DNA of 31,946 bases from a virus. Below are positions 1-31,946 of this stretch, piece by piece (the first letter of the stretch is position 1; each line of letters begins with the position of its first letter). The DNA lies in IMG/VR virus record IMGVR_UViG_3300042295_000418, positions 1-31,946 of that record, one strand, 5' to 3'. A program made the translations under genes and the position numbers. The notes beneath the pieces are model-generated. The model did no database searches. It had not been told where the DNA came from and saw only the letters and a program-made list of their open reading frames with translations.

Positions 1-14
1 TACTATTAAGCGCA

Positions 15-362
15 ATGGGCATCCGTATTTACAGCGAAAAAACAGCGATGCCAAAGCCTGAGAACATAGAGCCACATAAATTTAAGAAAGGGCAAACGGG
101 AAACCCTAACGGGCGACCGCGTAAGCTGCCCGAACTTGATAAGCTATTAGCCGATGTATTAGGCGAGGAAAAGGACGGCGTAACAGCAGGCGAAGCGATA
201 TTGAAAGCAATCCGCGCACGCGCCGCTAAAGGCGACGTAAGGGCTGCGGAGTTATTGTTAGACCGCGCTTATGGTAAGCCAAAGCAAAGCATTGATAACA
301 CCATAACAACCACTGAGCCGTTGGTTATTATTCGCACCGAACCGAGCAAACCAGCCGAATGA
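15..362 (+). CDS. terS: Putative terminase small subunit (DUF5681-like)
   Basis: 115 residues. The motif FKKGQTGNPNGRP at residues 23-35 is the hallmark of the DUF5681 family, found in small phage proteins encoded directly before the large terminase; a DNA-recognition role in packaging is inferred from that position. The remainder is helical and charged. The stop codon overlaps the start of the next gene (ATGA at 359-362), which suggests translational coupling. A second in-frame ATG at 48 would give 104 residues and places the motif nearer the N-terminus, as in many family members, so the true start is uncertain. A TAA at 7-9 may end an upstream gene outside the window. Confidence 0.7.
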   Translation: MGIRIYSEKTAMPKPENIEPHKFKKGQTGNPNGRPRKLPELDKLLADVLGEEKDGVTAGEAILKAIRARAAKGDVRAAELLLDRAYGKPKQSIDNTITTTEPLVIIRTEPSKPAE

Positions 363-454
363 ATTTTACATTAACTGAAACACAAACCACAGCCTTCGAC
401 ATGGCGACCAACGGGGACAAAAGAGTTATTGTCTTCGGGGGCGCTATACGATAA
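359..454 (+). CDS. Terminase large subunit, N-terminal piece up to an in-frame stop
   Basis: 31 codons from an ATG that overlaps the small terminase stop. It encodes the adenine-binding start of a large terminase (TETQ near residue 6) and the first half of the Walker A loop, ending VFGGAIR and then TAA at 452-454. The rest of the protein continues in the same frame from 491 (GGKT). Read directly, this is a 31-residue fragment; joined to the downstream part without bases 452-490 it yields an unbroken 425-residue terminase with the Walker A sequence GGAIRGGKT, common in terminases of related phages. See the 39-nt segment entry for the possible mechanism. Confidence 0.7.
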   Translation: MNFTLTETQTTAFDMATNGDKRVIVFGGAIR

Positions 455-490
455 CCGCCCCCGCTCGAAAGTGTGGGGGCAAAGATTCGC
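452..490 (+). other. 39-nt in-frame segment inside terL Walker A; candidate translational bypass or insertion
   Basis: Seen directly: codons ATA CGA (446-451) are followed by TAA, then CC, then a hairpin whose arms are GCCCCCGCTC (457-466) and GTGTGGGGGC (471-480). It has nine pairs including one G-U, one U-U mismatch and a GAAA loop. After AAAG come ATT CGC (485-490), and GGC GGT AAA ACG follows. Both flanks encode Ile-Arg. Upstream CGGGGGC (436-442) can also pair with GCCCCCG (457-463). Inference: a ribosome stalled with Arg-tRNA on CGA before the stop could re-pair on CGC at 488, which the same inosine-containing Arg tRNA reads, giving a 39-nt hop. T4 gene 60 has the same layout of take-off codon, stop, hairpin and landing codon. 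A disabling insertion is the main alternative. Confidence 0.55.
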
Positions 491-1675
491 GGCGGTAAAA
501 CGTATTGGCTTCTATTAACTCTAACTTCGCTTTGTTTAAACTACCCGCGCAGCCGTTGGGCGGTTATTCGTAAGAGCTTACCCGACTTAAAGCGCACCAC
601 GTTCCCGAGCTTTGCCTCAATAATGATGGACGGGGTAAGTAACTACGTTAAGAACTGGAATCGCGAAACAAACGTTATAACTTTTACAAACGGTTCGGAG
701 CTTATGTTTATGGCAGAATCGTTTGACGACGATAAAGACCTAAATCGCTTTCGAGGGTTAGAGATTAACGGCGCGGGCTTGGATGAAGTAAACGAATTAC
801 AGGAGGTAACGTTTTATAAAGTTCAGGAACGAATCGGCAGTTGGAATAAAGCGCACGGTAAACCTCCTATCGTTTGCCTCGCAACGTGCAACCCTGCTCA
901 AAACTGGGTTAAGTCGATTATATACAACCGTTACCGAGAAAACACATTACCCGAACGGTGGGCTTACATACCGAGCCGAATAACCGATAACCCGCACATA
1001 GCGCCCGAATACTTAGATGCGTTAAAAGAATTACCACCTATTCAATACGCTCGATTCGTCGAGGGCGATTGGGATGTATTAGACGACGTTGCTAACCCGT
1101 TCTTATACGCTTGGAGCGACGAAAAGCACATCGACGATAGTGCAACACATAACGCGCACTTACCGACGTTTATAAGCGTCGATTTCAACATTAACCCGTT
1201 ATGCGCTTTGGTTATTCAAAACGTTGGCAGCTCGGCTACCGTAGTCGATGAAATAAAGATAGAGCGAGGCTCGATAGACGCGTTCTGCGATGCGGTCGAA
1301 GCATTGAACATACCAACGGGCTTAATACGCATTACAGGCGACGCAATGGGCAAAGGCGGTACAATACAGGAACGCGATAACTCGAGCGCATACATTCAGA
1401 TTAAACGCCGACTTAAGTTAGCCGATAATCAAATAATTATACCAGCGAACCCGCGCCACGTTAACAGCCGTATTGATTGCAACACGGCTCTAAAGAAACT
1501 CGATATACGCGTTAATAGTAAAAACTGCAAGGGGTTCGTTTTCGACGCGAAGCAAGTACAATGTAACGCGGACGGGCAAATAATAAAGAGCAACCGAAAA
1601 AACATTACGGAGCGTGCCGACTTTTTAGATTGTTTTCGTTACTTTGTAAACGCAATACTTAAACGATACCTATGA
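473..1675 (+). CDS. terL: Terminase large subunit (ATPase-nuclease), main part
   Basis: Packaging motor that pumps DNA into the prohead and cuts it. From GTG at 473 there are 400 codons, although the genuine protein probably begins at 359 and skips 452-490. Visible motifs in this numbering: second half of Walker A, GGKT (7-10); Walker B GAGLDE (100-105) with catalytic Glu; coupling motif ATCNPA (137-142); then an RNase H-like nuclease domain beginning FISVDFN with Asp 237, a second acidic cluster VVDE (257-260), ITGDA near 290 and a final Asp in the ADFLDCFRY segment. Starting only at 473 would remove the adenine-binding region and half the P-loop, so this start is unlikely to give an active motor. 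The stop overlaps the next start. Confidence 0.9.
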   Translation: MGAKIRGGKTYWLLLTLTSLCLNYPRSRWAVIRKSLPDLKRTTFPSFASIMMDGVSNYVKNWNRETNVITFTNGSELMFMAESFDDDKDLNRFRGLEINGAGLDEVNELQEVTFYKVQERIGSWNKAHGKPPIVCLATCNPAQNWVKSIIYNRYRENTLPERWAYIPSRITDNPHIAPEYLDALKELPPIQYARFVEGDWDVLDDVANPFLYAWSDEKHIDDSATHNAHLPTFISVDFNINPLCALVIQNVGSSATVVDEIKIERGSIDAFCDAVEALNIPTGLIRITGDAMGKGGTIQERDNSSAYIQIKRRLKLADNQIIIPANPRHVNSRIDCNTALKKLDIRVNSKNCKGFVFDAKQVQCNADGQIIKSNRKNITERADFLDCFRYFVNAILKRYL

Positions 1676-2025
1676 GCGTTTGTTCACCTTGCTTCGATTC
1701 AGGCATTCAAGTAGCTTACTGTAACGGCGGTATAGCATTCGGATTTGTAGAACCCGAAACAAGCTACACCATAACGCTAAAGCACAACGCAACGAATAAG
1801 CTGCAAGCGTTTAACGCCGAATCCGATATTGACGGGCTGCTAACCATTACGGGCGCGAAGATAGATAACGGGCAAGGCTACACGCTCGAGTTAGTAGGCT
1901 GCAACAAGTTTACGATTTGCGAAGTCGAATACGATTGTATTAGCTTTAGCGTGGCGAATATTGAAATAATAAGCGAAGAACCCGAAGTAATTAACTTAAT
2001 GGAGTGCGTAGAATGCAACGGATAA
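1672..2025 (+). CDS. Hypothetical phage protein, Cys-rich, beta-rich
   Basis: 117 residues beginning MSVCSPCFDSG, with further Cys near residues 17, 76, 81, 87 and close to the C-terminus (ECVEC). The middle alternates hydrophobic and polar residues as in a small beta-sandwich (YTITLKHNATNKLQAF). I do not recognise the family. The gene overlaps the terminase stop by four bases and lies between packaging and tail-assembly genes, so it could be a small virion or tail component; this is inferred only from position. Confidence 0.7.
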   Translation: MSVCSPCFDSGIQVAYCNGGIAFGFVEPETSYTITLKHNATNKLQAFNAESDIDGLLTITGAKIDNGQGYTLELVGCNKFTICEVEYDCISFSVANIEIISEEPEVINLMECVECNG

Positions 2026-2222
2026 AATCAATAATTCACGGCTGGTATCTTTGGGTAACATCGAATAAGGAAGCTAACGCGCTAAGTGAAACGCGAACGC
2101 CTATTTGTAACTTATGCCAACACCGCAATAAGGCGTTAAACCTTTGTACGGCGTGCGGTTGTTTCCTACCCGCTAAAACGCGGGTTAAAGATGCTGAATG
2201 CCCACACGACTATTGGATATAA
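2013..2222 (+). CDS. Small zinc-ribbon-like phage protein
   Basis: 69 residues from ATG 2013, which overlaps the end of the upstream gene; a GTG at 2004 would add three residues. Cysteines are arranged as C32-x2-C35, C45-x2-C48-x-C50 and CPH at 63-65, ending in DYW. This matches short phage proteins with a CxxC...CxxCxC...CP..W pattern (DUF6171-like), probably binding zinc. Its role is unknown; it sits between packaging and tail-chaperone genes. Confidence 0.7.
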   Translation: MQRIKSIIHGWYLWVTSNKEANALSETRTPICNLCQHRNKALNLCTACGCFLPAKTRVKDAECPHDYWI

Positions 2223-2224
2223 AA

Positions 2225-2488
2225 ATGACTGGGTTCATCCTCTGCCAAGCGTTCCTGACCGAGTCGCTCGATACCGAGGATGATACCCTTCGCGAACTAA
2301 GCGAGCGCGATATTGGGTTCGTTGAGGTGCTAATAAACGTAAACGATATAAGCCATGTGTTTAGCGGAGAAACCGAAGATTGCATAATTCAATTGCGTAG
2401 CGGCAATATCATAAAAGTAAAAAATGACATCGACCACATCATTCAGCAAATTAGGCGCGCGACTGCGATTAATATTTTCGCGCAATAA
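2225..2488 (+). CDS. Hypothetical small phage protein
   Basis: 87 residues from ATG 2225, two bases after the previous stop. The C-terminal half has the pattern INVNDISHVFS...CIIQLRSGNIIKV, a short beta-meander followed by a helix, as seen in many small phage proteins of unknown function. Its last 65 bases overlap the following tail-chaperone gene in another frame. It is probably part of the tail assembly block; no specific function can be assigned. Confidence 0.6.
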   Translation: MTGFILCQAFLTESLDTEDDTLRELSERDIGFVEVLINVNDISHVFSGETEDCIIQLRSGNIIKVKNDIDHIIQQIRRATAINIFAQ

Positions 2489-3086
2489 GGCGAATCCCGA
2501 ATTACCTAAATACAACTTAGTTCAGTTATTCAATAAAGACGGCTTTAGCTATTACCGATTCCCAAAAGAAACATCGTTACCGCTTGAACGCTTTGCTATG
2601 AGTATGAGTTTGCTCGAGCGCTTAAGTAGCGGGCTTTCGGGTTCTGAGATGGAAGCAATACTAACCGAAATGGAAAAGGCTTTAGGCGCTGGCTTAACGA
2701 ACCCACGCAACGCCGCTTTAGTTGCTACCTACATACACGTTATTCGTGAAAGGCAAAACACAGTTATTCACCGCGACCTATTGCTAAACATTGCCGCGAC
2801 GTGGGTAATACGTTCGGACGAAAACCCCGCTATTATAAACCCCGATATTCACGAATCGAAACTAAAACTATTTGAGGCGATGGCAGAGGAGGGGTCGCAC
2901 GATTTTTTTACAGGTTTGGATATCGAGCCGCTGAAACCCTTGTTACGTATGTCGCCCGAAGAGTTAACGACATTATGGGATTACAACCGAGTACAAATTC
3001 AAAAGCTGCACGAAACCTTAGCGGCGTTGAGTTCTCACCGCGACGACGGGCAAAGCAAGCGCAAGACAAATTTAGGGAACAAGTGA
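2424..3086 (+). CDS. Tail assembly chaperone, short form (gpG-like)
   Basis: 220 residues, helical, encoded directly before the tape measure gene, the usual place for the tail assembly chaperone. It contains NPELPKYNLVQL near residue 24, a segment often found at the start of this family, so translation might really begin nearer to it; the 65-bp overlap with the preceding gene supports a later start, but no ATG is available there. The gene ends just after a slippery heptamer at 3068-3074, and a -1 shift yields a longer form, as with lambda gpG and gpGT. The short and long forms are known to coat the tape measure during tail assembly. Confidence 0.8.
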   Translation: MTSTTSFSKLGARLRLIFSRNKANPELPKYNLVQLFNKDGFSYYRFPKETSLPLERFAMSMSLLERLSSGLSGSEMEAILTEMEKALGAGLTNPRNAALVATYIHVIRERQNTVIHRDLLLNIAATWVIRSDENPAIINPDIHESKLKLFEAMAEEGSHDFFTGLDIEPLKPLLRMSPEELTTLWDYNRVQIQKLHETLAALSSHRDDGQSKRKTNLGNK

Positions 3087-3196
3087 TGCACATCGCGGGC
3101 GGTAATGTTCTCGAGTTTAAAGAATTGATGCAGTCCGATATTGACGTTTTTTTGATTAAATTTGAGGTGTTCTATAAGCAACACCAAAATGGCTGA
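3068..3196 (+). CDS. Tail assembly chaperone, -1 frameshift extension (gpT-like)
   Basis: The heptamer A AAT TTA at 3068-3074 is in the right phase (0-frame codons AAT TTA become AAA TTT) and lies ten bases before the 0-frame stop at 3084. Reading in -1 from 3074 adds 40 residues beginning REQVMHIAGG and ending at TGA 3194-3196, giving a 257-residue fusion. The extension ends inside the start region of the tape measure gene. A possible downstream helix GAACA (3077-3081) with TGTTC (3106-3110) is weak. The arrangement is the standard one for siphovirus chaperones; efficiency cannot be judged from sequence. Confidence 0.8.
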   Translation, partial: KFREQVMHIAGGNVLEFKELMQSDIDVFLIKFEVFYKQHQNG

Positions 3197-5954
3197 AGTC
3201 TTAATCAAATATAAAGCCGACGCGGGCGACCTCGAGGCAATTGTAACTAAGATAAACAAGGTTAACGACGATGTAGTTAAAAGCGCAACGGATTCGAGTA
3301 AGCGCGTTAGTGATGAATTTAAAAAAATAGGAGCGACCGCTGTAAACGCTTTTGCTAACCAACAGTTATCAGGGGCGGTTAAAAACCTCAATACGCAGTT
3401 TGCTGGTCTTACAACAGGGTTAAGGCTAAACACAGACGCTTTAAAAAAGTTTGATAACGCAACGGATAATACCACCGATAGCTTAAAAGATTTCGACGAG
3501 GAAGTAAAAAAGACTAATAAAATATTAGTTCAATCGGCTCAAGACGTTGCTAAGTACGAAGATAGGCTACGCGAATTATCGGTCGCAGGGCAGCGCAACA
3601 CAGACGAGTTCAAAGATATTGCGAAGGCGGTCGGCGAATACAAGTCGGCTATTATTGCAGCCGATAGGGCTGTTGATTTATACGCTAAGTCAACCGATGC
3701 CGCAACGGGTCGAATAGGCGAGCTTGAAGATAAGCTATACGATTTAGCTTTAGCAGGGCAATCAAATACGCAAGAGTTCAAGGACTTGGTTCGCGAGGTT
3801 GCTAACGTTAAACGTGCGATAGTTGAAACCGATAAGCAAGTCGATTCGTTCGTTGAACGCTCGAGGGGCTTTGGTACGGTAGTGCAAAACATTGAGTTAG
3901 TCGGGAACGCATTTCAAGTAGTCGAAGGTGCGGCGGCATTGTTCGGAGATGAAAACGAGGAACTACAAAAGACGCTCGTTAAGTTGCAAGCGATTACAGC
4001 GATTACTTCAGGTATTGAGCAAGCGCGTTTAATATTAATTGACCAAACGGCGCAAAAGACGGGAATCGCAGCGATAGCGCAAAGGGCTTACGGGTTAGCG
4101 GTTGGTCAATCAACGGGAGCGTTAAAAATATTTAGAATCGCATTGTTAGCTACGGGCGTTGGCGCTTTAGCCCTCGGGTTAGTTGCTTTGATTTCAAACT
4201 TTGATAAAGTTAAAAGAGCTTTAGAAAATTCAATACCGTTTTTTAAGGACGTTAGTAATGCAATCGGCGGCGTAGTTGATACTATTAAGGATTGGGTAGG
4301 CGCATCCGATGACGCGGAGCGAGCTGGTAGCGCATTTGAGGCTGGAGCTAAAAAGCAAAAAGCCTCATCCGATGCTACTGTAAAAGCTATTGAGAGGCAA
4401 ATAAAAATTGAAGAAGCCGCAGGGCGTTCGACAACGGCTTTAGAATTACAAAGAGAACAGGCTGTAATTGCGGCAAATAAAGCAATCTTAAAAGATTATC
4501 AAAACAAATCAAGTGAGATTGTTAAGTTGGATGCTGAAGAAAAGCAAAAGGCTGTTGATATTGCGTTCGAAGCTAACCAGCAAATTAAAGACGCGGAAAA
4601 TAATTTAAAAGTAATTAAGATTGAGGCGGCTCAAGAGGCAACAGAGAAAGCAAAAGAGGAAGCAAAGAAACGAGCCGATGCCGAAAAGAAAGCTGCTGAA
4701 GATTTAGAGAAGGAACAAAAAGAGCTACTCGATAGGCGAATTAAAAACCAACAAAAAGCTAACGATTCAATCGCCGCATCACGTGAAGCCGATTTGCAAG
4801 AGGAACTTGCAGCCGTAGCGGTTGCCGATGACGCGAGCTTTCAGTTACGCATCGAAAGTTTAGAAAAGCAAAAGGCAATCGAGATAGCCGCCGCCGAAGA
4901 AGCGGGGCTATTAACTTACGAAATCGAAAAGAAATATACCGAGCAAATAGCCGCTTTAAAAGCCGCGCAAGCGCAAAGCGAAATAAACACGCGTATAAAT
5001 ACCCTTAAGCAATTAGAAGCCGCCGAGGGTAGCACGTTAGAGCGCCGCATTCAATTAATCGAAGAACAAGCCAACGCTCAAAAGCTACAAATAACCAACA
5101 GCATAAAAGACGAAAAGGAACGCGCGAGCGCTATATTATTACTCGAAACAGAAACGCAAAACGCGATACGCGAAGAACGTAAGAAAACAAACCAGCAAAC
5201 AATCGATTACGCTTTCGAGGTTGCGGATGCAGTTGCAAATACTTTAGGCGCTATTGTAGAATTACAGGGCGCGCAATCACAGGCTCGTATTGATGAAATT
5301 AATAACGCAGCAACATTAGAACAGGAAGCAATTAATAAGAGCTTAGAAAGCGAAGCCGATAAGCAACGTAAACTCGATGCTTTACGCTTGCGAACAAGCC
5401 GACAAATAGCAGCTGAAAAGACAAAGCAAGCTAAATCCGAAAGGGCGTTAAACGTGTTTAAGGCGGTAATTGATACCGCAGCCTCGATAACTAAAACGGG
5501 TGCGCAGCTCGGTTATCCTGCGGCTATTCCTTTTCAAGTTGCGGCTGGTGTAATTGGTGCTACTCAAATCGCTGCCATATTAGCCCAACCGTTACCCAAG
5601 TTTAAGAAAGGGGGTATCGTAGGTGGTCGAAGCCACGACGCGGGCGGTACTATAATCGAAGCCGAGCGCGGTGAGTTTGTAGTTAACCGCAATGCAGTAA
5701 CGCGCCACCGTTCCGAACTCGATGCTTTAAACACTTCGAGCGCGGCGTTTAAGCGTTTAATAGATGAAAGGTATGTACGCCCTGCTTTAAATTACTACAT
5801 AGGCAAAAAGGAGCGCGCTATTAACGTCAATGCTTCATTAAACAGTAAAGGCATGGAGAAAGAAATTAAAGGCATGAGGCGCGACCTAAAGCGTAATAAC
5901 ACGGTGATAAACATTAACGGTAACGATTCGCGGTACGCATGGCATCTGAATTAA
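3189..5954 (+). CDS. Tail tape measure protein
   Basis: 921 residues from ATG 3189, which overlaps the chaperone extension stop; an upstream start at 3162 (TTG-type region) would add nine residues and is less likely. The protein is mostly long charged helices and coiled coils (AEEAKKRADAEKKAAEDLEK region about residues 485-530), with a hydrophobic stretch LLATGVGALALGLVALI near residue 320 that could insert in the host membrane during DNA entry. The C-terminal part contains FKKGGIVGGRSH and AERGEFVVN, common in tape measure C-termini. It sets tail length and leaves with the DNA. Nothing suggests a peptidase or lysozyme domain within it. Confidence 0.92.
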   Translation: MAEVLIKYKADAGDLEAIVTKINKVNDDVVKSATDSSKRVSDEFKKIGATAVNAFANQQLSGAVKNLNTQFAGLTTGLRLNTDALKKFDNATDNTTDSLKDFDEEVKKTNKILVQSAQDVAKYEDRLRELSVAGQRNTDEFKDIAKAVGEYKSAIIAADRAVDLYAKSTDAATGRIGELEDKLYDLALAGQSNTQEFKDLVREVANVKRAIVETDKQVDSFVERSRGFGTVVQNIELVGNAFQVVEGAAALFGDENEELQKTLVKLQAITAITSGIEQARLILIDQTAQKTGIAAIAQRAYGLAVGQSTGALKIFRIALLATGVGALALGLVALISNFDKVKRALENSIPFFKDVSNAIGGVVDTIKDWVGASDDAERAGSAFEAGAKKQKASSDATVKAIERQIKIEEAAGRSTTALELQREQAVIAANKAILKDYQNKSSEIVKLDAEEKQKAVDIAFEANQQIKDAENNLKVIKIEAAQEATEKAKEEAKKRADAEKKAAEDLEKEQKELLDRRIKNQQKANDSIAASREADLQEELAAVAVADDASFQLRIESLEKQKAIEIAAAEEAGLLTYEIEKKYTEQIAALKAAQAQSEINTRINTLKQLEAAEGSTLERRIQLIEEQANAQKLQITNSIKDEKERASAILLLETETQNAIREERKKTNQQTIDYAFEVADAVANTLGAIVELQGAQSQARIDEINNAATLEQEAINKSLESEADKQRKLDALRLRTSRQIAAEKTKQAKSERALNVFKAVIDTAASITKTGAQLGYPAAIPFQVAAGVIGATQIAAILAQPLPKFKKGGIVGGRSHDAGGTIIEAERGEFVVNRNAVTRHRSELDALNTSSAAFKRLIDERYVRPALNYYIGKKERAINVNASLNSKGMEKEIKGMRRDLKRNNTVININGNDSRYAWHLN

Positions 5955-7900
5955 GATTTTTAATCGATAGCCTCGATAGGGGGCAACCATTAAACCCCGA
6001 AGATTTTGGCATCACAATAAACGAAGACGAAACAATCGGAGCGCGAATAGTTTCTTTCGATAATGAGCTAACGTTTGGCGGGGATGTGTTCGGCTACCTT
6101 TACAATAAACTCGAAACTTCGGGCTATTGCGAACTCGTTCGGGTTGAGGTGCAATACCTTTGCGAATCTAATGGCATTTGGGAGCGTTTAGTTGACGGGT
6201 ATATAATAGCAACCGAGTCTAACTTTTTGCTCGATAGGTGTCAGGTTAAAACAAAGGTTTACGACGAAACTTTCAGCACAAAGATTAACAATAATAAGTC
6301 GATACCGTTTTCGCTACGCTTAACAACCTCAAAGAACGGTACACCAATAACGCCGCCAACTATTAGAAGGCTTGATATATTCGACCCTGCGATGGGAACT
6401 TGGTATCCTAACTTTACTTATGGCTACGGTGTTTACGATGTGTTCGCGCATTTAGTAAACTGCATGAGCGACGGGCTGGTAGATTTTGCCTCAGACCTTT
6501 TTGATTATACCGACCCGACAAACGACATACCAGTATATACGCAAGGCAATGTATTACGCACGCGCACCGATATTGAAATGTCGGCTACGTTTGAGCAATT
6601 GTATTTAACTTTAAAACAAAAGTTAAACCTCGGGATAGGTTTCGAAAGGCAAGCGAACGGGCGACCCTTATTGCGCATTGAACCCGTTAGCTATTTCCAA
6701 CAATCAACAGCCTCAGTTAATCTTTACGACCAGCCCGATATAGAAATGAAGTTCGATGTATCGCGGCTATACGCTTCGGTTAACTTTGGTTCTTCGCCTT
6801 ATTTATTCCCGAATGAGTGTAACGGGGGCGACGGCTTTTGTTTATTTCCGCAGCCAGTATTTCAGGGCTTTCGTGATGAATCTTTTGGCTTCGTTGGTGA
6901 ATGCAATACTTCGAACGTATTAAACTTAAAAACGAGCGACGTAGTGTTCGACCATAACGTTATCGAAGATATTTTACGTTACAATAGCGAAGCCTACGAA
7001 TTAAGTCCTATAATAATTCAAAGCGATTACCGCAGCCGTTTCGCGCCTAATTCATTTAGTGCGCGGGTTTATAATCTAACGGGGCTAACGATTCCTTTTT
7101 ACAACCTGAACTTTTCAAATGAGGGCGTTTCGAGTAATTGGTTAAATGGCTTTCCTAATTCTTTGCAAGGGTTCTTTAATCAAGGCGACCCGTTGTTAAC
7201 GCCGTTTTTAGCGCGTGTAATAAACGCCCCTACGTTACCTTCGTGGAATATTATAAATACAACGTCAACCTCATATAGCGAAGATAGCGGCGACTTTATA
7301 CCGTTTAATAATGAGATTATAGACGCGGGAAATAATTTTAACGTTCGAAGGTATCGCGTGCCGTTCTCAGGTATTTATACTTTTAACCTTTCTTTAGTTT
7401 CTTTGCCAAGTGTAGGCAACAGAACTTTGATAGGGTTAATAAAACGTTTAGACGGTTTGGGCAATGTGCAGCAAGAAGTGCAAGGTACACCCGTGAGCGG
7501 TGGGGTTGCGTTGCTTACAACCGCTACGGCTACGTTTTATTGTAATGAGGGCGATTTAGTAGTAGCCGATATTACAGGAGCTTCGAGCGTTGGACCTCAA
7601 ATCGAAACAATACAAATAAACGTGCTTTCGTTTTTTGAAGGCGAAGGCACAAACTTTCAAAGCCCCGATTTACAGCCCGTCGATATTAACGACGTGCAAG
7701 CGTACCTATACAAGTTTAAACGCCCGCTAAGCATGGCAGAAATAAACGCGATAACAAGCGAAACGTCTAAGCCTATTTTATTAGGACGCAAAGAGGATAG
7801 CCTCGCGGTTACCCCGACCTACATTAAAAACATTCAAATAGAATCAGTAATGCGCAAGGGCGCACAATTCGAGCTACGTTCTAACAAACTACTTCCATGA
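5939..7900 (+). CDS. Distal tail / baseplate protein (putative)
   Basis: 653 residues, overlapping the tape measure gene by 16 bases. Position directly after the tape measure, plus the N-terminal beta-rich sequence (LRFLIDSLDRGQPLNP, GARIVSFDNELTFGG), fits a distal tail or tail-hub protein of the kind found in Bacteroidetes phages. The middle (about residues 430-560) contains a beta-sandwich-like stretch (YRVPFSGIYTFNLSLVSL) resembling C1q/TNF-like or carbohydrate-binding folds, which may contact the host surface. No enzymatic motif is visible. The assignment relies on position more than on a recognised family. Confidence 0.7.
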   Translation: MASELRFLIDSLDRGQPLNPEDFGITINEDETIGARIVSFDNELTFGGDVFGYLYNKLETSGYCELVRVEVQYLCESNGIWERLVDGYIIATESNFLLDRCQVKTKVYDETFSTKINNNKSIPFSLRLTTSKNGTPITPPTIRRLDIFDPAMGTWYPNFTYGYGVYDVFAHLVNCMSDGLVDFASDLFDYTDPTNDIPVYTQGNVLRTRTDIEMSATFEQLYLTLKQKLNLGIGFERQANGRPLLRIEPVSYFQQSTASVNLYDQPDIEMKFDVSRLYASVNFGSSPYLFPNECNGGDGFCLFPQPVFQGFRDESFGFVGECNTSNVLNLKTSDVVFDHNVIEDILRYNSEAYELSPIIIQSDYRSRFAPNSFSARVYNLTGLTIPFYNLNFSNEGVSSNWLNGFPNSLQGFFNQGDPLLTPFLARVINAPTLPSWNIINTTSTSYSEDSGDFIPFNNEIIDAGNNFNVRRYRVPFSGIYTFNLSLVSLPSVGNRTLIGLIKRLDGLGNVQQEVQGTPVSGGVALLTTATATFYCNEGDLVVADITGASSVGPQIETIQINVLSFFEGEGTNFQSPDLQPVDINDVQAYLYKFKRPLSMAEINAITSETSKPILLGRKEDSLAVTPTYIKNIQIESVMRKGAQFELRSNKLLP

Positions 7901-9525
7901 GTTACACTTCGATACCGAACCAACCGATATTATTTAACAGCGTTTTACCTCAGCAATGCGAGGGATGTAATAGCACCTTTGCGCAACTTGCCGACTTTAA
8001 CGACCAATTATTTTGGCAGCTCGAAGCGGGGCAATGTGGATTTGCTGAGTTTGATTCGGAAGTAATAATACCCAATTGGACAAAGCTCGGTTCTGAAATA
8101 ACCAGCACGGGTAGCGGCGGCTATATTGCTAACTACACCCGTTTCGATGTGGTGCAAGATTTCTTAGTTACGATAACCGTAACGGACATTATAGGCGTGT
8201 TGAATGTTGGTATAGGCTTCGGGGGTTTTCAATCGATTACAACGCAAGGAACGCACACTATACACCTTAAGACCTCAAACCTAACAAACAATTTAATTGC
8301 GATTGTATTTGCAGGCGGCGCGCCATTATTCGAGGGGACGTTTGCAATCGATAGCGTAGTACCTATTCCTAACGGCGCTTTATTTGCGGGCTTAGTTGAT
8401 TCGCAAACGCTTTCGGTCGTTGAGGTGTTAGACCCTGTAATTACAACGAGCCAACAATATTTAACCGCTGCAATTAATTTAGCCGATTACGATATTGACG
8501 CGGGCTGCTATCGATTAGCGATTGCCGACTATTGTACGAATACTTGCGGGCAATATTTTATATACAACCCCTACTTTAATAGCGCGCCGCGTATTCCAGT
8601 TGGTTGGACTTCAGTACCAACAATAGGCACGGATAATTGGACGGTAGGAAACGGGCAAGCAAGTATTAATTTAACCGCTTTAGGCAATGCCGCCGAGCTT
8701 GTTTCAATTACTGAGTTATGCGAGGAAACCGATTACTATATCGAAATTCAAGTCGATTCAATTAGTAATGCACGACTTCGCTTTCAAGTTGATGGCATTA
8801 TTTATGGGAGCGGAATAAGTGCGGCGGGAACGTATAGCTTTACAATCACAGTAACTCAAAGCGGCGCAGTTAGTTTATTAGGTTCTCAGTTCGGTGCTTC
8901 GCTCGATGGGGATATAAATATTAGCAGAATAACCGTGCGAGCCGATAAGAACTGGGCTAAATACGATAAGTATAGCGACCTCATACAAGTGGGCGACTAT
9001 TCGGACGATTGTAGGTTTTTTAAGATTGAAGGGTGCAACGGCGAAAACCAATTCGGGTTAGCGTTTTATGGTACTTCATTTTTGGCGGGTATTCGATTAG
9101 AGGGGCGACGCTTCCAACCGCAATACGATACCGATACCGATTTGTTTAGATACGCTTCGGGACGTTGGCAGGCGAGTTATGTAGACCGTAAAAAGAAACT
9201 GAGTTATTATTTTGGGCGCTTGCCCGAATACGTTTTAGACTTTCTTTCGATTGTTTTCTACTTCGATAATTGCTACATAAACGGCGACACGGTGTTTCCA
9301 GCCGATAACGAGTTCCCGACTATTGAATACGATAATGCCGACGATTTAGGCGCGCTAACTATCGACTTGTATAATAAGCGCGATAAGGTGCGTAAAACGG
9401 TTTGTGTTGGCGTGGATGCTAATTGCCTACCTTCGATATTAGATAACGATTCTGAGCCGTTTATTTTAACGCAGGATAGCGAGCGTTTAATTACGCAAGA
9501 TGTGATTAACTTATATCAAGAATAA
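7897..9525 (+). CDS. Tail-associated protein with carbohydrate-binding-like domain
   Basis: 542 residues, start overlapping the previous stop (ATGA). The segment NPYFNSAPRIPVGWTSV at about residue 228 onward, followed by GNGQASINLT and LRFQVDGIIY, looks like a CBM_4_9-type jelly-roll often found in phage tail and adsorption proteins. The N-terminal half contains a similar beta-rich region with an NWTKLG element, perhaps a duplicated domain. The C-terminus carries the short repeat FILTQDSERLITQ. It probably belongs to the tail tip or host-recognition apparatus. The specific role is not established. Confidence 0.65.
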   Translation: MSYTSIPNQPILFNSVLPQQCEGCNSTFAQLADFNDQLFWQLEAGQCGFAEFDSEVIIPNWTKLGSEITSTGSGGYIANYTRFDVVQDFLVTITVTDIIGVLNVGIGFGGFQSITTQGTHTIHLKTSNLTNNLIAIVFAGGAPLFEGTFAIDSVVPIPNGALFAGLVDSQTLSVVEVLDPVITTSQQYLTAAINLADYDIDAGCYRLAIADYCTNTCGQYFIYNPYFNSAPRIPVGWTSVPTIGTDNWTVGNGQASINLTALGNAAELVSITELCEETDYYIEIQVDSISNARLRFQVDGIIYGSGISAAGTYSFTITVTQSGAVSLLGSQFGASLDGDINISRITVRADKNWAKYDKYSDLIQVGDYSDDCRFFKIEGCNGENQFGLAFYGTSFLAGIRLEGRRFQPQYDTDTDLFRYASGRWQASYVDRKKKLSYYFGRLPEYVLDFLSIVFYFDNCYINGDTVFPADNEFPTIEYDNADDLGALTIDLYNKRDKVRKTVCVGVDANCLPSILDNDSEPFILTQDSERLITQDVINLYQE

Positions 9526-9620
9526 TTTTGTAAATTTGTGTAACATTTGAGCAATCCATTTTAGGTGTCAGGCTTACGACCTATCAAACCGAAGCCGAAA
9601 CAATAAACACCTTTTAAATT
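9526..9620 (+). promoter_or_regulatory. Intergenic region with weak promoter before the tail tube gene
   Basis: TAAATTTG at 9531-9538 matches the -7 box of Bacteroidetes promoters, but no good TTTG lies about 20 bases upstream. The leader that follows contains AGGTGT near 9565 and ACACCT near 9607, which can pair to form a long-looped hairpin just before the start codon. A dedicated promoter would fit the need for many copies of a tail tube protein. Confidence 0.4.
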
Positions 9621-10160
9621 ATGGGATGCGTTTCCTATTGCGATGTATCGCTACTCGAACATAATTTGGTGGACTGTAACGAGTATAAGCTCGGCGGTGT
9701 TTCAGCGGTAATCGTTGGCGCTTGCAATGTAACCGTAGCCGACCCGTCGGATGCGACAGAAATTGCAACGTTGTTAGCGAGTGGTGAAGCCCGTTTGATT
9801 GAAGACATTCGTTTCGCTCTGCCTGCTGGTTCGCCTGTAACGGTAGATTCTCCTATCGGCTGCGGTACGCCGATTCGTATTAATGAAGACCGCACCGCCA
9901 CGCTATACGATGCCAACGTAACAGATGAGAATAACCTCTTTTGGAACGATGTAAACAACCGCCGCGTAGGTTGGATTATGGCGTATATGTGTGATAGCGG
10001 TAAGATTATTTTTATCGACCCGCCTGTTGGAATTACAACAAGCGCTAACTTTATTTTGCCTGAGCAGAATAACGAATTGCAGCGCTACGAAGTAACTTTC
10101 TCATGGCGCGATAAAGATATCCCAACTCAGTATAATGCACCAGTTGGAATCTTCAGCTAA
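9621..10160 (+). CDS. Putative major tail (tube) protein
   Basis: 179 residues, beta-rich, with its own leader region. The size, beta content and location in the tail block suggest a tail tube protein, and it is the best candidate for one in this window. Sequence marks such as MGCVSYCDVSLLEHN and the C-terminal YEVTFSWRDKD do not point to a named domain I can confirm. It overlaps the following glycosyltransferase gene by 26 bases. A minor structural protein is the alternative. Confidence 0.55.
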   Translation: MGCVSYCDVSLLEHNLVDCNEYKLGGVSAVIVGACNVTVADPSDATEIATLLASGEARLIEDIRFALPAGSPVTVDSPIGCGTPIRINEDRTATLYDANVTDENNLFWNDVNNRRVGWIMAYMCDSGKIIFIDPPVGITTSANFILPEQNNELQRYEVTFSWRDKDIPTQYNAPVGIFS

Positions 10161-11103
10161 TTTGTCAAACCAACAGAAGCACGCCCCGTTAAATGTCGGG
10201 GTTGTGCTTTTTGCGTTTGGTAAACCGCACTATTACGGCGCGGCTTATAACTTAGCGTTTTCTATTAAGCGATTCAATAGCGCGATTAACATTGCTCTTT
10301 TTGTTGACGACATAGATAAGACAAACGGCTACGCTCACGGGGTTGCGGATTACGTTGATTCAATAAATAAGATTAACCCCGAACACCTAACAACGGGCGG
10401 CAAGTTAGACCCCGCCAAATTGAAAATTAATCTTTACAATTACCTACCCTTTGAACATAACATTTACCTCGATGTTGATGCCGTAGCGCTAAAGGATTTA
10501 GAGCCTATGGTTAACGAATTAATCAACGCGGGTAAACACTACATAAGCCACACGGTCGGATACCATACCATACAGCAAGGGCGTGCAATACCGTCAATGC
10601 AATGGGCGTGGGCAGACGATATATGGCAGCATTTCGAATTAAGCGATACGGCTGTATTACCAGCGATTAATAGTTCGATTCAATATATACACAAGGGCGA
10701 AGCCTCTAAACGTTTATACGACACCGCTAAAGAGCTTTATTATAATAATCCTTTGCCAGTTAATAAGCTGCGCATGAAGTGGGGCGGCGGGCAACCCGAC
10801 GAACTTTACATGAATATCGCGATGGCTAAATTAGGAATAGACCCCGCGATTATTAGCGTAGGGCATACCGACGGGAGCGAAAACGGTTATATCCATTTTG
10901 CAATGCAGCGCCGTTTATCGTTTGAGCAAATAACAGAGCGATTCTATTTACAATCATATTACGGCGGGCAAGGATTTACGCCCCTGTTTTATGTTGAGTG
11001 GCTCGATAGACTTTTAAAAAAATGGTTTGCCGAAAGTGGCAAGCAACACATTCACTTCATAAACCGAATAACTACCAACAAATATGCGGGAAATAAAAAG
11101 TAA
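10135..11103 (+). CDS. Glycosyltransferase, GT-A fold (GT8-like)
   Basis: 322 residues. The start of the GT-A fold is LNVGVVLFAFGKPHY (residues 19-33), followed by helical NLAFSIKRF and the strand INIALFVDD. A DxD motif, YLDVDAVAL (Asp 113, Asp 115), is placed as the metal and nucleotide-sugar site of GT8-type enzymes. The C-terminal part includes KWGGGQPDELYMNIAM, a typical acceptor/sugar-contacting region. The gene lies inside the virion structural operon, overlapping both neighbours, so a likely substrate is a virion protein or a host surface glycan. The sugar donor cannot be told from sequence. Confidence 0.75.
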   Translation: MHQLESSANLSNQQKHAPLNVGVVLFAFGKPHYYGAAYNLAFSIKRFNSAINIALFVDDIDKTNGYAHGVADYVDSINKINPEHLTTGGKLDPAKLKINLYNYLPFEHNIYLDVDAVALKDLEPMVNELINAGKHYISHTVGYHTIQQGRAIPSMQWAWADDIWQHFELSDTAVLPAINSSIQYIHKGEASKRLYDTAKELYYNNPLPVNKLRMKWGGGQPDELYMNIAMAKLGIDPAIISVGHTDGSENGYIHFAMQRRLSFEQITERFYLQSYYGGQGFTPLFYVEWLDRLLKKWFAESGKQHIHFINRITTNKYAGNKK

Positions 11104-11686
11104 AAAGGTAGTCGCAGCCAAAGCCGAAAAGCCTATCGAAATTTACGGGCTTGAGCCATTACCCGAAAAAATAAAAGAATTGCCGCCAACCGAATTTAGC
11201 TCGGAGTCTGAAGTGAGCAAATTTATAGGTTCTTTAATTAAAATGTCGAAGTATCGCACAGCTCTTGAAATTGGAGTCTTTAAAGGCGAAACCTCTATCG
11301 AAATAATTAACGCGCTACCAAATGCGGGGCAATATTTAGGAATCGATATTGGAGATTATAGAAACGCAGAAGCCGAAAAGGCAATGCAGCAAGGCGGCAA
11401 AGCAATTGATTTTATTTTAGGTGATTCTTTAAACGAATTAACCAAACTACCAAAAGCGCATTTCGACTTTATTTTTGTTGATGGTAATCATACTTGGAAT
11501 CATATTTTAAAAGAGTTTAAAATGGTTGAGAATTTAGTAGCAAGGGGCGGCGTTATTGTTTACCATGACAGCATTAAAATTGATGACGTTTCGGAGTTGA
11601 TTAAATACGCAACGCAGTACAAGTATAAAGCTGTAACGCTAAACACGCCTGAAGGGCACGGATTAACAATACTTCAAAAATACTAA
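11084..11686 (+). CDS. Class I SAM-dependent methyltransferase (Methyltransf_24-like)
   Basis: 200 residues. Motif I is ALEIGVFKGET (60-70); the acidic residue ending the second strand is in YLGIDIGD (84-91); DSLNEL follows; and FDFIFVDGNHTW (127-138) plus GGVIVYHD (155-162) are the signature strands of the Methyltransf_24 family, often O-methyltransferases acting on sugars or small molecules. It overlaps the glycosyltransferase by 20 bases, so the two probably act on the same product, for example methylation of an added sugar. The first 35 residues are a charged, Pro-containing extension. Confidence 0.8.
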   Translation: MREIKSKKVVAAKAEKPIEIYGLEPLPEKIKELPPTEFSSESEVSKFIGSLIKMSKYRTALEIGVFKGETSIEIINALPNAGQYLGIDIGDYRNAEAEKAMQQGGKAIDFILGDSLNELTKLPKAHFDFIFVDGNHTWNHILKEFKMVENLVARGGVIVYHDSIKIDDVSELIKYATQYKYKAVTLNTPEGHGLTILQKY

Positions 11687-11688
11687 TT

Positions 11689-11769
11689 ATGAAAGCACTA
11701 AACTTTTGCCGTTCAAAGTCGTGCGGTTCGCACGTTATCGTTAACCCAACTTCTAAAGCAGTCGCATAA
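11689..11769 (+). CDS. Tiny Cys-containing ORF coupled to the portal gene
   Basis: 26 codons encoding MKALNFCRSKSCGSHVIVNP and six further residues, ending TAA at 11767-11769. It begins two bases after the methyltransferase stop and ends in the overlap TAATG with the portal start, so the gap between the two genes is exactly filled by this frame. The CxxxxC pair could bind metal, but nothing is known. It may be a real small protein or a leader peptide that couples portal translation to upstream genes. Confidence 0.5.
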   Translation: MKALNFCRSKSCGSHVIVNPTSKAVA

Positions 11770-13679
11770 TGGCATTAACACCCGAGGAAATCGACAAGGT
11801 AGTAAACCGTTTTGCGGCTAAGTTTAAGGGCTGGAGCGAAGCGAATCGCACTTCGCCGTTAAACCCAATAACAAAACAGCGGCAAGGCGTAAGCCAGTAC
11901 CCCGAGTACTGGGACGGGTATAACTACGCGGCTAAGATGTACGATAGTATTTTGCCGCATACGCGCCCAGATATTTACCCCGAACATTTGCTTAGTGTGC
12001 GCGCCCCGAACCAAACCGACCAACAAGCTCAATACATTAAGGCTAATTATAAGCCGACAACATTAAGCGTATTCGAGGATTTTAAAGCAACGGTAAGCCG
12101 TGCGTTTGCCGACCAAAATTGGAGTATTAAATACTACCCTGAGTTAGACGAACGTTTTGGCGAAGATAGTTTTCAGCGGTTCGTTAACGAGGAAATAAAG
12201 AAATTTGGTAGCGTTGAGGCGTTCGTTAAAACGATGCTACCGACTTTAAAACTTGTAGACCCTAACGGCATTATCGCGGTTGAACCCGAAGACGTAGAAA
12301 CGGTAACCGATGAAAACAACGACAGCGAAGTAATAAGCAACGACCTATTAAAGCCGATGCCTCATTACTATTCCTGCAAGTCGATTGTAGGGCAAAGTTT
12401 CGGCGAATACTATCTTGTTATTACCGACGATTACAGCAACGTTAAAAGCGGTTCTAAGATGGAAAAAAGCGGTATCGTTTTAGAGCTTTACGACGATACA
12501 AACATTTGGAAGATTTACCAAACGGGTAAGAAAGCCGATATGGAATTTAGCGAACCCGTGCTTTACTTTCAGCATAATTTAGGGTACGTTCCATGTCATA
12601 AGCTAATGGGTACGCCTCAGCTCATTAATGACGAAATAGCGTTTCAATCCCCGTTTATTACCGCCGTACCTTTCTTAGACCAAGTGGTATTAGATGAAAG
12701 CTATTTACAAATAAGCAAAGCGACAAGCGCGTTTCCTTTTATGGTTGCGTTAGGCGAGGTTTGCGACTTTATTGACCGCGAAGGTAATAAGTGCGTAGAC
12801 GGGCAATTATTCGACCCTATTAACGGCGGTTATCGTACTTGCCCGTCGTGTAGCGGTGGCGGTTTGAAGTCGCGTTTTAGCCCTACGGGTATGCTTTTAA
12901 TTAAGCCTAAGACCTCAGTAAGTGAAGGTGATAGCGGTATAAGTGGCGAATATTTAAAGTTCGTTTCGCCGCCTATGGATACGCTTAACTTTTTGCGAGT
13001 TGAAATAGATAACCAAATGAAAAAAGCCCGCGCTATTTTACACCTACCAACGAGCGATAGTTTGGCAGGCGTTGGCGAAGGTGTAACGGCTACGGGTAGT
13101 CTAAATAAGATGCGTAGCTTATACGCTTTTTTAAAGCCTATTTCAGACCAGTTATTTAGCTTGTATGAGTTTATATTGGTAACGACTGGTAAGATGCGTT
13201 ACGGCGACTTATTCGGGGGTGTTACGTTGGTTTATCCTACGACCTTCGATGTAAGCACACCGAGCGATTATTTAGCCGTAATCGGCGAAGGTATCGCGGC
13301 GGGTGTACCGCCTTCGGTTACGTTCTCAAACGTTTACAATTACATCAAAGCAATCCACTATACCGACGAAGAAACGAGCGCGGTTTACGATTTGATTATA
13401 AACGCCGACGAACTTCTGTTAATGAGTAGCGCCGATATTGCGGCGCGTGTTGCGAATGGTACGGTAGAAAAATGGCAGGATGTGTTACACTTTAGCGCAC
13501 CTCAGTTAGTAATGGAGTTAATCCGTAACTATATCCCAACAGAGGGCGCAGCGAGATTTACCGATTTACCGCAACAGGACCAAGTTATTGCGCTTCGTAA
13601 CATTGCAGCCTCAAAGGTGCGCGAGCAATTAGACCCAATACAAACCGCCCAGCGCGATTTATTGAATGGCATCGCTTGA
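11769..13679 (+). CDS. Portal protein with zinc-finger-like insertion
   Basis: 636 residues. The size, the gene order (portal, minor head protein, scaffold, capsid) and the sequence style (YPEYWDGYNYAAKMYDSI near 44-61; helical FLRVEIDNQMKKARAIL near 415; a C-terminal helical crown region) fit the portal of Bacteroidetes siphoviruses. Portals form the dodecameric ring through which DNA enters. An insertion at about 330-365 carries Cys 332, 342, 358 and 361 (C-x9-C-x15-C-x2-C with CPSCSGGG), which looks like a zinc-binding ribbon. The gene overlaps the following minor head gene by 14 bases. Confidence 0.75.
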   Translation: MALTPEEIDKVVNRFAAKFKGWSEANRTSPLNPITKQRQGVSQYPEYWDGYNYAAKMYDSILPHTRPDIYPEHLLSVRAPNQTDQQAQYIKANYKPTTLSVFEDFKATVSRAFADQNWSIKYYPELDERFGEDSFQRFVNEEIKKFGSVEAFVKTMLPTLKLVDPNGIIAVEPEDVETVTDENNDSEVISNDLLKPMPHYYSCKSIVGQSFGEYYLVITDDYSNVKSGSKMEKSGIVLELYDDTNIWKIYQTGKKADMEFSEPVLYFQHNLGYVPCHKLMGTPQLINDEIAFQSPFITAVPFLDQVVLDESYLQISKATSAFPFMVALGEVCDFIDREGNKCVDGQLFDPINGGYRTCPSCSGGGLKSRFSPTGMLLIKPKTSVSEGDSGISGEYLKFVSPPMDTLNFLRVEIDNQMKKARAILHLPTSDSLAGVGEGVTATGSLNKMRSLYAFLKPISDQLFSLYEFILVTTGKMRYGDLFGGVTLVYPTTFDVSTPSDYLAVIGEGIAAGVPPSVTFSNVYNYIKAIHYTDEETSAVYDLIINADELLLMSSADIAARVANGTVEKWQDVLHFSAPQLVMELIRNYIPTEGAARFTDLPQQDQVIALRNIAASKVREQLDPIQTAQRDLLNGIA

Positions 13680-14577
13680 CGAACTGATTAAAAAAAAGAT
13701 TCGGTTATTTGAACAGATACCGAAGGATATGGCAACGAGCGCGGAACGTGCGCAGCTCGACGCGTGGCGAACCGTTGAGCCGTTGCTTCGCGATATGGAC
13801 GTTGATAGCGATGGTAACATAACTCAAACGGATGCCAATATAAACCGCATAGGTTTAATAGCCGACGAACTAAATAAGGTTTTAGCGGGTGGCGAATACA
13901 AGGATGCCGTTTCAAAGTTCCTAACTCAAATTCAAGAAGGCGTTAACCTATCGACTGAAATAGCGCAAAAGTTTGAGGCTGGTTTTGAACCTACCGAAGC
14001 GCAACGGCGTTTAGTTCAAATAAGCCAACAGAACGCAATCAATTCTTTTTTTGGTAGTGGATTAAGACAAGTTGTATCGCAGCCGTTTTTAGAGCAGCTA
14101 ACGGCAAATGTAGCCGCACGAGCGCCACTTAATCAAGCGGTAAAAGCGTTAAGCCAAACGATTATAGGAACTAAAGAAATCGACGGCAAATTATTAAGGA
14201 ATGTTAGAACGGTAGCAAGCACCGCCCAAGCTATCGCAGATAATAGTTATTCGGCTGCAGTTAATGAAGCAATCGGCATACAATGGTTTCAATACTTAGG
14301 AGGCGAAATACCAACTACGCGACCGTTCTGCGAACATAGGCAAGGGCAAATTTTTCACAGGGGCGAAATCGAAGCATGGGGTCGCGGTGAAAATAGCGGT
14401 GGAATAAATGATATTAGAAACGGAACGTGGTCGGGTAGAATAGATAACACCGATGAAAAAACTATATTCGTTAATCGCGGCGGTTGGGAGTGTAGACATA
14501 CTTTAGTACCCGTGCCAGCTTCTAAAGTACCTGAAACGGTTAAGGCTCGCGCAAGGGCTGAGGGTTATATTGATTAG
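13666..14577 (+). CDS. Minor head / head morphogenesis protein (Mu F / SPP1 gp7-like)
   Basis: 303 residues directly after the portal. The C-terminal segment TTRPFCEHRQGQIF (217-230) and GGWECRHTLVPVP (272-284), with C222, H224, C276 and H278, is the typical end of Mu F/SPP1 gp7-type minor head proteins. The N-terminal two thirds are helical. These proteins enter the prohead in few copies and help in capsid assembly or DNA ejection. The gene is followed by a promoter and a small autonomous gene. Confidence 0.85.
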   Translation: MASLDELIKKKIRLFEQIPKDMATSAERAQLDAWRTVEPLLRDMDVDSDGNITQTDANINRIGLIADELNKVLAGGEYKDAVSKFLTQIQEGVNLSTEIAQKFEAGFEPTEAQRRLVQISQQNAINSFFGSGLRQVVSQPFLEQLTANVAARAPLNQAVKALSQTIIGTKEIDGKLLRNVRTVASTAQAIADNSYSAAVNEAIGIQWFQYLGGEIPTTRPFCEHRQGQIFHRGEIEAWGRGENSGGINDIRNGTWSGRIDNTDEKTIFVNRGGWECRHTLVPVPASKVPETVKARARAEGYID

Positions 14578-14609
14578 GGGAAAATATTTTTACTTTTTTT
14601 CTGAAATAG

Positions 14610-14640
14610 TTTGCAGATTCAAAAAGTGTTTATATATTTG
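14610..14640 (+). promoter_or_regulatory. Promoter cassette copy 1 (TTTG-N19-TATATTTG)
   Basis: TTTG at 14610-14613, a 19-base spacer and TATATTTG at 14633-14640 match the Bacteroidetes vegetative promoter. The sequence around the -33 box (AGTTTGCAGATTCAAA) and the A-rich leader ending ACACTTACACAA before the ATG are shared with copies at 16313, 25764 and 31778. It drives the gene at 14670. Confidence 0.85.
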
Positions 14641-14669
14641 TGCTGTTAAACAATCAAACACTTACACAA

Positions 14670-14879
14670 ATGACAACTATTGAAATCGGAAACATCGGAA
14701 GCGAAGAACAAGCTAAAAAATTGATTTCTAAACTACAAGGTCAAACATATATGAATTTCATAGTTGACTATGGAGTATATGCAGGAAACTACCCAGTTAC
14801 TGTTTCAACTGAACGCCCTGAAACTACTGAAGAAGAACTAAGAGAAATGCTTTTATTTTACATGGCTTGTGAATTTTAA
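14670..14879 (+). CDS. Small hypothetical protein in a self-contained unit
   Basis: 69 residues from ATG 14670 (MTTIEIGNIGSEEQAKKLIS). An in-frame GTG at 14640 lies in the promoter and is rejected. The protein is probably alpha/beta and acidic at the C-terminus (TTEEELREMLLFYMACEF); I do not recognise a family. It has its own promoter (14610) and terminator (14904), and its codons are more AT-rich than those of the flanking head genes, so it behaves like a moron, a gene inserted between structural genes with independent expression. Confidence 0.75.
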   Translation: MTTIEIGNIGSEEQAKKLISKLQGQTYMNFIVDYGVYAGNYPVTVSTERPETTEEELREMLLFYMACEF

Positions 14880-14903
14880 AATATAAAAATAGCCTAACAA
14901 CCG

Positions 14904-14928
14904 AGCCGCCCTAAAAAGCGGCTTTTTT
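14904..14928 (+). terminator. Rho-independent terminator
   Basis: Stem AGCCGC (14904-14909) with GCGGCT (14918-14923), loop CTAAAAA-type, and six T. It closes the small unit at 14670. Its T-run overlaps the -33 box of the next promoter. Confidence 0.9.
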
Positions 14929-14957
14929 GTTTTGCAATTTCAAATTAACTATCTTTG
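14926..14957 (+). promoter_or_regulatory. Promoter overlapping the terminator tail
   Basis: TTTG at 14926-14929 (inside the terminator T-run), a 20-base spacer and TATCTTTG at 14950-14957. The expected transcript start is about 14962-14964, at or next to the ATG at 14964, so the first mRNA may be leaderless. It would serve the scaffold operon. Confidence 0.7.
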
Positions 14958-14963
14958 TGCTAA

Positions 14964-15221
14964 ATGAAATACTTACTACTAATAGACGGCAAGATTATAC
15001 ACGCATCCGACGTAGTGGCAAGTAACCTAATGACACGCGGCGCGCGTGAGTTGAAATTAAAACAAATAGAAACCCCTATAATTTATGGCAATGAAACCCG
15101 AGGAGGCGATGGAGCTGATAAAGTTCTTAAACCTCGACGAAGCCGAAAGCCTCGAAACGGCAAAGGAGAAATTTCAAACGAATTGGATAGACCAAAAAGA
15201 ACACGCCGCGACGCTCGGTAA
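14964..15221 (+). CDS. Small hypothetical protein overlapping the scaffold gene
   Basis: 85 residues. The first 45 (MKYLLLIDGKIIHASDVVAS onward) look like an ordinary small protein with host-like codons; the remainder, a basic tail (KPRRSRKPRNGK), is read from the alternative frame of the scaffold gene, overlapping it by 137 bases. The start sits right at the predicted transcription start. It could be a real small protein, a leader peptide, or only its 5' part may matter. Function unknown. Confidence 0.5.
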   Translation: MKYLLLIDGKIIHASDVVASNLMTRGARELKLKQIETPIIYGNETRGGDGADKVLKPRRSRKPRNGKGEISNELDRPKRTRRDAR

Positions 15222-15909
15222 ACTTAACGGCTCGATAGCCAACGTTGTAAAGCGTGCATTTGAACCGTTTGGTGTTACATTAACGGACGAAGATTTTAAA
15301 GAGCAAAAGAGCTTAGACGTAATTCGCAATGCAGCCGAACGCGCTAAAACAGAATACGAAAAGCAGCGCGAGGAATGGGAGAAAAAATCATCTTCGAACG
15401 GCGCGGCTGAGTTAGTAGCCGAATGGGAGAAAAAACACAAAACACTTGAGCGTAAATACAGCGAAGTTGAACAGGCGCGGCAAGAAGCGTTAACCCAGTT
15501 TGAAAGCTACAAAACGCAAGCCGCTGAGGAACAAAAAGCGATTAAGGTAAGCAGCGTATTTGAGCGTGAACTCGGTGCTTTGAAGTTAGACCCGACCGTA
15601 AATGAATACACGATTAAGGGCTTTAAATCGGCTATTAACGAAAAGTTCATTATCGACTTAGAGGACGATGGCAGCGCGTTTGTGAAAGACCGTAAGACGG
15701 GCGAACGCTTAAAGTCCAAAGATAAGGCGGGCGCGTTTTTAGGCGTTAACGATGTGCTGATTGCCGAAGCAACGGCGGCGGGTATCATTCAAAAGAACCC
15801 TCACGCTGGCAAGCCGTTAAACAGGCAAGGCGCGGCTATTTTACCGCCGCTTGAGTTACAATCCGAGAAAAGGATTAAAGGCGTTAACCCTCGTTTTTTT
15901 GTTAAGTAG
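15085..15909 (+). CDS. Capsid scaffolding protein (putative)
   Basis: 274 residues, highly charged and helical, with a central coiled coil (about residues 85-155, rich in E, K, Q and A) and a shorter C-terminal domain ending KGVNPRFFVK. This composition and the place between minor head and capsid genes are typical of phage scaffolds (GPO/gp20-like), which guide capsid assembly and then leave. Translation may begin at either of two close ATGs (15085 or 15091). No protease motif is seen, so any maturation protease would have to be elsewhere. Confidence 0.8.
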   Translation: MAMKPEEAMELIKFLNLDEAESLETAKEKFQTNWIDQKEHAATLGKLNGSIANVVKRAFEPFGVTLTDEDFKEQKSLDVIRNAAERAKTEYEKQREEWEKKSSSNGAAELVAEWEKKHKTLERKYSEVEQARQEALTQFESYKTQAAEEQKAIKVSSVFERELGALKLDPTVNEYTIKGFKSAINEKFIIDLEDDGSAFVKDRKTGERLKSKDKAGAFLGVNDVLIAEATAAGIIQKNPHAGKPLNRQGAAILPPLELQSEKRIKGVNPRFFVK

Positions 15910-15911
15910 CC

Positions 15912-16184
15912 ATGCCAATATACGAAGGTTATAACGTAACGGCATCCGACCGCGAGGGTAAGAAATACAAAGCCGTAGACGATGAAGGGAACGAGGTGCA
16001 TTTTGGCGCGTCGGGTTATCGAATAAAGGTAGGCACGGACGCGGGTAACAATTACTGCGCCCGTAGTAACGGCATCCCTTCGCCTAAGGGTTCGGCTAAT
16101 TGGTGGGCGCGTCAGCTTTGGAGCTGCGAGGGTAGAAGGTCGGTAAGCGATAAACCTTTTTTTGGTAAAATCGATTTACCTTAA
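15912..16184 (+). CDS. Small protein with HFGASGY motif (DUF5754-like)
   Basis: 90 residues starting two bases after the scaffold stop. The sequence VHFGASGYRIKVG (about 29-41) followed by YCARSNGI and ANWWARQLW recalls a widespread small family with the HFGASGY...R...W.R.LLW layout seen in viruses and phages (DUF5754-type). Its function is unknown; the basic C-terminal half could bind nucleic acid. It is probably co-transcribed with the scaffold. Confidence 0.7.
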   Translation: MPIYEGYNVTASDREGKKYKAVDDEGNEVHFGASGYRIKVGTDAGNNYCARSNGIPSPKGSANWWARQLWSCEGRRSVSDKPFFGKIDLP

Positions 16185-16192
16185 TACCTTTG
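16161..16192 (+). promoter_or_regulatory. Promoter for a short RNA
   Basis: TTTG at 16161-16164, a 20-base spacer and TACCTTTG at 16185-16192. It lies across the end of the preceding gene and points to a very short transcript that ends at the terminator 16231-16260. Confidence 0.65.
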
Positions 16193-16197
16193 TAACG

Positions 16198-16260
16198 TTC
16201 ATAACGTGATTACTATTAGGGTAATTAGAAAGGGCTGGTTTCGCTTCCAGTCCTTTTTTT
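16198..16260 (+). ncRNA. Candidate short RNA, about 60 nt
   Basis: Between the promoter at 16161 and the terminator at 16231 there is no useful reading frame. The RNA would fold as hairpin ATTAC (16209-16213) / GTAAT (16221-16225) with a seven-base loop TATTAGG, followed by the terminator hairpin. It may be a small regulatory RNA, or merely a terminated leader. Confidence 0.45.
16231..16260 (+). terminator. Rho-independent terminator
   Basis: Stem GGGCTGG (16232-16238) with CCAGTCC (16247-16253, one G-U pair), eight-base loop, then seven T. It closes the scaffold operon and the candidate short RNA. Confidence 0.9.
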
Positions 16261-16312
16261 ATGCAGTAAATTAAGCATTTACAAAAAAAGTTTAAATAAT
16301 TCTTTGAAATAG

Positions 16313-16343
16313 TTTGCAGATTCAAATAATGTTTGTATGTTTG
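16313..16343 (+). promoter_or_regulatory. Promoter cassette copy 2 (TTTG-N19-TATGTTTG)
   Basis: TTTG 16313-16316, 19-base spacer, TATGTTTG 16336-16343. The flanking sequence AATAGTTTGCAGATTCAAA is almost identical to copy 1, and the leader contains GTTAAACAATTAAACA before the ATG at 16372. Confidence 0.88.
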
Positions 16344-16371
16344 CAGAGTTAAACAATTAAACATTCACACT

Positions 16372-16578
16372 ATGAACACAGCAAACCTAATAACCGAAAA
16401 CAACGTAGCACAATTTAAGTGCAAAGTGTTAACGCTTGTATGCCCTGCATATGGAACGGCTAACTTGTTAAACGAAATTGAAACTGCAATGGGTATGTTT
16501 CAATATGAAAACGAAAGCGTTGAAACAATTGTTTTCGATTACTGCTTTTCTTGGCATCAAGATAAATATTCGATATAA
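16372..16578 (+). CDS. Small hypothetical protein in a self-contained unit
   Basis: 68 residues from ATG 16372 (MNTANLITENNVAQFKCKVL); an upstream TTG within the promoter is rejected. It has its own promoter and terminator, like the unit at 14670, and again is AT-rich. The C-terminal part (ETIVFDYCFSWHQDKYSI) shows no known motif. It is an independent insertion between scaffold and capsid genes, so a host-directed or regulatory role is possible but unproven. Confidence 0.75.
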   Translation: MNTANLITENNVAQFKCKVLTLVCPAYGTANLLNEIETAMGMFQYENESVETIVFDYCFSWHQDKYSI

Positions 16579-16602
16579 GTTTTAGCTTTAATCTAACCTT
16601 CC

Positions 16603-16629
16603 AGCCTACCTAACAAGTAGGCTTTTTTT
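16603..16629 (+). terminator. Rho-independent terminator
   Basis: Perfect stem AGCCTAC (16603-16609) / GTAGGCT (16617-16623), loop CTAACAA, and seven T. It ends the small unit at 16372. Confidence 0.92.
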
Positions 16630-16638
16630 ATTTAATGT

Positions 16639-16667
16639 TTTGCGTTTTCAAAAAATTAGTATATTTG
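16639..16667 (+). promoter_or_regulatory. Promoter for structured RNA
   Basis: TTTG 16639-16642, a short 17-base spacer, TATATTTG 16660-16667. No protein gene follows for over 500 bases; the transcript begins near 16672. Confidence 0.65.
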
Positions 16668-16671
16668 TAAC

Positions 16672-16761
16672 AGATAGTTGGGGGCTATCGTATAGAGCTT
16701 GGATATTACGTTTCGATATATCTGCCCTTAAATAGTCCCCCTACTATTTAGGGGCTTTTTT
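16672..16761 (+). ncRNA. Candidate small RNA with kissing loops, about 90 nt
   Basis: Bounded by the promoter at 16639 and a terminator. Hairpin A: GATAG (16673-16677) / CTATC (16685-16689), loop TTGGGGG. Middle hairpin: GATAT (16702-16706) / ATATC (16718-16722). Hairpin B: AAATAG (16730-16735) / CTATTT (16744-16749), loop TCCCCCTA. Loops A and B can kiss through five G-C pairs. Hairpin B excludes the terminator stem (16734-16756), so the RNA could switch between termination and read-through into the following structured region. No protein-coding potential. Confidence 0.6.
16734..16761 (+). terminator. Conditional rho-independent terminator
   Basis: AGTCCC (16734-16739) pairs with GGGGCT (16751-16756, one U-G pair), followed by six T. 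The 5' arm is shared with the alternative hairpin B of the small RNA, suggesting an attenuator. Confidence 0.65.
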
Positions 16762-16769
16762 GTTCCTAA

Positions 16770-17075
16770 CAGGCTGATGAACCGACCAGTTCAGCCGTGA
16801 GCATAGGCGAGGAATCGCAATCAAAAGCAGTCGTTAAAGAACTTATAAACTAAGGTATGCGTAGGTGCGCTGCAAACTCGAGGGGGGCAACACCGACCAA
16901 GTGCAAGGGGCTAAAGGCTCAAGTATACCGAGGGGATTTGTTGAAATAGTTAGCGCGATTGAAAAGTAGGGACGAGCGGTTAACAACCTCAAATAAAAAA
17001 AAGGGGTACACGGGCAATGAATCTTTTAAGTACGATTAAAATCGTTTAATTGCCTTGCACGGGAGAACCCCCTCG
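16770..17075 (+). ncRNA. Candidate large structured RNA before the capsid gene
   Basis: About 300 bases without a plausible gene, rich in complementary segments. Local: GGCT(16772)...AGCC with inner GAAC/GTTC; GCGA-GGAA-TCGC (16807-16818); ACGAT/ATCGT (17032-17045) inside GGCAAT/ATTGCC (17013-17054). Long range: GGTATGC (16854-16860) with GTATACC (16923-16929); CGAGGGGG (16879-16886) with CCCCCTCG (17068-17075); GTGCAAGG (16901-16908) with CCTTGCAC (17053-17060). The last two are perfect 8-bp and nested, and they cross the first, so a pseudoknot is implied. Some helices compete. I cannot match it to a named class (group I intron, GOLLD, ROOL). Confidence 0.55.
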
Positions 17076-17081
17076 CTATGC

Positions 17082-17114
17082 TTTGAAATGAAAAAAACAT
17101 TTCGTAAATTTACG
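17082..17114 (+). promoter_or_regulatory. Capsid gene promoter with palindromic operator-like sites
   Basis: TTTG 17082-17085, 19-base spacer, TAAATTTA 17105-17112 (-7 box, final G replaced by A). The spacer contains an inverted repeat GAAATG-N7-CATTTC (17085-17103), and the -7 box is centred in the perfect palindrome CGTAAATTTACG (17103-17114). Such symmetry at a promoter is typical of regulator binding. The 80-base leader to the capsid ATG also has two mutually exclusive hairpins (AGGCG/CGCCT; GTTTGC/GCAAAC). Confidence 0.55.
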
Positions 17115-17197
17115 GCGCTCAAATGACAAATTTTTTTTAGGCGTGAATGTTTGCCGCCTGTTAAGTGCAAACGTAAACTCTAAAACCTAAAAACAAA

Positions 17198-18244
17198 ATG
17201 TCAATTTCTCGCATTTTATCCGAATGCCCGAATGTGCAAATGAGCCTTTCGGAGCTTTTTATCGAAGTTGGGCAGCGCGAACAGTTGCCTTTTCTCGAAT
17301 TCCTTAACTCACCTGAAAACGTAAAGCTAATTCGCCAAGAGGTTGCACCTGCACGCGGTAAGCTAAAGACCGTTGAGGCTCGTTGGATTCAGCGTTTACC
17401 TGAAACGGAAGTAGAAGAAGGCGGTAATATCCTTACTTGTACGGCTACCAACACCTATGGCGATTCAACCACTACCTACACGCTTGAAACGACCGATACC
17501 TATATTGCTGAACAATTGATTGAGGCTGATGCTATCGCCCGTCATTGCCAAGAAAACAGCCGTTACGTTCTCGAGTCTATCATGCGTTTAATGGACGTAA
17601 TGGATAGAAAAGTAGCAAGCGCCGCCGCAACTCAAGCCGTTGCAGCTATCGGTACTTGGGGTACTGAGGTTAGCGGTTACTACACCGTATCGGGCGACTG
17701 CTTACGCATTGCAACACGCCAAACAGGCGGGCAAGCATTGAACGAGTTTGCTTTGGCTGATATCCTACAAGCTACACGCATGGCTAATTACCCTGCCGCG
17801 CCCGTTGTATTTGGTGGCGCTGAAATGCAGCGTTACGCTAACGCGGTGCAAGCTGGTTGCTGCACGCAGTTCGGTATCGACTTGTTAGCGATTTCGCAGC
17901 AAAACGGTTTCGGCTTTGCTTACGATGCACGTTTGGCAGCCGCTCAAGGTTCGCAGCTAAAGAACTTAGCAACGACCGCGGGCGCGATGCAATGGCTATC
18001 GTTCAATATGGCAGAATGGAACGCGGGTATTACACCAGTAGCGGGAAGCAATTACAGCAAAACAATTGCTTTTACCCCTGCGGGCTTACCTGTTGACTTA
18101 ACCATGAAGGACGATTGTGGTAATTTGTCAATCGTATTAACTCACACAGGCAAATTGGTAACATTACCTGATGACATTTACGAAGCAGGCGACAAATACG
18201 CAGGTATCAACTACGTAAACTGTATTGAGATTGTAAACCCGTAG
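17198..18244 (+). CDS. Major capsid protein (putative), 0-frame form
   Basis: 348 residues following the scaffold region and preceded by its own promoter and leader. The N-terminal region is helical (FIEVGQREQLPFLEFLNSPE), then comes a mixed alpha/beta domain with LESIMRLMDVMDRKVASAA (a probable spine helix) and VVFGGAEMQRYANAVQAG. Position, size and independent strong expression support the main capsid protein of HK97 type, although no single motif proves it. The gene ends at TAG immediately after a slippery heptamer; a -1 shift would extend it by 27 residues. The normal end GIN-YVNCIEIVNP is therefore the shorter, main form. Confidence 0.75.
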   Translation: MSISRILSECPNVQMSLSELFIEVGQREQLPFLEFLNSPENVKLIRQEVAPARGKLKTVEARWIQRLPETEVEEGGNILTCTATNTYGDSTTTYTLETTDTYIAEQLIEADAIARHCQENSRYVLESIMRLMDVMDRKVASAAATQAVAAIGTWGTEVSGYYTVSGDCLRIATRQTGGQALNEFALADILQATRMANYPAAPVVFGGAEMQRYANAVQAGCCTQFGIDLLAISQQNGFGFAYDARLAAAQGSQLKNLATTAGAMQWLSFNMAEWNAGITPVAGSNYSKTIAFTPAGLPVDLTMKDDCGNLSIVLTHTGKLVTLPDDIYEAGDKYAGINYVNCIEIVNP

Positions 18245-18324
18245 CAGCGTCGGTAGGTTTATTATCGCAAGCCGATGAAGACCTATTGACGCAAAATGGT
18301 TTTGATAATCTTGTAACTGAATGA
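18235..18324 (+). CDS. Major capsid protein, predicted -1 frameshift extension
   Basis: The last 0-frame codons AAC CCG TAG form the heptamer A AAC CCG (18235-18241), which after a -1 slip reads AAA CCC GTA. The new frame encodes 27 residues (VAASVGLLSQADEDLL onward) to TGA 18322-18324, filling the gap up to the terminator. Five bases after the heptamer begins a 12-bp stem, GCGTCGGTAGGT (18247-18258) with ACCTATTGACGC (18281-18292), including two G-U pairs. This is the textbook layout of a -1 site. The product would be 375 residues, comparable to T7 gp10B. A one-base assembly error is the alternative. Confidence 0.7.
   Translation, partial: KPVAASVGLLSQADEDLLTQNGFDNLVTE
18247..18292 (+). promoter_or_regulatory. 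Frameshift-stimulating stem-loop
   Basis: Twelve continuous base pairs (18247-18258 with 18281-18292, two G-U), enclosing a second small stem ATCG (18264-18267) / CGAT (18273-18276) with loop CAAGC. It starts five bases downstream of the slippery heptamer, the usual spacing for -1 stimulators. Confidence 0.7.
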
Positions 18325-18352
18325 GAGGGGTTTATTACCCCTCTTTTTTTTT
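18324..18352 (+). terminator. Rho-independent terminator after the capsid gene
   Basis: Perfect stem AGAGGGG (18324-18330) / CCCCTCT (18338-18344), loop TTTATTA, then nine T. It directly follows the frameshift stop codon and runs into the next promoter. Confidence 0.95.
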
Positions 18353-18359
18353 ATCTTTG
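18331..18359 (+). promoter_or_regulatory. Promoter fused to the terminator, leaderless start
   Basis: TATCTTTG at 18352-18359 begins in the T-run of the terminator; the -33 box would be TTTA at 18331, a weak match. The transcript start expected around 18364-18366 coincides with the ATG at 18365, so the neck operon mRNA may be leaderless. Confidence 0.55.
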
Positions 18360-18364
18360 TACCT

Positions 18365-19393
18365 ATGTGCTACGAATCACTTTTAGGCTTACGCGATTGC
18401 AACGTCGCAGAACCTACGACGGGCTTATATATCGACGAACTCGGTATAAATAACACTTTTTTAGGTCAGCTAATAACCGACCAATATAATAACGGCGTTG
18501 AGCTGTTCGAGGATAAACGCGCCTTCGCTTGGAAAAAATTAAGCAGCGACGTTTTAACGCGGCTTAGTCCAATGATGAAAGCCGATACTATTATAGAATC
18601 AAAACGGGTCGGACAAGTTGTTACCGATTACAGTAACATTCAAACTGCGTTAGGAGCGGGCAATTACGGCGGCATTCGGGTAAAGATAAGCCCCAACACC
18701 TTAAGCTATCTAAACCTATTTATAAGCGATTTAACGCTCGCAATTGATTCGAGTAATACCAACGTGCCTATTTTGGTTTTCGATATGACTACGCTTCAGC
18801 TAATTGATACAATAACTTACACGGCGGGCGGCATCGAATATTATATCGGTAAGGAGTTCGCAGCAAAACGCCGCAAGTTGGATTTAGCTTTTGTTTACGA
18901 ATCAACAATGAACACCGTAAAATTCATACCTAAAAAGGGCAGTTGCTACGATTGCGGCGGTTCGGTTCGTGAAGCGCATATTTGCCCGTTCGTCGATGCA
19001 ATAGGCATTAACCTAACAACGGACGGGGTAAGTGTGTTAAGTAGCTCGAACAATAAGTACACAACGGGAATGAGTTTGAATTACTCGGTAAGTTGCGACC
19101 GTCGCGGCTGGTTGTGTTCAATAGGTAATCAAATGAGTTTAGCTTTAGCATACGCTACGGCGGTTGAAATATATAACTACGCGCTAACGGTTAGCCCTAA
19201 CCAACGGGCGAACACAAGCGTAATCGTTAACAAGGGCGCAAAGGATTTAGGCGGTATAACAACCGCTCGCGATATTGCAGCCGACCAATACAATAATGAG
19301 TTAACGGCAATGCTTCAAAATATGCGATTACCCGACGATAACCATTGTTTCGATTGCCGTAAAAACATTAAATACGTTACGGCGTTACCATGA
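18365..19393 (+). CDS. Putative neck / head-tail connector protein
   Basis: 342 residues starting MCYESLLGLRDCNVAE. It has Cys pairs at CYDCGG (about 195-200) and CFDC (near the C-terminus), and a central beta-rich part (ILVFDMTTLQLIDTITYTAG). Its position after the capsid gene and before a probable neck protein suggests a connector or structural protein. I do not recognise the family with certainty; similar Cys-bearing proteins occur next to capsid genes in Bacteroidetes phages. It overlaps the next gene by four bases. Confidence 0.6.
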   Translation: MCYESLLGLRDCNVAEPTTGLYIDELGINNTFLGQLITDQYNNGVELFEDKRAFAWKKLSSDVLTRLSPMMKADTIIESKRVGQVVTDYSNIQTALGAGNYGGIRVKISPNTLSYLNLFISDLTLAIDSSNTNVPILVFDMTTLQLIDTITYTAGGIEYYIGKEFAAKRRKLDLAFVYESTMNTVKFIPKKGSCYDCGGSVREAHICPFVDAIGINLTTDGVSVLSSSNNKYTTGMSLNYSVSCDRRGWLCSIGNQMSLALAYATAVEIYNYALTVSPNQRANTSVIVNKGAKDLGGITTARDIAADQYNNELTAMLQNMRLPDDNHCFDCRKNIKYVTALP

Positions 19394-19896
19394 CACCCGA
19401 GGAGGCGAAAAAACGAACTGAGGCGCTTTACAATCAATGGCTCGATAATTTCGAACCTTTGTATTTAGCCGCTATCGAATTACGCCGCATAATGTACAAT
19501 CGAATATTTGAAACTTCGGGCGGTAATCTCAACACGGCGGGCGAAAAGATACCATTACCCGCACGGCGTGGCGGCGATTATCAAACGCCCTATTCACCCG
19601 CTTACACAAAGCTAAAACAGCGCCGCCCTATACCGCTTGAGTTAACGGGCTTTTTACGTCGTAACTTTTTAAACGAACCGATACTCGAACAAGGGTTAGC
19701 CGCTGCGTTAATGCTTAACGATTTAGAATACGCAAAGGCTCAGGGCTTACAATTCGGTAGAGAAGTAAACCCGGGTTACGCTTCTTTTAGAGGTTATGGT
19801 ATTATATTCAAACCAACCGAAGAAGAAGAAAAAGAATTTTTGCGCATACATACGCAGTTAGTAATCGAGCAAATTAATAAACAACTTGGAGCATGA
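19390..19896 (+). CDS. Putative neck / tail completion protein (gp10-like)
   Basis: 168 residues, with helical N-terminus (EEAKKRTEALYNQW), a central motif SPAYTKLKQRRPIPLELTG and a basic segment, followed by ALMLNDLEYAKAQGLQFGRE. The pattern of an arginine-rich loop and later strand LQFGRE...GIIFKPT is common in phage virion morphogenesis / HK97 gp10-like proteins that join head and tail. It overlaps both neighbours by four bases (ATGA junctions). Confidence 0.65.
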   Translation: MTPEEAKKRTEALYNQWLDNFEPLYLAAIELRRIMYNRIFETSGGNLNTAGEKIPLPARRGGDYQTPYSPAYTKLKQRRPIPLELTGFLRRNFLNEPILEQGLAAALMLNDLEYAKAQGLQFGREVNPGYASFRGYGIIFKPTEEEEKEFLRIHTQLVIEQINKQLGA

Positions 19897-22505
19897 TTTT
19901 AAAAACCATTATAGACCGTTTAAACCAACGAGTAGAAGTAAGTAATATATTCGACCGCATTTACGGTTTATGTGAGCTTACAGGCGATAAGGGTTGGATT
20001 TACTACATAGGCGACGGGCAAGCGCTACCCGTTACGGATTATGACGCTAAAGTAGGTACGCTATTTTGGGCGAAGCGCGGCAAAGTAAATATTTCAAAAG
20101 TTGATAATTTAAGGGTAAGCGGGTGCAAGCAAATGTATTCGACGAAATTTAACCTTTCAGCTTATGCCGTAGTTCGTAAAAACAATTTACCATGCGATAG
20201 CGAAGATGCGGGCGACTGGGTAGCCTCGCGCGTTTTTAAGTTGGTAAGCGGTCGCGATTATGGTTTTAAAGATATTATCGACGTTGTAAGCTACGAAGTA
20301 ATCCCGAACGGGTATACGGTGGGCGACAAAACCTTACCGCCTAATTTCGAATTTGCAACCGTTGTAATCGATGTTGAGGTTGAAATAGTAAGCGGCTCGG
20401 AAGATACTTGTTATGATATTTGCAATACGGGCGACCTGCCGTTACCGCCCGACTTTTTGCCGTGTAACCCTTGCTTAACCGAGGTTGCTGTTGACGGCGT
20501 TACAATAATCGGAAACGGAACGCCCGACGACCCGTTAATCGCAATTGGTGGCGGTGGTGGTGGCGGTGCTTTAATAGCCTTGCCGTTTACGACCGACCAT
20601 TTAAGCGCAACGGGTAACGCTTATGCGATTGGAAACATCGTTTGGTATAATGGCAACGTTTATCGCTGCATCGCTGCGAACGATTCAATATTGCCAACTA
20701 ATACAAGCTATTGGGTTAATCTTGGCGCAGGATTTCCAACGGTACAACAGCCCTCAGATTGGAACGCAACAAGCGGCAATAATCAAATATTGAATAAGCC
20801 GACGATTCCAGCCGCGCAAGTTAATTCCGATTGGAACGCGGTAAGCGGTGTAGCTGAAATATTAAATAAGCCTACGATTCCAGTTTTGCCTGCCACCATT
20901 GTAGAGGATGTAACCGCAACCGCGCCAATTTCCTCAAGTGGTGGCACTACGCCAGACATAAGTATAAGTCAAGCCTCGGCGATTAGCGATGGGTATCTTA
21001 GTTCGGCTGATTGGAACACCTTCGATGGCAAGTTCGATACACCAACAGGGACAAGTGCGGATTACTTGGATGGCACGGGCGCGCCTCAGCCATTCCCAAC
21101 GCTTACAAATGGCACGGTTACATCGGTTTCAGCAACAGTACCTAACCCGACAAACCCAGCATTCAGCGTTGCAGTACCTAACCCAAACACTACGCCAAGC
21201 ATTGACATAACTGCGAACGGAGTTGTAAGCCAGTACGTGCGTGGCGATGGTTCTTTAGCTAACTTCCCATTGGGTGGTGGCGGTGGCGCATCGGTTAACT
21301 ATTATCTCAACGGGTCAATAAGTCAGGGCACGATTGGAGGCAATGCTTACTTTCAAATGAGCCGCACTCCAGTTCTCGGAGCTGGCACGGACTTTACACG
21401 CACAAACGCGCAAGGCAATGGCTATATCGCTCAATTCATAACGGATGCAGGCGACCCAAGCCTTTTGGCAATCCCTTCAGGCAATTGGAACTTCGAGACC
21501 TATTTTAACGCATCGAGTGGCGGTGGTAATCCGAGCTTTTACATTGAGCTTTATAAGTACGATGGCGCAACCTTTACGCTCATATCTTCAGGGGCAACAA
21601 ATCCCGAAGCGATTACGGGCGGCACGGTGGTCGATTTGTACGTTAGTGCGCTTGCAGTACCTTCGACAGTATTGGCTGCAACTGATAGGCTCGCAATACG
21701 CATTTTCGTAACTACATCGGGGCGTAACATTACGCTGCACACTGAGGATAATAACCTCTGCCAAGTAATCACAACCTTCACCACAGGGATAAACGCTTTG
21801 AACGGATTGACCGCGCAAGTACAAAACTTTGCAACGGGTACAAGTGGAACGGATTTCGGTATTACATCGGCAACCGATACCCATACTTTCAACTTACCAA
21901 CTGCAAGCGCAAGCAACAGAGGTGCATTAAGCACAGCCGATTGGAGTACCTTCAACGGCAAGTTTAACACGCCAAGCGGCACGACATCCGAATATGTGCG
22001 AGGCGATGGAACGCTTGCAACCTTCCCGACCTTGCCATTGATATATAAGTCGACTGTAAATAGTGCATCATTTACAAATAATTCAAACAATGTAGCCTAT
22101 ACGCAGTTAATTACTGCCAATACATTTGCTGCTGGTGATATTATTCGAGTTAATTATAGAACCAAAAAAGTGGGTGGAAATGGAACTCAAACCTTAAGGA
22201 TATATGCGAACACTACGGCAAACTTAAGTGGCTCACCAGTTCTATTAGGCATATTTACAAACGCAGGTGCAATTTCGTTTACAACAAATCAAATGCTACG
22301 ACACTTAGTTATAAAATCAAGCACTGTTAATACAGAGATTTTTTCTACTTCGTTTACTACAAACGCAAGTGATTACGGTTTATTTAATTCAATTATATCA
22401 GTTATTGTAAATTGGACTGTTGACCAGTATTTAGTTTTTGCGGTTCAAAATAGTGGCTCTACTGATACGAACGCAGGCTCATTCTACTTAATCGAAAAGC
22501 TATGA
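19893..22505 (+). CDS. Tail fibre with fused N-terminal neck-like domain
   Basis: 870 residues. Residues 1-175 form a separate alpha/beta domain (IDRLNQRVEVSNIFDRIYGL..., VVIDVEVEIV) resembling tail terminator or connector proteins. After a Cys-rich stretch and a Gly-rich hinge (near 218) comes a chitin-binding-like segment (GNIVWYNGNVYRCIAANDS, about 250-268, ending YWVNLG). Then follow two 55-bp repeats encoding DWNA.SG...ILNKPTIP, further repeats of DWNTFDGKF type and YVRGDGSLA, a second Gly-rich hinge (near 470), and a beta-rich C-terminal tip after 680. The repeats and hinges are typical of trimeric fibres that bind host glycans. The fusion of the N-terminal domain to the fibre is uncommon. 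Confidence 0.75.
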   Translation: MILKTIIDRLNQRVEVSNIFDRIYGLCELTGDKGWIYYIGDGQALPVTDYDAKVGTLFWAKRGKVNISKVDNLRVSGCKQMYSTKFNLSAYAVVRKNNLPCDSEDAGDWVASRVFKLVSGRDYGFKDIIDVVSYEVIPNGYTVGDKTLPPNFEFATVVIDVEVEIVSGSEDTCYDICNTGDLPLPPDFLPCNPCLTEVAVDGVTIIGNGTPDDPLIAIGGGGGGGALIALPFTTDHLSATGNAYAIGNIVWYNGNVYRCIAANDSILPTNTSYWVNLGAGFPTVQQPSDWNATSGNNQILNKPTIPAAQVNSDWNAVSGVAEILNKPTIPVLPATIVEDVTATAPISSSGGTTPDISISQASAISDGYLSSADWNTFDGKFDTPTGTSADYLDGTGAPQPFPTLTNGTVTSVSATVPNPTNPAFSVAVPNPNTTPSIDITANGVVSQYVRGDGSLANFPLGGGGGASVNYYLNGSISQGTIGGNAYFQMSRTPVLGAGTDFTRTNAQGNGYIAQFITDAGDPSLLAIPSGNWNFETYFNASSGGGNPSFYIELYKYDGATFTLISSGATNPEAITGGTVVDLYVSALAVPSTVLAATDRLAIRIFVTTSGRNITLHTEDNNLCQVITTFTTGINALNGLTAQVQNFATGTSGTDFGITSATDTHTFNLPTASASNRGALSTADWSTFNGKFNTPSGTTSEYVRGDGTLATFPTLPLIYKSTVNSASFTNNSNNVAYTQLITANTFAAGDIIRVNYRTKKVGGNGTQTLRIYANTTANLSGSPVLLGIFTNAGAISFTTNQMLRHLVIKSSTVNTEIFSTSFTTNASDYGLFNSIISVIVNWTVDQYLVFAVQNSGSTDTNAGSFYLIEKL
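20757..20883 (+). repeat. Two tandem 55-bp repeats in the fibre gene
   Basis: Copies at 20757-20811 and 20829-20883 both start GATTGGAACGC and end ACGATTCCAG; they encode DWNATSGNNQILNKPTIP and DWNAVSGVAEILNKPTIP. Longer, more diverged repeats occur near 21003-21103 and 21937-22037, and YVRGDG-type segments near 21231 and 21993. These allow variation of fibre length by recombination. Confidence 0.8.
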
Positions 22506-22729
22506 TAAACGTAAACATCACACAAACATCGGTACAATTTTTTTCATCCGTTGCAGATGGCGAAATCGATGCGCAACTAATCGCTCCAAATTGGGAGATA
22601 GTGGATAGCCAAAGCCTGCACATTAGTTGTGAGGCAGGCGTGTATTGCTTTGCAACCACAAGCACCACATTCAACAACCAACAATTTGATAATTCAGAAG
22701 ATGCCTTAACGTATCTTAATAATTTGTAA
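22502..22729 (+). CDS. Small hypothetical protein after the fibre
   Basis: 75 residues, overlapping the fibre stop (ATGA). It starts MINVNITQTSVQFFSSVADG and ends DALTYLNNL, with two Cys about 43 and 49. Probably a small beta-rich fibre accessory or chaperone by position; no family recognised. A 25-base A-rich leader separates it from the next gene. Confidence 0.6.
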   Translation: MINVNITQTSVQFFSSVADGEIDAQLIAPNWEIVDSQSLHISCEAGVYCFATTSTTFNNQQFDNSEDALTYLNNL

Positions 22730-22754
22730 ATTAGCGCAACTAAAACAACCAACT

Positions 22755-23255
22755 ATGGCAGGCGTTAAAGTAACCGATTTAAGCACGTTAGGCACGGCAG
22801 CAAGCGATGATATTTTATACATCGTTGATACAAGCACCAACACAAGCAGCCAAATTGAGGTGCAAGATATTTATTCGGGAATGCCTCAGCTTGATAGTGG
22901 TACATATTCAGCAACAGTAGCGAATGAAACAGGCGGCACAGTTGATGCAACTAATTATGAGGGTATTTATAGCCGAGTAGGCAATGTTGTAACCTTTACA
23001 ATTCCTATTGAAATAACAATGGATGTAGCCTCTACAAATATTACTTTCAATTTATCTATTCCAATTGCCTCTGCATTTACTGGTTTAAAACAAGCGTATG
23101 GCGTATGCACTGGAAATGATGAGGTTTCTACATTTGATGTACGCAGCGATGACGGTACTATTGGGAATGCTGGTGATATTTATATCACTTTAAATACCAA
23201 TAGTTCGGTGGTTTTGGCTTACTTTACCATTACCGTTCAATACGTTATCATCTAA
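22755..23255 (+). CDS. Putative virion / fibre-like protein
   Basis: 166 residues. The N-terminus VKVTDLSTLGTAASDDILYI and VDTSTNTSSQI is a widespread starting module of phage tail-fibre or appendage proteins. The rest is beta-rich (FTIPIEITMDVASTNITFNL) and ends in hydrophobic strands, like a small fibre tip. It probably forms a second receptor-binding or decoration piece. Its stop abuts the lysozyme start. Confidence 0.65.
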   Translation: MAGVKVTDLSTLGTAASDDILYIVDTSTNTSSQIEVQDIYSGMPQLDSGTYSATVANETGGTVDATNYEGIYSRVGNVVTFTIPIEITMDVASTNITFNLSIPIASAFTGLKQAYGVCTGNDEVSTFDVRSDDGTIGNAGDIYITLNTNSSVVLAYFTITVQYVII

Positions 23256-23714
23256 ATGCGCAGCACCTCGCTACTTGGTCTTAACCTAATCAAGAAGTAT
23301 GAGGGCTTGCGGCTTACGAGTTACCTATGCCCAGCTTCCGTAGTTACCATAGGCTACGGCTCGACACGCTATCCGAACGGCAAGAAAGTAATTTTAGGCG
23401 AAAAGCTCGCAAGCGAAAAGGAAGCAACGCAATTGCTACTTGCCACGCTTGAGCCATTTGAAGCGGCGGTAAATAAGCACCTACCGAATATAAACCAATG
23501 CCAGTTCGATGCGTTGGTGTGCTTTGCCTACAATGTCGGGACGGGCGCATTAATCAAATCCACGCTGCTCAAGAAAGCCAAAGCGAACCACGCAGACCCA
23601 AGCATACTCGATGAGTTCCTAAGATGGAACAAGGCAGGCGGCAAGGTGCTTGCAGGGCTAACCAATCGCAGACGCGAAGAGGCGAATCTCTATTTCTCAC
23701 TTTGTAAAGTTTAG
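23256..23714 (+). CDS. Endolysin, T4-type lysozyme (GH24)
   Basis: 152 residues, the usual length for GH24 muramidases that cut the glycan strands of peptidoglycan at the end of infection. Catalytic Glu 16 lies in KKYEGLRL; Cys 25 and Thr 31 (YLCPASVVTIGYGST) complete the E-x8-(D/C)-x5-T triad, with Cys replacing the common Asp. QFDALVCFAYNVG and LTNRRREE are conserved family segments. No signal peptide or SAR segment is evident, so it needs the holin encoded next. Confidence 0.92.
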   Translation: MRSTSLLGLNLIKKYEGLRLTSYLCPASVVTIGYGSTRYPNGKKVILGEKLASEKEATQLLLATLEPFEAAVNKHLPNINQCQFDALVCFAYNVGTGALIKSTLLKKAKANHADPSILDEFLRWNKAGGKVLAGLTNRRREEANLYFSLCKV

Positions 23715-23760
23715 GTCGCAATTGCCCCAACGCTCGCACTGCTTTCGCGTATTTTAACTC

Positions 23761-23967
23761 ATGCGAAAACGTGCTACCAAACCAAGGCGAATCATAGACA
23801 TAATTGTCAAGCATTGGCGTAGCACAATAGGAAGCCTTATGATTTTAGTTTCAATCTTTTTGCTAATCTTTAAAGTGATTTCAACCGAAACCCTTGCGGC
23901 AATTGTAGCAACGCTAATCGCCGCTGGGTACATTCCAAAAGCCAAAGACGATGCAGCAGATTCGTAG
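23761..23967 (+). CDS. Holin (putative)
   Basis: 68 residues: a strongly basic N-terminus (MRKRATKPRR), two predicted membrane segments (about 22-40 and 44-58) and a charged C-terminus (KAKDDAADS). Its small size, two-segment layout and place next to the lysozyme fit a class II-like holin, which opens the inner membrane for the endolysin. The gene overlaps the following one by 17 bases. Confidence 0.75.
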   Translation: MRKRATKPRRIIDIIVKHWRSTIGSLMILVSIFLLIFKVISTETLAAIVATLIAAGYIPKAKDDAADS

Positions 23968-24346
23968 AGATACCGTCAAGATTGCACGCCATAACAAGGT
24001 GAATGTAGACACCATGAGCTATGAGGTCGACACTACTTTCGTGAATGCGAACAAAGAATCGTACGAGGCTATTATTTCGGGGGCTTATGTTCATCCAAAG
24101 CCCGAAGTAGTTTTAACCGCGTTCGATACACTTACCCCCTGCGATTTGTCATTATACCCACAGCCAACAGCCTACACGCTCAAAAGTCAACCCGTAAGAA
24201 ATGCCCAAGATTTTGAAACGCCTATGAATTACGATATACTTTTAAACGGAGTTGTTTTTAGTTTTACCCTTTGGCTTTCGGCAAAGTATTTAATCGGGTG
24301 CGGTGCTGCGTGGCGCTCGCTTTTTACTGATTTAAGAAACGTATAA
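23951..24346 (+). CDS. Hypothetical protein in the lysis region, possible membrane segment
   Basis: 131 residues beginning MQQIRRDTVKIARHNKVNVD. The first two thirds are soluble and Pro-rich near 48-75; a hydrophobic stretch YDILLNGVVFSFTLWLSA and following residues to about 118 could span a membrane, ending with a short basic tail. Its position between holin and the PAS protein suggests a role in lysis or its control; the family is not recognised. Confidence 0.6.
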   Translation: MQQIRRDTVKIARHNKVNVDTMSYEVDTTFVNANKESYEAIISGAYVHPKPEVVLTAFDTLTPCDLSLYPQPTAYTLKSQPVRNAQDFETPMNYDILLNGVVFSFTLWLSAKYLIGCGAAWRSLFTDLRNV

Positions 24347-24374
24347 ACATTTAGTATAATTTAACACTATTGCA

Positions 24375-24386
24375 TATTTTTGCAAT
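24375..24386 (+). promoter_or_regulatory. Possible promoter box before the PAS-HisKA gene
   Basis: TATTTTTG at 24375-24382 fits the -7 box; the upstream partner near 24350 is TTTA rather than TTTG. The start expected about 24387-24389 coincides with the GTG start, so this mRNA could be leaderless. An ATG at 24385 is in another frame. Confidence 0.4.
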
Positions 24387-24953
24387 GTGTCTACCGTTTA
24401 CATTTTAGAAAATTCTTTAGACCTTTTTTACGTTGTTACCGAAACGGACGGTACGATAGTAAGCGCAAACGAACTTTTTAAGCATTACGCGAGCCACATT
24501 AAGCCGAAAAACATCGTTGACATAGTTAGCAGCCCCGAGGACAAAGAAACGTTAATAGAAGCCGTTAAAAGGGCTAAGCACAAACAACCCGAACCCTCGA
24601 GAGTTTACGCCCGAACCAAGCAAAAAAATTTATCTGAGCGTTTTAACGTTTGGAATATTTATACAATTATGGGCGCGGTGCATTTTATCGGCTTTCAGCT
24701 TGTTGATGTAACCAGCATAAGCGCGCACGAACACGAACGCCAGCGGGTATTACTTGAGGAATTTCGATTTATGCTTTCACATGAGTTACGGCAACCTTTA
24801 ACCTCGGTTAGCGGTTTGGTTAAGTTGATAAGCACGAATAAAGCAATTTCAGAAAGCGAACGCGCCGACCTTTTGCGAATGTTAGAAGAATCGGTTGTAA
24901 ATTTGGACGAAGCCGTAAGGGTATTAGTTAAAAAAGCAACACGTCAAATATGA
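24387..24953 (+). CDS. PAS-HisKA protein without a kinase ATPase domain
   Basis: 188 residues. Residues 5-108 look like a PAS sensor domain (VTETDGTIVSANELFKHY; then VDIVSSPED; strands NVWNIYTIMGAVHFIGFQLV). Residues 117-183 are a HisKA dimerisation and phosphoacceptor domain: FRFMLSHELRQPLTSVSGLV with the phospho-accepting His at 132 and a second helix ending LDEAVRVLVKKA. The protein then stops, so the HATPase_c domain of a histidine kinase is absent. It cannot phosphorylate itself but could be phosphorylated by a host kinase, dimerise with one, or dephosphorylate a response regulator. It lies in the lysis region and starts with GTG. Confidence 0.75.
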   Translation: MSTVYILENSLDLFYVVTETDGTIVSANELFKHYASHIKPKNIVDIVSSPEDKETLIEAVKRAKHKQPEPSRVYARTKQKNLSERFNVWNIYTIMGAVHFIGFQLVDVTSISAHEHERQRVLLEEFRFMLSHELRQPLTSVSGLVKLISTNKAISESERADLLRMLEESVVNLDEAVRVLVKKATRQI

Positions 24954-25108
24954 ATAATAAGCAAATTGATAAGCGGCTAATTAAAGTTCTAAGGATTTAT
25001 CTAACTGAACGCGAAATGCCGCCCAACGTTGCAAAAGCAATACTAAACGAAAACGTAAAATGCCGTGAAAGAATCGAAAAATACATCGCTGAGTTACGTT
25101 TGGCTTGA
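24950..25108 (+). CDS. Small helical protein
   Basis: 52 residues (MNNKQIDKRLIKVLRIYLTE onward), from an ATG overlapping the PAS-HisKA stop (ATGA) to TGA at 25106-25108. It is basic and helical, with KVLRIYLTEREMPPNVAKAI. Codons match the neighbours, and the four-base junction implies coupling. No family is recognised; it may assist the upstream PAS protein or the downstream spanin-like gene, which it overlaps by 44 bases. Confidence 0.6.
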   Translation: MNNKQIDKRLIKVLRIYLTEREMPPNVAKAILNENVKCRERIEKYIAELRLA

Positions 25109-25709
25109 AAGGCTGCTCTTTTTAGCCGTTTTAAGCCTCTTATTCGTGCGTTCGTGCCATGAACAAGCGCAAACCACACTAAGCGAACAAAAGTTCGTTA
25201 AAACGCACCTAAACGATTCGTTAACGATATACACGCAGGCGCAACAAATCACAGAACTTAAGGACTTAACCGAAAAACTGCGAATCGATAAGCCAAAAGC
25301 GGCGGTTGAGGTCGTTACGCGCACCGTTTTTAAGACTAAAATAGAGTTAGGCGACCCAATTTATATACATGACACCGTACCCGCGCTTGTTTTGCCGCGT
25401 GAATTTCAAAAGTTTGAGCGCTGGTTTAGTATTACGGGCAAAATTAACCGCCTCGGCTACCTTCAAATCGATAGCTTAAGCATACCCGCAACTATTTCGG
25501 TAGGCATTGGCGACACTTTACGCGGCGTTTTCCCGTTTCGTAAGCGTGAAAGCGTGGTAAGGGTTGCAATCGATAACCCGAACATGGTAGCCGAAGGGCT
25601 GCGAAGCTATGTAATAGAGCAACCGCGCAAAAAATGGTACGAAACAACGGCGGCGAAGGTCGGTTTCGGGGCGCTTATCGGTTTCGGTATCGCACGGGCG
25701 CAAAATTAG
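25065..25709 (+). CDS. Membrane-anchored coiled-coil protein, spanin-like (putative)
   Basis: 214 residues from GTG 25065; no ATG is available. Basic N-terminus, one membrane segment (about 13-28, WLERLLFLAVLSLLFV), then a coiled-coil stretch (AQQITELKDLTEKLRI) and a beta-rich region, with a second hydrophobic, Gly-rich end (KVGFGALIGFGIARA). This is like the inner-membrane spanin or the similar DUF6808-type proteins of Bacteroidetes phages that act on the envelope in lysis. The overlap with the upstream gene is 44 bases. It is the last gene of the late block. Confidence 0.6.
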   Translation: MKESKNTSLSYVWLERLLFLAVLSLLFVRSCHEQAQTTLSEQKFVKTHLNDSLTIYTQAQQITELKDLTEKLRIDKPKAAVEVVTRTVFKTKIELGDPIYIHDTVPALVLPREFQKFERWFSITGKINRLGYLQIDSLSIPATISVGIGDTLRGVFPFRKRESVVRVAIDNPNMVAEGLRSYVIEQPRKKWYETTAAKVGFGALIGFGIARAQN

Positions 25710-25763
25710 GCGCGTTGTAAATCAGCAATTTATAAATTATTTTGCATTTATTTTTGTAAAGGT

Positions 25764-25794
25764 ATTGCAGAATCAAATAAAGGTTGTATGTTTG
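25764..25794 (+). promoter_or_regulatory. Promoter cassette copy 3
   Basis: ATTG 25764-25767, 19-base spacer, TATGTTTG 25787-25794; flanked by TGCAGAATCAAA and the leader GTTAAACAATTACACACTC. It opens the early block after the lysis genes. Confidence 0.85.
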
Positions 25795-25830
25795 CAGTGT
25801 TAAACAATTACACACTCAAAAATTTACACC

Positions 25831-26052
25831 ATGAAAACAACAATTAGTTTATTCGAAGGAAGCTACTGCTTCAACCAAGTTTCTACAGAACTTAATGTAA
25901 GCCCTGATTTCATTGAAATGAAATTGGCAAAACAATACGAATACCGCCCAACAAATCAACCTTTATGGGCAACAATAACACAAGGCTCTAAAGAAATCGC
26001 TCGCTTTGAATTTTTTTATGGTCAAGGACTAAATGAGATAACATTCAAATAA
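25831..26052 (+). CDS. Small early hypothetical protein
   Basis: 73 residues directly downstream of promoter copy 3 (MKTTISLFEGSYCFNQVSTE). A terminator-like hairpin follows the stop. The C-terminal part is beta-rich (ARFEFFYGQGLNEITFK). Function not recognised; early, strongly expressed small genes often act on host processes. Confidence 0.7.
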   Translation: MKTTISLFEGSYCFNQVSTELNVSPDFIEMKLAKQYEYRPTNQPLWATITQGSKEIARFEFFYGQGLNEITFK

Positions 26053-26062
26053 TAACCCTCAC

Positions 26063-26090
26063 GGGCGGCTAATAACCGCCCTTTCTTTTT
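26063..26090 (+). terminator. Rho-independent terminator
   Basis: Stem GGGCGG (26063-26068) / CCGCCC (26076-26081), loop CTAATAA, then TTTCTTTTT. Partial read-through would supply the following genes, since no promoter is seen before 26112. Confidence 0.85.
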
Positions 26091-26111
26091 AAACTTTTAA
26101 ACACTTACACA

Positions 26112-26315
26112 ATGAAAGCACAACTAAAAAAATTCACAATTTGGAAAACTACCGAATTTGGATTAGGGTGTTTTAACATCAAAGCGCACGATTTTCAAGA
26201 CGCATTTAAGAGGCTTGGCAAAAAGGACAAAGCAAGCCTATCTGCATGGATTGAGGATGAGGACGGCGAGTCTATGACCTTTGCTCAAATACTTGGAATC
26301 GACGAACAATTTTAA
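26112..26315 (+). CDS. Small early hypothetical protein
   Basis: 67 residues (MKAQLKKFTIWKTTEFGLGC...), with a leader TTTTAAACACTTACACA directly before the ATG that matches the leader part of the promoter cassette. The sequence is alpha/beta with a charged middle (RLGKKDKASLSAWIEDEDGE). Not recognised. Confidence 0.65.
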   Translation: MKAQLKKFTIWKTTEFGLGCFNIKAHDFQDAFKRLGKKDKASLSAWIEDEDGESMTFAQILGIDEQF

Positions 26316-26335
26316 ACCTTTAAACAATCATACAC

Positions 26336-26635
26336 ATGGACACAGTTACCATTTTCCGCAATTACCAAAACACAGAATTTTATTTGTACGACCATCTTAG
26401 CGGCGTTATGACAATGCTTGTAAACGATGGCTGCATGAAAGGAATTTATACGCGCTGCGATTCAGGCGCAGCAAACTTATCGCGCAAGTTTCACCGCGAG
26501 CAAGTCGAAGGCGTGCCAGTTGAACATCGACTATTTGAACCGCTTGAGCGCAACAAATTTAGCGAACTATTTATCGAGGTCATTGACGGTATTAACCGCA
26601 ACTTAGTACACTCGTTCGAATCTGAGAATCTTTAA
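26336..26635 (+). CDS. Small early hypothetical protein
   Basis: 99 residues (MDTVTIFRNYQNTEFYLYDH...), preceded by a leader with TTTAAACAATCATACAC, again like the cassette. It contains Cys in DGCMKGIYTRCDSG and a charged C-terminal half. No family recognised. It lies directly before the SSB-like gene and is probably in the same operon. Confidence 0.65.
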   Translation: MDTVTIFRNYQNTEFYLYDHLSGVMTMLVNDGCMKGIYTRCDSGAANLSRKFHREQVEGVPVEHRLFEPLERNKFSELFIEVIDGINRNLVHSFESENL

Positions 26636-26660
26636 TTTTAACCCTTTAATACTTTTTAAA

Positions 26661-27335
26661 ATGGCTTTAACAGCACCCGTAGGCGGAACGGCAAACCGCC
26701 AAATCGCACCCGAAGGCTCATACCCTGCGCGCTGCTATCAAATTATCGACCTCGGCACGACCGAACAAGGCGGTATTTATGCAGGCAAAAAACGCAAAGT
26801 TCAATTCTTATTCGAGCTGCCAACCGAAAAGGCTGTATTCGATGAAAGCAAAGGCGAACAGCCGTACTACGTTCGCAGTATTTACACGCTATCGATGAAC
26901 GAAAAGGCTTTATTACGCCGCGATGTTTCAGCGTGGCTTGGTAAAAAGTTAACCGACGGCGAAGCCTCAAAGCTCGATATTTTTAAGATGCTCGGTAAAA
27001 CGTGCATGGTAAACATTGCGCACGTTACCAAAGGCGAGAACACCTATGCAAACATTATCAGCTTCGCGCCGCTTATGAAGGGTTACGAATGCCCCGCGCC
27101 GATTAACGAGGCATTTACCTACACCCCGACCGCGCACGAACAAGAAGTATTCGCTAAGCTACCCGAGTTTTTACAGGATAAAATAAAAGAATCGGACGAA
27201 TACAAAGCAATGACAACGGCAAGTTTTAAAAACGATTTTACACCTAAAACGCAGCCACCTCAGAACTTTGAAGACCTACCTGACATCGACGATATTTTCG
27301 GGCAAAAAGCGGCTAACGACTTGCCGTGGGATTAA
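26661..27335 (+). CDS. Single-stranded DNA-binding-like protein (putative)
   Basis: 224 residues. The N-terminus PEGSYPARCYQIIDLGT begins a beta-barrel pattern (KKRKVQFLFELPTEK, GKTCMVNIAHV, YANIISFAPL) like the OB fold of phage replication proteins (DUF669/DUF2815-like), and the C-terminus is acidic and aromatic, ending ANDLPWD, as in SSB tails that recruit partners. Its place with nucleases and a ParB-like protein supports a role in replication or recombination. A hairpin follows the stop. The family assignment is by pattern only. Confidence 0.65.
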   Translation: MALTAPVGGTANRQIAPEGSYPARCYQIIDLGTTEQGGIYAGKKRKVQFLFELPTEKAVFDESKGEQPYYVRSIYTLSMNEKALLRRDVSAWLGKKLTDGEASKLDIFKMLGKTCMVNIAHVTKGENTYANIISFAPLMKGYECPAPINEAFTYTPTAHEQEVFAKLPEFLQDKIKESDEYKAMTTASFKNDFTPKTQPPQNFEDLPDIDDIFGQKAANDLPWD

Positions 27336-27342
27336 ATGATAA

Positions 27343-27363
27343 AGGGCGGCAAAGCGCCGCCCT
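27343..27363 (+). promoter_or_regulatory. GC-rich hairpin in an intergenic gap
   Basis: AGGGCGGC (27343-27350) pairs with GCCGCCCT (27356-27363) around loop AAAGC, without a T-run. It may adjust mRNA stability or partially pause transcription between the SSB-like and coiled-coil genes. Confidence 0.6.
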
Positions 27364-27389
27364 CTAACTTACCAAATAAATAAACATAC

Positions 27390-28061
27390 ATGAACACACT
27401 TGCAAAGGTACAAATACCAATCGAAAAAATATACCACGCGATAAATTCGCCTCAAACCTTAAACGCTCAATCGATAGTAGCACGCAACACGGGCGGCGGC
27501 GAAGCGCTCTCAATTCAAAACGTTAGCGAATACACCGCAATGAACGCCGCTGTTAAAGACGTAAGCGATGCGGTTAAGGCAATCGAAGCCGCCCGTAAAG
27601 AAGTAACCACACCGCTCGATTCGTTTAAAAAAGAACTTATGAGGCTCGAAAAGGATGCCACCGAACCGCTACTCGATTTTATTGAGGATGCTAAAAAGCG
27701 AATGGTAGAATATCACGAACGACTCGAATCCGAACAAGAAGCCGCCGAAGCGAAGTTAATAGCCGAAGCTGCTCAAAGCATGAAGGAAGCCGAAGCGGTT
27801 AGCGATATTATTGCAGCGTTTACCGATAAGTTATACGCCACCACAGTAGAAAATACCCAAACGAAAAACATACGCAGCACGATTAAGGCGCGTGTTAACG
27901 GAGAGGTTAACTGGGTAAAAGTTCTTTCGGTTCAATTCGCATTTAACAACCTGAAGCCCGAAGATTTATTAAACGGCTTGCCCAAAGCAATGAAGGAGTT
28001 AGGCGTTGATAGTATCGAAGGGGTTGAATTATATGAACACAAAACGCAAGTAATACGATGA
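27390..28061 (+). CDS. Coiled-coil early protein (DUF1351-like?)
   Basis: 223 residues. The middle third (about 60-145) is a long helical coiled coil (AARKEVTTPLDSFKKELMRL; HERLESEQEAAEAKLIAEAA), followed by an alpha/beta C-terminal domain (NIRSTIKARVNGEVNWVKVL). The layout, with a short N-terminal region and adjacent SSB-like and exonuclease genes, resembles DUF1351 or other recombination-associated phage proteins. A function as a recombination partner is inferred. It overlaps the ParB-like gene by four bases. Confidence 0.65.
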   Translation: MNTLAKVQIPIEKIYHAINSPQTLNAQSIVARNTGGGEALSIQNVSEYTAMNAAVKDVSDAVKAIEAARKEVTTPLDSFKKELMRLEKDATEPLLDFIEDAKKRMVEYHERLESEQEAAEAKLIAEAAQSMKEAEAVSDIIAAFTDKLYATTVENTQTKNIRSTIKARVNGEVNWVKVLSVQFAFNNLKPEDLLNGLPKAMKELGVDSIEGVELYEHKTQVIR

Positions 28062-28774
28062 AAACGAATACTATCTATACGACAAATAACTATTCGTTAT
28101 TTAAGCCTATTGACGGCAACCGCCTTTTAAATCAATTGCATTTAAAACGCTTAAAAGAATCAATCGAAAAAAACTATCTCTTTACAGTTATAACTGTTAA
28201 TGAGCGTTATGAGATAATAGACGGGCAGCACCGATTCGAAGCCGCTAAAGACCTTAATATACCAGTTAATTATATAATTTGCGAGGGATATGGTTTGGAC
28301 GAAGTACATATTTTAAACCAAAATTCAAAGATTTGGAACTCGGACGATTATTTAACGGGTTATTGCGATTTAGGTGTTAAAGATTATTTGCAGTATAAAC
28401 GCTTTAAGGATAAGTTTAAGTTCGGACACTCTGAATGCATGGCTATGCTTTGCGGAGAAATTGCAGGCGGTGGCTACTTACATAATAAATTTAAACTGGG
28501 CGAATATAAAGTAACACATTGGCAACAAGCGTGCGAATATGGCGCACGAATTTGGAGTCTTAAAGAGTTGTACGATGGATTTTTACGCAAGTCTTTTGTT
28601 TATGCGATGCTTGAACTATTCGAAAAGGCAGAATTTGATTTCGACGAATTTATAAGTAAGGTTAAATTATATCCAAGTGCTTTAACCAATTGTTCAGATA
28701 AGGAGCATTATATTGCCTTAATTGAGGAAATTTATAATTATCGCCGTCGTAGTAAAGTTAATCTAAGATACTAA
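28058..28774 (+). CDS. ParB/Srx-like nuclease-fold protein
   Basis: 238 residues. The ParBc core is YEIIDGQHRFEAAKDLNIPV (51-70), with DGQHR as the conserved box, preceded by HLKRLKESIEKN and followed by YIICEGY. The C-terminal 150 residues are helical and lack the usual ParB DNA-binding signature I could point to. Phage ParB-like proteins act in DNA binding, modification or NTP-dependent sliding. The gene overlaps both neighbours and sits in the replication/recombination block. Confidence 0.8.
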   Translation: MKTNTIYTTNNYSLFKPIDGNRLLNQLHLKRLKESIEKNYLFTVITVNERYEIIDGQHRFEAAKDLNIPVNYIICEGYGLDEVHILNQNSKIWNSDDYLTGYCDLGVKDYLQYKRFKDKFKFGHSECMAMLCGEIAGGGYLHNKFKLGEYKVTHWQQACEYGARIWSLKELYDGFLRKSFVYAMLELFEKAEFDFDEFISKVKLYPSALTNCSDKEHYIALIEEIYNYRRRSKVNLRY

Positions 28775-29169
28775 TGAGAATAGACGATAACACCGCTTTA
28801 GTCGAAGATAGCTTCGGCAATGGCATAATCGTACGCCGTGGGGGTAACACCCTGCGGCTATCGATTCGGTTAGCGAATCAAACACGCGAGCGAAAAGTAG
28901 GCGAAATAGATATGCCAACACGAACGCTAACCATTAAGCGCAAACGAGCAAAGCACTTGTTAAACAAGGGCAACGCATACGGCTTAAATCATAAGTTAAT
29001 CGCTGACGCTACACGCTTCGATACTGTGCGAATCGTTGACGATTACGCAAGTTGGAACGTACCGCGTGAGTACATACTCGAAAACGGCAAATTTCTTTTA
29101 TTTGCAAAGCAAGGTTTCGAGCTTCAGATATTTATTTCACTTGAACAAATCGAACAATTTAAACAATGA
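28774..29169 (+). CDS. Hypothetical basic early protein
   Basis: 131 residues (MRIDDNTALVEDSFGNGIIV...). The middle is basic (TIKRKRAKHLLNKGNAYG) and could contact nucleic acid; the remainder is alpha/beta (FDTVRIVDDYASWNVPREYI). Such proteins occur in Bacteroidetes phage replication blocks, but the function is not known to me. It overlaps the previous stop and the next start. Confidence 0.6.
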   Translation: MRIDDNTALVEDSFGNGIIVRRGGNTLRLSIRLANQTRERKVGEIDMPTRTLTIKRKRAKHLLNKGNAYGLNHKLIADATRFDTVRIVDDYASWNVPREYILENGKFLLFAKQGFELQIFISLEQIEQFKQ

Positions 29170-29396
29170 AAAGGCAAACTGTAACAGATTATTTATATAA
29201 CAAAGTCATGGACGTTTTTGTTAAATACCACGAAGAAGATGTGCCGACTATCGATTTCGGTGCAGTAATAACCGAGGCGTTTATAACAGCCAAAGCAATG
29301 GAGAAGGAGCAAATAATTGATGCTTACAAATCAGATAGGCATCCTTGCTCAGATGAAGATGCCGAACAATATTACACCGAAACCTATGGAGAATAG
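29166..29396 (+). CDS. Small acidic protein, tandem family member 1
   Basis: 76 residues (MKRQTVTDYLYNKVMDVFVK...). The segment AKAMEKEQIIDAY (44-56) recurs in the next gene as AKAMEKEHIKYAF, with 24 identical bases at the DNA level. The C-terminus is acidic (DEDAEQYYTETYGE). It is typical of a small family found in tandem in Bacteroidetes phages. Function unknown. Confidence 0.65.
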   Translation: MKRQTVTDYLYNKVMDVFVKYHEEDVPTIDFGAVITEAFITAKAMEKEQIIDAYKSDRHPCSDEDAEQYYTETYGE

Positions 29397-29598
29397 ACAA
29401 ACAGCAGTTGAGTGGTTGGAGTCTGAGTTAAGAAAACTACCATTTGTAAATGTACTTGATGTATTTGAACAAGCCAAAGCAATGGAGAAGGAGCATATAA
29501 AATATGCTTTTGGAGAAGGAAGCTACTTTAATCCAGTATTTCCAAATCAATTTCATAACAAAGCAGAAGAGTATTATCAATACCATTACGAAAAATGA
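29386..29598 (+). CDS. Small protein, tandem family member 2
   Basis: 70 residues from ATG 29386 (MENRQTAVEWLESELRKLP...), overlapping the end of the first member by 11 bases; starts upstream of this would overlap much more. It shares the core AKAMEKEHIKYAF and the end EEYYQYHYEK with its neighbour, so the pair looks like a tandem duplication. Function unknown. Confidence 0.65.
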   Translation: MENRQTAVEWLESELRKLPFVNVLDVFEQAKAMEKEHIKYAFGEGSYFNPVFPNQFHNKAEEYYQYHYEK

Positions 29599-30176
29599 CA
29601 CGCGACGAATACATTAAACACCCAGCAATTAGCGCAAGCCGTATCAAACGATTTTACACGGGCGACATAAGCTACGCACAAAAGGCGCTAACCGAGGGCG
29701 CGGCGTTCCATTTCGATTTACTTGAGCAACCGTTTGAAAGTATGCCGCCAAACACGCAGAACGTTTATAATGCGATTCACGCGGTTGAAATGTTAGGCGA
29801 ACTATTCGACAAATCGCAGCACGAATACATTACCCTAAACACGGTAACAGTTGGCGGCATAACGGTCGAAGGCAAAGGAATGATGGACTTGTGTTGGTTA
29901 GAGCGCGGTATCATTGCAGACGTTAAAACAACGAGCGCAAAAAATATAAAAGCATTCGCAGCCGATATGGTAGCACATTGTAACCACCTTCAGGCGGTTT
30001 GGTATTCGCTTTTAATGGGTTTCGACCCTCGGCAGTTTTACTATATCGGAGTGCCGCCAAAGGTTAAAAAGTCGGGTAAGTTTAGCGACTTGTATTTGTA
30101 CCGCCATAACGAGGCTGAAATAGCAAGCGCAACGGATTTAATCATTAACTACCTGAACCATGAAGGAACGTGTTAA
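29595..30176 (+). CDS. PD-(D/E)XK exonuclease, RecB/Cas4-like (DUF3799-type)
   Basis: 193 residues. GAAFHFDLLEQP (35-46) is the usual N-terminal helix motif; MMDLC (Asp 98) and IADVKTT (Asp 109, Lys 111) form the PD-(D/E)XK core, and HLQAVWY (Gln 133, Tyr 137) is the QxxxY motif of RecB/Cas4-type nucleases. This fold cleaves DNA ends and works with SSB-like and annealing proteins in phage recombination or with replication. The gene overlaps both neighbours. Confidence 0.85.
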   Translation: MTRDEYIKHPAISASRIKRFYTGDISYAQKALTEGAAFHFDLLEQPFESMPPNTQNVYNAIHAVEMLGELFDKSQHEYITLNTVTVGGITVEGKGMMDLCWLERGIIADVKTTSAKNIKAFAADMVAHCNHLQAVWYSLLMGFDPRQFYYIGVPPKVKKSGKFSDLYLYRHNEAEIASATDLIINYLNHEGTC

Positions 30177-30411
30177 ACAAACGAAATTTGATTACCTAAA
30201 GCTAATTACTCAACTGGATAGGCTTATTAAATGGATGCCCGAAACGGGTGTCGGGTATCAAAAAAAGTTAACTAAATGCGCCGAGTTTTGGTGGCTGCAT
30301 AAAGGAACGATACCAGCGAGTACGATTGCAATACTTTTAAAAGTTGAACGAACTGACTTAATAAATTTACTTAATGCGCAAATCATCGAAAGAGGCACTT
30401 ACATACGCTAA
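30160..30411 (+). CDS. Small basic protein, possible HTH
   Basis: 83 residues (MKERVKQTKFDYLKLITQLD...). The second half, TIPASTIAILLKVERTDLINLL, has the spacing of a helix-turn-helix and the protein is basic, so DNA binding is possible. It overlaps the exonuclease end by 17 bases and the next gene by 38. I cannot assign a family. Confidence 0.55.
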   Translation: MKERVKQTKFDYLKLITQLDRLIKWMPETGVGYQKKLTKCAEFWWLHKGTIPASTIAILLKVERTDLINLLNAQIIERGTYIR

Positions 30412-30637
30412 CGACCTCGGCGACCTCACAGAGTTTATAGGACATACCTACAAAAATGTAGCCGCCTACCTTTTGTCCTGCGGCTTCGAATACCTCGAAT
30501 GCTGTTTTAAGTATCGTAAGGTGTTTAATGACCACGAAAACAACCGAAGTATATTAATAGACCTTTACGACGAAACAACCGAACTAAAGGGGCGCGTAGA
30601 ATACATGATAGTTTGTAATAGTATTTACAAGCGATGA
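30374..30637 (+). CDS. Hypothetical early protein
   Basis: 87 residues (MRKSSKEALTYANDLGDLTE...), with two close Cys in LECCFKY and an ending IVCNSIYKR. The 38-base overlap with the previous gene is larger than the usual four bases but its codons and the ATGA junction to the nuclease gene at 30634 support it. Function unknown. Confidence 0.6.
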   Translation: MRKSSKEALTYANDLGDLTEFIGHTYKNVAAYLLSCGFEYLECCFKYRKVFNDHENNRSILIDLYDETTELKGRVEYMIVCNSIYKR

Positions 30638-31026
30638 AACGCCGCCCGCCACGCGAAAGCGATATTTATTCTGCGATTGCTCGTTACATGAGTTTAAAGC
30701 ACCCCGAAATACTTTTTAGGTTTGACTTTAGCGCTGGTACTAAAATGAGTATGGGGCAAGCGAGAGTACATAAAAGCATGAACCCGCACCGAGGTTATCC
30801 CGATTTATTTATCGCTGCGCCGCGTGGAAACTTTAGCGGTTTATTCATTGAAATAAAAAAAGGCGATTTTAAGCCGTTTAAACGCGATGGAACGCTAAAG
30901 CAAGATGAACACCTTACCGAACAATTTGAAGTCATTACGCGGCTTAAAAACGCTGGTTTCGAGGCATTGTTTTGCTCGGGGTTAGATGAGTGCATTGAAA
31001 CGATTGAAAAGTATTTGAATCAATAA
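30634..31026 (+). CDS. VRR-NUC nuclease
   Basis: 130 residues, the usual length for stand-alone VRR-NUC proteins. N-terminal helix ESDIYSAIARYMS, then the nuclease core: GYPDLFIA (Asp 57), GLFIEIKKG (Glu 73, Lys 75) and a Gln 97-containing helix, ending ALFCSGLDECIETIEKYL. This PD-(D/E)XK subfamily acts on Holliday junctions or other branched DNA. It is the last gene before a structured RNA region and fits the replication/recombination block. Confidence 0.88.
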   Translation: MKRRPPRESDIYSAIARYMSLKHPEILFRFDFSAGTKMSMGQARVHKSMNPHRGYPDLFIAAPRGNFSGLFIEIKKGDFKPFKRDGTLKQDEHLTEQFEVITRLKNAGFEALFCSGLDECIETIEKYLNQ

Positions 31027-31032
31027 TTTTTG

Positions 31033-31040
31033 TATCTTTA
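31033..31040 (+). promoter_or_regulatory. Possible promoter -7 box before the structured RNA
   Basis: TATCTTTA fits TAnnTTTG except the last base. A TTTG at 31014-31017 is too close, so the -33 part is poor. Transcription would begin about 31046. Confidence 0.4.
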
Positions 31041-31045
31041 AGCGT

Positions 31046-31157
31046 TCGGAAGTAGGACACCGAATGAATAAAAAACATTTAAAGCCCTTTGGGGGCTGCG
31101 AGGCAAAGAGTAAAATCCGCGCCTGTCCTACCGCAGCCATCAAAGGGTATTTTTTTT
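31046..31157 (+). ncRNA. Candidate structured RNA or attenuator with pseudoknot
   Basis: No gene fits here. Hairpin 1: 31043-31049 with 31060-31066 (seven pairs), loop AAGTAGGACA. Terminator stem: CCCTTTG (31085-31091) with CAAAGGG (31141-31147), then GGCTGCG (31094-31100) with CGCAGCC (31132-31138), then AGGC/GCCT. The loop of hairpin 1 (GTAGGACA, 31052-31059) is perfectly complementary over eight bases to TGTCCTAC (31124-31131), which lies unpaired inside the terminator. This yields a pseudoknot. The T-run ends three bases before the ATG of the next gene, so it may be an RNA switch controlling that gene or an independent small RNA. Confidence 0.7.
31084..31157 (+). terminator. Long terminator hairpin of the structured RNA
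   Basis: Two perfect 7-bp helices (31085-31091/31141-31147 and 31094-31100/31132-31138), followed after TA by eight T (31150-31157), and the ATG at 31161. It is interrupted only by a small interior loop. Confidence 0.75.
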
Positions 31158-31160
31158 AAT

Positions 31161-31745
31161 ATGGATAAGCGAGATACTTGTATATTTTATCGCTCAATGT
31201 ATGAAGCAATGAGAGAGCTACCTGAAGCTGCGAGGCTTGAATTATATGATGCGATTTTTCTTTATTCACTCGATTTTAAGCTACCCGAGTTAAGCGGTTT
31301 GGCAAAGGCTTTATTTATTGCTTTTGAGCCTGTTTTAACTAAAGGAAATACAAATTACATAAACGGAAGTAAACCGAAATCGAAGCGAATCGAAAGCGAA
31401 ACCGAAGCGAAACCGAAGCGAGTTAAAAGCGAAACGGAAGCCTATAAGGATAAGGATAAAGAGAAGGATAAAAATAAAGATAACGCTAACGCTAACTTTA
31501 AAAAGTGGAGCGAGCAAGATTTGATTGAAGCAATGACACCTTACAAGGATAGATACCCTAAGGAACTTCTAAACGCTTTTTTTAACTATTGGACTGAGCC
31601 GCTTGCAAACGGTAAAATACGTTTAACCTCTCAAGACGCTTGGGATACTGGGCGAAGGTTGGTAACATGGAATAAACGCGACACCGATAAACAACCTAAA
31701 ACCTCAACAGTAACACGCGCCTCGATGGGGCTAAAGATGCAGTAA
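31161..31745 (+). CDS. DUF6291-like replication-associated protein
   Basis: 194 residues from ATG 31161 (MDKRDTCIFYRSMYEAMREL...); an upstream in-frame start at 31089 lies inside the terminator RNA and is rejected. The N-terminal helical domain CIFYRSMYEAMRELPEAARL...LSGLAKALFIAFEP matches the DUF6291 family, found in phage replication regions. A repetitive charged linker follows (KPKSKRIESETEAKPKR; then KDKDKEKDKNKDN), and a C-terminal helical domain (YPKELLNAFFNYWTEP, DAWDTGRRLVTW) resembles the ends of replication initiators or helicase loaders. Regulation by the upstream attenuator is inferred. Confidence 0.7.
   Translation: MDKRDTCIFYRSMYEAMRELPEAARLELYDAIFLYSLDFKLPELSGLAKALFIAFEPVLTKGNTNYINGSKPKSKRIESETEAKPKRVKSETEAYKDKDKEKDKNKDNANANFKKWSEQDLIEAMTPYKDRYPKELLNAFFNYWTEPLANGKIRLTSQDAWDTGRRLVTWNKRDTDKQPKTSTVTRASMGLKMQ
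31371..31440 (+). repeat. Short direct repeats encoding a charged linker
   Basis: Repeats of the type AAGCGAAACCGAAGCG encode E/K-rich linker residues. They could expand or shrink by slippage. Confidence 0.6.
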
Positions 31746-31777
31746 GAAAAAATATTTTTAAAATAATTTAGAAAAAG

Positions 31778-31808
31778 TTTGCAGAATCAAAAAAGAGTTG
31801 TATGTTTG
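31778..31808 (+). promoter_or_regulatory. Promoter cassette copy 4
   Basis: TTTG 31778-31781, 19-base spacer, TATGTTTG 31801-31808; the leader TTAAACACTTACACA precedes the ATG at 31837. Same design as copies 1-3. Confidence 0.88.
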
Positions 31809-31836
31809 CTGCATCAAACTCTTAAACACTTACACA

Positions 31837-31946
31837 ATGACAACTGAACAATTCAAAGCAACAGCAACAGCAAAAATGGAAACCTTACCAACTAACGATT
31901 TAATTGTTGAGGTTAAGAAATTAGCAAACGATTTTTCAAATGCAGC
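31837..31946 (+). CDS. Small early protein, cut by the window end
   Basis: First 36 codons (MTTEQFKATATAKMETLPTN...) of a gene that continues beyond the window, directly downstream of promoter copy 4. AT-rich and helical; no family can be assigned from this part. Confidence 0.7.
   Translation, partial: MTTEQFKATATAKMETLPTNDLIVEVKKLANDFSNA

Follow-up and report, generated by a model that had tools for sequence, protein, structure and literature searches.

To our knowledge, large programmed ribosomal hops in bacteria and phages amount to essentially one proven case, that of phage T4 gene 60. In this gene a stretch of 50 nt is bypassed in translation, and the gene for an HNH endonuclease, mobA, lies upstream (PMC3014915, PMC5009743, PMC11194080). 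Even within the T4-like group the hop has been called unique (PMC3014915), and the insert has been proposed to protect against the endonuclease (PMC5009743). In the mitochondria of Magnusiomyces capitatus, short inserts called byp elements are skipped with some tolerance for imperfect codon matching, and a 29-nt hop has been reported for plaA of the Bacteroidota bacterium Prevotella loescheii (PMC5009743). A bypass tied to the special UUA codon of the host has been suspected in the terminase of the Streptomyces phage Hau3, and natural in-frame stop hopping has no known occurrences according to the same review (PMC5009743). Apart from the Hau3 suggestion, no prior report of a bypass at the P-loop of the large terminase gene, terL, was found in a literature search that covered few subscription papers. 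In this account we describe a family of inserts at precisely this position, which, judged by sequence comparison, are likely to be programmed translational bypass elements within the Walker A codons of terL, maintained as immunity to an endonuclease.

The window, which is the whole stretch of DNA analyzed, is a linear virus record of 31,946 bases, and the terminase features described below lie on its plus strand. A terS-like (small terminase-like) gene with a DUF5681 match (15-362; Pfam E=1.5e-17) is found directly upstream of terL. The terS stop and the terL start share the bases ATGA, such that terS abuts terL and the slot between them holds no HNH gene. From an ATG at 359, terL runs for 31 codons as ORF1 (359-451; MNFTLTETQTTAFDMATNGDKRVIVFGGAIR), whose last codon is the putative take-off codon. 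The codons ATA (446-448) and CGA (449-451), together at 446-451, would occupy the E and P sites at take-off, and a TAA stop codon (452-454) adjoins the CGA. After a 6-nt spacer (452-457) comes a hairpin (458-479) with arms at 458-466 and 471-479 and a GAAA loop of the GNRA type at 467-470; each arm has nine positions, comprising eight pairs and one U-U mismatch, and an outer G457-C480 pair closes the stem. The sequence AAAG ATT then leads to the putative landing codon, CGC (488-490). ORF2 (491-1675, stop codon 1673-1675) begins with GGC GGT AAA at 491-499, encodes GGKTYWLL followed by the remainder of the ATPase and nuclease domains, and is recognized as a terminase large subunit (PHROG 979, E=4e-25; Pfam Terminase_6N).

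The candidate bypassed segment thus spans 39 nt (452-490), made up of a 36-nt gap and the landing codon, and it is absent from 67 un-inserted relatives. An earlier note had drawn attention to this CGA-TAA-hairpin-CGC segment within the P-loop codons; all of the elements that it described are present, and the segment is not an assembly error. The note was also right that deleting 452-490 restores GGAIRGGKT, as joining 451 to 491 gives exactly the P-loop of the un-inserted relatives. The Pfam Terminase_6N match of an intact relative starts from residue 26, just ahead of GGAIRGGKT, and the insert accordingly lies within the Walker A loop. The window contains no second copy of the hairpin, even at 3 mismatches, and scans of the window against Rfam and for tRNA and tmRNA gave no match. 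No sequence relative of TerL was found in the PDB, and structure models of the un-inserted TerL and of the endonuclease discussed below (pLDDT 44 and 53) were too poor for use. Elsewhere, the window harbors an intergenic repeat of about 102 nt in four copies (14563-14664, 16266-16367, 25717-25818 and 31731-31832) that are 66-75% alike; these end just ahead of gene starts and are probably promoter or leader regions.

Relatives were gathered by searching viral contigs with the ORF2 protein, which gave 80, both inserted and un-inserted, and by two pattern scans, the second with a free landing codon and any NGN take-off; both scans returned the same class of insert. The comparison set comprises 48 distinct insert-bearing and 67 un-inserted terL genes. 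The earlier note had proposed looking for the same insert in related terminases, and homologues are indeed present in the 48 terL genes, all of them distinct, whose sources span many metagenomes. The window's 33-mer has identical copies in 6 other contigs. Given this recurrence and the single copy of the hairpin in the window, the segment is no product of chance. Among identical sites there is neither a clean deletion nor heterogeneous indels, either of which the note held would speak against a bypass. The insert always lies between CGA and a CGN codon, and is 39 nt long in 21 genes, 40 nt in one and 41 nt in 26, so that all three frame phases are represented. ORF1 has a length of 31 codons in every one of the 48.

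The codons on either side of the gap are constrained to different degrees. The take-off pair is ATA CGA in 48/48 insert-bearers, whereas in the un-inserted relatives the same arginine codon is CGT (32), CGA (17), CGC (14) or AGA (4), and ATA is found in just 28/67. Between codons -9 and +10 of the insert-bearers, ATA and CGA encode the sole multi-codon residues that are frozen to one codon. A CGN landing codon is kept in all 48 insert-bearers, as CGA (20), CGT (15) or CGC (13), and it alone is kept, for the codon ahead of it may be ATT, TTC, TCC, TAA or TAT. The suggestion that the segment is flanked by Ile-Arg codons on both sides is therefore upheld for arginine, in the form of CGN, but not for the isoleucine before the landing site. 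After take-off the relatives have TAA, TAG, TGG-TAG, TGT-TAG, GGT-TAG, GGC-TAA, or TGG with a stop at codon +8. A stop adjoins the take-off codon in the window and in most 39-nt versions, while many others have TGG or GGN there, their stop following as codon +2 or +8; a sense codon, TGG, occupies the A-site position of many 41-nt versions, in which no stop is reached before codon +8.

Some other assignments were considered and set aside. A glycine take-off (GGT or GGC with an adjoining stop) is possible for L046, L081 and L137 and would yield the same protein, but it misfits the other loci. Matches of 44 nt (L094 and others) and a 52-nt class (L103 and others) turned out to be unrelated sequence or ordinary un-inserted terL. 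In a general pattern scan of IMG/VR, those of the matches listed that fell outside terL were terminator-like or non-terL. The TerL proteins found in isolated phages are distant only (<60% identity), with no inserted isolate identified among the subset of P-loops inspected, and 395 Bacteroidota genomes gave no match to the stop-hop or hairpin patterns. Two loci, L123 and L156, have extra lesions in ORF2 (TGC to TGA, and a deletion), which are either assembly errors or real breaks.

All versions share a rigid layout, CGA-N6-stem9-GNRA-stem9-N8/9/10-CGN, and the GNRA loop is also present in the hairpins of the distant families described below. Across 20 distinct sequences the stem covariation score is 0.522, against 0.211 when shuffled and <=0.07 in slid controls; 98.9% of the pair cells of the stem are standard pairs, and there are 29 two-sided changes. 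Folded by itself, the window segment is only modestly stable (z -1.75), and support for the stem comes from this covariation rather than from fold energy.

Both of the flanking reading frames are under purifying selection, with pN/pS among the insert-bearers of 0.29 for ORF1 and 0.22 for ORF2. The 41-nt versions bear on how the ribosome comes to read ORF2. In most of these the GGKT frame is closed by a TAA just ahead of the landing codon, with the first ATG, GTG or TTG 7-74 codons downstream. The start-less stretch has a pN/pS of 0.26, and of 0 in RGGKTYW. A stretch that is closed by TAA and lacks a start, yet is conserved as protein, implies that translation enters it without initiation, and re-initiation is thereby excluded as the source of the P-loop in most 41-nt versions. 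This bears directly on the idea that the gene is split, with ORF1 ending at its stop, ORF2 re-initiated (at GTG 473 in the window) and the two subunits assembling. Split T4-like proteins are on record (PMC2988022), and most 39-nt versions do have an in-frame GTG within the insert, which would give VGAKIRGGKT; however, GCG replaces this GTG in some of them (L014, L020 and L133), the class of 6-nt inserts introduced below is likewise without a start codon, and re-initiation would lose the first glycine of the P-loop along with strand beta-1. We regard a split gene as very improbable. By comparison of the genes, the element, its geometry, the codon constraint, the covariation, the frame independence and the coding constraint are established, and the bypass reading of the earlier note has survived each of the comparative tests available, namely frame independence, the frozen ATA CGA, the CGN landing and the covarying hairpin.

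The insert frequently has a particular neighbor. In many insert-bearers an ORF of 174-196 aa with NUMOD4 and HNH_3 domains is located between terS and terL, its last codons overlapping the terL start; in L269-L277 the C-terminal end of the endonuclease, YAIYAN-stop, is encoded in another frame within the first ~20 nt of terL. In those loci whose upstream DNA is long enough, an HNH gene is found upstream in 20/37 inserted and 0/60 un-inserted close relatives. Over all families the figures are 29/69 and 0/106, leaving 40/69 inserted loci without the gene; the corresponding Fisher p of 2e-14 ignores the relatedness of the loci and, as these are phylogenetically related, is not a true probability. 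Conversely, every close homologue of the HNH protein with a visible terL adjoins an inserted one. The insert also has its own pattern of inheritance. Mapped onto the protein tree of ORF2, the presence of the insert requires 22 changes, of which well-supported branches force at least 11, whereas the 84-nt ORF1 tree, which has few columns and low support, requires 2, with all insert-bearers except L132 in one clade. The comparison of these trees indicates that ORF1 and the insert travel together, as a cassette that recombines with different ORF2s at the P-loop. Both the association with the HNH gene and this cassette-like inheritance are established by comparison. The insert of L132 is of the same type, although the ORF1 there is divergent. 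L132 and L273, where ORF1 is divergent, have a second copy of the initial ~20 nt of terL directly upstream of the gene (ATGGCCTTCAGTTTAACCAAATAA...ATGGCCTTCAGCTTAACCAAGC), possibly as a scar of recombination or of loss of the endonuclease gene. As for the alternative raised in the earlier note, that the segment is a mobile GC-cluster, mobility is borne out, in a cassette with ORF1 and the HNH gene, but a free GC cluster is not. The mutual exclusion of the HNH gene and un-inserted terL, taken with the trees of ORF1/insert and ORF2, suggests that the endonuclease cuts the un-inserted allele only.

There is one terL per record of ~35 kb, and the near-complete records hold no second intact copy, a finding that, coupled with an absence of any full-length terminase peptide, would according to the earlier note refute its proposal. 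A 34.6-kb contig with a 127-nt end repeat, which indicates that it is circular, has as its sole terL a 41-nt version with an intact ORF2 of 395 codons. The 52,227-base contig G014 bears two terL genes (L013 and L016) ~35.7 kb apart, one inserted and one not, and is probably two related genomes joined in assembly. Gene content of this kind is difficult to reconcile with dead or transient alleles, that is, scars of endonuclease cleavage that inactivate terL and are sustained by complementation. Such scars would account for the several insert sizes and for a position that coincides with the presumed cleavage site, but the complete genomes carry the inserted copy only, the hairpins covary, and the inserted lineages stand at saturated synonymous distance with an ORF2 pN/pS of 0.05-0.26. 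We consider it extremely unlikely that the inserts are of this type. The bypass reading is further favored by coding constraint on both sides, by the single terL per genome and by putative stop-hop inserts at the same boundary.

These last were encountered in other TerL families. A search with the endonuclease led to L343, whose terL is 44% identical and is interrupted at this very codon boundary by 42 nt. The site there reads ATA CGA TGATTA, an 11-bp stem with a GUAA loop, and then AGT GGT GGA. A relative of this terL, L387, has 41 nt, with ATA CGA TTTTAA, a 10-bp stem, a GCAA loop and then AGA GGT. The two hairpins are unrelated but have the same geometry. Three distant lineages have AGA, AGT or AGC immediately before the putative point of resumption, codons that match CGA at only two positions. 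Much shorter inserts are also found. L372 and L373 have a 4-nt insert, ATA CGA CAGC GGC GGT, with P-loops at about 2478 and 859 and an HNH signal upstream, and this appears to be a minimal +1 version; L430 has a 7-nt insert at the same boundary together with an HNH gene. Five contigs among the relatives of the L343 terL have the arrangement CGN-STOP-CGN, and a dedicated scan raised the number of distinct terL loci with this 6-nt insert to 32, in several TerL families and with TGA, TAG or TAA as the stop (terL P-loops of L417, L421, L423, L433, L439 and L443-L481). The match in L457 lies outside terL and is due to chance, and TGG and AGN flanks, which the pattern allowed, were absent from the terL matches. 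Pairs of the stop-hop genes have an ORF2 pN/pS of 0-0.23, reflecting purifying selection. A single codon boundary therefore harbors inserts of 4, 6, 7, 39, 40, 41 and 42 nt, with putative landing in any frame.

This range of lengths bears on two further explanations. In the first, the insert is removed from the RNA as a minute intron, excised and religated by an RNase and a ligase. The inserts are precise and frame-independent and occupy a homing site, a common location for introns, and the landing codon of some distant families matches at only 2 of 3 positions. However, the inserts of 39-42 nt, with a single hairpin, are far below the size of self-splicing introns, have no group I or II core and no Rfam match; those of 4, 6 and 7 nt, at the same site and with the same HNH association, are too short to be introns at all; and splicing would leave the frozen ATA CGA, the stop codons and the CGN ahead of the 3' boundary unexplained. 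Removal at the RNA level is thus quite improbable. In the second, which concerns mainly the 6-nt class, the stop codon is read through or recoded, adding residues to the P-loop. The 6-nt inserts are frame-preserving and flank one stop codon, but close relatives have TGA, TAG and TAA alike, and all three serve as terminators of genes in the contigs. Furthermore, inserts of 40 and 41 nt do not preserve the frame, and the G-x4-GK[TS] motif would be broken by any extra residues. There is accordingly very little chance that readthrough is responsible.

In the mechanism that we propose, the ribosome would make the 31-residue ORF1 peptide and pause with CGA in the P site. An arginine tRNA with inosine at position 34 reads CGA, CGC and CGT, with CGA read through a purine-purine pair, so that release at CGA would be favored. 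The landing codons CGA, CGC and CGT are the three that such a tRNA would read. The take-off CGA would be held by the weak I-A pair, with a stop or some other codon in the A site and, 6 nt past the CGA, the start of a hairpin capped by a GNRA loop. The peptidyl-tRNA would then detach, the mRNA slide by ~36 nt in the window or, in close relatives, by 36-38 nt, and the tRNA re-pair with CGN, reading resuming at GGC GGT AAA to give GGAIRGGKT. Short gaps would need only a stop, whereas a hairpin and an invariant ATA CGA accompany the long ones. In ORF1, which is short and whose conservation is explained by coding constraint, no equivalent of the KKYK nascent-peptide signal of T4 was identified. This counts against the scheme, as do the two-position matches of AGA, AGT and AGC, the sense codon TGG in many 41-nt versions, the inserted loci that lack an endonuclease gene and the extra ORF2 lesions of L123 and L156. 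The hopping itself, its efficiency, the tRNA and the site of cleavage are those parts of the scheme that we infer.

By analogy with T4, the inserts are probably a form of immunity to the neighboring homing endonuclease. The insert would break the target site of the NUMOD4/HNH enzyme, probably the P-loop codons themselves, and would persist because that site is broken; endonuclease, ORF1 and insert would spread jointly as a homing cassette, with some genomes, including that of the window, having kept the insert after loss of the endonuclease. We think it reasonably likely that the TerL P-loop codons are a recurrent endonuclease target and that bypassable inserts of varied design, comprising hairpin hops (39-42 nt), stop hops (6-7 nt) and a 4-nt +1 hop, evolved repeatedly as immunity. 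If true, these inserts would form a natural class of elements for ribosome hopping and would include the first stop hops known from nature, and many terL genes of metagenome phages would be misannotated as broken or split. A variant family of dozens, with covarying hairpins, three phases and stop hops, would allow comparative dissection of the requirements for hopping, and would make testable the idea that bypass elements originate as immunity to homing endonucleases.

Among the known systems, the Hau3 case also concerns a phage terminase but, as described, is attributed to the UUA codon and not to an insert with a hairpin and an endonuclease. The plaA hop is in a cellular adhesin gene, was not followed up and has no known link to a homing endonuclease. 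The byp elements are mitochondrial, occupy 81 sites in many genes and are reported to be independent of mRNA context, whereas the terL inserts are found at one boundary of one gene with a rigid RNA geometry. The 6-nt CGN-STOP-CGN inserts would be the natural form of the synthetic stop hops of E. coli, in which matched codons surround a stop; unlike these, they occur in nature, are conserved and lie within an essential gene. The nearest known system is T4 gene 60. In both, a take-off codon, putative in terL, is followed by a tetraloop hairpin and a matching landing codon, with a stop next to the take-off codon in the window and most 39-nt versions; the gap is frame-independent, interrupts an essential enzyme gene and is absent from relatives; and an HNH homing endonuclease gene lies just upstream (in 29/69 inserted terL loci, the window not among them). 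No sequence homology between the two inserts was found. The terL insert is placed exactly at the P-loop, would hop from CGA to CGN rather than from GGA to GGA, has a gap of 36-38 nt, a hairpin 6 nt downstream that leaves the take-off codon outside it, and no recognized nascent-peptide signal, unlike the demonstrated one of gene 60. Whereas T4 gene 60 stood alone, the terL inserts form a whole family of variants across phages, and they appear to be an independent and much more widespread parallel to the mobA/gene 60 arrangement of T4.
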